Shown here piece by piece: positions 1 to 64,000 of a stretch of 64,000 nt of DNA; position 1 is the stretch's first letter; the number at the start of each line of letters is the position of its first letter. The translations under genes and the position numbers were made by a program. Under the pieces are notes generated by a model, which was not told the origin of the DNA, made no database searches, and was given only the letters and a program-made list of their open reading frames with translations. The DNA lies in the NCBI GenBank assembly GCA_037176885.1, contig JAWWNJ010000089.1:496001-560000 (forward strand). The letters run 5' to 3'. This DNA is from Favolaschia claudopus. Lineage: Eukaryota > Basidiomycota > Agaricomycetes > Agaricales > Mycenaceae.

Positions 1-610
1 GGAGTGTGGGGCTCGCAGATACAATAGCGGCGAATAGCCCATGGTGAATACTATTACTCTGGATGTTTCAGGAGAAGCGTAGATTTGGGGACGAGATCTA
101 GAGTAGACTTCGCCCACTTTCGAGAACGGAGACATTTTCAAAACTTCGTGCTGGATCGCGAGGCCGAGAGCACGAAGGTGTGCTTGACTTGGGAATAACG
201 AGGTGGCCTTGAAAACTATCTGTATCGGCGACTAGTTCGAGGAGATTCCGGCAGCGACGCGACGCGGCAAATTTTTATTCAAGAAGCAATTTACTCCGAG
301 GGCTCGAAGACGTTGGAGACAATGAGATAGGAAGGCCCGGCAAGGGATCTCTCAATGTTGTTTTGCGATCCCTGACTTTCAGCGAGCTGAAGAGCACCGA
401 CGAGAAATCGATGTGGTGGTCGGAATGGAAGGGGCAATGTCACGGTAACGCCGTGATGATGATTAGGTGACATCAAGTGACATGACCTCACACGGCAAGA
501 GTGTGACGACACGCGTTCGTGACTTTGATACGCGAAAACCGCTCCACGTTGACCTGCTTTCTCTCTCCCACTCCCACCACCTCACTTGCGCCTCACCACA
601 CCGTGTCACC
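1..610. other. Upstream region, no supported gene
   Basis: I see no convincing coding exon here. A 73-codon minus-strand frame at 291-512 has no recognisable motif. The stretch just before the first gene is C/T-rich with repeated cacc/ctcc words, which fits a basidiomycete promoter and 5' leader. An ACGCGT (MluI-box) hexamer lies near 510; whether it has a function is unknown. Confidence 0.4.
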
Positions 611-1678
611 ATGAACACCCCTGCCTCCCACTCTCGACGCGTTTCACAGGCTTCCGTTCCCCATCCTCTCACCTTCGAGCGCGAACACAAAGCCCAAGTC
701 CGCGCCGCAATGGAACGCGGACAATCCCAATACCTCGCGTACAAACCCTCCCCCGACAGCCCGTATACAACCCTCCCACCGCCCACCACCTCTGTCGTTC
801 AACTCCGCTTCCAACTCGCGCACCTCGACGGCGTCTACCGTGTCGTCCAACTCCCCCTTAATTACACCTTCGCGACGCTGTACAAGCTCATCTTGTTTAT
901 GTTTGGCTGGAACGGGATGCACGCGCATAAAGCGAGGGTCTACTCTTTTGTGGAGATGTATTCGCCGCGAGGGAAGAAGGCGGGGCAGATTAAGAACTAT
1001 GGGAGGGAGGTTTGTTTGGATGACGATGGGTTTTTCACGCAGACGCGGTTTGCCGAGTACGACGTCGTGCCGAACGGGCGGACCGAGTGGTCTCCGCTGC
1101 AGGATATGGACGATGCAGAGGAGAGGATCGACGACCAGGATTTACTGGTTTCGCAGGTCTGGAATCCTAATGTCGACGAAAATGCTAGTTGGGGTGGGTG
1201 CGCGAATTCAGAGATGGGGGTGATTTTTGAGTATGATTTTGGGGGTGAGTTTTGGTATCTCGTTCGCTTGACTTGGGTGCTAACGAATTGAAGCGGCGTG
1301 GACGGTGTACATCACTATGGACCGCGACGACGACTTCTTTGACACGAATAAACCAACCAATCTGCCAATCATGATAAAAGATAAATGCAAAGGCGCTGTA
1401 CGTCTCAAATTCTCGCCCTGTTCTGTTCGACCGCTTCTCTGACTTGATTTTATCTCAGCCTCCGATCGAAGACGACCCGGATGATCTCAGTGTGAGTGCC
1501 ACATTTAGCACGGAACTCTCTATTCTCTGACGCCAAACGAATCCAGGAACGCGCACCCTCACGCAAAACCCTCCCCACCAAATTCTTCGAACGCAATATC
1601 TTCGCTCGATACATGAATTTCGACGTCACCACATATGCGGGACAAAATGAACTCGAAGTACACGAAAAGGCCTCGTGA
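611..1678 (+). CDS. Plasmid pRiA4b Orf3-like domain protein
   Basis: Four-exon model: 611-1244, 1294-1397, 1459-1491 and 1547-1678, joined by short GT-AG introns that keep one frame to the TGA at 1676. The core, roughly residues 60-150, carries a pattern I associate with the pRiA4b Orf3-like family (IS1096 'TnpR'-like passenger domain): a VVQLRFQL strand, then LPLNYTFATLYKLI, then FGWNGMHAHK, followed by an acidic segment. The family is common in fungi but its biochemical role is unknown. I chose the ATG at 611 because it directly follows a pyrimidine/CACC-rich leader; the frame is open back to 467, so a longer N-terminus is possible. The stop could instead hide a further intron, since gtgagt overlaps it. 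The family call is from memory of the motif. Confidence 0.7.
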
Positions 1679-2069
1679 GTTCGATGTATGTGTTGTCTTT
1701 CTCCCCTGTTTTCTTGAGCCTTTGATATGAATGATGGAACTGAGCTTGATTAGGTTTTCGAAGGATTTGACCGCAATTGAATCAACGGTGATAATCGAAA
1801 TGAAACCCAGTTTACTACTCGACGTACCTAATACTCGAAATGAGCCTGAACTAATTCCTACAAAATTCTGTACTGTATATACATACCTCCTTGAAATCAA
1901 GATCATTCGCTGCATCTCGTCCTCAGCAACTAGGGTACATCCTTCTCGCTCCAAGACTCACTGGGGCCCTAGCATTCCCCTGTAGAAACACGCACTGCAA
2001 TCGTACTACAAATCCCGAAACTTTGACGCTCCCAACCGAAATCTCTATTCTACGTCTGGATTTGGAGCA
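1679..2069. other. Intergenic, tail-to-tail
   Basis: Sequence between the convergent pRiA4b-like gene (+) and MFS gene (-). I see no additional exon, repeat or RNA gene. Confidence 0.4.
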
Positions 2070-4214
2070 TCAGGGAATATAACATTGATTTTTGTCCTGC
2101 GACTCCGCGTCGGAGCTGAGGCGAGGGGGCAGCATCAGCGTGCAACGCAATGCGCCATAGCTGATGCACGCGAGGATGATGTATACTAGATACCCTCCCA
2201 CGATATTGTGTTTAACAGAGACTGCGAAGAGGGATGACGCGACTGACTGGAGGGGGAGAGGATTAGCCCGAGTATTAGAGTAGAAGTGATGGCAAACAAC
2301 TGTTCATGAACTTACCGGCGCAATTCCCCTGAAAACGGTCCCTACCATCTGCGACAGTCCAGTAACACTACCGAGACTCCTGCGATTTGGAGCAGAGTCC
2401 ATTATGAACAGCATTGTCGCAGCTAATTTTCATTGAACTTCGGGTAGGTCAGCAACTCTTGAAGAAGAAACGAGTCTCACCGAAACTGAAATACATCATA
2501 CACGATGAACTAAGCTGGCACACCAAAACCATGATCACAGCAGCATCTACATGACCCGCACGGCACGCGAGGATGCTTAAGAGTGGGTATGTAGCAAAAA
2601 CTCCGAAGTATGCAACGAAAGCGGATGTGAATATGCGGCGGGCGCCAAAGTAACGGATGAGGCGCCCGCCGAATAGGACTTGTATGATCGCGTTGTAAAT
2701 TCCGCATGAGCCCATTATGACTCCGATGTCGTGGGGTCTGCGGGGATGATAGATGTTGGATTCGTCCAGCACGAGGAGGTATTCGTACCTGAGTCCAAGC
2801 CCACCGAGAGATATGGGGGTGGAGTATACCTGCATCGCCTCAAAGAGACGGAAACAAGCTTTGAATTTAGCTAACCAGTGGAATCAAGGCATGGTATGCC
2901 ATATCGCAGAAACACAGACAGGCATGATTGAGCAGCGCAATACGCACTTTCGGCGTGAATAGTTCCGAGAACGAAGGGGTCACCTCTGCGTTGACCGTAT
3001 CGGAGTTTAGGTTATCTGAGGTTGGGTCGACGGACCCGCTGACCGCTGGAAGCAAAGGATCAGTTTCCGTCGGTGGTGATTCAAACTGCTCATTGTTGTG
3101 TTCCTTCAGGGAAGGTAGAGTCTACGATGAGGATCAGATATACGTTCTTTGATGCATAAAAGAATATTCGCCTCACGCAGGCCGACCACCGCAAAGCCGA
3201 ATCCTGCAAGGGCGACGCCCCCAGCAACTGCACAAGGTAGGAAATAAGGATGGAGGCGTAAAATCTTGATTCTCCCCAGTGTGTCAGGCCACTTGACAGC
3301 TGCATTCGCAAGGAATCCGCCCATAAATGGACTAACATAGAGTCTATCAAGACAAAGCCAGATTTTTCCCCAAGACGTACCTCGCAGTGGATCCAATGCT
3401 CCACATGAGTTGGAGGTATGAGAAAATTTCTGCGACATTCGTTGGGTCCGAGATCTACAGCACCAGCGTTAACTGTGCCCGATTTCCACGAGGGAATATT
3501 GGACTTACCTCGTTCATTACTGTCTTGGCAACACCTTCAATCCATGTCAAATCGAAAACTTCGCGCGAGTGATAATAATTAAATCTACCAAGATTCCCAT
3601 TGAAAGCCCCCTGCGCACAGCGGAACGCTGAATGAGCAGTGTGACCAATGAAATCGCATAGAGATTATTCATATTCATACCGAGTAGAACCCAAAAAGAT
3701 TTGGACAAACCGAAACCGATCATAGCGAGACCCACACCGAGCGGAGCCATGAGCAAAACAGGTCGTCTTCCGTAAATGTCAGAGAGCCTGCCGAATTGAT
3801 ATACAGTCAATGCCTCCGCAAAGAAAAACGAGGATTCCTGGGATTTTGTCATTGGTGGAAAGAATTAAAGCGATTTTTCGGATAACTCGGGTTACTTACC
3901 AATAATCCCGCATAGAATCCGACTTTGGTCTCATCTCCGCCTGTGATGCCTGTTTCGCGCACGAACTGCATGACGAAGGGATATATAACAAGGGCTGTAT
4001 GCGGAGAACAATCATCCCGTAGCCTGTAGAAAGAGGGAGGAAATGCCACCGAACCTGTCATTGGTTCCGCGAATTGAATGAAGACAAGGATAAAGAGCTG
4101 GAACCTTGGGACGGGCGTGCGCCTCAATTTGGCGTTGACGTTCATAGAAGATTCATTGAGGGTCTCAGGTCGTGATTGCGCCTCATTCTCTTCCTGGTGG
4201 AGTCGGATGGTCAT
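2070..4214 (-). CDS. MFS transporter (DHA1-like, multi-intron)
   Basis: A membrane exporter of the major facilitator superfamily, rebuilt from about ten exons read down from the ATG at 4214 to the TGA at 2070-2072. Visible landmarks in order: first helix around LFILVFIQFAEPM; the loop ITGGDETKVGFYAG; the family motif A variant GRLSDIYGRRPVLL; FRCAQGAFNGN; VAKTVMNE; WSIGSTASPFMGGFLAN; RLHPYFLPC; a charged central loop; a second half with GGRLIRYFGARR; and a C-terminal FIMDSAPNRRSLGSVTGLSQ. These match fungal 12-helix transporters often labelled zinc-induced-facilitator-like or peptide/drug MFS. All exons join in frame, so the gene looks functional. One join (near 3120-3175, between VVGLRE and TLPSL) needs a GC-AG intron instead of GT-AG. 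Substrate unknown. A truncated paralogue lies directly upstream. Confidence 0.8.
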
Positions 4215-4604
4215 GGCACGAAGAAAGAGAGGGTCGGACGGTTATGACTCGCCTCCGTACTTAAGTACTTCCTTTTGATTATGCCTTGCCCCGTCTCGGA
4301 TGCGAAGGGCTAGTCGCACCATCTCTTGATGAGTTTGACGCATGGCGTACATTACCGCCCGAAATCTGCAATGTGGCGAGCAAGGACAGAAAAAGATGGG
4401 CACGGGCTCCCCGCCATCCGTGAGATCCCCTCTAAGTTGCCAGAGATTCCACACAGCGTCGCAAACTTGCGTCGGAGGGGATGAAAAGGAGAGGCATCAC
4501 TCTCTATGACATAGCTTTAAGTATCTTGTTTGCCGCGAAGCTTCGGTCAAAGCTTCTATGAATTAAATCCATCAGTAACTGTCATTACTAGTTGAACTAG
4601 TTCA

Positions 4605-4910
4605 TCATCCCTTTGAGGAAGATTTTGCTGGTTGAATTCGACTGACGAAACACGGTCCCTACTACTTGCGAAAGCCCCGTAATGCTCCCAACACTTGCGC
4701 GGTTCGGTGCTGCGTCCATGATGAAGAGCATCGTCGCGGCTAGTTCTCAGTTCAATTGAGATGATATTCAGACGATGTCACCACTACGAGGAAATTGAAG
4801 CAAGACTCACAAAAGCTGAAATACATTATGCATGAGGAACTCAAGTGGCACACCAAAACCACGATACGTCCACCCGACCTGCGCGGCGCGCAAGAAAGCA
4901 AAGAATAAGT
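4605..4910 (-). pseudogene. Truncated tandem copy of the MFS gene 3' half
   Basis: The minus strand here repeats the C-terminal part of the neighbouring MFS gene, as seen by comparing 4650-4900 with 2330-2580. It keeps the CxxGxVD-like segment, the CIMYFSF helix and the exon encoding LFIMDAAPNRASVGSITGLSQ. The N-terminal two thirds and the last exon are missing, and the frame between the pieces is not continuous. This is best read as the relic of a tandem duplication followed by deletion. Confidence 0.65.
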
Positions 4911-5371
4911 TTCAAATTACTTACGACAGGGGTTTCTCTGAGAAACCGGGTTTCCCAGTGGATTGATCCAGAGAGATATGTTGAGTTCATGACGTAGATT
5001 TTCGAAAACCCAGAAGATCGGCTAGAGAAGGACGGGACATGGTGGTGGTTCGAGTTCAGGAGTGTCACGGCTGAGTCACGATCAGTGACTCGGTTATTCG
5101 GTTGCCTTGCCGATATTCATCCTTTGTCTCTGACCACCATCATCATGTCCTCATGCAGTAGGTCCCATTTTGAGTCTCACTTCGTCACAGCTACGCGCGA
5201 TACTTGCGTAGGCCCACCTTGAAAAAACCCCGGTTAACCAGTGGTTAGCGCTTGAGGCGCCCAAGATACATGAAACGCCGCGGTATTTTTTTTTCTGACT
5301 CAGGCTCTGTTGCGACGCCCTACCCCGGTTCCGAGATTAGAATCCGAATGACTCTGCCAACGGGTGCCGAC
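4911..5371. other. Upstream region of Ran
   Basis: No gene seen. The segment at 5060-5150 contains stretches resembling other leaders in the window, with a ctctgaccaccat word. A tRNA-like fragment, ggttaaccagtggttagcg, at about 5232 has no matching T-arm at the right distance and was not called. Confidence 0.35.
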
Positions 5372-5378
5372 TATAAAG
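5372..5378 (+). promoter_or_regulatory. TATA box of the Ran gene
   Basis: TATAAAG lies 61 bp before the Ran ATG at 5433, a usual spacing for a short fungal 5' leader. Core promoter by inference. Confidence 0.5.
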
Positions 5379-5432
5379 AGCGAAACGCTGCCCAGGATTC
5401 TTTCCCTTACAACCATCACCCAAAATATCAAA

Positions 5433-6456
5433 ATGTCTACCCCCGACGCTACGCCTGTATTCAAGCTCGTTCTTGGTGTGTTGTTTCGTCCTCCGTATAA
5501 CGACTACTAGCTAACGAATCGCATACCTCCCTTCCTCTCTTTCCTTTTTGCAGTTGGTGACGGAGGAACTGGAAAAACTACGTTTGTCAAGGTAAACTCT
5601 TCCTATCGTCACCCTAGAACATACCCTAACTCTGCTCCAGCGCCACTTGACAGGCGAGTTCGAGAAAAAATACGAGGGTACACCGCCTATCAGCCATTTA
5701 TCACCACCGCCATAAATCTCATTCGCCCACCCTCGACGTTGCTTCGGTTTTCCAGCCACTCTCGGCGTCGAGGTTCACCCCATCAGCTTCGCCACCAACT
5801 ACGGACAAATCCGCTTCGATGTCTGGGACACCGCCGGCCAAGAGAAATTCGGCGGGCTGCGCGATGGGTATTACATCCAGAGCCACTGTGCAATAATCAT
5901 GTTCGATGTTACGTCGAGGATCACGTATCAGAATGTGCCGAATTGGTATCGCGATATCGAGCGCGTATGCGAGAAGATTCCGGTCGTGCTTTGTGGGAAT
6001 AAGGTGGACATCAAGGTCTGTGATTCTGTTCTGCTCTTTGTCTACTTCGAAATCATCCCATGCAATCTCTCAACAGGAACGGAAAGTCAAACCCAGCGGG
6101 GTCACCTTCCACCGCAAGAAAAATATCCAGTACTACGAAATCTCTGCCAAGTCGAACTTCAACTTCGAGAAACCGTTCCTCTATCTCGCGCGCAAGCTTG
6201 CTGGGTCAGTGTTTCAGTTGCGAACCGTCTTAACTCCCGTCGAACGATGCCCCAGGAAATCCGACCTCATGTTCGTCGCTGAATGCGACCTTGCCCCGGC
6301 TGAAGTCCACCTCGACGCCGAGACGCTGGAGCGTTATGAACGCGAGTTGACACAGGTTCGTTGAGTTAATTCCCTTTTTATTACATACTTACTCATCTCA
6401 ACTGTATACAGGCTGCGATGCTTCCCATGCCCGATGACGAAGATGAGGATCTTTAA
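5433..6456 (+). CDS. GSP1: Ran GTPase (nuclear transport)
   Basis: Small GTPase that drives nuclear import and export and spindle assembly. Seven exons: 5433-5475, 5554-5591, 5641-5677, 5756-6015, 6077-6204, 6256-6355 and 6412-6456, giving 216 residues, the expected Ran length. All diagnostic motifs are present: P-loop GDGGTGKT (around residues 17-24), switch I region ending EATLGVEVH, switch [18 protein letters not shown], base-recognition NKVD, ISAKSN, and the acidic Ran tail ending DEDEDL. Ran lacks C-terminal lipid-modification cysteines, and none are seen here. Family assignment is essentially certain; exon boundaries are consistent in phase throughout. Expected to be a single-copy housekeeping gene and a good anchor for synteny. 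Confidence 0.96.
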
Positions 6457-9156
6457 ATAATCCTCGACCTCTGTTCAGTAGCGGTTCAACGGGTTTAACT
6501 CGGACCAGCGCGAGTTTTTCTTTTCTTTGCTTCTCGATTCAACTCGAGCTCTTTTGTCTCCTCCCCATCCATCTCCTCCCGTTTCCCGCGAGTCCCCACA
6601 GCCCTGCGAATGGAACAACATTTCGTGTGTTTGTTGCATTCGCAGGTTCGGGGATTCTTCCTTCCCTCACAGCGCTAGTACTTTGCTTTCGAATCCTTGT
6701 ATCTTGGAATTGAATTTATGCGCTTTGATTGATATAATGCCTAACGAACTCGTTCAGGCGCAGAGCTGGCGAGGTAAAATTCTTATTCTAATTGTGACCA
6801 CCACCATCGAAAACTCGACCTCATCGAACGGCCTCAAACCCGACAAAACCCTCGAGGACGTGTCCTTAGATGCATTTACATGTGCACTAGAGTACCCCAC
6901 TCCCCCTCCGAGCGTCGATTTGAGCGCGCCGTGTCGCATGACTGTCTTGTCAATCCTTCTCGCAGCCTGTATCAGCCACCTGTTTCAATGATGATTGACT
7001 GCATGCTCTTCCTGTATGCACTTCTGGTCCCTTCATGCTGCTCTGCGTGCTGCATGGCGGCCTGGCGATGCTCGAAGTCGACTTCAATGAGACACGTCAT
7101 CCAATATGGAGCCGCCGCATCCAGCTCATCTTTCGTCCGCGCTACCTTATTTGGATGCCTTTGAAACGTCTGGTGTGTTTCTGCGGCCCTTTGAGACTCG
7201 CGACTCCAATGCTGCGTCTGTGTGTCTCCTGCTCGCCGCCGACACCGTTCCCCTGCCTGCATGCATCAATCTGCTGAGTCAGGATCATTACGTGGAACTA
7301 TATAACTTCCGAAAGGAGAAACTAAGTACAAGAAACTGAACCGCGATATGTCCCACCCAATAACATGCAACCCGAGCACTCTTCTCCTGAGGCTGCTTCC
7401 CGGTTCTCTTTACTTCGGACACCACAGCTACCTTGTTCAGTGATAGCGGACTCTCATTCGCTGCGTGGATGCTTGTGCCTGAATTCCCGAGTACATTCTC
7501 TTGGGCTAGAGCCGCTTCTTCCGTTTCTCCTCGACGATGTAATTACATCCGAGCTTCAAATACCGCAGCGCTGCATTCTCTTTGACACCATGCTTCATCA
7601 ACTCACTCGTTGAACGGTATTCACAGCACACAGATTTATTCGGTGTCTATGTGATAACGAGGTGTTCTATTGAGCATCACTGCTAAGCATTTTACATTCA
7701 CCTGCACTCTGCATCATAGGTACGATCGACAGTTAATGTAAAATCAATCAATGCGGTGTCGAAGATTACCCCACAATACGTTGCTCACAGGAGACATCCG
7801 TCAATGAATTTGTTCATTCAAAAGCAAGTACAATGCAGCAAAGTGGATGCATACCGCGAATTATTTTGACCGGTTGAAAGACTTCGAAATTTTTCCCGCA
7901 TGAGATGTGAGAACTCTGGATCCACAAACTCATGATGCGGAATTTATACTAAGTCAAATTTTCCGGCTTGACGATTTCTCGCGCATGCTCACAGGCTGTT
8001 TCACGGAGACTGAATCATTACTCAGGATCAGTGGATTTATGCACTCAAACTGCTTGCAAATGCGCCTCAGTACTGATTGGGACGTGACACCTGGGAGCTT
8101 CCCTCGTTCTGTTCCACCGAGATCTGAGAGCTTGCGGCAGACTACCATCCTCTCTTCCCACCATGAATTCGACCGAGGTGACTCTCTAATGGCTTCTGGA
8201 AACTCCGGGAAATATGTGGTAGAATTGCAAAAATCGACAATTCAGACAGACTTTGTTCAAGTTGCAACTACATTCAAGGAGTCTTGCTTCAAGGATGAAT
8301 CCCGCTTGATCAATTATCTCGACTTCGACCTATTTCTCAACTTTCGGTTCCGTTATGCAGTGTTTCTGCATGCTCCCGGCCCGTTATGATTCAAGGTCTC
8401 GGTCGTCGCTGATCAAAGATAAGTGCGGTATATTGTTCATGCTATCGACGTTTTTAAACCCAGCACTTAATCCAAGTGCCCTGCAATTCTTTTTGTCGCC
8501 TTAGTATGCATCCCTTGACAAGTTACAAGTAAATTCATTGCAACGGTACATAGTCATCTCTGGAGATCTACTGAGCATTGGTCTTAGGGTTCAAAATCTT
8601 TCCGCTCTTTTTCGTCAAGTGGGTTCTACCGCTGGGCACGGGGAGACTCGTGGGATCGGCGTCATGGGGCCTGTGAGGCGGAGGAGGGTCCGGGGGCGAA
8701 GGTGTAACTTGAGTACTTGCTTTGTACGCTGGGACAACCCTCGGAAACCGGCGTTCGTTATTCGGACCGTGCCGTGTAATACTACCTACCTACACCGGCA
8801 ACGGTCGGCCATGTGCCGGTCAGGTGGCCGCGGCACCTCCAACACATAACCGGATCAGCCGTTAGCTAGGTGACGGAAAGCTGGTTTCCACCTGACGTCT
8901 CAAATGGGTCCAGCGTGTCGCCAGTCGGGCTGGCGGCCAGCTGGCGAGTCAGGCAGAGTCCATGTACTGCTCTATCTGTACAGCATCCTCGTCTTCAGGT
9001 TCTGGATTCACAAAAAGATTGCGACAAAAACAAAAATATCATAATGAGCAAATAATATTCATTTCACAAGGACAAGTATAGAAGGACAGGGATATGTATT
9101 AACAAATGCATACCAGACTACCAGAGGACGACCCTCAACACCGCTCTCCGACCTGC
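6457..9156. other. Gene-poor region downstream of Ran
   Basis: Several frames of 60-160 codons are open (for example 6527-6991 and 7907-8389, both +), but none shows a domain, a plausible splice structure or protein-like composition that I recognise. The 3' UTR of Ran probably covers the first few hundred bases. A GC-rich stretch at about 8620-8960 contains repeated ACCTACC and CCGG words. Confidence 0.35.
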
Positions 9157-9450
9157 TCATGCCTTGAGGAACCTGAAAAAGGACTTGACACGTCTTGCCG
9201 AGGGGTGCGAATTGAAGACTTGAGAAGCAACGTGAGAAGAGGACGGGCTTGAAGAGGAGCTTGTGGGGGGATTTTGAAGAAGGATTTTGAAGGAGACTTG
9301 AATGACAGAAGTTAACTTGAGGGATGAGACGACTTGAGGCTTGAGGAGATTCGGCACTTGAGCAGAGTCACTGTAGAGTCGGTTGAAGCGTTGAGGGGAT
9401 TGAGGTGTTGAAGATATTGAGTCGCTTGAACCTTGACCGTTCTAAGGAAG
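9157..9450. repeat. Imperfect TTGA(A/G)-rich low-complexity tract
   Basis: The words ttgaag, ttgagg and cttgaa recur roughly every 8-15 bases through this segment, giving a degenerate repeat. On the minus strand it reads as a Ser-rich frame, which I consider a by-product of the repeat rather than a gene. Confidence 0.45.
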
Positions 9451-10909
9451 AAATGGGCGAGGATGGCGGCGGAGCAGGGCGGGGGGAAAGAGGAAGATGG
9501 TGGGAGAAAGCAAGAGGTGTTCGTCACACCAGTAACACTTGACAACGAACATGATGATGGTGATCTAATGATCGGACATTGACACGTGTTGATTGATTGC
9601 GTGTTCCAGGCAGAGTGTGGGAGCGGGGACTTGTTGTTTTTTCTGTTTTCCATTCGCGCTCAGTCTCCATCGACGACTTTACCTACTTTTGAAGTTTGTT
9701 GAGTTACAAGGTTCTCGAAATCCAAAGCCTTGGAAGTGAATGCTAAGATTTGTTCTGGACTCGGCCTAAATCCCTCTTTTATATGCAATTAGGTGCGGGT
9801 AACAATTAGCTAGAGAGAGGTGTGGGGGTTGTCTCGTATTCAGCTGTAGGCAAGCTGCAAATGACCTTGTAGCTAGCTGAGCATCCCAGGTGGTAGCCAG
9901 ATGATTGGCATCCGAACATCAGCTGGGCCGGCAGCTCACGGCGATCCGTCCAAATCAGGTAGCGGCAACGTGCCGGTACTTTGGCGGTGGTACCTACCTA
10001 AGAAATCTGAAAGAGAGCATGGGTGATCGGGCGAGTTTCGCCGAATCAGGTTCATCGGCCGACGAAACTCCTCTTTCGCTCTGACCACCACCTCACAATC
10101 GTTCTGCGTTCCTGAAATGAGCGGACGAAGAGGAAAATGCTATCGGTCGCTGGATATACGGTCAATCGTCCATCCACACACTCAGTCTCAGCTCCGGATC
10201 CAACCAATTCCACCTCTTGGCGCCGACACGTACAATATCCTCTTCGACGGTGCGGCGTTTGCAGCACGATATCCGGAGCATCTGCCTGTGGTTTGAAGCA
10301 AGGTCATCTCCGTTGAAAGCCTTTGCGAGGTATTTGAGGATGTGACCTCTCACAAATTCGGATGCGGCGACTCGTCCATTTTTTTTGTTGCTCGAACGGT
10401 ATCTTATTAGGTAATTTGGTACGCGGACGTTGAGGAAAAGCGTCGTTTGGGATGAGATACCTATCTCTTGACGCGTAGGACCTGGGCTATGGGGAGATGA
10501 TATTTACGGGTGAGTGAATCAATGAGGCTTGGAGGGAAAAGAAAAAATTAAAATCCGGGATGTGTTATAGGAATTCGGGCAAAATTCGCCCTTAGGACAT
10601 GTGGTAGCGAATTGGCGTTGAAAAAGCCTCCGCTTTGTCTAGTATGTGATTTAGTTGGTTAGGTTGGTGAGATGAGTCACCGGAGCGCCAGCGCTGATTT
10701 CATTCTCAGACTCAACTGAATGACCCCGTTGTCTCCAGCGTCTTGCGACAGTGCTGCTCAGCAAAATCACTCACACGATTGACGGTGTCCGTCGTTCATT
10801 GTCCTCTTCATAGCTCGGACATAGCCGAACGCTCTGACCATCGCCCTCTCGGCTAGCCGTCTTCCAAAGCGTTCATTATCGGGCATTTCCATTTCGGGTC
10901 TTTGAGCGG
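9451..10909. other. Gene-poor region before the acidic-protein gene
   Basis: On the minus strand there is a TATAAAAG at about 9775-9785, followed by a 48-codon frame that starts near 9672. A GC-rich block at 9890-10000 shares short words with 8780-8960. I looked for a solo LTR or small element here and could not define ends or a target duplication. No supported gene. Confidence 0.3.
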
Positions 10910-10933
10910 TTGCCGATGGACATCGTCCTACCG

Positions 10934-10942
10934 TATATAAAG
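10934..10942 (+). promoter_or_regulatory. TATA box of the acidic-protein gene
   Basis: TATATAAAG sits 98 bp before the chosen ATG at 11032. It also argues that the longer open frame starting at 10910 is not translated from its upstream ATG. Confidence 0.5.
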
Positions 10943-11031
10943 GACGCTCGTAGCGGTGAGCTTCCCACTGCCCACCTCGCATGCGTTCTCTCGTCCTCCG
11001 CCTCTCGACTCTCGAATCCACCCACATCCGT

Positions 11032-12572
11032 CATGTCCAACTCATACTCTGTCAGCCCACTTGTGCCACCCAAAACCATTCCATCTCTGCGATACGCCCA
11101 TGCCACTCGATACGATCCCTCATTACCTATGACTCCCGAAGCAGCCGTGCTGCTTCGTATTCTCTGCCCTCGGATGATTTCACCCCCTGCCCCCGCTATG
11201 GCGCAGTCTTGGGGAGCAATTCCCAATGCGAACTTGGCTTGGTTCTTCTACGATGATGAAGAGGAGACAGAGGCGCTGTTGCGCTCTGCCTGTAAACCCA
11301 CGCCCGAGACTGCTTTTGATCCGGTGATTGTGGAGGACGCGGATGAGGAGGAGGAAGGGAAGTCTGTGGCAATGGACGCTGCGGGGTTTAATCGGTTTGG
11401 TGTCTTCCCAATCGTGGAGGACGAGGACGATGAGGACCAGAAGCCGGTGACGGTCGCGTCGGACGTCATGCAACCCCAGTCCTTCGTGTCGCCGCCTTTC
11501 ACTGTGGATGTAGAGCCACGCGATTCGTCGCAGAAGTCTCAGTCGGTGGCATCTCCCGCACCGACGCTCGACGGGTTTCGCTTCAATCCGTTCGCTGACG
11601 AAGACGAACAAGTCAACGTCCAGGACGTGCCGGCGCCGTTCACGAACTCGGCCTCGTGTGCTTCCTCCGAGCTCTCTTCGCATTCGCCTGGTGCCTCCTT
11701 GACGTCCGAGTCTGCAGAGTCGCCGCAGACCTCGCTCACATCCATCTCCGCATCCGACTTCCCCACCTTCTTCTCTCCCCTTTGCGAGGCTCCCGCAGAT
11801 CCTTTCGAAGAGGGCTACCTCTCTTGGCTGAAGAGAATTCAAACCAACCCGAACATTCTCTCCATTGTTCCCCGCATGATCGCCATGGGCAGCAGCTCCC
11901 CGTCCAATGCGTACATCATGGCCCGTATCGCCGCACGTCTCGCCTCCGACGACTATTACTCTTTCGCTGCGCAGCTGGGCTGGGAGACTGTTCGGCGATT
12001 CATGGCGTATTGGCAGGTGCGTTATCTCGCTCTCTATTCCCTGCCACTCCCTCAAATACCTACTGAGTCCACTTCTGCAGCCTGACGGTAAATGGCTACT
12101 CGAGTGCGTCCCATGCCTCCAATCTTCCTCATCCTCCTCCCCCGGCGCCGCCCTCGCCATCTTTGTCGCATATCTCCTACAATTCCACATCATTACTCCG
12201 ATGGACGCACACAATTGCCTCTCGCACATCCTCTCTCTTCCGCACCATTCTCACTCGCCCTGTGCCTCCGTCATTCTCACGACCGTGCGCGCTCTGGTTG
12301 AACATTCGGCCCAAGCCCTCGTCGATTGGCTTGACGGTGAGGAGCTCACGCTGCTGTTGTTCAGTAAGGTTGGGGAGTGGGCGAGCGAAACCTTTGACGC
12401 GCATCTATGGGCTGCCGACGAAAGGTGTGCGGGGTTGATCAAGGTAAATTGGGCTTGTTCTACTCAGACGTTTGAGTTGATTCGCTGATTGATCATTCAG
12501 GATATTCAACTCGATCTGTATGAAAAACTGTTGCTCATATGGAACGATCAGCCTGGAACTGGGATCGCGTGA
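11032..12572 (+). CDS. Hypothetical acidic, Ser-rich protein
   Basis: Three-exon model: 11032-12016, 12081-12443 and 12501-12572, about 473 residues, with phase-consistent GT-AG introns. I do not recognise a domain. Residues about 75-150 are strongly acidic (runs of D/E such as DADEEEE and EDEDDED); residues 150-250 are Ser/Thr/Pro-rich and likely disordered; from about residue 255 the protein becomes helical and leucine-rich (YLSWLKRIQTNP, IAARLASDDYYSFAAQLGWE, then the second exon), which could be a HEAT-like or all-alpha domain. No signal peptide or membrane helix. The start was chosen by the TATA box at 10934 and the CCGTC leader. Function unknown; probably fungal-specific. Confidence 0.6.
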
Positions 12573-12754
12573 GTGATCCCACGTTGCTCCTCTAGAGTGG
12601 GTGGGGCAGGCGGGGGTGCGAATCTTGCGATTTTGCCGCAAGTTATCGCGCGTCAGTGCAGTACAGTATAGTTTAGATATCCGAAAGTATAATAGACAGT
12701 AAACTCAGTCCTCTTTATCTCCTCCAAACTCTTCATGTCCCATGGCCAATGAAT
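12573..12754. other. 3' flank of the acidic-protein gene
   Basis: Short AT-richer stretch after the stop codon; no feature seen. Confidence 0.3.
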
Positions 12755-12897
12755 GTGCGATTTTTTTTGGCCTCTTTCAACGTTGGTTGAGTTTTTTCGG
12801 CTGCGTCTGCCGACATCAGATCTTCGGCCCATCCCGCCATCGTCACGCGTGACGAACGTCTCTTGACTCTTGACCACCACCTTCGCGTTCTGGACGG
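12755..12897 (+). repeat. Diverged direct repeat, left copy
   Basis: About 140 bp that recurs in the same orientation at 15008-15146, at roughly 85% identity by eye. Both copies contain the word ttcaacgttggttgag, the 14-base perfect palindrome CGTCACGCGTGACG (which includes an ACGCGT MluI box), and ctcttgaccaccacc. The two copies bracket the minus-strand gene at 13205-14392. Confidence 0.65.
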
Positions 12898-13204
12898 CGG
12901 ACTGAGACTGACAGACGCCGACGAATGCGTAAAAGATTTATTCCTACCATGAGCAGCTACTTACTCGCGACGCTCTCAGGCTTCAGCTCCTTAGATGATT
13001 CGGGTCATCACAGTGCTATCGAAGATCCCTGACCCTTGAATTGTTCCTGTGAACGGCAGACTTTTCCCACCTAACCAGGTCGAAGTTACTTCTATGTTCA
13101 GATCCACGTTGGTGTAACTGGGCTTTCAATCACCAATCCGAATTTTTTCTAGGACTAGAATGTTTTCTTTGGCGCCTAAATATGTGTCTATTTTGGAGAA
13201 AGAA

Positions 13205-14392
13205 CTACATGACATCCTCGAGCTCAGGAAATACCCGTAACATCCTCTCTGAAAAGGTTTCAAAATGGGTGGGCCACTTGTTCTTGCACGTATCACAAAG
13301 CTTCACTCCGCCGAACTGATATGGCGTCTCGGCCCCATACGATTCACGATAAAAACAATCCTTACATGCTCCATGCCCCGTCGACTCCAAGAACCTGTCT
13401 AGACCGGGGAACAGCAGCTCTTCACTGCGCGCAAGAATATCTTTGTATCGCTGAACGTCTTCTTCGTCGGTTACTTTGCCCGTATTCGCATCAACTCGAT
13501 GCCAGAGCTTGAAATTCGCCCGTGTCTGATCGATAACCTCCTGGGTCTCTGGTTTTCCGATGGTCAAGCTGTCCTCGACGAATCTGTACCTTCGCATGGA
13601 AATGTGAATCGGGCCGGAAAATGAGCGAATGAAATTCGCCACCGGTCTCAAATTGGTGATCTGGCAAGGTCCATTCCATCCGACATCTAGCGCCCAGAGC
13701 ATCTCACGGCACTGCTTGAAACCGGCTTGGCGTAGCTCCTCCGGCGCATATGCGAATGTTGAATGGGTCTCCCCCTCCGAGCGATGCTTGTAAAACGCCA
13801 CGGCGTCGTACATGGTGATGCTCATCTCGGAGATCATCTCCCACTGCGCATCCGAGAACCAAACGTGGTCTAGGTCGTTTACCGCGAGTGCAGCAGCGAC
13901 TGTGAAGCGTACGAGTGCATCGCAGTCGCGCATTCGGAACCACTGCGCAGGTGAGTACGCCAGGGCATTAACGTAGCGGCGGAAGAACTCGGTGTCGCGC
14001 AGGTTGCTTGTTTTATGCGACGTGGTGAGTAGGAAGGCGCGGAACTCGAGTTCCATATCTCTGTACCTCGGCGTGCTGCCAAAGATTGTGGTGAGGAGCT
14101 CGGGGAGGGAGTATCCGAGGATAATGTCTTTGTTCGCAACCACGTCTGCCAAGCTTCCGAGAAACTCAATGGTAACACCGATGACGATGATACGAAAAAA
14201 GGCCATGTAGCGCGTCAAGTTGGTGTATTGGGGGATGACGGAGCGTGAGTACTCCCAGCTGCAGGCAAAGATCTCTTTCCTGACTTCGTCCGAGACAGGC
14301 ACGTCCTTCAATTCACCTGCGACTTCGGCAGGGAAGTACCATGAGTCCCGAGCATCAAGGTGTGTCGCTGTAGGCATCTTTGAACCCAACAC
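13205..14392 (-). CDS. Trichodiene-synthase-like fold protein with C-terminal zinc-knuckle-like tail
   Basis: Single exon, 395 residues. The all-helical body resembles the TRI5/trichodiene synthase family: a YMAFFRIIVIGVTIEFLG helix where the DDxxD helix would be, MSITMYDAVAFYKH at the place of the NSE motif, and SMRRYRF like the conserved RRYR segment. If that alignment holds, the catalytic metal ligands are gone: the aspartate-rich motif is replaced by FLGSLAD, and the NSE residues N, S and E read Y, A and H. The C-terminal 60 residues add a CxxC-x19-CxxC pair (CKDC...CDTC) not found in terpene synthases. I infer a non-catalytic or altered relative. A second Met at residue 6 could be the real start. 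A TATA-like ATTTTATA (read as TATAAAAT on the minus strand) lies about 75 bp upstream. Family call moderate, loss of activity inferred. Confidence 0.5.
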   Translation of the reverse strand: MLGSKMPTATHLDARDSWYFPAEVAGELKDVPVSDEVRKEIFACSWEYSRSVIPQYTNLTRYMAFFRIIVIGVTIEFLGSLADVVANKDIILGYSLPELLTTIFGSTPRYRDMELEFRAFLLTTSHKTSNLRDTEFFRRYVNALAYSPAQWFRMRDCDALVRFTVAAALAVNDLDHVWFSDAQWEMISEMSITMYDAVAFYKHRSEGETHSTFAYAPEELRQAGFKQCREMLWALDVGWNGPCQITNLRPVANFIRSFSGPIHISMRRYRFVEDSLTIGKPETQEVIDQTRANFKLWHRVDANTGKVTDEEDVQRYKDILARSEELLFPGLDRFLESTGHGACKDCFYRESYGAETPYQFGGVKLCDTCKNKWPTHFETFSERMLRVFPELEDVM

Positions 14393-14465
14393 TGGTAGTG
14401 GGTCCAGTTTTGTTGAGTGGGGAAGATGAGGTCGGTGATCTCTTATTCATCCAAAGCGATTGCCC

Positions 14466-14473
14466 ATTTTATA
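14466..14473 (-). promoter_or_regulatory. TATA-like box of the TRI5-like gene
   Basis: Minus-strand TATAAAAT, about 75 bp before the ATG at 14392. Confidence 0.4.
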
Positions 14474-15007
14474 GTGTTACTGCACGACAGATCCAGGCAC
14501 TTGTAACGCCGGAAGGTGGGGCATTGTAACCGTGTGGGGGTATGACCAGACACAAGCGCTGGTCCTGGGCTACTGGTATATCTGAGACAGATACAATAAC
14601 GAGTAAGTCCTAGTATGCTATGTCAGTGGAGCCCGCTGTCCAAAGTGGCAACTCCTACTGGGGAGCCTATATAATACGCCATAGTTACGTTGGAGAGTAT
14701 TTGCGTCCTAGGTCCGATTCACTCTCCGACCAATGTCTGTTTATATGAGACTAGATCTGGATCTAGAGCTACTGTCACAGCCAGTATCAATATTATATCT
14801 CAGGTTGTCTTCTAAATCAAAGGGATGCACTTTCGAAATTTCGATGAGAGTGTGGATAACGATGCATGTGGCACATACTGATCTAGTGGCCGCCGCTGTC
14901 CAATGAAAACCAAGATAGTTGAGGCTGATAAGTATGACGGTCAGACGGCGAACTCATTCTTCTTTCTCTCATCCCGCACGCATGATGTACCTGTGAAACT
15001 TGAAGTA
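14474..15007. other. Upstream region of the TRI5-like gene
   Basis: AT-rich; no gene seen. Confidence 0.35.
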
Positions 15008-15146
15008 CGAGAATTTCTTTTTTCAACGTTGGTTGAGTTTTGCGGCTGCGTTTGCCGAGATCAGATCCTCGGTCCCTGCCGCCATCGTCACGCGTGACGA
15101 ATCTCTCTTGCCTCTTGACCACCACCTGCACGTTCTGAACGGCGCA
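15008..15146 (+). repeat. Diverged direct repeat, right copy
   Basis: Partner of 12755-12897, same strand. It keeps the palindrome CGTCACGCGTGACG (about 15086-15099) and the flanking word caccacct. It lacks TG/CA ends and a target duplication, so it is not an obvious LTR. Confidence 0.65.
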
Positions 15147-15249
15147 TTGAGGACAATAGACTGAAGAATACCATCATCGTACGTCTCTCAAACGAGCACA
15201 AGATACATTACTGTCGAGATTTCCAGCTCCGGGGACGGCAACAACCGAA

Positions 15250-15519
15250 TTAATCTTCCGTCAGGCCAACCTCAGGCTCCTCCACCACCTCAAATTGTCT
15301 GCTTCCCGTGCATTTGGCGTGAAACCTCGAGGGGCGCCCATCGCATGCATAGAGATCTACCGTCTCAACGATTGGATCAAATTCCAGTTCCCTCTGACGA
15401 GATACAAACAACATTGGAGTTGGCGCATCCTTGACCCGCCAGCTGGCAATTACTAGTTTTATGGCCGGCGAGCTCGGAACTCTCTTGTTTGCTATCATCT
15501 GGTGCGACGCGGAAAGCAA
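15250..15519 (-). CDS. Possible terminal exon of an unknown gene
   Basis: An 89-codon minus-strand frame ending in VVEEPEVGLTED before a TAA. Its composition is protein-like, but the 5' part cannot be joined convincingly: the upstream sequence to about 15640 has stops in every continuous frame, so an intron or decay would be needed. No family recognised. It may be the remnant of a small gene. Confidence 0.22.
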   Translation of the reverse strand: MLSASHQMIANKRVPSSPAIKLVIASWRVKDAPTPMLFVSRQRELEFDPIVETVDLYACDGRPSRFHAKCTGSRQFEVVEEPEVGLTED

Positions 15520-15728
15520 TCTTCCGAGTCATGTTTCGACGACCCACATAGCACCCGACTCCGCCGACTTTGCCCTGCCACCTTCGAAAGTCACCGTATT
15601 GCCGACCTCTTGCGCGTCATCCGGCTCGGATTGAGGTGGATCTTTTCTTTCATTTCTTCACTCTGTTGGGGTGGCTCCCGGTGTCTTGAACTAACGCTGA
15701 GAAAGCGCAGAATAAACTTGGAGAAACG

Positions 15729-15736
15729 TATAAATA
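15729..15736 (+). promoter_or_regulatory. TATA box of the epimerase-like gene
   Basis: TATAAATA, 83 bp before the ATG at 15812. Confidence 0.5.
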
Positions 15737-16082
15737 CGCCGGGTTTCTGCGACATGTCAATTACTTCTCTGCTTTACCTCCTCGTCCTCGTTCTCAGTTC
15801 CAGCACGTAAAATGAAAGTCCTTGTATTAGGGTGAGTCAATTTCTCACAAGTGCTACAACACTGGCCCAGCTCATCGGCCTATCGTTGTACAGTGGGACT
15901 GGATTCATCGGGTTCCCCGCTGCACAAGCATTAGTGCGGAAGGGATACACAGTTTATTCCCTCGCCCGCTCCGAAGCCAAAGAAAAAACTCTAGCAGCCG
16001 AGGAAAGTACGTCCACCCTTCAACTTTCTCCTCTTATTGTCACTAATCTTGTTTTCAATCCCATGCACAGTCATCCCAATCT

Positions 16083-16086
16083 CCGG
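16083..16086 (+). repeat. Target-site duplication (left)
   Basis: CCGG directly before the element; the matching CCGG is at 17884-17887. Confidence 0.75.
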
Positions 16087-16235
16087 TGGAGTGGGCCACC
16101 CCGAGTCGCTAGAGGAGCCACAAGCCAAAGCAATCGATAGCGTGGTGGCTACGGACAAGCTGAATGACTACTACTCGGAAGCTACTGCCAAACACGACCA
16201 ACATGGTGTGGTGTGGGCCTCAGCCCACCACCACA
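16087..16235 (-). repeat. 3' LTR of the element
   Basis: 149 bp. Differs from the other LTR by two indels only: this copy has an 18-bp extra segment containing the hairpin TGGGCTGAGGCCCA and lacks a 10-bp segment present at 17743-17883. I see no substitutions in the remaining ~130 bp, suggesting a young insertion. Confidence 0.8.
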
Positions 16236-16334
16236 TGCGCCCACCACCTCTATGGCGGCGTCCTCGCCGCCATCAGCTACGCCAAGAAACAAAGATGAGA
16301 AAAAACGTCCAAGAAACAGCGCTCAAACAAAATC

Positions 16335-17369
16335 TCAACCCGGCCGCACGGCCCGCACCCATCCCAATGCCGTCAATGCCCGACTCAGGTCGTGAAGTCG
16401 AGGGTCGTGGTCCCATGCGAGTGAAGAATGCGCGGTGGAATCTAAGGAAGGAGTGAATGTAGTCGAGGGATGAGGTCGTCCGTCGCGGTCGGCATAAGCC
16501 GTTTTCGATGTCGATGGATAAATATTCAGGACAAATGTCCGAGGTCGATTCGGTATGCGAGATGTCGGTGAGGGAGATGAGTGAAAGGAATAGGCTCGAG
16601 GGGAACGTCGGTGACGACGCCGAAGACTCCCAAATGGGTTCCTGACGTCGGAGCGTAAGGAGGAGAAGTCGCGAAGAAGTGCTGGGGCGGACGCGGGATG
16701 CGCCTTTGGATTTTCGTCGATAATTGGATATGCGCGGACGAACGCGTCGTTTTCAGGGGACGATACGGGAGTAGAGAGATTGAGGGAGACGGGTGAATCA
16801 GTCTTTGCAGTCACAGATGGACAAGGTGCAGGATCGAGGGTCGATGAAGGAGACGGGAGATTGGCGGAGACAAAGTCAGGGACAGTGGAGATTGTCTGAG
16901 TCGCGGTGGAGGCGGTGGACGGACGAAGGGAACAAGCAGACGGGGGACGTGCCTCTGTGGAACGACGCGAGCGCTCAATCTCGCACGCTAGAGCAAACCC
17001 AACGTCGTAGCCCCAAACACGTTCCTTCTCAAGCTCCTTCTCGTGATCCATCGCCGCCTCCTTCAAACCTAGCTCAATCCCTGCCCGCATACCTTCACAC
17101 CTTCCCTCTTCCCATGCCCCATCCATGATCATCTCTCTGTCAATGTCACTTGCGTCCTGTGCATCTTTTGCGCCGTGGCTGAATGCGAGAATTGCGACAG
17201 TCTTCCAAAGCTTCTCGATAGCGTCGATGACGGACTGTTTAGAGCCAAAGACGGGGTCGTGTAACGTCTTGGCAGCATTAAGGACGTTGCGGCAGAGCGT
17301 GCCGATGGTAGCATTATCTTCAGCAGAAAACACGATTCTGGTGGGCGGATTTTGGGCCATGGTAGCCAC
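16335..17369 (-). CDS. ORF carried by the short-LTR element, unknown function
   Basis: A single uninterrupted frame of 344 codons in the same orientation as the element, starting MATMAQNPPTR. Residues 1-125 look all-helical and charged, with an unusual Gly/Glu-rich piece (WEEGRCEGMRAGIELGLKEA) and EKERVWGYDVGFALACE; residues 130-235 are Ser/Thr/Pro-rich and probably disordered; the rest is Arg/Ser/Pro-rich, ending TALGWVRAVRPG. It has no Cys-His zinc knuckle, protease DTG/DSG or polymerase YxDD motif. It could be a captured and retrotransposed host gene (it has no introns) or an element-specific structural protein. I do not recognise the family. Confidence 0.65.
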   Translation of the reverse strand: MATMAQNPPTRIVFSAEDNATIGTLCRNVLNAAKTLHDPVFGSKQSVIDAIEKLWKTVAILAFSHGAKDAQDASDIDREMIMDGAWEEGRCEGMRAGIELGLKEAAMDHEKELEKERVWGYDVGFALACEIERSRRSTEARPPSACSLRPSTASTATQTISTVPDFVSANLPSPSSTLDPAPCPSVTAKTDSPVSLNLSTPVSSPENDAFVRAYPIIDENPKAHPASAPALLRDFSSLRSDVRNPFGSLRRRHRRSPRAYSFHSSPSPTSRIPNRPRTFVLNIYPSTSKTAYADRDGRPHPSTTFTPSLDSTAHSSLAWDHDPRLHDLSRALTALGWVRAVRPG

Positions 17370-17711
17370 AATAGAGCTGAGAATGCTGGCTGTCGCCGAG
17401 AAACCGGGGTCCGCGCGTGAACGCAGTAGGCGCTGGGGAAACGCTGGATAATGGTGGCGTGTCTGGGGCTATCGGGTGCACCAGAAATGCAGATTGCGCA
17501 GCTCGCAATTCGCGCAAATCAGATAACGCGGCAAGTCGCAAAAACGCAGTAAAACACAGAGACGCGTAGGTAGACCCAGAAAACCGCAGGGAAACACAAG
17601 GGAACGCAGATCGCAGTCGATCGCGCTCGTGGATGGTCGCTGATGGTCCTCGCAAGGCCGGGAAAATCGAGATCGCAGAAGATCGGCGACAGAAAAAGCT
17701 GATAGATGTCG

Positions 17712-17739
17712 CGTGGGTCGAATCGCACTCTCGTCACCA
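17712..17739 (-). promoter_or_regulatory. tRNA-complementary primer-binding site
   Basis: The plus strand reads like the 3' end of a tRNA: a T-arm with GTGGGTCGAATCGCAC, then TCTCGTCA and CCA, three bases before the LTR. It resembles my memory of the 3' end of eukaryotic tRNA-Ser(GCU), apart from a one-base deletion and a few changes. On the minus strand this is a PBS beginning TGGTGACGAGAG. Confidence 0.65.
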
Positions 17740-17742
17740 AAA

Positions 17743-17883
17743 TGGAGTGGGCCACCCCGAGTCGCTAGAGGAGCCACAAGCCAAAGCAATCGATAGCGTG
17801 GTGGCTACGGACAAGCAGTCACAAGCTGAATGACTACTACTCGGAAGCTACTGCCAAACACGACCAACATGGTGTGGACCACA
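17743..17883 (-). repeat. 5' LTR of the element
   Basis: 141 bp; on the minus strand it begins TGTGGTCCACACC and ends CCCACTCCA. It contains a 10-bp segment (agtcacaagc on the plus strand) missing from the other LTR. Confidence 0.8.
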
Positions 17884-17887
17884 CCGG
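17884..17887 (+). repeat. Target-site duplication (right)
   Basis: CCGG, second copy, directly after the element. Confidence 0.75.
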
Positions 17888-19245
17888 CGACGTCTCCTCC
17901 GACGCGTGGATCCCCCTCATCGCAACTCTCGACGTTATAATCGAAACTGTCACCGGCTCCGCCGACGGCTCCCGCTCCGTCCTCGAGCGCGTCGAAAAAG
18001 CCGCAACAGCCCTCCGTCCACCTGGCTCCCCTCTGCTCTCATACATCTATACATCGGGTACATGGGTCCACGGCGACAGCCGCACCACCACCGTCACCGA
18101 CACCACTCCCATCCTCACCCCCGCGAAACTCGTCGCCTGGCGCCCCGCCATCGAACAGCTCATCGTCAGCAGCACCGTCCTCAACGGCATCGTCATCCGA
18201 CCGGCGCTGCTCTACGGCCGCTCTGCCTCGATTTTCTCGATGCTGTTTAAAGGGGCCGCGGAGGGGAGGGTGAGTTGGCCGGGGACGCCAGGGGGGAGGT
18301 ACGCGCTGGTACATGCGGATGACTTGGCGGAGCTGTATGTGTTGTGCGCGGAGAAGGCGAGCGTGGTTGGGGGGAAGATTGTTGATGGGGCGAATCCAAT
18401 GACGGAGTCGGTGGATGAGTTGTTGGAAAAGCTGGTGAGGGTTTCGGGCGCGAGGGGGCCGTACGAGTATAGGGAGCCGGCGGATCGTATGTCTTTCTTT
18501 GGGGATTTTGTTTTGTTTCTTCAATTCATTGACGATACTCCTTTTTTTAGCGTTCGAGGAGGCGATCACGACGAACACGTTGCTTCGTCCGTATCTTGCT
18601 AATGCGTTATTGGGATGGACACCGAAAAAGCAGGGCTTTGTTGATGGGTTGGAGATGTATTACGTCGCTTGGCAGGCCTCTCTTTGAAGCCGTTTGTTTC
18701 GTTGACCCTTCACCTCGCGACGTGTAAGTAATTCTCAGTGTTCCCAGTTCGTCAAATAGTTGACTCCCTGGAAAACATTTGTGCTGTCAAATCGTATCAA
18801 TACTGCGGCCTCCTTCACTTTATTTCAGATCAATTTCAGATCCCTTCATCCCCCTTGCTGCTGCAGCTAATTCAAAATCATCATATGGTTCTTTTTGTCA
18901 ATTTCACGGTACGTCAAACAAGGTACCTCACTGCGCCCACAATATCTCAGAATTCTTGATCAACACCACTGGCGGCATGTATAGTCTCCACGGTGATTCT
19001 AAATCCTTTGTGAAATATGATGTTCCGGTGGACGCGGCCGTCACCGGATCTTTTGTCAAATTTTGTTCTGCTGTTGTTGTTTTGTGACTGGTTAGAAAGC
19101 CAGCTTATTGAACAAAGAGGTCGGACAAAACGCAAACCCCCGGGAGTTCTTGTGAGGAGCCACCGACCCCCGGGTGATCCGGAGGATCGCCGGGTGTTCC
19201 GCATTACAGTTGTTACAGTCACGGTCACTCTCTTTGCCCTTTGCC

Positions 19246-19310
19246 TACGAAGCGCCGGAAGTTCGCACTTGGATTTTGCTTTTCGGGCCAAGATCATGTG
19301 TTCGACTCTC
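19246..19310 (+). repeat. 64-bp inverted repeat, plus copy
   Basis: Starts tacgaagcgccggaagttcg and ends at gttcgactc. It matches 20089-20152 in inverted orientation with only a few differences. The end fits the Pol III B-box consensus GWTCRANNC, so this may be the head of a tRNA-related SINE; the segment around gcttttcgggccaagatca also recalls the 5' end of U2 snRNA with a deletion. Confidence 0.5.
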
Positions 19311-20088
19311 GCTGCCCACATTCTTAACTGTATAATCCTGTTTTCTGTTTCCCTATTCATGATGATTCTGGGCATTAAGCAAGCTGTATCACCCCCAGAG
19401 ACACGCACAGGACATATTTTGACGCCGCCGCCGCCCTAGTCCACTTATTTCTGAACTTTTTGCTCATTCCAGGAGGATTTCCCACAGGCAACAATCCATC
19501 AAAATCCGGCATGGTTTTTGATGCCGTGATGGAAACGAATTTGAGATCAGTGATCCATTGATTTGTAGGGACGTACTGGCATCTAACTCTCTGTCCTTTC
19601 GAGCTTAGAGCTTTGAGTATTATAAATTTGTGCCTGGTGTGCTACCTCCTAATCAACTTGCTCTTATGCTGAGACAAAGCCTGAGTGCTGATCGTTAAAG
19701 TTCTCCCATCTGCGACGGCCGGCGATCAATATCTGGTGTCCGATTTGTAGCACGTAGCAGTATCAGACTGTAAGGAGATGCTAGCATTCGACTTGAATTT
19801 TATATATATAGAAGTCCTTGGGCTCTCCCATGAGACCCATAAATTTTAGCAAGATGCACAAGTCTTGTACCCAAGAATACGCAAGCAGCCGGGACTTGCC
19901 GGGCTTTGCCCGAGGGGCCATCACCGCGATGGCATCAATTTCCTTTAACATGATGAAAATATTGCAAAAAAGTGCATAAGAAATGCGATACAAGGAGACA
20001 GCCTATGCACCCGAGCATAGCAGCCCCATATCAGGCTGTTAATTGTCGTAGAAGACAAGGAAAGATCCTTTGAAAAGTCCCCAGATCG

Positions 20089-20152
20089 GGACTCGAACAC
20101 ATGATCTTGGCCCGAAAAGCAAAATCGAAGTGCGAACTTCCGGCGCTTCGTA
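20089..20152 (-). repeat. 64-bp inverted repeat, minus copy
   Basis: Read on the minus strand it repeats 19246-19310, and continues with gttcgagtcccgatctgggg, which has a better B-box than the plus copy. A full tRNA cloverleaf cannot be folded: the acceptor strand near the 3' end has no partner. Confidence 0.5.
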
Positions 20153-20436
20153 CTTTGCCTCTTGGCGCTTGCACATATGAAGTCCTTTCTGGGTCAATCA
20201 CTCCCCGGCTATCCCAAGAGGTCTACAATACTATGCAACTCAACTCCCGGCTCTCGCGTTCCTGACTACTGAGTCTTGACTGAGTCAAATGGGTGAGAAA
20301 GCGGCCGCCGCAGACTGACAGCGCCGTCACAGCGGCGCAGTGTTGCTCAGCTGACTGAGACTGACGCTCACCACCCCTTCCTCCGAGTCTTGCTCTCACT
20401 CTCACTCTCGCTCTCGCCCCACTCACTCTGCTCGCA

Positions 20437-23125
20437 ATGCCTTTCGCTCCAGGCATCATCTACCTCGCTACCCATCTCCCGAAACTCCTTGTTCCGCCCC
20501 TCTTTGTCTATTGCGTCAAATTTACTGCAGAATCATACCTTGACTCGATAATCCCAGCGTGGCTAACCAACCTCGCCTACATCCTCAGCGGCCCCGTATT
20601 CTTCACGCTTCTCGTGCAATACCGGGACTACTGCGTTCGTTCTCAAGCTGCCGCACATGGAGCTGTCTTGCCTCCCGCTCTCCCTGGATCCATCGGCGGC
20701 CTACACATGCTTTTCGCGAAAGTGAAAGATATGTATCCCGGTACGTTTTGATTATTTCTCCCTCTCAAGCCGATCGACTGAATTTGAGCTACTCCAGCGG
20801 AACCCCTGGCTTCGTTCATGTTGGAGAACGGATATACTCTCACTATCCGCTTTCTCTTTCAAGATCGCGTACGTGGGCTTACCTCTTTTCTTTTCGTATC
20901 ATTCACTGCATTCAGATCATGACCGCCGAACCGGAGAATATCAAAGCCATCCTCGCCACCTCTTTCCCCGACTTTGAGAAGGGCCCAGAATTTCAACGGT
21001 TAGTGGAACCGCTATTGGGGACCGGCGTCTTTGCCGCTGATGGTCAGTATCATTTTCATCTCAGCGCTTGAATCTGATGCGGTATCTGCACGCTCAAGGC
21101 GACATGTGGAAGTGAGTTCCTCCATTTTCGCGTCTGTTCTGATAAACAATTGCGCTCCCAGATTTCATCGCCAGATGACCCGACCATTCTTCCACCGCGA
21201 ACGTATCAGCGATTTCGACAACTTTGACTCGCATGCCACCAACGCGATTTCCCAGTTCAAAGCTCGATTGAGGGAGGGGTTTGCGGCGGATTTTCAAGTG
21301 AGCTCGAGTTTGTAATTCACTTCAAATTCTGGTAAATCTCATTTCTCTCAATTTCGTTCAACATCAATCGACTGACTAAGCCCTCGTTATACAGGACATG
21401 GTCGCGCGTTTCACGATGGACACCGCCTCCTCCTTCCTCTTCGGCAAAGACGTGCGCAGCCTCGACGCGGGACTTCCATACCCGCACAATTTCTCTCCTC
21501 CCTTCTCCTCTGAGTCCACTTTCTCATGCAATACGACTCGGACGACCCACGCCTCCACCGCATTCGCCAACGCCTTCCAATCCGCGCAAACTATCACTGC
21601 CCTTCGCACACGGCTCAACAGTCATTGACCGTTGGCGGAATTCTGGAAGGATGATCTGGTTGAGCCGATGCGTGTTGTGAGGGGATTTTTGGATCCAATT
21701 TTGAAGGAGGCGGTGGAGAAGAAGAGGGGGAAAGTGAGGAGCGGGGGAGGGAGATTGAAGGAGAAGGATGTGAATGGCGTGGAGGATCGACAGGTGTTGG
21801 AGGCAGAGACGCTTTTGGATCATTTGGTTAATTATACTGACGGTGAGTTTCGACTTCGTTTGCCCTTGTATTCTTTTTTATTTGTAGACCCGATAATCCT
21901 TCGAGACGAGATCCTCAATATCACTGCTGCGGGTCGGGACACTGTGCGTTCTGATTTCCAGTTTCTCTTTCTTTCGTCCTGTTTTCTTTCAAACTTTTAC
22001 TCGCTGCATCTCTTCTTCCGAGAATCCGACATCAACTGACAAACATCATCATAGACTGCCGCCCTCCTCACTTTCACAGTGTACATGCTGGCTGAACACC
22101 CCCAAGTCCTATCCAAGTTGCGCGAGGAGATTTTGCGTGAAATCGGACAGACTGCGCGTCCGACGTACAATAATTTCAGGGATATGAAGTATTTGAGGGT
22201 GAGTTTGGTTTCGTTTCACCTATAAAACCGATATGATCAGCATGCCCATCTTTCGTTAGGCTGTATTGAATGGTTTGTTCTCGAGATATTTTGTTCGTTA
22301 GAGACTCACCAGGTCGTTCATGAAGAAACACTTCGGCTTTATCCTCCCGTGTAAGCCTTCTCTGTCTCTTGCAAATTCATCTCTCAACTCACTTCTCGAT
22401 CGAAATAGTCCATTCAACGTCAGAACTGCCCTCAAACCGACGCTATTCCACTCGAACATTAAAGGAAGCCCCCCGCTCTTCGTCCCTGCCGGTACTCGTT
22501 GCGGGTTCAGCACGATTCTCATGCACCGGCGCACAGATCTGTGGGGACCCGATGCGCTTCAATTCGATCCGGAGAGGTTTGTGGATGAGAGGCTGCACAA
22601 GTATCGTGCGTTTCTTCACTTCGCTTTATTTTGTCAAATTATTTTATTCTCGTTCGCGCTTATACAAATTCAAGTGACACCGAACCCATTCATATTCCTT
22701 CCGTTCAACGGAGGTGCGCTCACGTTCCTCTTCTCTGGTTGTGCATTTCCATCTGAGCTGTATCTTTAGGACCAAGGATATGTCTCGGACAACAATTCGC
22801 TTACCACGAGGCATCCTTCTTCCTCGTTCGCCTCCTCCAGACATTCTCCGCGATCTCCCTCGATCCAAACGCCCAACCTCCCGACGCACGCCCTCCAGCG
22901 AATTGGAAGACGGACAAAAAGATGGTGAAGACAGGATGGACGCCGCACGAAAAGATCAGGCCGAGGAGTCATTTGACTATGTTCGTCTATGTGCGTTTTC
23001 TTTTCCTGAGTTTACAGTTTAAACTGCTTTGGTTGACGGTGTTAAATTAGGGTGGATTGTGGGTTCGGATGGAGGAAGCTGCAGACAAAGATCAAGGCAA
23101 ACAAGCCCAAGCCGGCTTTGTGTAA
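20437..23125 (+). pseudogene. Cytochrome P450 (CYP63-like) with an in-frame stop
   Basis: A heme monooxygenase of the CYP63-like clan, membrane-anchored by an N-terminal helix (FAPGIIYLATHLPKLLVPPLFVY lies within residues 3-25). At least 11 exons join in phase. Landmarks: MWKFHRQMTRPFF (helix C); ITAAGRDT spliced to TAALLT (oxygen-binding I helix); ETLRLYPPVPFNVR (ExxR); [25 protein letters not shown] (heme loop, Cys ligand); and a C-terminus WVRMEEA. At 21626-21628 the frame carries TGA where relatives have tryptophan in a WPLAEFWKD-like segment; the frame is otherwise continuous on both sides and no intron of usual size can remove it. I therefore call it a probable pseudogene, or an assembly/allele error. 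Family members oxidise alkanes, fatty acids and aromatic compounds. Confidence 0.85.
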
Positions 23126-23241
23126 TGTATCAATCTGCGAAACAAAGAACTTTATTTTTCAAAGGGAAAGCCACATCCCGCATGACCGTCGCCTCTGTTT
23201 ATTGCCACTACCATCGCCTTCTCCTTCCTCCACTCTCCTCC

Positions 23242-24498
23242 ATGGCCGTTCTCACTCGCTCTCGGGCTGCTGCTGAGGGAGCCAGGAAATCGATCCTCCG
23301 GTTTCCTAACGAGATCCTTTCCATGGTGATTGAATACTTGTCGACCTTGGAGCTTTGGGCTCTTTGTCTGACCTCCAAGCGTCTACGCTCTATTGCCACT
23401 CCGTTGCTGTATCGGAACATACATCTGCGTAGCGCGGAACAGACTGGGCTCTTCATTCGTACAATCCAATCTCAGCCTTCAGAATCCTCTGAGTCGTTGA
23501 TTCTACGTGTACAAGAATTTGTGATATCGAACGACAACGCGCTTGTGTGCGTTTCAGCCTTCCTGCTTCATTCAACCTTCGCTGATCAGATTGAATTCCA
23601 AGTGGTGCGACGCCGCAAATCATCGACGACTTGAATTCTGTCGTGATACAGATGACTAAACTCAAACACCTCCTCTTGTCGTCCAAGGCCTTTATCGACT
23701 TCACGCATCTATTGCAGAGTTCTAACTTTCGCTACCTGCAGACGTTTCGATACGTCCTACACCCAACGCCAAGTTCCACGGACTCGGAGGAATTTTTGAA
23801 ATTCCTTGCTCGCCACCGTGCAACGCTCACCACTTTGCATGTTGACTGTGAAAAGCCTATCACTTTTGCGCATTCGATAGACTTGCCTCTCTTGCACACC
23901 TACGACGGACCGAGCTGGGCGCTGAAATTTCTCAAGAAAAGTGTCGGCTCGCTTCGATCTGTGGTGTTGAGGTGGAAGGAACCCGATATCGACTACCGGT
24001 CACCGTTGAAACAACTATCGAAGGCACACTCAATTCAGACACTTGAGATTGTCGTTGACACCTTCCCTGGGAGACTGAGGGAACCTACAATCCTGGCTGC
24101 AGTGGCTCAGTCTGTGCCACATGTCCAAATTCTCAGATTCAGCAGATCCGCACTGTATGGGTTTTCCTTTGTTCGTTACTGTCGCTTGGGATTCAACCTA
24201 GACATGCTTGATTTCTGATACGTTTCGATTTTTAGGACGACTTGATGCCGATGCGTCAGCACTTATCCAGATTTACGGCGCTTTCGGAGTTGCGGTTTGC
24301 GATATTCAGGAGGGAATCGGTGTCTGCGGTGAATGATGACCTCCCCATTCTCGATTCGTGGCTGCGTGTATGTGGAACCCTTTGCATGGTTCATCTCGGT
24401 ATGCCCGAGTGTTTTTTCGTCCATCCATTTGTGGTGACCCTTCGACAGACGGACTCGACTGGAGACTTGTTGATGGTGCATGGATTCCTTCGGGTTAG
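23242..24498 (+). CDS. F-box protein
   Basis: Likely substrate adaptor of an SCF ubiquitin ligase. Exon 1 (from 23242) opens MAVLTRSRAAAEGAR, followed at residues 18-60 by an F-box: FPNEILSMVIEYLSTLELWALCLTSKRL, then ATPLLYRNIHL. Further exons encode a leucine-rich C-terminal region (TKLKHLLLSSK, LTTLHVDCEKP, SLRSVVLRWKEPD, VQILRFSRSAL), consistent with degenerate LRRs. Introns are inferred at about 23549-23608, 24157-24237 and 24400-24452; the last join gives a short tail ending GAWIPSG before the TAG at 24496. Starts 117 bp after the P450 stop on the same strand. A second gene of the same broad family is at 58401. Targets unknown. Confidence 0.72.
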
Positions 24499-26639
24499 GC
24501 GCTGGATGATTGACTGAAAGTTTCGCTGTGGTTGCATTATGTTCTCTATGATTTCTGTATAGTTGTACCTTCGATTAATTTTCTACTGTTCGTATTCGAG
24601 GGGGAACTCGGAAAGAAGTTTAAAGAAATAGTTGAAGCTATTGAATTCAACGGTATCAACGAGCTATTCATTTCAATTCTTCTGTACCTTCAGTTTACAA
24701 TGAGAATATGTCACCGAGCAATAGCACCTTGAAGTTCGAGAACACCACCATCGATTTAGTGCGATCCCCAGTCCTCTTTTTGGAATGCTTCAGTTAAAAC
24801 GCGCCTGCAGCATAATACCCCGACACTGGGTTGAAAACAGGCCAGATGACTCAATCAACCCATATTTGAGCGATCGAAAATTCTACGACGAGATTGGAAA
24901 ATCGAGACCAGGAGGCTGTAATTTCTTCTGGACCGTCATCGTGTTTGCCGCTTCAACGCCCAATGAGGATAAATGAGATCGAATATCGAATCTGAAGAAG
25001 AGATGGACGTGCGTACGAACGAGCTTCCTAGACTTCCAAGAATTCAAAAAGAAAAGAAAACTGGGATGTCAAGGCGCTACGCTACGAGACAGGTTCAAAA
25101 TGAGACTCACTTAGGCTTACGCGAAACATGCAGGAGAAGAAAATGCGCGAGGGCCTTCGCTGCTTATTCTTACACTATTATCTCGCACATTCGGGAGACC
25201 AGCTCCGGTTAGCTTCAGCGCTGGAGGCCGCGGATTCAATACACACCTGTAGTGCTCCGACAAATCGCTTGAACATTTGCTTCTTGAAGAATTGTGACAC
25301 AACTTGAAGTAAATGAGCGCGAGGATTCTGAGTCTGAAATTGTCAAGGTAAATGAGCGCGGGGATCTTTAGTGCAGATTGTTGACCGTAACGTGGTTTGA
25401 CTCGCCTTAGCGTTGGCGGTTGAGAGTCTTGAATCAAGATGGTGAAAGATTTCAGATCAGACATGCGAGGTGGATTACGGGACTGGAATTTCGTGAGGGT
25501 GAAGAGATTTGAATTTTCGTTGACTTATTCGTACGCACCTTCGTGATGCAGAATTGGGATTCGAATTTTGAGTCGTCTAGATCTGTAACTCGTTGAACAA
25601 GCCACAAGAACGTATTGGTTAGACGAAAATGCGGTTGCGAAAGAACTTGAATGTGCTAGTTACGTGCTTCATTCTTTCTGGTGTGACGAGCGGGTAACAA
25701 CCGTTCTGCTCCGGGGACGGCGCTCTAATTGTTGGGACGGCGCTGAGCTAGAGTAAGTATCCAAGCATCCATCGAACCAACGGTGATCCCGATTCCCGTG
25801 GGATGATTCGCAAAATACTGCAGAAAAAATGAGAGGGAAGGATCGAGATATTCGGGTGCCAGTTTGGATCCGCATAAGTAAAGTACTAGGCAAAAGGAAC
25901 GTCAGTACTTGCGCAAAGATCTTCTCGCTGATTTTGTCGTGTTTCAAGTTCATTGTTCAAGAATCAACAATGAGAGGTTCCGGGATCGCGTATCCGAGCT
26001 TCGAGTTCGAAGGGATGGCATGCATATGGGTGCGTGCCGAATTCGGTGCTACTCGGAAAGTTTTCGCCGCTTGAGCAGCAATGCTGACGCCGAGGCCCGA
26101 CGGAGTCGACCTTGGACAGGCTTGGACGTCCGACGGACCGGTTGTTGTGATGTTGTATTTGGCAGCTCGGAGCTAGTCAGATAGCAGTCAGAGTGGGAGC
26201 TCGGACAGAAGAGGGGGATGCAAAGCCGGAGAGATGAGTCGACGAACGGAAACGCTGTGGAAGGAAAGGAAAGGAGGGAGATGTTTGCATGTGTTGACCT
26301 CGGAGGTCGTTGGCTTCAGACAGGTTGCTTTCTCCCGTCACCTACGATTTTCATGCTCCCGCTTTTCTACCCGGATTTGAGGGCCGTACTGTCAAGCTAC
26401 TGTGCTAGCTCTATCAACCACCCAATTTGCGTTCTGCTGGCACCCATTACGACGGTTTTGGAGCGTTAAACCAAAGCGGCCTGGGGGATTTAGCCATAGT
26501 ACGAGACTGTCGCGCCGCCGTACATCGCTCGGTGTGGTATGTTGCCCTACCCAGCCTCTTGGCTTCGGGTTCTGCGTATCAGAAGCACGTAACATCAGAC
26601 GCAGAGGAGGATTAGAATGATAGACGACAATTCCCGATT
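24499..26639. other. Gene-poor region
   Basis: Scattered frames of 60-115 codons without recognisable motifs or splice logic. Nothing supported. Confidence 0.35.
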
Positions 26640-26787
26640 ATTAAAATCCATGGTGCGTGTCTACGGCTCCATCGACCACCTTCAATTTCTGACTCCAGCG
26701 ACGTAGACGACGCTTCCCTCTACCCTCCTTGCACACTACCCTCCGGCCCGCCAGCGTAACTGGGTCCCTGCTCTTCGCTGCCGTCGT

Positions 26788-26803
26788 TTAGGGTTAGGGT
26801 TAG
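26788..26803 (+). repeat. Interstitial telomere-like tract
   Basis: TTAGGGTTAGGGTTAG: two full repeats and a partial third. Confidence 0.7.
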
Positions 26804-27246
26804 ACGATTTCCACCGCACCATCTCACCAATTTCTTTAAGTCTAGAGTGCCTGTGGCTTCGCGACATGCAGCACGCTATGGGAGAGTGTCGTATGCAACT
26901 CCTCCTCTGACCGCTTCCGCGCAGCTCGCTCGTTTCGAAGATCTCGAATGGCATGGGATGGCGCTTTTTTTTGTCGTCAGTATCTTCTCGCGGCACCGCA
27001 TCCGCCTGCATCCTCCGTCGCATATACCATCCCATCCCGTCACATTATAAGGATAACAGACTTCAGACCTCATCCGCCGACGGACCGCTGCTCACCTCGC
27101 CACAACCCCACTCACACCGTTCATTGCGATACTATGCGATACCTACGTCTAACGCCGCCCGCCCCCCCAACGGTCTCGGCGTCAGTGGAGCTCGTGCCTT
27201 GTATTCTTTTAGAGCTTGCATCCATCAGCCCGTCGCTTCCTATCAG

Positions 27247-27257
27247 CTAACCCTAAC
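27247..27257 (-). repeat. Interstitial telomere-like tract, opposite orientation
   Basis: CTAACCCTAAC, the complement of GTTAGGGTTAG, 443 bp to the right of and facing the tract at 26788. Confidence 0.55.
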
Positions 27258-29397
27258 GCTCGCCATGCCGCCCCATTCCAGTCAGCCTTTAGATCTTTCC
27301 CCCTACCCCCACCCGCCTCGTCCCTGCCGCGTTTACGTCTACGTCGACGTGGCTCGTCCGTTCGTTCGCCAGCGTCGTTTTTTTGTCTGCGTCTGCGCGT
27401 CGGCGGCGGCGGTGGCGTAGACATGAGAAACGATTGTCGATGTCTCGTACCCTATTGGTGCCGGAGGCGGGAAGAGCGGTAGAGACGATCATGATGGGAA
27501 GGAGAACACGCTGCCACGGAGGTATGCAGCGACGGCGGAGGTGTGTCAGGGTCCAGGGAACGGCGGGACGTAGGCGGGATGAAGGAAGAGGTGGTGGAGG
27601 GGGGACGGGGCAGCGGAGCGCAGAGGTGAAGATGGAGGGGGACGGGAAGATATGGAGGTGGATGTGGAGTACCAGTAGGCGCTCATGGTGCGGTCAGGCT
27701 CAATCCAGGACAAGGGGTGTGCGCTGTGCCGGGGCTGAGGCGAGGGAGCGGGTTAAGAGAGGAGGGGGAGGAGGATGCTTGTGCGGGGAGGAGAGATGCT
27801 CGTACATGTAACACTGGCAGGCGTCGCAGCCTAGGTGTGCGGGTGAAGGAGAGAAGGAGGAAGAGAGGTCGGAGGCTTGCTTGCCTCACTTCTGTCCGTC
27901 GTCGCTCTTGATGTCCTCGTTTCGTTCGTCGACACTCACTCGCTCGCTCGCCATTCCGCTCATGAGCAGCCCTTCCCGCTGCCTCCTTCTCGCCCCACCC
28001 CCGCCCCGTCCCCGCATCCTGCGTCGACGACGTTCGTTCGTTCGCTGCCTTAACGTTTCTTGTCTGCGTCTGTGTCGCGTATCCTATATGGCCGGATCCT
28101 GGATGCGGCACAGACGAGGGGTCTGCAGCGCGGTGGTGGGATGAACAGGTCTTGGGAACACCGAGGAAGGGTGAAGGAAGAGGGGGAAGAGGGCGAAGGT
28201 GGGGAAGAGATGGGGTGCGGAAGGGTAGATGAAGATGCGGAGGAGAAGGAAAGGAGTGGTGCGGTGTGCGGTGCGAGTGGTATCTGGGGAGGAGGAGGAG
28301 TCGGGATTGACAAGGTACATGTACGCACGAAGGGGTTTAGTCTTTCAGTGGATGACGAGAATATGGTGAAGGGGATTTGAGGCGTCTGCCTGGCCCGCGG
28401 GGCATCTCCATCTCCGCCCTCGCTCTCGCAACGAGTGACGACGTGAATATCCAAGACACTGGGGATGCAGACACCTCGCCGCCGCGGCGCTCTCGCCGTG
28501 CATCCCCTGGATGTCGGTGAGGAGGACTTAATGCGTGCGTGCAGGATGAGGCATGGGTGAGCGTCGCGCTCTGGGTGATGAGGAAGGTGTAAGTATGCCC
28601 TGTCGGCGTTATAGATGCGCGGTTGAAGGAGGTGGGAGGGCGGGAGATTTGTAGAACTTGCATCAGCAGTTCGCATTCGATGTTCCCAACGCTCTCCATT
28701 CGACTCAGCCTTTGTTTCCAGCAGAGGTGGAGGTGAAGGTGGAGGAGTAGTGTTTCGGGAGGAGGCCGAGGAGTTGGGATCGATCGAGGCGGAACGTGTA
28801 CGTGTACGCGCGGATGTCTGGTTGTCTCAATGCGTGTCGCACGTCGACGTCTTCACACAGACCAAATAATGACACACCGGTTCCCGGTAATACCTAACTT
28901 TTGCCTAACTTGCCTCTCTCCACCACCTATGATTTTCATCTTTCGTTCTCCTGCTTGCTACCGGAAATCAACGCAAGGCTCCGTCATGGTCTTGTCTCTC
29001 TGTCGGGCCTACCCGCTTTTTGTTGTCGTTCGTGGCACTGGGTACTACTTCTGCTAAACGGAGGTAATGACTCTGTTCGGATTTATCGGCCGTTACGACT
29101 TTGCTGCTTGGACTTTGCGCGCCTCTGCGCGACTCGCCGCGCGAGCTATCTTGACCGATTGCTTGGTTCGATACACGAAGTAGGTGACTTGCCTGGGGGC
29201 CTCGGCGCTTGCTTTGGGTAGTGTCGTCCCATCCAAAGCTCACTTTCCGCTAATCTAAACATGTGTAGTATTGATTCCCAGACTATCAATTAAATTTGAT
29301 TCGAGGCTGTGGTTCGTGCCCGCAAAGCTGTTGACGTGACAAAGGATAAAAACCTTCCCACATCCAGTATCGACATATCGCATCCCCGTTTTCGACT

Positions 29398-30918
29398 ATG
29401 CTCTCCCCCCGATTTCAACAGTCCACTCCGAGTTTGTTGAGCTACTGGTCGGATAACATGTCCGTCGGGCCGAACCTACCCCTCCATGCCCTCAGCAAGC
29501 CTGCCATACGGTTCCTGTACCAATCACAGGTCAAGAAATATATCAAGGGAAATGAGAATCACCCACTTTCCGAGGAAAAGATAGCGGTATTCGGAAGCTA
29601 TCTCGAGTATGTGTGTCACTCCTCGAGCCATTCCTTCGCTTACTTTTAGGAAATCTAGATATAAATACATATCTTCCGCGACGTAGAGTATGATTATAGA
29701 CCATCTGCAGTCGAGGCTAGAGTTGCTTGAACTGGAGGCATGTTTCAGCACAATGGAGATGGTCTGTCAGTATTCACCCAGTCTCATGGAAGCTCTGGAG
29801 TCTTCCGTCAATAGTCCACTCCGTCTTTGGATATTGGCTTTCCAGGATGTTGCCGCCAGCAAATTGCACGATTGGGTTATGGAAAACGAGACACCGGATG
29901 TCTTGAAAGCCCTGAAATATTTCTCGTGAGTTAATTCCTGGAAATTGTTGTGCCGCACACTTTCTGACTCTCGCTAGTTTTGCATACCGACACTGCCTTC
30001 CAACATATTACCGGGTTGTGATCGTGCATGAAATTGCGGAGAGGCTTTGTCTCCCTGCGGATGACAACCTACCTTCGTTTATAAGCCATGGCCTGTCACT
30101 GATAGCGAACATCCACGACTTTTCCGCACGCACTGTGGCATTCGCCGCCATCTTTCAACGCACATCGGCTGAAAATTCGCCTTTTGAGGTACAACATCTC
30201 ACTTGTGATATTTTTACTTCATACATACGGTAAGTTGGGATCTGACTTTTGAGCCGTGGGCTCACATTGATGGCAGACACGGGCCGCACTCTTCCGCGCA
30301 ACTGCTTGACGTGATTTCGAGACTTGAGTCTAGTGACCGGACGAGAACCTCAATCATGAAATCGCTCGCAGTTGAAGAGAATCTTGTACCAAATCTTTTA
30401 CAAGATGCTGCTTGTACATTCGAAATGTGTGCGGCCTTAGCAAATCTCGCTCAAACGCAGGCCGCTTCAGTCATCATGCTGAATTTGAAGCTGCATCTCA
30501 TTCTCGTCCAACTGCTGTCGTAGGTACCGCGCAATAAATCTGACTGTCCGTGGAATTTGAAATCTGTTTCAGAGATACAACACCCGCTAAATCGCAATGT
30601 GCAGCCCTCCGGGTTCTTCACCGGATTTGCGTCTGGTCTGAAGGTGCCGAAGCGGTGGTATTCGAGACTGACATACTCCGAAAAGTAAAGAAGTTTCTCA
30701 GGTCGGGGGATACCTCTGTCGCGATGGGCCATTGCATACAAGCCATCGCGCAGCACAAATCAACATACGATTCAATTCGGTCAGCTAAACTCGTCAAACC
30801 GCTTTATCGGCTCTCGAGGTGCGGTTGTGTTACTAACCTAGTGGATATCGCTCCAGAGAGCCACTATATACTGTGCATACTGTGCCCGGCGCATGCGTCA
30901 ATGCAGCACACTATCTAG
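29398..30918 (+). pseudogene. Armadillo-like helical protein, left copy, with in-frame stop
   Basis: Paralogue of the gene at 51153-52693, with the same five-exon structure and clear similarity along the whole length (start MLSPRFQQSTPSLLSYWSDN). The protein is all-helical, leucine-rich, with a C-terminal half that looks like armadillo/HEAT repeats (LVPNLLQDAAC..MCAALANLAQT, then AALRVLHRICVWSEGAEAVV). In exon 2 the codon at 29684-29686 is TAG where the right copy has AAG (Lys), so the product would end near residue 80. All other exons stay open. Either a young pseudogene, an allele, or an error. The promoter is conserved between copies (gataaaa then cacatccagt before the ATG). Its 3' end faces the NLR-A stop 154 bp away. 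Function unknown. Confidence 0.7.
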
Positions 30919-31072
30919 TGTCGACCTTGTGACCAGTCATACGGAGTATTCAGTTACCACCTCGCGCCCCCTATTTGATACTGGAAAAATTCTCGCCAAC
31001 GGAAATGGTTACAGCAGCCCAAACCCTGTATATTATACTTCTTAAGCCCGGTGTGCATGTCAATCAGGCGGC

Positions 31073-34000
31073 CTATCTCGAAGCTAGACTCGGCACAATG
31101 AAAGGGCCAATGTATGAGCTTCGGATTGACCACCCTGTAAAGTCCCTCCAGGTTACCCACATCGCGTCATTCTCATCATAGTCCGCTGGGAGATGATTCT
31201 TCACATATTCCAACATGTCTATCGGTAAATCCGTGAATGTCTGCCAGTCCGAACTTGTGTTGGAAACCAAAGTAATCATGTGTGGGAAACGACTTACCTG
31301 AAGCCAGTTCAATATGTTATGCCAGTGATGATACGGATTGGGCGGTTTATCCTTCAACCAAGGATTAGAGGAAACACAATCCGGAATAGAACAGTCCTCA
31401 CACCGAAAGAGTCGAGAGATTTGTCGTTAATGAATGGAGCAACATGCTCCTCATTGCTGCGTAGAACATTGAGAAGATGGGGAGTCGGTGGACATGATCG
31501 CAAGATATACGACCAAGAAGATGGAATAAAGAGCCTAGCCGTGAAAATGAGACGGAAAGACAAGTTGATATTTCAAATCATATCTCACCACCTCTGGCCC
31601 ATTCCAATTCTATTTAAACACCATATTGCAGTTATCTCCAGCGAAGGATCGGGGTGGAGATCACGTATTCGTGTCGGATGCGCGACAGACCAAAGGAAGG
31701 CATCCCATACGCTGTTATCGCTACCTTCCAGCACAGACCGGGTGGCGGAGATGATGGATCTGATGTCTTTGTCCGAGAGCTGGTGAATTTCAGCAACAAT
31801 GTATGCTCCCAAGCTGAAGTCCAGTCTCTGTTCTGATACAAGGAGCGAGCCAAGCCGATACATATGCATTATTCTGATCAGATCGGACGATGTGGTTGAC
31901 CGAACGTAGTCGATGCTGGGAAGGTCGGACTCGGGAATAGGGGGGATCCGTCGTGCGCCAAGGAAATGATAGCATCGAGCATTAAATAGCCCAAGAAAGA
32001 AATTTTCTGCCCATTCTTGAATCAAATTATGGGGTGCTTGGTGAAGCTGATAGCATTTGTGTCAGGATCCATGTCAATTAATCAGAAGTCTGTGGATGCA
32101 ACGACGTACTTCAAGCCATTCAATGAAACGCCCACTCGAGGTCACCGGAAAGTTAAACGACAGTATCAGGTCCAGCTTTATACAATACAGGAGCGTGATT
32201 AGCTCTGGAGTAAGCCGGACGGTTGTGATAAATGGCAGACATGCAATGAGGTGGCTTTCAAGATTAAATGTCAACCAGCCAGCCATAGTGCAAAGTCAAT
32301 AATTGAGCAGAACTCACTGCGGCAGATCCAACTCGTCGCTGTGGCTCGAATTCTGAGACAAGGCCTCGAGCGTATCCGTTGCGAGATGTTGTCGATCTAT
32401 GTCACTGAAGTGAAAGTTTCGAGAGCGGCTGGGATCGCGGAGAAAATCGAGGAATGAAGCATGGTATACTGAGATGTGCTGGTCTGCCGCTGCTTTGATC
32501 AGGCCATGGCGATCGTCAATTTTGATAAGGGGATGAAGTCTTCGTATCGTCAGAAATATATCTGTAGGTTTCAACCCGAGGAGCTGCCCTATTTGAGCGA
32601 CCGAGAGGCGGCCGGTAAATTCAGCTGCAATGACTGACAGGACCCGGGAGAGCTGGGGTCGATACGGAACCATGCCCAGGATTTGAAGGTAAAGCTCGTC
32701 AAGCGCAAAGAAGGGCGACATACGATAAGGATTCTGTTCCTGCGGTTGAAGTCGAGTAACGAAGACTAGACCTTCGACCGGGTCGAAGTCGTTGTCCTCG
32801 ACGAATCTGATGACCGTGGCGGCATAGACGAAGTGGCCAGATGATTTGTCGATGATATGACGAATGAGGTGGTCCTCAGGCCAGGGACAAGATATGCTGG
32901 CCATTGCAGAATGAGTTTCGCGAATTCGTTTGAATTCATCAGTGAGATAGACTTCCACGTCTTCCAAAGAGCCTTGGACGGTTAGGCGCGCACAGGAAGA
33001 AAGCGCAGCCTCGCTGAACAATTGTTTGATGTGGACCTCTGGCCTGCTGACGATGAGAATGTGTAGTGTGGGCTGGGAAAATTTAGCGAGGGAGCGCAAT
33101 ATTTCCTGTTGCCGCGCTTCGTCTTCGCATTCATCGAGGCCGTCGATCACGATGATTAAGCTACGGTGGTTCAAAGCGTCAGCGTCATGGTAAGGGTCGA
33201 TTAAAAGTCTCTGGAGTTGAACGGGGAGCGATTTATCAACGATGGCGGGATCAGATGTCAGGCGCAGAGCGATAGCGACTTTGAAGGAGGGGGAAATTAG
33301 AGCGAGCTGATATGCGATCGTCGGCCAGAGTTTGGCGGCATTCCCACGAGACGGGTGGCCGCGTTTGAAGAAGAAGCTGCCGGCGAGGGAGTTTTTAGCT
33401 TGGAGTTCCTCGCACAGGGATTGCGCGATGGCGGACTTTCCGGTCCCCGCAGGACCGTGCATCCAAAGAATCTGCGATGCGAAGTCGCTGGTATCTTGCG
33501 ACCAGGTAGTCAGATGGTCGAGAATTTCCAGCCGGGTGTTTGGGTGACAGGGTGGATGGGTGAAGCTCTCGCCGGCGTCGTGAGTGGCATCGGAGGCAGA
33601 TGCGTTGTATAGAATGCGAAGCGCTATATCTTATGTCAGACACTAACAAGTGAGGATATTAATTGGGGAATGCGTACCGGCGTCGATCTATGAGAACCAA
33701 TCATCCTTTATCCGTAGAATACAAGAAGCAAGGCGTACGCACATTCGAGCTATCGATCTTATTCTCAATTGACATGGTAATTTCGAGCTGGCATCGCATC
33801 AGAGGATACTCGACACGGAAAATGGCCAAGCTGAATACATACATGGAAAGATTTGAGGCGTCGATCGATTCTCTTCATGGCGCTCTCGATTATCTCGATG
33901 TCTTCGTCACTCTCTAGTATTTTCTTCAGCGTACTTCTTTCTGCCAACGAGTTCAAGTCGGCTAATTCGGTGACGAGGTACCTTGTAGAAAAAGAAAAAC

Positions 34001-34618
34001 AGTCAGAAGCGCAGATGCTGGACAAAAGAGAAACAGAGATAGTAAATCATGATAATTATATTATAATACATACTCGGAAAATGCGCGAATCCGGGCTTTT
34101 CCATCTGCGGACAGAGTTTTTGGAAGGACAGCGTTGACGGTGTCGACTTGTTGCGAGACGTGTTCGAATAGAGCGCGGAGGTGGTCGTTATTCCCAGATA
34201 CAGTCTACTCATCACGTACGGATAGATTAACTTATAATAGAATAGAATTCAGAAGGAAGTTACAGTGCTTACGGTGGCAAGATCGATCACAGTATTGATG
34301 ACATTGAAAGGAATTTTAAAAGGCGAGCCGTCGAGCATTGGCTCGACCTTCGTTAAGAGGAGGATCAGTCCGGATTTGAGGGTCCGAAGGTGAGTTGGAG
34401 CGAAGATCGTGCTGGGTGGTTCTGATTATTTATTAAAAGAGCGTGGCTTTGTGAATACTAGCCAAGAATAGAAAAAGAGCCGTACTCTGGTGGGTGCTGT
34501 CCGCCGAGTCCGCAGAGATAGCTGTAGCTGTAGCGTTTCTCGCCGACTGACTCTGTGTTGGATTTGGTCTTGGAGTTCTTGTAGATCGCCGCGCGAGAAT
34601 TGCTTTCAAGGTCTTCAT
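31073..34618 (-). CDS. NACHT-domain NLR-like protein A
   Basis: Multi-exon STAND-type NTPase of the kind thought to act in fungal non-self recognition. N-terminus (from the ATG at 34618): basic MKTLKAILARR, a Ser/Thr-rich linker, then helices LRTLKSGLILLLTKVEPMLDG and LVTELADLNSLAERSTLKKIL, typical of mushroom NLR N-termini. The NACHT core spans about 33630-32600: Walker A GPAGTGKSAIAQ, GSFFFKRGHPSRGN, Walker B LIIVIDGLDECED, then ILIVSRPE and the SSGHFVYAATVIRF block. The region after it carries no ankyrin, WD40 or TPR repeats; it runs through FIEWLE, LIQEWAENFF, SVAHPTRIRDLHPD, WSYILRSCPPTP, YHHWHNILNWLQ and DMLEYVKNHLPADY to a stop at 31073. These tail exons are conserved in NLR-B mostly by synonymous change. 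All joins checked are open, except that the linker between the N-terminal helices and NACHT is uncertain. Confidence 0.78.
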
Positions 34619-35400
34619 GGTAAGTCGCCAGGGTAATCTTCTGGCTCCAAGTCGTGCAGTCGTCGTGGTGGTTAAAGGTAAAGAGAGTTGGAGGCGATGC
34701 CTGTCAATCAAAGAATTTGCCGAGGTTTCCAATTGGTTTCCATTGGGTTTCCAACTACTTGAGCGTTGAGGTGTTTTTCGGAGTGTGCTGTGTGGAGTCG
34801 ACGACCGCGCAATTAGATTTCTGACGAGTAATTGACATCGAAAGTAGGCAGGTCCTTGTCAAATTTAAGTCTCCGTGAGCAGTGGCGAAACGACACAAAA
34901 AAGGAGATAAAATCAAGAAAATAAAGTAACTAGCCTGATGTGATGTTGATGTGATGTGATGTCCAGAAACTTCCGTCCATCTCCAGAATTCTTATACAAA
35001 CTGGAATCGAAAGTTGGTCTTGGAGCTTGAAGCTGTGGACGGCGGTGAAGGAAAGAAGGAGAGAACACAGCCACATGCGGTAAGCGGGCCGACACTTTGT
35101 GCGGCAGGACTCGTACTTTTGTTTTTATTTTGTTCTATTTCAACAAAGGAAATACTTGTCCATGCTGATATGGAGCCAGAGCTGGTCTTGTGTGATTGCA
35201 TTTCCATAAGTATTAATGAGTTCTCAAAGACTTCTCTAGTCACTTCTCTTCTCATTTCACCCCTTCATCACAACGACTCCACTGCAACAATGAAGCAGCG
35301 CCAGCACAGGCGAAGTGCGACCCGACTGCCCCTGCAAGCCTCACCAGCGTCAGAGTGACCGCCGCTGACGAAGTCTAAGATACAGTGAGATTGATGCTAT
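34619..35400. other. Upstream region of NLR-A
   Basis: The minus strand at about 34930-35010 resembles the segment upstream of NLR-B at 47540-47640 (both end in an ..atcacctcagg-like word). It may be a shared 5' leader or an unrecognised first exon. No independent gene. Confidence 0.3.
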
Positions 35401-36450
35401 TCCCGCTCATAACGGGACATCGAATCACGGCTACGCAGAGCAACAAGCAACACAGAGGACGGAAAGTGCTGCGCTATCTCCTGTTTCCTATCACACGCTG
35501 CGGTGGATGGAGCTGCGAGCGAGACGGACGCCGAGCACTCATCACCGACCTCGATCCCGAATTCTATGATGACCAGGCTTCGGCGCGTCGGATGGGGAGC
35601 GCAGGGGTTACAATAACCGAAGAACACGACTGGCGAGTGCGAGAGAGAATCAAGGTTAGTGGGAGAAACGAGTGCGCGAGGTAAGTACCTTCGTACCTTT
35701 TTCACATGCCTTTCTCCACCATCTTGGCACCACGAAGGCATCGCATCCAAAATCCCTCCGAGGCCGACACCATCCTTTGTTTTCCCACGAGCTGCGTCCG
35801 CCACGCTCATTCGAAGGTCTGATGACTGACTCGGCGAGCGGTCGATAACGGCGAAGACGAGCCGGGGGGGAAGAGCATGGACCTGTGCCGCAAATAAGAG
35901 ACGGGACTTCACGCGAACTCGACCTGGCAAAGGGATGGTGAGCAGGCGCGGTGCGAGGGTGAGCGTATTCAGACCTGCATACCTATAATTCTTCATCCAA
36001 AGCCGTCATCATGCGCGATGGCTTATCCACCACCTCCGCGCGCCATTGTCGCCACCCTCTGCCTTCATCCGCACGGTGCCGCAGACGACATGTTGGTGAG
36101 GCAGGAGAGTCGATGGCCGTTAGGGGAGAGCGTCACTGTAGAAGCGGGACAAACGCGTCGTGCATCGCGCGGGGTGCGACGATGAGGGGGTTTAGCGGTG
36201 GAAGAGCTGAATACACCAGAGAAGAGAGAGGTGGTGCGGCGGGTGACGGTTACAGTTTCTGCGCGGATGGTTGGCGGGGTGCGATGAAGGCGCGGTGGCG
36301 GTCAAGTAACTCCGTCGACGTTGTTGCGGGGGGTTCTGAGAAATTTGGGGTCCGCCCGGCGAACTTGCTGGACGTTGGCCGCGGGTGGTGGAAGAGTGGA
36401 GGCAACCGACTGTGCGTGCACGAATGACGAGACAGCTGCTCATCAAGTCA
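35401..36450. repeat. GC-rich stretch with strand-asymmetric composition
   Basis: Long open frames here (for example 35397-35996 minus and 36011-36427 plus) overlap each other on opposite strands and are Arg/Ser-rich without motifs. I treat the stretch as compositionally biased non-coding DNA of the same general type as the islands at 27 and 50 kb. Confidence 0.3.
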
Positions 36451-39400
36451 GTGAATGTAAAAAAATTGAGAGACAGATTTGGAGGGGATACATACCGTCC
36501 CGACTTTGTATATAGATGTCTATAGGGGAACCTCGAGGGTTAATCCAACGGTTGTTGCAAGCAGACTTGAAGCAGACGACACAGCGGGAGTGTGTGAGGT
36601 GCACGGAATCGGCGTTAGTAAACGTTCCTCACGGTCAAGGAGGGTCTGAGGTAATGAAATGAGTAAGTTGAGAGTATTATGTGTTAATAAAGAGCGCGAA
36701 ACGCACCCGGGCCTAAGCTGCCAGAATCGGCATAACTTTCGAGGAAATATGCTGGATGACTCCGTCGGATAAGTCGAATAATTCGCTGGCTGGGATCTTC
36801 CATTGGCAAGAGGAGTAAAAGCGGTAACTTTGTCGGAAATGGACCGAACGGTGGGCGGGGCGGGGTGTGGCTGGATGAGATAGTCGACACGGCACGTCGG
36901 CACCAGTAAGTCATGAGTTGGGGAGAAGAGGGCGTGGGAATTATTTTGTTTGTCTACAGCTTCGACGTAGCCGAATTGCCGGTCCCTCTTGTTCCCAACC
37001 ACCACATCGACTCAATAATTCAATTCATGTCTGCTAGACTTGATCTATTTTGAAGGGCTTGCTAAATGAACTCCCTCTCTTCAATATGCATTGAACTTCT
37101 CTCCGAGCCTGCAGGCTGCTTAAATTGGCTGCACACCACTGGACCAGTAAACTCGACTACAGTTCTCCGACTTTTCCGAGTCTCAGTCTCTTGCTTGCTT
37201 CTACTGGCACAGGCATGTAAGAAAACTCTCACTGCATTCTCGTGGCTTGTGCTTCGAAGTAATTAATTTGCAGAGCAGCTTGCAGTACACTGGGTGCGCT
37301 GCAGGTTTCGTTGTATAGTGTTCTTTTTGCCGTTAACTTTGATTTATGCCTTTCCTTGCTATACTTCAGGCTTTGACACCCAGCTATCCTATCCGCAAGC
37401 AATCCAAACGTCAACTATATTTTCCTCTCAGGAACAAAGTTAACTCGCTAATTCCTCTCACTCTAACGTGCTGTCGTGCTTGTGTTCGGGAACTTTAAAT
37501 CCATTGATGTTCTGAATTTTGTCTGCCTTAAACTATGTATGTTGATCATAACAGCAATTGAGTTGATTTAATAGGGTTGAACTCACCTCATCCTGTTCAG
37601 TCCAAAACACCACAACTTTTGAAGCATTTTTCCTCAATGCTCATGCTCTATAAAATTATGTCAATCAGCGGACAAAAAACCTGGAAACCGAAACAGACGC
37701 CGGGTGGGGTAAGTCAAAACTCTATCTCTCTTCTCAAAGCTCGCTCGGTCGCCGCTTGCGCGTCGACCAGCTCGCATTGAGAACGGCCCTTCGGGGTTTG
37801 TTTGCCTCCGAGTTTGAGAACAGATGCATCACCAAATGTTTAAGCGATAAAGAATTGACTGTTCTTACAGAACATAACCTCACACGAAGGCACCTGGCAG
37901 GTAGAGTCGATACGAGCAAGCCAAGTACGCCAAGCGATTGCCGAATGCGGATCAAATAATAAATCAGATTATCATCAAATTCGTGGGAGAAAAGTGCGTT
38001 TTCCTTGCAATCTAGAGGGTACACACTGATGTGATCAAAAACTCGAAACCCTCAACCTGAGATATGAAAAGAACGACTACTAAAGTACTCGTAATCGGGG
38101 CGGAAGTTCTCGCCGGATCAAAGAGTTTCGCGATCCCGTGACTCCGATGCGTCAAGATTCAAAGGTCGCGCGTAACGCAACGTGGAACTCTGCCTTGGTT
38201 ATTCAAACTTGGGCAATTCACAATGCGGATCTAAGTCTTCTATACCTACATTGACTGCCACTCTTCGATTTTGAAGCGGTTAATCAATGCGGCGCGCCGC
38301 CTCGCGCCGCCGAAATCAAGAAACCGAGATTTTTCATGTCGCTTTCAAAAGCAGTGAAGTGACCTCAGATACAACTCAGATACTCAAGTAGTCTGGAAAT
38401 ATGTTTTTGCTCAAAGTAAGGAAGCAGTGCAAAGTGTTTCGTTCATCCTATTCAACTCCTCTATCCCTGTGCATTTGCAGCCTTGATAGGTGTCTTAGCA
38501 TTTTGCTTTTGGTCCAGGCAGCCTGCGCAAAGAAGGGTTGCGACCCATTCCTCGGAGATGCGGGTTCTTTGGCATCCCGTACAAAACTGAATAAATACAT
38601 GGTCAGGCGCTAGTTTTTGCTCGTGAGGGAGCGTGCTTACAATGTAGTATTTGAACTTGAACTCTCTCGTTCCTCCATGTTGAGCGGACGACTAGGGGAT
38701 GATTATGACATGTGAGGTTCAGAAGAAGCACGAAACAATGAAATGCGAGCGTACCAAGCCTGGGGTAGTCGAGGTTTGTTGGGACATGGTGGTAAGTATT
38801 GGAGGCCGATGGTGACCAGGACAGAGTTTTTATAGCTGGGAGACTGCAAAAATTTCATCGCGTGGCAGGATTTAGGGTTGCGGGAACGAGGCGCGGGGTA
38901 TGGCGCGTGGTTCTCGACTTCTCAAGCGCCCAAATCTAACTTTGATTGAGTTCCGTATTTGGAGACGACAGTGGGAGTGCTGTTGCAGCATTTCAATGCA
39001 CTCGTCTTGAAGCTCCCAGTTCTGAGTTATGAAGTTGGGGAATGACTTGAATGACTTGGCTCCTTTGATTTTATTCGATTCTACTAGATTGCTCGAGCTC
39101 AGGAAGGGAGGGTCGGAAGCGTGCGATAAATTTTGATTCTATCGACAAAGTGAATGTTCTCAGGCCACCGCAGCATCTCCCTCATGGTCTGGCGTTGCCG
39201 AATCATAAATGACAGATACCAGTTAGACGCGAAGAAGTTACTCTGGGAGCCATTTTCCAGTCAAAGCGGAGACGGTTGGTTGTCAAGTCGAAGGCCGTAA
39301 ATTTAAGGTTCAGGTTTTTCTCGATGCGATTCAGAGAAAGACGATGCGGATTGAGAATAGATAGATTCAGGGTGAGGAAGGTTGGATGCCATGCTGACAA

Positions 39401-39600
39401 GACCCGTACATAGATATTAGACGACAGAGACATGACCCGTACATACGCAGTCGTTGCAGAATTTGAGTAAAGCATCGGACAACGATATGACAACGGTACG
39501 GAGGTGGAAGAGTCATCCACAAATAGAGTGGGTTACAAGTGGCGGGGTACGCCTTAATGTCAAGTAAGGTTGAAGCAAGTCGATGGGAAAGCGCCCCATA
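36451..39600. other. Gene-poor region
   Basis: A 161-codon minus frame at 36520-37005 is protein-like in composition but lacks an ATG and any motif; a second frame on the same strand ends ISSKVMPILAA. These could be pieces of a decayed gene. Otherwise AT-richer DNA with nothing recognised. Confidence 0.3.
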
Positions 39601-40020
39601 TGGTCTACCAGCAGATCGCAGGAGAAGAGGCACGCACTGCCGCATTCCGGTCCAAGTAGTTAAGTCCCCGCCCCCGCCCGCATCCCCATCTCCATACCCC
39701 CACCTGTACCTCTCGCGCAACAGCTCCTCTCTTTCACCTTTATCCCAGCCACCACCTCCTCCTCCACGCTCCGCACCACCCGCCCCGCCCCGACGCGACG
39801 TTTACGACGAGAAGACTCTCCCGTCCCTACACGACGCCCCTGCCGCACTCGCACGATTCTACCACAGACCATACCCAGGTGCTGACATAGGTAATAGCAT
39901 CGTATTTGGGCGCGCCCGCCCGGCGTAAGTAGTACCGAGCGAGGATGAGTGCGCAGCATGACCATGCGGTGAGAGTGAGAGTTTCGTGGACGTGGAGATG
40001 CGTATGCGAGCTGGGAGTGC

Positions 40021-40213
40021 GAGATGGAGATGGAGCTGGAGATCGAGGTCGAGGTCGAGATGGAGGTAAGAAATCGGGGTACGAGCTGAAGGTGCGCGAG
40101 GTTGGGAACGAGCTGAAGGTGGAGGTGAAGATCGAGCTGGAGATCGAGGTCGAGGTAAAGATGGACGTCAACGTGCGAGATGGAGGATGGAGATGGAGCT
40201 GGAGGTCGAGGTG
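40021..40213 (+). repeat. Degenerate purine-rich tandem repeat
   Basis: Words gatggagatggagctgga, gatcgaggtcgaggt and gagctgaaggt recur; the 20-base piece gagctggagatcgaggtcga occurs twice about 100 bp apart. Confidence 0.6.
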
Positions 40214-40350
40214 GCTGTATCCAGGCGCTGGACCCACCCCCCGCTCGTCTCCAATCCTATCGAATCGATCGAGGTTTACTTCCCCTCCCCGACCACCTGC
40301 AGCTTCGGCTTCGGATAACAAAAACACCCCACTGGCTCCTGTAGCCCGTC

Positions 40351-40387
40351 TCCCATCCCATCCCATCCCATCCACATCCACATCCAC
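40351..40387 (+). repeat. Pentamer/hexamer microsatellite
   Basis: Four tandem catcc units followed by ccacat units. Confidence 0.7.
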
Positions 40388-41060
40388 AGTCACCCGTTCC
40401 ATGGATTCAGCACTCCACGCACATCCACCACCTTCTCCCGCTCCTCGACTACCCCGCCCCATCGAGAACACCAAACACCAAGAACGGGGCACACGCTCGC
40501 ATACCCCGACGCCCGCCTCCTTTTCCTCTCTCCACCGAACGACGACGACGACGTCAACGGCGCCTAAGACCCAGGCTGCGACTCCGCGAAAAACAACGCG
40601 GTGTCGCGCTCCTCGAACCCCGCATCCCTGGGCACGCGAGCTACACCCAGACGAGGACGACGACGACGCATGCGCACGAGTGCGTCGATACCGCCTACCC
40701 TACGTGCGCCATATCATCAGACTCTTCTTGCAGACGGCAGGCGAAAGGCGGGCTGCGAAGAGAGCGGCGCCCGTGAACAAACAAACAGATTCATCCACCC
40801 ACGAGGGGTCGAGGCGGGGCGGGATGGGTTGATGCGAAGTGGAGCGGATTGGGTCGAGGGGAGGGAGGCGTCTGAAGGGATATGGCAGGCTGATGGAATG
40901 GTAATAGGTATGCTGATGCTGATGGGGATGGAGACGGCGATGGATGGAGGAGAGGTACATAGGTAAGTTGCGGGACAAGAAGAATGAGCACGCAGTGCTT
41001 GAGGTGATGGGACGATGCGGGATGGTGTACGAGCGGCGGAAGGAAGGTGACAGGAAAATG

Positions 41061-43543
41061 GGAGACACATGAGATAGCGTTATGAGCTAGGGGCGAGGCG
41101 AGGTAAGATGCGGGGTAGGTTACTAGGTACGTAGCTGGACGTACCTGACGCACTGAATGCCCGGAGCCTATTCGTTGCTGTCATCCACACCCCGCCGACA
41201 CGCGTAGCTTGAGGGAAGGCAGCAGGGATGGCAGCGACGCGCGTGAGGCACGCGCGTTCGTATGCATCACGAGCCAAACGGGAGGAGAATCCACGGGCTG
41301 CGGCGGCGTATGGTTACTGGTATTGGCATATGACGGAAGAGGAGATCAGAGCAAGTCGTGCTGAATCTCAAGGCTATCATCAGCTGGGTTTCGATAAACG
41401 GCAGGTGTCGGGGACGGGTCGGAAAGAGCAGGTGTACACGTGTGTCGAGAGACCTAAACTGAGGTGACCACTGACTGCAGCGAAGACTTTGTGTGTGCGC
41501 GGAACTGAGAAGAGAGGAGACGATGAGAACAAAGTATTCGCTAAAGCTCAGCAAACGCACCTTGACATCCAGCATCACAATCTCCTCACACTCTATCCCA
41601 GCAAACACGCAGCGCCGCTTGACCCTTTTGAGAGGTACGTATGATCTTATCATAGAAATCCTGACGAGACTATCCTATCAGCGAACGCTAGGGGTCGGAG
41701 AGAAATGGGTGAACCTGGAATAAAACGAGGCGCTGCGTGTGCTCGTATCGCCAAAGAATCGACCTCGTCCAGAGCGTACAAAACGGCCTTGAAACGGCCA
41801 GAAACTTGAAATACATCTTCACACCACATGGACGCCGCGTCGCCACCGCCCAAAGCAGCAAAATTCTGCGCAGCCCAAGCCTGGCCTCTCTTCGAGCTGA
41901 CATTGAACGCGGAGAACGCGAAAAGCGGCGGAGGATGTAATCATGGAAGTGACCGAAAAAGGCAGAGGACGTTTGTTTATTTGGTTGGCTGCGACCCCGG
42001 AATTCAATACCTTTTGCTCTTTGTTCCGAACCATCATAGTGCAAATTGTGCAATGGTGCAATGGCCGCGCGCTCCTGCTTCGTCGATTTCTACAACCCCA
42101 ATTCCTGTCTATACATCACGTGTGTATAAATATTGTGTCCATCTTTGGTCAATCTTTGGTCAATTTGTGGTCAATCTGCACTCAGCCGCTTCATTCCGAG
42201 TCAAGTCGACTTTACGGTAACGATCCCAGCTAGAGATATTCAAGATCATGAAACCAATCGTTGACCTTTCTCGGCTCGTTGAGGTAAATTCACTGCCGCG
42301 TGAATTCGTCTACAACTAACGGTGTGTGCGATCTCATCAATCCGAGCAAGTTCCTCCTTTTCACAGCAACCTACGGACTGGATTCTATTGCAGCTCTCGA
42401 TAACAACCTCCTCTTTGGCTGCGCACTGCGCAATTGTATCCGTTGCGTCTCCGCTCTTGCATCTAATTTATAGTACTAGTATAATATACCTCATCAGACG
42501 GTTTTCCTGCCGTCAGCGATCCTGCCCTTGCCAGACTGTTTCGCAACGTAGCGCTCAAGAAATGTGTGATGGTTTCCAGAGCACGAGGGGGCGCTTCCAT
42601 TTGACTCGGTAATGGTCAAGGGTCCTTCAACTCTGGCATGTGTAACAGCTGTATATTGACGCAGTAAACCTGCTCGTTTTATTCCGAGTATATATTGATC
42701 AATCGCCTTGTACTATTCGGAACCGGCTGCCACGCGAGCTCAAACTACATCTCAAGCGCCAGGAAATTGAATGGCGGGAGCTCCTTCCTTCCAAAGTTGT
42801 GAGGTCAGTGATTCAACCAACTTTGATAATCGCATTCCCTCATCGATCTTACGATCGCCAGTTCACACCGGCGACACCCCGCTCTGCCTCTCCAGAGATG
42901 TCGAGGATTCCACACGTGAGTATCTCCCTGTCAATATTTTCGGCAGAAGGATTACTTGCATAAGGATATGCGAAACAGTGTCGTCACGACACTGTTTATA
43001 CGAGTTGTTAGGCCGATTCAACATCACGATTGGTGAGTGCGATATCTGACCTACCGAACTCTTCACAAATACATAGGATTCCCTGAGTGGATCTCTCCCT
43101 TTCCTCTATGTGAATAATCCATCTGCTGAAAATATTAAGAGCTGAACTTGGAGAAACTGCTCGCCGACCGCCGTCTTGAATAGGAATAGAAATTTTACCA
43201 AGCGAATGCACCTTGGAAGTAATTATTAGAATGTTCATCCAATAGAGTAAGTAAGGAAGAATGTAAGTTACTTAGCGCTAGCGGAAAAGGCGTCCGTGTC
43301 GTCTCATCCCCATGGAGGCAATTGCAGTCTCTCGGACTCTCTCCGTGGAGTCCGCCACGCGTTAACGTTCATAATGTTCATTATTTTCTATTACAACGAC
43401 CACGACGCGCAGGTGTGCGGTGCTGGGCCAACGAATGCACTCTTACTGAACTCTCGCCAGACTTAACTCCAAGAAAACAATCACATTGCCGGAATCACTT
43501 AGACAATCTATGGACTTCGAATTGGGACCACAGTTATGTACGG
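41061..43543. other. Gene-poor region
   Basis: A plus-strand piece at 42330-42480 (frame reading TYGLDSIAALDNNLLFGCAL) looks coding but I cannot extend it; possibly a relic. Nothing else supported. Confidence 0.3.
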
Positions 43544-46500
43544 TTACCACCCCGTATATTCTTTCCACCCTATCCACATAGCATCATCTTCAACGTAGTC
43601 TGCGGGGAGATGATTCTTCACAAATTCCAGCATGTCTACGGGTGGGTCCGAGAACATCTGCCAGTTCGATCTCGTTTTGAAAGTCTAAGTGATTGGTATG
43701 GGGAATGTCTTACCTGGAGCCACTTCAAAATATTGTGCCAGTGGTGATATAAATTAGCCGGCTACACAAAATCTCGATAAGTAGAATCTCAATAAGGATC
43801 AGAGCACGATATTAATCCTCACGTTGGAATGGTTTCGAATTTCGTTGTCAATGAACGAAGAAATGGGTTCTTGATTGCGGCATAATGCATTGAGAAGATC
43901 GGGAGTCGGGGGACATGATCGCAAGATATACGACCAAGAAGGTGGGATGAAACTAGTTGCAAAAATGAGACGGAAAGACAATCAGATATATTTCATTTCT
44001 CACTAGTTCTGCTTCTTCGGAAATTCATCCAAACACCATATTGCAGTAACCTTCAGCGAAGGATCGGGATGGAGATCGCGAATTCGTGTCGGATGCGCGA
44101 CAGACCATAGGAAGGTATGCCATTCGCTGTCATCGCTGTCTTCCCGCATGGATCGGGTGGCGTAGGTGATACTTCGGACGTTTTTGTCGGAGAGTTGTTG
44201 GATCTCGCGGACAGTGTCTATTGCAGGGCACAAGCGGGTGGCGGAGGTGAGACTTGGGACGTTTTTGTCGGAGAGTTGTTGGATCTCGCCGACAGTGTCT
44301 ATTGCAGGGCACAAGCGCAGTGTGATACTTGGCATGGGGAGAGAGCCAAGCCGATACATGTGCATGATTCTGATTAGATCAGACGACGTGGTTGACCGAA
44401 CAAAGTTGATGTTGGGAAGTCCGGACTCGAGAATTTTGGGGGTTCCTGGTAAAGCAAGGACGCACCGATCATGGAAACGCCTTACGAAGAAGTTTTCTGC
44501 CCATTTTTGAATCAAATCATGGGGTGCTTTGTGAAGCTAATTAGCATTCGATCAGGATCCATGTCAAATGATCAGAAGCATGTGGATGCAACGACGTACT
44601 TCAAGCCATTCGATGAAACGTCCACCGAAATCCACCGAAAAGCGAGCGGACAGTATCAAGTCCAACCTTATGCAATACAGGAGCGCGATTAGCTCGGGTG
44701 TGAGTCGGACAGTTGTAATAAATGGTAGATAGCTAATGAGGTAGCTTTCAAGATCAAATGTCAACCAACCAGCCGTAGTGCAATGTGAATAGTTGAGTGG
44801 AACTCACTGTGGCAGATGCAACTCATCGCTGTGGCTCGAATCCTGAGACAAAGTCTTAAGCATATTCGTCGCAAGATTTTGTCGGTCTATGTTGCTGAAG
44901 TGAAAATTTTGAGAGCGGTTGCGATCGCAGAGAAAGTCGAGGAATGAGGCATGGTATACAGACATGTACTCTGCACCTGCGTCGAATGGTGGTGGACGCT
45001 TTTCTATTTTGATGAGGGAATGAAGCCGCTGTATCGTCAGCGAGATCTTTTCATGTTTCAACCCGAGGAGCTGCCCTATTTCCGCGATGGAGAGAGCGCT
45101 GTTGAATTTCGCCGCGATGACTGATAGAACGCGGGAGAGCGGCAGTTGAACTGGAACTTTGCTCAGAATTTGAAGGTACAGTTCGTCGAGAGCCGGGAAG
45201 GGTGATACAAAGTTTGAATTTTGTTCCGATGGCTGAACTTCAGTAACGATCGCTAGCTGATCGTCGGGGTCGCAGTACTTGTCCTCCACGAATCTGATCA
45301 CCGTGGCGGCGTAGATGAAGTGACCGGACGATTTGTCAAGGATGCGACGAATTTGGTCCTTCTCGGGCCAGCTAGCCACAATGCCGTGATCCTTGCGAAT
45401 CTCTTCGAATGCAGCGGTCAGATAGAGCTCGACATCTTCGTAGGACCCTGGGACAGTTAGGTGTCGACAGGATTCAAACAGCGCAGCCTCGCCGAACACC
45501 TGATTGATGTGAGCCTCTGGCCTGCTGACAATGAGAATCCGCAGCAAGGGAAGGGATGCGAGGTTAGGGAGAGAGCGTAATATCTCCGCTTGCCGGTCAT
45601 CACCCTCGCACTCATCGAGGCCGTCGATGACGATGACCAAGCTGCGGCCATCAGAAGTGTCAACGTCATGGTAAGGGTCGATTAGAAGTCGCTGAAGCTG
45701 ATCATGAAGCGATTTATTGAGGAGGGCGGGATCAGGTCTAAGGCGTCGCGTGATAGCGGTTTTGTAGGTGGTGGACATTTGAGCAAGCTGATAAGCGATC
45801 GTCGGCCAGAGTTTGGTGGGATTTCCGCGAGACGGGTGGCCGCGTTTGAAAAAGAAGCTGCCGGCCAGAGTCTTTTGGCTATAGAGTTTGTCACAGAAAG
45901 ACTGGGCGATGGCGGACTTGCCGGTTCCTGCGGGCCCGTGCATCCAGAGGATTGGCGACGCGGAGTCACTGGTATCTTTTGACCAGGTGGTTAGCTGGTC
46001 GAGAATTTCCAGCTGGGTATCCGGGTGACAAGGTGGACGAGTGAAGCTCTCGCCGGCGTCGTGAGTGGCGTCGGCGGCAGATGCATTGTATAGAGTGAGA
46101 AGCGCTGCATCTTTTGTCAGAAAATAAATGAGGATATTTGTGGGAAATGCGTACCATTGTCGGCCTATGAGAAACATTCAGCTTTGATTCGCAGAATATG
46201 ACGGAAGACAAGGCACACGTACGTTCGATTTATCGACCCCAGTCGCAGTTAACATGGAAATTTGGATCTGGCATTGCATCAGGAAAAGCCTCCATACGGA
46301 TATTATCCAGCTGCATACATACATGGAAATTGTTCAGTCGTCCGTTGATATTTCGCATAGCGGTCTCAATTTTTGCAATATCTTCGTCACTCTCGAGGAT
46401 CTTCTTTAGCGTGTTCCTCTTCAGCAGGGACTCCAAGCCTGTCGATTCCGCGATGAGGCAACTTGGGCAAAAATCACAGTAAGCGGGACGGACGGTGAAG

Positions 46501-47258
46501 AGTAGATTGTGGTGCTTGGACAGGAATACTCACTCGGATAACGCGTTAATCCGTGCTCTTATTTCGGGGGACGGAGTCTCTGGCAGCGCGCAGCTGACAG
46601 CGTCTACGTGGCGCCAGACTTGTTCCAATAGAGCGAAGATGTGGTCGTTATTTTCCGATACGGTCTAAGCGGACCTGGCGCTCAGAATAGAATGGAAAGC
46701 GGAAGTCATGGTCCTGACCGAAGCGAGATCGATGATGGTGTTGACGGCGCTGAAGGCGATTTTGGCAGGCGTGCCTTCGAGCATCGGTTCGACCTTGCGC
46801 AGTAGGAGGATCAGTCCGTTTTTGAGCGTTTTAAGGTGATTTGGGCGGAGTACGGTGTTGGGTGGCTCTGATTATTCAGACAGCGAAGACAAGTCAAAGA
46901 TGAAGAAAAATACATACTTTGGTGGGTGCTGCCCGCCGACTCGAGGTCATGGGAGATAGCTGCAGCTGCACTGTTTCCACCCGATTGACTCTGTGCTGCA
47001 GTGATCAGTCCTTCTTCGAGCGGTTGAAGGTGATCTGGGCGGAGTACGGTGTTGACCGGTTCTGATTATTCAGACAGCGAAGACAACTCAAAGATGAAAA
47101 AAAAGATGCATACTTTGGTGGGTGCTGTCCGCCGACTCGGAGTCCTGGGAGATAGCGACAGCGGTAGTGCTTCTCTCCGACTGACCCCGAGTCTGCGCTT
47201 GATTCGGTCTCGGAGTTCTCGTAGACCGCCGTGCGAGAAGTGCTTTCAGAGCCTTCAT
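43544..47258 (-). CDS. NACHT-domain NLR-like protein B
   Basis: Paralogue of NLR-A with the same exon order: MKALKALLARR start at 47258, N-terminal helices (LKTLKNGLILLLRKVEPMLEG; ESLLKRNTLKKILESDED), NACHT core at about 46090-45000 (Walker A GPAGTGKSAIAQ, GSFFFKRGHPSRGN, Walker B LVIVIDGLDECEG, ILIVSRPE), and a repeat-free C-terminal region ending DMLEFVKNHLPADY..WKEYTGW at 43544. Two tandem duplications distinguish it: a 194-bp one around exon 1/intron 1 (46809-47002 and 47003-47196) and an 81-bp in-frame one in the tail (from about 44166). All exons I joined are open, so it may be functional. Role inferred from family: NTP-driven oligomerisation after ligand sensing, possibly leading to cell death or signalling; no effector domain is recognised. 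Confidence 0.77.
44166..44327 (-). repeat. 81-bp in-frame tandem duplication in NLR-B
   Basis: Two adjacent units of 81 bp encode 27-residue repeats of the form RLCPAIDTVxEIQQLSDKNV. NLR-A has a single unit (AEIHQLSDKDIRSI). Confidence 0.8.
46809..47196 (-). repeat. 194-bp tandem duplication at the 5' end of NLR-B
   Basis: 46809-47002 and 47003-47196 are imperfect copies (shared ggcggagtacggtgttg, attattcagacagcgaaga, actttggtgggtgctg). Each contains the end of a small exon and an intron donor, so the gene may have gained an extra exon or a choice of exons. NLR-A has one unit. Confidence 0.75.
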
Positions 47259-48600
47259 GGTAAGTCACCACTGTGAGCCTTTGGGGAATCGTGCAGTCGT
47301 GGTGGTGGTGGTTAAAGGCAAAGAGCAAAGGCGATGCCTGTCAATCAATAATAATAATAAAACATTCCACGACATTCTCCACAGCTTGGAATATTTTTGT
47401 GAGTATGCTGTGTGACACGCGCAGGTTCGATTGGACAAGCGTTGACATCGAGGGTAGCCAGGGCCTTGTCAGATTTGGGACTCCGCACTGAATCTCGGCA
47501 AAACAAAAGAGACGAATGAAGAAGCAACCGCCCTGAGGTGATATTATAATCTATTGGGATTATTTCAGTCTTGCCATCGCTATCAATCTTGAAATAAACA
47601 GGACCATAAATCGAGAGCTGTATGTCAAAGAGTCGGAAGTAGAGACGCTGGAACGTAATATAGAACGAGTCTGTTCTGAATCCAAAAGCTGTAAAAGTTA
47701 TTGAGAGGTACACTACTTACCTTGACTCGACCGGCGATTTTCTGCAGACTTGTCGCGCGACGCGGAAACAAAGTAAGTATTGAGCTGACGTTGATGTAAG
47801 TACCTGACAACCTCAGAAGAAAAAAATGATGAAAGTCATCCGCACATTGAACGTAGCGGCAAGATGGAGTAGGTAGGCAAGGAAGAGACGAAGAAATTCA
47901 AAGAGATAAATGCCACTCATCGTATAAACATATTCAAGCAGGTTGGTTGATATTCGACAGGAGGACGTCAAGAGAGGTGATATGCAGAGAAAACAAGCCT
48001 GGCGGATGCGTCATTATCCAAGTCGTCGTCGACTAATGATTTTCTGATAGCTGATATCTGGGATCCCGCAGGCGATGCGAAGTTCATAGATACAGTGTAA
48101 GAGCAGCGGTTAAGATATGCGAACCAGGCGGACTTGGTCCATAGAGGTCACGGAGCCCACTATTCCATGCGATCGAACGATAATTCTTCATCAAACGATC
48201 CGAGAACGAATGTCGAGCACTGAAATGAGACGTTTGAGGTCAGGAGCTGGAAGATAAATCCTCCAATATTAATAGTGTGTTTGACCAGGGAAAAGCGACT
48301 GGATGGCGAAGGGCTGGCCCGGCTGGGTGTTCTTTTTTTCGGAGAGTTTGAACCCAGTGTTCCCGAGTAATCCAGGCCGTCTCGCAGAGTAACATAGTTT
48401 TGCGTGTTCCGATAGACAGGTTGAGAAACTACCCAAGGAGCGTGCATGACGCCTTGATCATGATGGTTCAGAGCAAAAGCAAAGGGTGTTGAATTCTGGT
48501 GGTGCTGCCAAGCAAATAAACAAACCGCTCCTGCCTTTTTCGGTCATCGTCTCTCCGACTTTGCGTTCTCCGCGTTGCGTCAAGCAAGGGGTCAAGCTTA
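47259..48600. other. Upstream region of NLR-B
   Basis: On the minus strand a frame at 47560-47690 (FDIQLSIYGPVYFKID, TEIIPIDYNIT) looks protein-like and could be an upstream exon of NLR-B or the rest of another gene; a further frame at 48160-48447 (minus) starts MHAPWVVSQPVYR. I cannot join them safely. Confidence 0.3.
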
Positions 48601-51000
48601 AGCTACAAGATATCAGCTTGGGAGTATATGCAAGGCTTGAACCGGGTGACTTCTAGCACGGAATGTCGCCGCTTTGTGGGGCGTCATTGTACTTACAGTA
48701 CACCGATTCAGCGGTTCATAGATCCTAAGCGACCTTTTCTTCTCTGGCATCGTCCACCCTCCATTCCCCGCCGAGATGCTTCTCTAGTCGACGCTCCTAT
48801 GTCCAAGTCTTCTTTACTGCAATCACGTCGAGCTAGGCTCCCAGCACACTCTCAGCTCTTTCCGACCCGTCTACGACATCTGCGACTTCACAAACCCCAG
48901 CGGACGATAGCCAGGCATCTCATACACCACCCGCTAGTTCCGTTTCTGCCCGCTTTTCGGCGTCAAGTTCAGGCTCGAAGTTGTTGACGACACGTCATTG
49001 TCAAAACGACTCGCCATGGACATCGTTAGACGCACTCAAGGCGCACTTAAGTCCTCTTCCTCTCCTCTCCTCGTGCGTACGCGCCGGCGGAGAGCTTGCG
49101 TGGTTTCGATGCTCGACATCTCGCGATACCGCTCCGTCTCACTCCCCGGCATAGTACACGGTGACTGGGGTGGCGTGATGGCGGCGGGCGCCTAGGTCCG
49201 AGGTCGGTGTCGTCGTCCTGGAGGGGAGGAGAACGCGCCTGGGAATGGGACGCGCGTAGGACGGTGACGTGAGGGGGAAGAGGACGTGGGGGCGTCGACA
49301 TTGGCTCCGCCGTGGCGTCGTAGACTCGACTGGGGCGAGGCAGAAGGATGGCGGTCGTGCGGCGGACGGGAGTGGTGAGAAGGATGAAGAGGAGAGGGGA
49401 GACGATGATGACAGCGGACCGGATTCGTCGGAAGAAGGAGGAGGCGAGCATGTGCATGAGGAGCCAAAGTGAAAGAGATGGTGTATGCGGCAGATTAGAT
49501 TGGTGGGAAGGATGGACGAGGAGGATCGCGCACCTATCTGCCACACTTGTCATTCATTGACACGCACCCACCCTCGCACGCGCACCTCCCCTTCAACCCT
49601 CCCCTCATCTTCCAAGCGCCCCGCCACGCCATTCACCGGCGACCCTCTTCCTCGTACGCCGCATTGGCAGAGGGAGTACGAGATGGTGGTAGAGATTCGG
49701 GCACCCTGCGTTTGGCGAAGCCTGCTCCTTTGTGGGGGTGTAGGTCAGTCGTCTTCGTTCTCATCTCGAGTGGGATTCTGACCATAGCTGCCTTGAATTC
49801 GCAGCGCGATAGAAAGTTCGGGCTTTGCCGATGAGGACACTTACGGCCACGGTCCCCAATCTAGGGCGCCTGTGACTTTGCGACATGCGGCACGGTATCA
49901 GGGAGTGTTCTTTATGACTCCTCTGACGACGACGACCACTGCTTCCGCCTCACCTTCGAGTTTGGAATCGATGCGTCCGGGTCACGGATGTTTTCAATCA
50001 CGATTCACGATACAGAAGTCGCTCGTTTTTAAGAGCCTACCCGACAGCCCTCCCGTCGCTGCGTCGCCGCATCTGCTTGCACCATCATATACACCACTCT
50101 ATACTATACTATCCTACACAGGCTGCCGTGGGGATGAATAGGTCAGTCTCCCGTGCAGCATTTTCTTTCAAAGTCTTTCGCTCACCATATTCAGTATTCA
50201 TTCAAGCTCCGTCTCCTATACCTGAGGACGAGGCCACGACGACGTTGTTGCTTGCCACCGCGGTGGATCTTCGACGTTGGCGAGAGCGTGTTTGGGGTGT
50301 GCATTATGCCGAGGCGGGAGTGCGTTAAGAGGAGGGAGAGGAGGGCTCTGGTAGCTTCGGCGGGGGGAGAAATCATGATGCCTGTATTTCGGCGGCGTCG
50401 AAGCCAGGTGTCTGGCCGATGCGGGTGAAGGAGAGAAGGAGGAAGAGAAGTAGGAGGCTTGCGTGCTTCACTTCTCTCCGTCGGCACTGGCACAGCGCTT
50501 TCGATGTCCTGATTTCGTTCCCTGACATTCACTCTGACATTCACTCGCTCGCCATTCCGCTCATGATCAACCAATTGTTTGTTCGCTACGTTGACGTCTC
50601 TTGCCTGCATCGGCGCGGCGGACTCGGCGGCGGCGGCGTAGACTCTCATACCTTGCTTGTGTCGGAGACGGAAAGAGCGGTAGGCACGACAGACCCGCTG
50701 GTAATGCGATCTTATTTTCATCGATACGCTGCCACGGGGGTATGCGGCGGCGGCGGCAGTGCGTCAGGTCCAGGGAACGGCGGGACGGAGAGGTGGGGTG
50801 AGGGACGAGGCGGTGGTTGGGGAGGGGAAGAGGTGAAGGTGTGAAGGATCGATGTGATGTGGAGGAGGCAAGGGGAGAGGTGCAGATGGAGTGGGAGTGC
50901 GGGTAGGCGCTTGGGGAGGAGGAGGAGCTGGGATTGAGGGAATTGAGTGTCTCCATGCGTCGGGATGTGTCATTGTATGGAAGACGCTATCACCTACTTA
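48601..51000. repeat. GC-rich repeat island (right)
   Basis: Shares several same-orientation segments with 26.6-28.1 kb (see that entry) and ends directly before the right helical-repeat gene. C-rich at 48750-49000, G-rich at 49130-49460, mixed after. No gene supported. Confidence 0.5.
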
Positions 51001-51152
51001 CCTCCGGTTGATCTAAAATGGGTACCAGTGATACCCAGAGTATCCCATTTACAGTAAGACTTTGGTCCGTGCGTGCAAAGCTGTTGAGCTGATAGCTGAT
51101 AAAAGCCTTCTCACATCCAGTGACCCACATATCGCATCCCACGTTTTCCACC

Positions 51153-52693
51153 ATGCTCTCGCTGCGCTTTCAGCAGTCCACTCCGAGTTTGTTGAGCTAC
51201 TGGTCGGATAATATGTCCGTCGGGCCGAATCTGCCCCTTCATACCCTCAGCAAACCTGCTATACGGTTTCTGTACCAATTGCAGGTTAAGAAGTTCATCA
51301 AGGCCACCGAGAAATACCCACTTTCGGAATACACGATGGAAGTGTTCGATAGCTATCTCCGGTATATGTGTGTTGCTGCTCAAGCGATCCCTTCTCTCAT
51401 TTGGCAACTTTAGGTACAAATACATATCTTCTGCGACGAAGTGTATGATTATAGAGCATCTACACGCGAGGCTAGAATCGCTTGAACTAGAAGAATGTTT
51501 CAGCACTATGGAAATGGTCTTTCGGTGTTCACCCGGTCTCGTGGACCCTCAGGAGTGGACTTCCTTCAGTGATTTACTCTCTATCCGGGTATTCTCTTTC
51601 CAAGATGTCGCCTCCACCAAATTGCACAATTGGGTTAAAAAAAATCTGAGACGGGAGGTCTGGGCAGCTCTCAAATATTTCTCGTAAAGTCTGAATATTG
51701 TCGTCTCAAACGCTTTCTAATTGTTCCCAGCTTCACATACCGACACTGTGTTTCGAGCTATTATCTGGCTACAATCATGCCTGAAATTACGAAGAGTCTT
51801 CGTTTCATTGAATTTGAAGACATACCTTCATTCATGAGCAATGGTCTTTCACTCATAGCGAACATACACGACATCTCCGCACGTACTGCGGCCTTCGACG
51901 CCATTTTTCAACGCACGTGGGTTAAATATTGGCCTCCTAAGATAGAAGATTTTACTCTGGATATTTTTACTCCCTACACAGGGTAAGCTGATATTCGCCT
52001 TGCATTCCCCGTGGCTGACTTAGATGGCAGAATTGATGCAAACTTTTCCATGCAACTGCTCGATGAGATTGCAGCAGCTGGATCCAGTGACCGGGCGAGG
52101 ATCTCAATCATGGAATCACTAGCAGATCAACAAGATCTTGTACCGAATCTTCTACAGGATGCTGCATGTAGATTCGGAATGTGTGAGGCATTAGCAAATC
52201 TCGCTCAAACGGAGGCCGCTTCAATTATTATGCTGGAATTGAAGCTGCATCTCTTTCTCGTGCAGCTGCTGTCGTAAGTACCGCCCAATAAGTACGACTG
52301 TTCTTAGGATCTGAAATCTGCTTCAGAGACGCAAACCCTGTCGTTTCTCAATGCGCAGCCCTCCGGGTTCTTGACCGGATTTGCGTCTGGTTCGAAGGCG
52401 CCGAGGCCGTTGTATTCGAGACTGACATGCTCCAGATAGCCAAGAAGCTTTTCAGGTCCGAGGAAACCTTCCTCGCAACGGGCCATTGCCTGCGGGCCAT
52501 CGCGCAGCACAATTCAACATATCCTTCGATTCTCTCCGACAGTGAACTGATCAAGCCGCTTGTTTTGTGTTTGAGGTATGGGGGTATTGTTCCTTACCTG
52601 GCAATGATCAGTGGAGACTCATCGCTTATATCAACAGCAAATACCAGTACGAATTTGAATACGGCGATTCGGACTCGGATACACTTTAATTAA
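51153..52693 (+). CDS. Armadillo-like helical protein, right copy
   Basis: Five exons: 51153-51361, 51414-51683, 51731-51982, 52031-52273 and 52327-52693; 446 residues, all phases consistent. No known domain by eye, but the protein is helical throughout, with armadillo/HEAT-like leucine spacing in the C-terminal half (LVPNLLQDAACRFGMCEALANLAQTEAA lies at about residues 275-300; AALRVLDRICVWFEGAEAVVF follows). Intracellular: no signal peptide or membrane helix. A degraded sister gene at 29398 has the same promoter words. The repeated linkage with an NLR gene suggests, but does not prove, a functional tie. Function unknown. Confidence 0.75.
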
Positions 52694-53340
52694 ATCCCGC
52701 AATATTATATCGTTGAACGGAGTATAATAAATCAGAAAGAAACTAAGTATGTAGCTCATAGGTAGAGTACAGTTAACTCGGGGAGTTGAAATGGTAGTAA
52801 AGTAACTGACAATGGCGGGGGATAGAGTAGGTATATGAGTAGCTCGTGGATAGAGTGTAAGATGAGGATCGGAGCGGGAAGTAAAGTAGCAGGGAAAGGG
52901 AAAAGAGGGGCAACGAAAAGTGTAAACCCATTATTTGAACTCTTCAGGGCAGTTCTTGCGGCCCTCACCGAACATGCCGCGCGTATCCGATTCTCGAAAG
53001 TTACAGCAAACTGCGGGAGAGACAGCTTGACGGCGGACATCATAAATCTGGAGATTGACACACAGGTGGATATAATGTTTCAAACTCCGGGAATCCCTCT
53101 GCAAACGGGATCTCAAAGAACCTTTTATAAAGTAATACGTCGACTGACCTCAGTTCCGCATAGGAAATCAACCTTCATAAATCTGGATCGTGTCAGATGT
53201 TGGTCAGATGTGCAGTGCATGATGCCTGTGCAGTGTGGATTCACTCCCAATGACGAGGCGATAGATCTGGAAATCGATTCGATCGCTAACCTTCCAACGA
53301 TTGACGCGCGAGTTCTATTGGAAATGCTTGCATAATACTG
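52694..53340. other. Downstream region of the right helical gene
   Basis: A 166-codon plus frame (52835-53335) lacks motifs; not supported as a gene. Confidence 0.3.
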
Positions 53341-53890
53341 TACTATTTCAATCAATTCGTCTGTCACGCGTCACAGGCCCTCGAATTGACGAATATTTTC
53401 GCGCATGTCACAGGTCACCGCGCCCATTGACGAATGTGACAAAATAGTCGCAAAATCCCGGAAAAATGGCCGAAAAAGAGTATTTTTTTTCCCTGCGCGC
53501 TCAACCGCGCGCAAATTGGGGCTGATTCTTTCACCTGACGGCCCTTGGTCCGGAATGACAGAAAATGACGGCTTTTACCACCGGATCAGGCCAGCCTGGC
53601 CTAGCCATCACTGTCAATCAGGCTCTTTCGACGGCGATCTGGGTAATTAGCACTCTTTGCTTTAATTTGTGAGGAAATCATCATTCTTTGCTCTATTTTC
53701 GCTCCTAATAAGTTCTTTTACAGGCGGAGGAAAGCGCTTGATTTTCAAGGCATTGACGAATATTTTTGCGTGTCACGGTCCGCTTGGTCCATTGACGAAT
53801 GTCAAATTTCGTTCCGGCGTGTCACAGGTCACAGCCCGGGCGAATTGACCGAAATACTACAGTACTTTCTTTCCTAGTCGGCGAAAGGTC
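53341..53890. repeat. Region with a duplicated ATTGACGAAT-containing unit
   Basis: Two ~55-60-bp units, at 53383-53440 and 53750-53806, share the order attgacgaatatttt, gcg..tgtcac, ggtc, ccattgacgaatgt. ATTGACGAAT therefore occurs four times (near 53385, 53426, 53752 and 53791). Between them is a perfect 15-base palindrome around a central C (AGGCCAGCCTGGCCT, 53588-53602). I know no family with this signature. Confidence 0.55.
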
Positions 53891-55887
53891 ACGGTGGGGA
53901 ATAACGTCCGCTTCGGAGATAATCGGATAAATCAGGAAAACAATGATCATCACCGCGACAAAACAAAACAACAAGCCCCTCTTCTTCCAAACTCCCATGT
54001 CCGTAGTTTCAGGACGACACTCTATACCGGCGTATCCGGTCCTCGCAGTTCAACTCATGAATTCAAATTGTTATCAATCATTTATCAAGGAATACTGGCT
54101 ACGAGTACGACTACCCGGTCAAATTTCAGGAACTGTATGCAAGCCTTCTTGCTATTTCTCCGAGTCATCGCTTTGCTTCACAGGGTCAATTTAACACCGA
54201 TGTAACCAGCCCAGCAATGAATACCACACAATCTGACGTTATGTGCGGTGCATCTTTGCCAGCTATTGGGACAATCGTTGCAATCTTACTCTACCAATGC
54301 AACCAGGGGAAATGGTTCGAATCATCGTCAGTTTGAAATAGATTCTTTTTTTCTGCAATTCTGTATCCATTACGAGGTGAGCTGTGTATTTGACTCGAAT
54401 GGGAAATTGAAGCCTGATGGCCCGTTCTGGTGTTTCTCCTCAAGCGCGAGTCAGCTTCTGACTCGTCCACTCCACTTCTAACTCAAATGAACCTCAAGTT
54501 TATTTTATAGCAGACGTTGTGCGCAGAGCAACCCTGCAACTGGAAGGTAAGACCTTAATTTACAATACAGGCAGTTGCTGCTTCAGAGGTTCGATTCCTC
54601 TCGTCTGGATGCAGCTGAAAGACTCATCACTTTTGGTTCCCTTTTCTTGATCATCGCTCTTCTGAATTCTGAATCGGATTCACCCAAAGCCAAACCCCGA
54701 CGCCGACATGAAGCAAGCTGGAGTAACTGGCAACTGATACATACTATTATCGCGCACCTCCAACAATAACGGGTTTCGTACGTGACAGTGGAGCGAGAGT
54801 CTTCAAGAAGTTCAATTCTTTTCGGCTGATTAGCAGCCTATGCAGCGTTTCATTGAAAAATCACCCGTCTTTGGCTTCATTACATCTTGAACGAGCTGAG
54901 CTCCCGAAATTCGAATACAATTCCAATCATCAAAACGCCGGCACTCGGCGGTGAAATTGGAGCGAGACACTTGTTTCAGGGGACCCTCACCTACCATTTT
55001 TCTCGAGGCCTCGGCAGACCTCTCCGAGGACTTATTTGTTTGGTCAGTGATCCCATCGCTACAATACTCCCACGCCTTTCTTCGTCTTCAACCACCATCA
55101 CGTCGGACGATCGCTGTTCACGATTGGTTCTCAACGTTGAACCATTCAACGGCGTATTTACTCCGAAATTTACCTCAAGTTGGAGTTCTCCTGCTTGGAG
55201 CCAGAGAGGTCTGACTGGTATCGACAGACGGCGTGGTAAGGACTCGAGAATCGAGATATCTCAAGGCTGAGAATGCAGCGGCCGGAACCGCCCGCTGTGA
55301 GACAAAATTCACTATCATCGGATTCTTTGCGAGGGAAATGACGGGATTTTAGCTTCCGAAGCACTCAAAATCATTCGACGGCAGCTCAACACCGCGTCTC
55401 TGATATTCTCGAAGTCGGTATCGGTGCCCGCGTGTTCTCTGATGTTGCGACTACTCGTGTGGCCGATCCTTCCTCCTGAAATACACCCCATCTTGTTCTT
55501 CGGGCGGTCAAGCTTCAATCCAAAGTGTCGTTTCTTCAAATCAAGAATTCAAATTACTCTGTTGACTCGATCCTTCAGTAAAGCGGATGGTACATACAAA
55601 CACTGGCTTCCATTCAATGCAGGGTGCGATTCGACCTGTCGTGAAACAACAGAAAGGCCAAGGTGCCGCGATTTTTTATTTGTTCACTTTCAAAACCCAC
55701 TCTACAAATCACTCTCGCCTGTTGGAACCGCGAATCCATGTTGCTGATGGGCCCGCGTGCCCGGGTTTGCTTTCGGGGATGAACCACGAAACGACTCCAT
55801 GCCGTCCAACGGCTTCCAACGGTATAATAATAAACTCGAATCCCCCTCCCCAAATCATCTCCTGGACCCCCAGTATCCAGCGCAGCG
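53891..55887. other. Gene-poor region
   Basis: AT-richer DNA without a supported protein gene; a tRNA-like segment at 54510-54609 is listed separately. Confidence 0.3.
54510..54609 (+). ncRNA. tRNA-like segment, possibly degenerate
   Basis: The 3' part folds well: T-arm AGAGG-TTCGATT-CCTCT (54585-54601), a perfect B-box GGTTCGATTCC, and an acceptor 3' strand CGTCTGG that pairs in six of seven positions with GCAGACG at 54510-54516. The middle has a GCAACTG/CAGTTGC stem around a 30-base loop that could hold an intron, but no clear D-arm or U33-anticodon. It may be a decayed tRNA or tRNA-derived repeat. Confidence 0.33.
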
Positions 55888-58144
55888 ATGTTTTTCTTCC
55901 GTATCCTGGCTCTCGCCTTCTCGACCGTCGTGGCAGCATCACCTGGACCATCACCAAGCTCTCTCGTTCTTCATGAGCATCGTGCTCGTGCCCCGCCTGG
56001 CTTCACCAGTAAAGGCCGAGTCTCTGACGGCCATATGTTGACGCTTCGGTTTGGTCTGGCCTCTAGTAACATCGCTGGGCTTCAAGACAGACTGCTCTCT
56101 ATTTCTACCCCTGGAAGTCAGGATTTCCGGCAATGGCTTTCTCAAGATGAGGTCAGTGTGTATTGACCTGTTTCACCGCTATTTACTGACCCAAGTTCAG
56201 GTCAAAACATTCATGGCTCCGTCTGCCGACACGATAAACGCATTCGACTCTTTTGCTTCAGCAAACGGCTTGGAACCCTCGATCATCTCACCCTATGGCG
56301 ACTGGCTCTCTGTCAGTCTCCCTGCTTCGAAGGCAAACAAACTCTTCGGTGCGACATACACGAACTTCACCCACGCCGATCTGCCCGCACCCATAACCCG
56401 CACCCTCTCTATCTCTCTCCCCGCTGAGCTCGCTGGTCACGTCGAGGTAATACATCCCAGCACGGCGTTCAACGCTCCAATCGCTCGCCGCGCGCCCTTG
56501 TCCAGCGTTCACAAGCACAAGCGCGACGCGACTGCACCGACTGAGTGCGATACCAGCGATCCCAAGAACAACATCACCCCCGCGTGTCTACAGAGCCTCT
56601 ATAACATCCCGACTACGCCCGCTACGCAACGAGATAATACGCTGCTTGTTACGGGATACGTGGATGAGTGGGTGGAGGTTGATGATTTTCAGGTATCCCT
56701 CTTTCTTTCCATCGTGCGTGAACTTCGGCTCAAAGAACACTCTGCAGGCCTTCCTCGCGCAATTCCGCCCCGATTTACCGTCAAATGAAACATTCGTGAC
56801 TACGTTTTTGGATGGCGGAAGTAACCCACAGGGGCCAGATATCGCGGGCGTCGAAGCTTCATTGGATGTCCAGTATGCAGCAGGTGCGTACCAAGTGTTT
56901 ATTTACTTCAATAATCTTCCACGATGCTCATCTAGTTAAGGCATCGCGAGTGGTGTCCCCCTACAATTCCTCAGTGTCGGTGGCAATAACTCCGATTTTC
57001 CGACTTCGGTGTTGGATACTACGACCTTCCTTGCGAGTGAGGCGCAGCTGCCGACGGTGGTTACGACTTCGTATGGATTGGATGAGGATTTTTGGGGGGC
57101 GTCGTTGGCTACGTCAGCGTCCTTTTTCTCTCTCAAATGATTCTTTCTAAGTCTGAATTCCCTGTTCTTCTTGACAGGAAAGTTTGCGATGCCTTTGCAG
57201 CTATCTCGGCGAGAGGGTAAGACAAGATTAGATTTCGATTTCAATCGCTGAAACGGTTGACTTGCCTGTTCAGAGTCTCTTTTCTTTTTTCCTCCGGTGA
57301 TGTTCGTATTTGATTCTCTCTTTCATATCTCACTCACTGTATTTCTTTATTGATTGATTTCAGGGTGGCGTAAGTGGAAATCACGACGATGGAGTTAACT
57401 GCGCTCTTTTCGTCGCTGTATTTCCTGCATCTTGCCCTTGGGTGACGACAGTCGGGTCGACAATTGGATTCAACCCAGAAGTCGCCGTCAATTTCACCGG
57501 TAATCTATCATAATTCAGTTCCCTCCCCATCCCAATTTCCTTGCTAATAGCAATCAAACCCTTTCCAGGTGGCGGATTCTCCAGCTTCTTCCCGACCCCA
57601 CCCTACCAAACCTCCGCCGTCTCCAACTTCCTCAAAACCATCCCACCGTCCTTCCCCGGGAATGGCAAATTCAACGCCACGAACCGCGCTTACCCGGACC
57701 TCTCGCTCCAAGGAATGAACTTCAACATCAATTTTCGAGGGAAGATCGGGCAGGTTTTGGGGACTTCCGCGTCGACGCCGAGCATAGCGGGAATGGTGGC
57801 ATTGATTAACGATAGGTTGATTGCGCAGGGGAAGCCTGTGCTAGGATTTTTAAATCCGTTTTTGTATGCGAATGAGGGGGCGTTCAATGATGTTGTTTCG
57901 GGGCATAACAGTGGGCTTGTGTGTCCTGCTTCTTCGGTATGTTTCATTTTTGAGTTTTCAAATCGTCTTTGTCGATTAGCTGAGGGTTTTCTGCAGGTTG
58001 CGTTTGACGCGGTGCCCGGGTGGGATCCTCTGTGTTCGTTGCTCGTTTGGTGATTTGTGATGTTTGCGATGACTGACTTGAATTTCTTTAGCTGGTCTCG
58101 GTACTCCAAATTTCCCGGATCTCCTCGCAGCTGCGTTAGCATGA
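55888..58144 (+). CDS. Sedolisin-family serine protease A (tripeptidyl-peptidase-like)
   Basis: Secreted acid-active S53 protease. Signal peptide MFFFRILALAFSTVVAASP, then a pro-domain (LTLRFGLASSNIAGLQDRLLSISTPGSQDFRQWL; the DW-SVSLPASKANKLFGATY segment) and, after a linker rich in basic residues (VHKHKRDAT), the mature enzyme beginning near ITPACLQSLYNIP. Catalytic residues are visible: Glu and Asp in GVEASLDVQYAAG, the oxyanion Asp in FLFSSGDGGVSGN (spliced across two introns), and Ser in LGTSASTPSIAG. The C-terminal VPGWDP and GLGTPNFPDLL (calcium site region) are present. About ten exons, all in phase; exon 1 is 55888-56151. It cleaves tripeptides or internal bonds at low pH in saprotrophic nutrition (family knowledge). 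Inverted paralogue at 59994-62305. Confidence 0.9.
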
Positions 58145-58400
58145 GTTGTCTAGAACACTTACTTAGCAGAACTTAGCTTGACCATTACAGTATGTGAACT
58201 TTGATCACTCCGAGTGGCGTTTCCAACTTGAACGTGCGTAAAATGCCAAACCCGGATGAACTCAGTATCGAACACCGTCGAAGAAAACTGGCGCTTGACG
58301 TAAAAAGCGGTCCGTGCGCAGACTCGGCCACCACGAGTTGTCACATCATGTGATCGCGACTGATCGCGACTGTCACACTCTTCACTTGCTCCTCACCTCC

Positions 58401-59600
58401 ATGGTCGTCACTCGGCGTGCGGCGAGGGCCGCTAGATCGTCGATCACCCGCCTTCCCGTCGAACTTCTAGACATTATAGTCCGTTACTTGAGCCTTGAAC
58501 AGGCCGCTGCAATGTGCCAAATATCTCGTCTCTTCAATGCCCTTGCCACTCCGATACTCTATCAGTCCGTCACTTTCAACACAGATGAACAACTTCTTGC
58601 CTTTCTCAACACAATGAACCGACCCTCGGGAGCATCTCTAGTTCCTCACATCCAACATTTCGCCCTTCCGAGGGATGACACGTGTGTCCCTGTCTTTCAA
58701 AACGGTGTCTTCCTTTCTGACCCTTCGCATGAATTCAGATTATACATGCCGGAGCTGGTAGAAGATATCACTGTCTCTCTGCTCCCACTATCCAACCTCC
58801 GGTTTCTGGACCTCCTCACAACCGACGAGGTCTACTTCATAACCTTCCTCCAAACAGCACAGTTTCCCCGCCTGTCCCGTTTTCGCATTGCTGTTCATTC
58901 AGAAAACAGCGAAGCGCTGCATGATTTTCTCCAGCGGCATCATCGAACTCTCCAACATCTCACCATCACTCACGCGGAACAAGTAGAATTTCCGTCCCCG
59001 ATCCACCTGCCACAGCTACACAGTCTGTACACGACGGATCTGCTGCTTTCTCGTCTCAATATCGAAGACGCACCACTTGTGGAGTTGCGTATTTATAATA
59101 TAGACGAGGGACGCGTTGGGCTTCATGCGATTTCGATTGACCCTTCCACTGCACGTCGTGTGCGGAACGTCACACTTCTGTGCAGATACATCTCCGTTGA
59201 CGCTTTCGGCGATGTAGCCAAAGGTTTTCCACTTATCGACACACTAAAGGTTGAAGCCATGAATCTTCCACGTTTAATGACTGCCGTTTGTTGTTTTTAA
59301 TTTGAGTCTCAAACGCGACTTTGTCCTTGAATCTAGGATGAAATCATTCGAATCGGGACCCACCTTGCGAAATTCACGGAGCTTTCTACCCTGATTCTGG
59401 ACAGATCAGCAGCGGTCAGGCCGTCGAACGACGATAATGCCACCATCCTTGGCTGGTACGGTGCATGCAAGACATTGTCTTCAGTCACATTTGGTACGTG
59501 CCCCAATTCAACCGCGAACATCTTGTCTTACTACTTTGTAGGCGGAAAGACCTGGCTTCGAGAAAAAGATAAATGGAGTGTATTGTGTGAAGCTGTTTGA
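58401..59600 (+). CDS. F-box protein
   Basis: Three exons: 58401 to about 59285, about 59337 to 59492, and about 59544 to 59600. It opens MVVTRRAARAARSS, then an F-box LPVELLDIIVRYLSLEQAAAMCQISRLFNALATPILYQ within residues 18-55, then leucine-rich degenerate repeats (LSNLRFLDLLTTDE, RLSRFRIAVHSE, TLQHLTITHAEQ, LPQLHSLYTTD). The last exon ends KWSVLCEAV. Likely SCF adaptor; target unknown. Similar in layout to the gene at 23242 (basic TR-rich start, F-box, LRR-like tail). It lies between the two convergent sedolisin genes, 256 bp after sedolisin A and 393 bp from the end of sedolisin B. Confidence 0.75.
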
Positions 59601-59993
59601 GATATTTTCGCTTCATTTTGGCGTGTCTCGGGAAGACCTGTGCATATATAAATCTGTACAAATTGTTTTTTGGAATTCTGAAATTTTTGTCTCGAGTCGA
59701 ACCTGAAGGCCTGAAGCTAAGCCTGAGGCCTGAGGCCACCAACACGCAATATTCTTTCACTTTCCACGCTGGTCAATCCAACCCGGAGCGGTTCAACCTG
59801 ACTTCTGCAAACCGAGCATTTCTCTGTGATTATATGCTACGTTTGTATATTTGGTTGATTTACTTCTACTCCAGTGCATGTTCCGCAAGTCATTGAACTT
59901 CAACGAACTATTCATTGCTTCTTCTTTCAATTTCCATCTAAATAATGTGCGTAGAATAATAACGCCGTGGAACTTTAGATGTAACAAAACCAT

Positions 59994-62305
59994 TTATCCC
60001 AGCGCAGCAGCCAAGAGATCAGAATAATTCGGCGTCCCAAGCCCCGGTTTGTATCAGCAAGTCAGTGAGTCAACGTTGAAACCGAAAACTGAAGGAAACG
60101 AACTGAGAGGATCCCATCCCGGTGCCGCGTCAAAAGCAGCCTATATCAAGTATGTGAATCCACCAACCCGAACAAAACCGAATCAAAACATACATACCGA
60201 AGACGCAGGACACCTCCCGCCCGAATTATGCCCAACCACAATATCATTGAACGCCCCGGGATGCGCATAAATAAACGGGTTCAGGAACCCCAACACCGGC
60301 TTCCCCTTCTCGATCAACCGATCGTTGATCAGCGACACTATTCCCGCTGCCACGGGGGTGGACGCGGACGTCCCGCCAATCCGACCGACGCGTCCGCCGA
60401 GATTGATGAAGAAGTTTTTGCCTTGGAGGGCGAGGTCGGGGAATGCGCGGTGTGCGGGGTTGAATTTGCCGGTGCCGGGGAAGGAGGGGGGGAGGGTTTT
60501 GAGGAAGGTGGATACGGGGGTGGTTTGGTAGGAGGATTGGGTGAAGTAGGACGAGAAGCCGCCGCCTGTGATAAGAAGAATATTGATATTTAGCTAAGGG
60601 GAGAGGAAGGAAGGGCGAGACCTGTGAAGTTGATGGCGACTTCAGGGTTGAAGCCGATTGTTGAGCCGACTGCGGTTACCCAGGGGCATGAGGCGGGGAA
60701 GACGGAGACGAAGAGACCGCAGTTTTGTCCATCGTCGTGGCCGCCGCTCACACCGCCCTAGAATTCACTTGCGAGTTGAGAAAGATTTTGGTGAGGAAGA
60801 ATAATAGAGTCCTCACATCGCCTGAGGCAAAGAGCAGAGAAATCCTGAACTCGTTCAGCCAACATCTCGCCGTACATGAAGCTCGTGAATATCTTACCCT
60901 CTGGCAGTAGCAGCCGCATACCCATCACAGATTTTCCTGTGCACGAAAAAAAATCAATCAACATCATTGCAATGCGTTGGAAAACCGAGAATGATTCTGA
61001 ATGAATAAACACGGACCTAGCCATAGACTCCCCGAACGCCTCCTCGACATCGCCATACGACGTGCTCACCACCGTGGGCGGGTTCGGCGTCGTAGCGAGG
61101 TACGTCGCCGTGTCGAGGAACCCGATTCCGAGGTCGAGGTCGAAGTCGCCGACGCTGAGGAATTGGAGGGGGACGCCGCTGGCGATTCCTGGTCAAGTAG
61201 GTATGAGTAATAGAACACCCACAGCGGAAAATAAGGATGCGACTCGCACCTGCAGCGTACTCGATATCGAGGTCGGCTTCCGTGCCGCCGACGCCGGGTT
61301 CCTGCGGGTTCGTGCCGTTGTCGAGGGAGATGGTGAGGAAGGTTTGGTTGGGTGGGAGGTCGGGGCGGAATTGGGTCAGGAAGGCCTGTCGTGAGGGATC
61401 GGAATTATATATATATATAGATCGTTGAGGAAGAAGAAAAGGATTAGTGAGTGAGTAGTAACAAGAAAACACATATTAGTGAGTAACAAAAACACTGGCA
61501 TACCTGAAGATCGGCGGTCTCCGCCCACTCTCCGTACGAGGTCACCATCAACGCGTTATTCTTCTGCGTTGCGGGTGTCTTGGGGATGTTATACAGCGCC
61601 TGGAGGCACGCTGGCGTGATCCCGTTCGCGGGGTTCGTGGCGTCGCATTCGGCGGGGGCGCTTGCGGCGCGCGGATCCAAGTCTTCGAAATTGGGGATCG
61701 GGGGTGCGAGGAGGCGTGACTTCGTCGTAGCGAACATGGTAGTCGGATGCACGACCTCGACGTGGCCGGACAGTTCCGAGGGGAGGGATAGGGAGAGCGT
61801 GCGGGTGATGGGGGTGGCGAGGGCGGGGTGCGTGTAGTTGGTGAAGGTTGCGCTGAAGAGGGTGTTTGCTTTTGAGACGGGGAGCGTGAGGGTGTGCCAG
61901 TCACCGAAAGGTGAGATGGTGGACGTTTTTAGGTTGTGCGAGGTGAGGAAGGCGGTGAATGCAGTTAGAGTCGCTGGGGAGGGGGATACGAAGGATTTGA
62001 TCTGCGGACATGTCGTCAGAGCGGCGAAATAGGGAAAGAGGATCTGAATGGACCTCCTCTGGAGATAACCATTTCCGAAATTCGGGGCTGCCAGGCGTGG
62101 AAATTGCCAGCAATTTTTCTTGAAGTCCGGCCATATTGTTGGAGGCCAGACCGAAACGCAGAGTCAACATATGGTTGGCGGGTGTGGGACCTTGGTTGGC
62201 GAACCCCGACGGAGCATTGGTGCGATGTTCGTGTAGAATGAGTGAGCTAGCGGAGACGGCTAGTGCGAAGGAAAGGAGAAGCAAGAGATTGAAGCGCCGA
62301 GCCAT
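59994..62305 (-). CDS. Sedolisin-family serine protease B (tripeptidyl-peptidase-like)
   Basis: Paralogue of sedolisin A on the opposite strand, same exon plan. Signal peptide MARRFNLLLLLSFALAVSAS; pro-domain LTLRFGLASNNMAGLQEKLL and GDWHTLTLPVSKANTLF; mature part from ITPACLQALYNIP. Catalytic Glu/Asp in GTEADLDIEYAAG, oxyanion Asp in LLFASGDGGVSGG across two introns, Ser in GGTSASTPVAAG, C-terminal GLGTPNYSDLLAAALG before the TAA. All splice joins are open, so it looks active. The two copies differ enough (for example in the linker and around the second acidic residue) that the duplication is not recent. A TATA-type box lies 58 bp upstream. Confidence 0.9.
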
Positions 62306-63400
62306 TGATACGTTAGAAATGAGGGCGAGCAGGTACTGCCAGTGAGAGGCGAAGGCGTTGGGTTTATAAAGCGGTAGAAAAAATATAGTCGCTTGCTTGA
62401 ACCTTTGAAGTGTCGGGCATACGGGCATTTGAGGTAGCAACCCTCAATAATAACCGACAATTTTGTATACCATCGAGTTTGATGCGTTGGTAAGTAACTG
62501 ATATGGGTATCTGGATTCCGGCGATTGATTCGACCAAGATTCGACCGCATTAGTGAGATAATGAGAAGTACGACTTACTACAGTTGTGAGCATTTAAGTA
62601 AGTATGTTGAACCGCTCAGCGCTTTCATGTATACCTAGACTCGAAGCAGGTAGAAGTCAAAAGTTTAGCAACATAGATATGCAGGCCGTCGAGAAGCTTG
62701 CGACGTAAAGACGGGTGAATCTTGCGTCGATGGTGATGGTTCTCTGCAGGGAGGTGATGACAATCGTGCGAATACAACAAGAGCGGAGATCATCGGCCGA
62801 CTTCGCCTTGTCACCAGCCAAGTCACCAACCATAAACGCGCAGGCAACTGAATCTGAATTCTCGTAGTGCTGAGCCTCAAGCTAGCGCTCTCTTCACTTT
62901 TCGTGAATTCCGACGTTCTTAGCGACTAGCTAGAGCCGGGGGATAGCCGCCGAAAGCTACTGGACCAAACCCGACCAATGGATTATCATTCGAGGATATC
63001 GCGATGTAGTACGACGACACCGAATCGCAGCTGCGCACCATTCATCCAGCGTCATAACATTAGCGCCCTTTCCCTTTTTCATAACTCAATCCCGGCTGTC
63101 TGCATGCCGCTCGACTGCGTCTTTCGTCCCTCTACAAGTAGCACCATGTTTCTCATCCGGCAGGGACTTCACTCGCCATTCTGGGGCGTCGAAACACGAT
63201 AACACTCCTTGGTGTTATGTCCGCCGCATTGGACGTACGTCACGGAGGCACGTACTATGTATATCGACGGCGGATCGGAGCGAGTAGGCAGATTTGCGGT
63301 GGCTTCACGGTGCGTTATGTCCAAACCCTTGTGCACCTTCGATTTTTGACTGAATGAACTGCTTTCATGTAGCCAGAGCTTACTTGACCATCCTATACCC
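62306..63400. other. Upstream region of sedolisin B
   Basis: No gene seen beyond the promoter. Confidence 0.35.
62363..62368 (-). promoter_or_regulatory. TATA box of sedolisin B
   Basis: TATAAA on the minus strand, 58 bp before the ATG at 62305. Confidence 0.45.
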
Positions 63401-64000
63401 TCCATCCCCCAGCCTCCCGCTTGACGACAGTCTTGTCGTCGCTCGAATCAAGGGTTAGGGTTAGAAATTGCGTCGACCCTAGACCACCATTTTCCGACCC
63501 GTCTGCGACAACCACAACCTATCGACCCTCGGCGGACGATGTGCAAGGATATCGCGCAGCTTCTCCTCTCACCGCTACCGCTTCGCCTTCGTCATCGTTG
63601 AGTTCGAGGACGACTTTTCCTCTTCGTCATCTGGCGGATATGACGAGACTACGCCGCCTCCACCCGAGTCCCACCTCAGCGCCAATTGTACCGGATTCAG
63701 CATAGGCGGTATGTGAAGTTTAGCGTCGGTAGCATAATTCGGCGACCCAGGTACGCATATCGTCGTTTCTGCTTTTCATCTGCTCACACGAGTCGTTTTC
63801 TCCCGTTCTAGCGTTCTGCCTACGCCGCCAGCGGCGATACATACGCTATCTCGCTTGCTCGCGGTCTGCGCTGGATCTTGGATTCATCATGCCACGTCTT
63901 TCTCGTTGGCGGCGCAGCGGTATTATCGTCAACTCCCGCCTCTGCCACTACTCTCGTTATACATCGACACTTCGCTTATATGTCTCTCCCTCTCCAACCC
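63401..64000. repeat. C-rich stretch at the window edge
   Basis: Composition like the other GC-rich islands, with ttccgacccgtctgcgac resembling 48857-48875. Contains a telomere-like tract. A gene could begin past the edge. Confidence 0.35.
63451..63464 (+). repeat. Interstitial telomere-like tract
   Basis: AGGGTTAGGGTTAG: one complete TTAGGG unit with partial units either side. Confidence 0.6.

Follow-up and report, generated by a model that had tools for sequence, protein, structure and literature searches.

The locus examined here raises the question of what kind of element is bounded by long terminal repeats (LTRs) and encodes a single protein that does not resemble Gag or Pol. The window is a stretch of 64,000 nucleotides of Favolaschia claudopus DNA, C89:496001-560000, from an assembly of 264.6 Mb in 460 contigs; C-numbers below denote contigs and L-numbers loci, all of this same genome. 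The initial annotation had described a short-LTR, non-autonomous element of the TRIM type, caught in a host exon, and had taken its open reading frame (ORF) to be either a captured host gene moved by the machinery of a partner or a new element-specific protein.

The element occupies positions 16087-17883 and has minus-strand sense, pointing left, so that its 5′ LTR is the right-hand one. The 5′ LTR (17743-17883, minus strand, 141 bp) lacks an 18-bp hairpin piece found in the other LTR, and the 3′ LTR (16087-16235, minus strand, 149 bp) lacks a 10-bp piece found in its partner. Alignment of the two, both with the TG...CA ends already noticed, gave 131 matches, no mismatches and these two indels of 10 and 18 bp. 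The indels fall within 16155-16235 and 17811-17883; the 18-bp piece is hairpin-like and the 10-bp piece lies between short direct repeats. Related LTRs in the genome measure 144-168 bp, mostly 149-160, and the window LTRs are indel variants of these. The CCGG target-site duplication was read in the sequence on both sides (16083-16086 and 17884-17887). The tRNA-complementary, CCA-ended site that had been placed three bases inside the upstream repeat is a primer binding site (17722-17739, minus strand), separated from the 5′ LTR by a TTT spacer (17740-17742). It is complementary, with one change, to the 3′-terminal 18 nt of tRNA-Leu including CCA, its complement resembling the tRNA-Leu 3′ end plus CCA, and the likeness to tRNA-Leu extends beyond the site to about 17712. 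At the other end of the 1507-bp interior, a purine-rich tract, AGAGGTGGTGGGC (16239-16251, minus strand), is followed by a GCA spacer (16236-16238) and the 3′ LTR, and the hairpin GGCGGCG-AGGA-CGCCGCC (16254-16271, minus strand) lies just upstream of the tract. The sole gene is an intronless ORF in the sense of the element (minus strand), encoding a conserved, element-specific protein. It has the 344 codons first reported when counted from a GTG at 17369 (16335-17369) and gives 341 aa from the first ATG downstream of the primer site (16335-17360). Because the window 5′ LTR contains one ATG, the transcript may hold an ATG ahead of that of the ORF. With direct LTRs, TG...CA ends, a target duplication, a primer site, a purine tract and, elsewhere in the genome, solo LTRs, the element is an LTR retrotransposon.

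The insertion disrupts exon 3 of a host NAD-dependent epimerase-like gene of four exons (15812-18687, plus strand). Removal of the element, one CCGG and three introns restored exactly the 294 codons (885 nt) that had been predicted, and the restored product is an NAD-dependent epimerase (Pfam E 4.7e-11). The 3′ part of this gene has eight other genomic matches, and all five that we inspected run uninterrupted through the insertion site; the junction letters are identical in three of them, differ by one base in L079 and have changed more in L080. Nine closely related copies (85-100% identity), on C89, C205, C206 and C178, make up the family of the host epimerase; five of them are on C89.

The LTR and the interior each had at least 36 matches in the genome, so the element is not a chance arrangement. 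A protein-level search located the ORF, whole or partial, at 27 places (29 matches, two with stops inside). These matches are single open frames, and all those whose flanks were read for LTRs, which are all but C56, C3:1319033, C123, C187, C128, C5 and C155, sit in LTR elements. The ORF is open in nine of the copies first examined, and it is broken or partial in C265, C316/C137, C156/C3:21561, C5 and C155. With these further copies, the uninterrupted paralogous sites and the open frames, the outcomes named beforehand as refuting the initial annotation did not arise. At least six ORF groups were found among the copies read. Three of them, C89/C132/C11, C8/C139 and C125/C7, share one LTR type; the LTR starts with TGTGCCGG in C26/C131, with TGGAGTAGG in C76/C99, to which C116, C11:2436360 and C105 are joined by a DNA match, and with TGTGGTAGG in C3:1528, where it is 140 bp long. 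The two LTRs were identical over the aligned stretch in seven of nine pairs measured (C11, C139, C125, C7, C131, C99 and C3:1528); the pair of C26 agrees at 152 of 153 positions, and that of the window copy differs by indels only. The near-identity of these pairs indicates that several groups moved recently.

Target duplications, read by eye and scored only if the LTR ends on both sides were clean, flank nine of ten distinct two-LTR satellite copies, five distinct clean solo LTRs and all four of the helper elements described below; the exception, C139, is without a matching duplication. All have the form NCGN, and the CG at the centre of all 18 counted duplications amounts to an apparent target preference. 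The count excludes C132:416573, C316/C137, C118, C354, C265:107117, C76:594850 (3′ end cut off), C3:1528 (upstream side cut off) and LTR matches that were not fetched, and it takes haplotype twins once (C3:20642 with C156; C265:58808 with C132:607070). Insertions present on two contigs (C316/C137 and C156/C3) probably represent two haplotypes, and the place counts therefore exceed the number of distinct insertions. Two contigs considered as partners sharing part of the LTR, C133 and C34, were rejected by eye as LTR fragments without a primer site. A further candidate, C52:175350 (L087), has an LTR-like start and a primer site but no family-like frame among those of at least 90 aa in the 2.15 kb read.

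Several copies appear to preserve traces of reverse transcription. The primer is tRNA-Leu with anticodon AAG (six gene loci, read by eye), and none of the six tRNA genes encodes the CCA. The copies at C132:416540-416722 (L040) and C316/C137 (L044, L045) are missing the 5′ LTR, and their ends read LTR-TTT-tRNA; the copied stretch of tRNA-Leu, CCA included, is of about 45 bases in C132 and of about 43 bases in C316/C137 (one mismatch in the latter). They would thus be inserted reverse-transcription intermediates, caught before plus-strand transfer. A circular or rolling-circle origin for these copies was set aside, because a copied tRNA end with CCA beside the TTT spacer is what is expected of such an intermediate. 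Upstream of the satellite copy at C3:1528 (L089 1-274, reverse strand) we found an LTR-TATGCA-LTR junction of 3+3 bases, as would be expected from the join of a two-LTR circle. In addition, C11 and C139 have LTRs that are 94% alike, whereas the ORF of C11 is 60% like that of C139 and 94-96% like those of C89 and C132, a conflict that would fit recombination between co-packaged RNAs.

The stem of the hairpin occurs in three versions, GGCGGCG, GGCAACG and GGCGACG, each with a matching partner. All 34 of 34 cells are paired and two of seven pairs have changed on both sides, the latter a result reached by 70 of 500 shuffles; the support that these paired changes, from five sequences, lend to the hairpin is modest. 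Its fold energy was no better than that of shuffled sequences (z -0.82). A search of ten loci against Rfam for a ribozyme or other structured RNA gave no match at the gathering score and five weak ones, three of which lie on the tRNA T-arm of the extended primer site. ARAGORN called no tRNA in six copies, in the window or in four tRNA-Leu loci, probably owing to the intron or to the code setting.

The same terminal signals led to candidate helpers. A 35-base pattern of hairpin, purine tract and LTR start occurs at 16 places in the genome, and a pattern of LTR end and primer site at 39, with satellites and helpers included in both counts and no control matches for either. Elements on C2, C152, C233 and C78 carry both signals, spaced 6.5-8.7 kb apart. 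A C2 pol probe matched C152 and C233 nearly full length and C78 over most of its length; the last, a helper-type element at C78:963168-971826, measures about 8.7 kb from primer site to purine tract and so exceeds the other helpers by 2 kb. On C2 there are a gag ORF, 521 codons long when counted from a TTG, and a 1554-codon pol, in which RVT_1 and both RNase H models scored above the Pfam cut-off, rve at the cut-off and Integrase_H2C2 below it, in the order reverse transcriptase, RNase H, integrase. No Pfam family was found for the gag ORF. Its structure model is of low confidence (mean pLDDT 55); the top nine Foldseek matches of this model were Arc, dArc1 and PNMA2 capsids, of which the best had E 1.8e-3 at a probability of 1.00 and none reached an E below 0.001. 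The full-length Ty3/Gypsy elements that share these cis signals are likely to be the helpers of the satellite. Both a primer-site pattern and pol matches are present on C234, C77 and C29, which suggests a second helper group; in LTR end and primer site, C234 and C77 agree with the C76 subfamily at 91% of 45 bases.

The initial annotation had proposed a search for an autonomous partner with the same LTR and primer site. The primer site and the LTR ends are shared, but the helper LTRs, of 168-179 bp, are only 49-59% identical to the satellite LTRs (three helper LTRs compared), and the LTR bodies are not recognisably related beyond the ends. Consequently, the link to the helpers rests on the LTR ends, the primer site, the purine tract and the target duplications. 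These shared signals point to movement by the machinery of a partner.

To judge whether the ORF is a gene in its own right, we compared copies. In five independent close pairs pooled, 126 of 1257 synonymous and 127 of 3711 nonsynonymous sites differed (p=1e-17), with omega values of 0.55, 0.36, 0.32, 0.34 and 0.22. The C132-C11 pair (omega 0.55) was not significant alone (p 0.07), and the C89-C132 pair (omega 0.48, p 0.006) was left out of the pool as non-independent. The ratio pN/pS was 0.19 in the N-terminus, 0.14 in the RDFS-RRHRR block and 0.06 in the C-terminus; in the linkers it was 0.83 and 0.72. The ORF family is therefore under purifying selection, concentrated in the helical N-terminus, the arginine-rich motif and the C-terminus. 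In simulations of neutral change, the frame stayed open in 5.5% of 2000 sequences at a distance of 0.1, so one close open copy says little; at distances of 0.5 and 0.9 none of 2000 was without a stop, yet real copies that diverged are open. Between the primer site and the ORF start there is no ATG in any of 11 copies, an absence with a single-copy chance of 0.0065 to 0.0955 in the satellites, whose copies are not independent of one another, and the C2 helper likewise has no ATG before the internal gag ATG used.

The protein itself had no family in Pfam, no retroelement domain among the Pfam models and no sequence relative in the PDB. The description of the element as non-autonomous and of its ORF as unrelated to gag or pol held in the sequence tests, the latter also in direct comparison with the helper Gag. 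A search that reaches relatives sharing short words found 34 distinct proteins with no assigned function, and those with organism names, all 'hypothetical', come from Favolaschia, Mycena or Roridomyces, all Mycenaceae. Three blocks are conserved: a helical N-terminus ending in ERVWGxDVG, the stretch RDFSxLR...PFxSLxRRxRR, and a C-terminal LDWDHDPRLxDLSRALTALGW. The C125/C7 ORF type departs from this at the N-terminus, where it lacks the ERVWG block. An ORF subtype represented by L048, L049 and L057 has a different N-terminal region, with the ERVWG block absent in L048 and L049, which is indicative of domain swapping within the family. An AlphaFold2 model of the ORF has confident helices at about 16-139 and mostly low confidence in the rest (mean pLDDT 62); with this model Foldseek gave no match below 0.001 and no capsid among the 50 listed of 317 matches. 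Weak Yae1_N matches were seen in three of 26 family proteins (best E 0.0068), a possible hint at the origin of the glycine-repeat helix. A tree of 29 proteins separates the ORFs of Favolaschia elements into two clades: nine form one of them, and the other three sit among proteins of Mycena and Roridomyces (98/97); the finer order is unsure because the branches are long. The two clades imply that the ORF was in elements before those lineages parted, unless it was captured twice. Among the literature results listed, with subscription papers and Repbase outside the scope, we found no report of this ORF family, nor of any mushroom LTR satellite whose single ORF is not a Gag.

These data would be best explained, with a probability of about 0.8, by a protein-coding satellite of Ty3/Gypsy retrotransposons in F. 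claudopus. In the proposed cycle, LTR-driven RNA would be translated into the ORF protein, and the same RNA would be packaged in Gag particles of the helper, primed by tRNA-Leu and copied by the helper reverse transcriptase; the helper integrase would then insert the DNA copy at NCGN. Since selection acts between mobile-element copies, it suggests a benefit of the protein to the copies encoding it. It may do so as an adaptor that binds its own RNA and docks that RNA to a helper protein. In detail, the adaptor would combine a helical and perhaps self-assembling N-terminus, the arginine-rich motif, disordered linkers and the near-invariant C-terminal motif; a single feature, the arginine-rich motif, suggests RNA binding, and we regard this detailed picture as tentative, possible but well short of probable.

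Two other roles suit the data nearly as well as that of an adaptor, namely regulation or inhibition of the helper and action against silencing. In these roles the protein would restrain the helper or counter host silencing instead of escorting RNA. Satellites elsewhere interfere with their helpers, and the conserved blocks suit any protein-binding role; no result here favours regulation over escort, and the arginine-rich motif hints at nucleic acid. Such a role is a serious possibility, although not a probable one.

Alternatively, the ORF could be an accessory gene, Env-like or regulatory, that outlasted the loss of gag and pol from an autonomous element, whether a former or an unseen one. Extra ORFs are known in LTR elements, and Retand TRP28 of plants and ORF3 of rotifer elements, like the present ORF, are conserved; however, in the excerpts consulted (PMC11963269, PMC5408684) they are described beside gag and pol, whereas here the ORF is the only gene. 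Moreover C2, the one helper read end to end, has gag and pol as its only forward ORFs of at least 150 aa, the others being antisense, and we consider this origin unlikely.

Capture of a host gene, one of the two origins initially offered, would mean that a cellular mRNA was picked up between two LTRs by reverse transcription and that the copy has hitch-hiked since. The ORF is indeed intronless and without a known retroelement domain, and the weak Yae1_N matches make an ancient host origin possible. However, searches that reach relatives sharing short words found no named relative outside Mycenaceae, and no parent host gene was found in the F. claudopus genome or in the protein searches, in which Mycena relatives were compared as proteins alone. 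Captured copies would also have to account for several diverged subfamilies with purifying selection between copies, and for the split of the element ORFs into two clades, one of which lies within proteins of Mycena and Roridomyces. The single open frames, the LTR-element context wherever flanks were read and the purifying selection favour the other origin, a new element-specific protein, and capture is improbable.

Still less probable is that, as in TR-GAG elements, the ORF is a Gag from the helper family that has diverged greatly and the element a deletion derivative. The ORF occupies the place of gag in the element, Gag relatives occur in the same genera, and the N-terminus is predicted to be helical. 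As the helper Gag, the ORF was rejected both by BLASTP, which found no similarity (E 0.8), and by profile comparison (probability 1.2%, E 0.043 for a single comparison), and the helper Gag model, poor as it is, finds capsids where the listed matches of the ORF model hold none. Finally, the reading of the frame as a meaningless by-product of GC-rich, recent sequence, in which other frames are open for 80-140 codons and close copies may stay open by chance, is already refuted by the pooled selection, by its focus in three blocks and by open copies as far apart as those at which every simulated frame had closed.

A protein-coding satellite differs from the systems that it most resembles. LTR elements that are small and lack enzymes are usually regarded as passive passengers, for the most part non-coding, and the interiors of TRIMs are short and non-coding, whereas here an interior of 1.5 kb holds a selected ORF; the name TRIM, apt for a short-LTR element, is thus too narrow for this 1.8-kb coding one. 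LTR elements with captured genes, such as maize Bs1, likewise have a non-retroviral ORF between LTRs; those have a host parent, whereas for the present ORF we found no parent, and it makes up a selected family of several subfamilies. Rice and sorghum provide further examples, according to the part of the source consulted (PMC3726574). The closest likeness in LTR size is to TRIMs, which include Helenus and Ajax and occur in fungi too; as far as the excerpted account goes (PMC10886601), they share short LTRs, a primer site, a purine tract and the lack of gag and pol, but fungal Helenus has 5-bp duplications and tRNA-like LTRs, whereas here the duplications are of 4 bp and neither Rfam nor ARAGORN named a tRNA in the copies scanned. 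The closest in anatomy are the TR-GAG elements of plants. The available extract (PMC8704663) describes them as small, non-autonomous LTR elements in which one ORF is intact and whose movement is attributed to the proteins of a related autonomous element; their ORF is a Gag, whereas the present one is not a Gag by sequence or profile and has no capsid among its listed fold matches. Neither TR-GAG nor TRIM elements such as Helenus, as described in these extracts, code for such a protein. The hepatitis delta antigen is the single protein of a satellite and has a coiled coil, an arginine-rich motif and a C-terminal docking part. The likeness to the present protein is one of analogy, between one-protein satellites whose replication is different, and we claim no sequence relation.

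A further, speculative possibility is that these elements represent a long-lived class of retro-satellites, so far found in Mycenaceae only, with an RNA-escort protein of their own. Through a helical domain for assembly, an arginine-rich motif for RNA binding and a docking motif at the C-terminus, this protein would secure cis-preferential loading of its RNA into Ty3/Gypsy particles, in a strategy like that of hepatitis delta, and the class would have outlived several LTR replacements and used more than one helper lineage.

As a satellite of Ty3/Gypsy retrotransposons, the element would belong to a superfamily that keeps one protein under selection through many movements while apparently borrowing all else. 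The role of this protein, which is unlike any matched retroelement protein, is a new and testable question. The superfamily may offer a simple system in which to ask how cis preference is achieved by non-autonomous elements and how these hold their own in competition with helpers, and it supplies a likely context for a set of 'hypothetical proteins' in Mycenaceae genomes.
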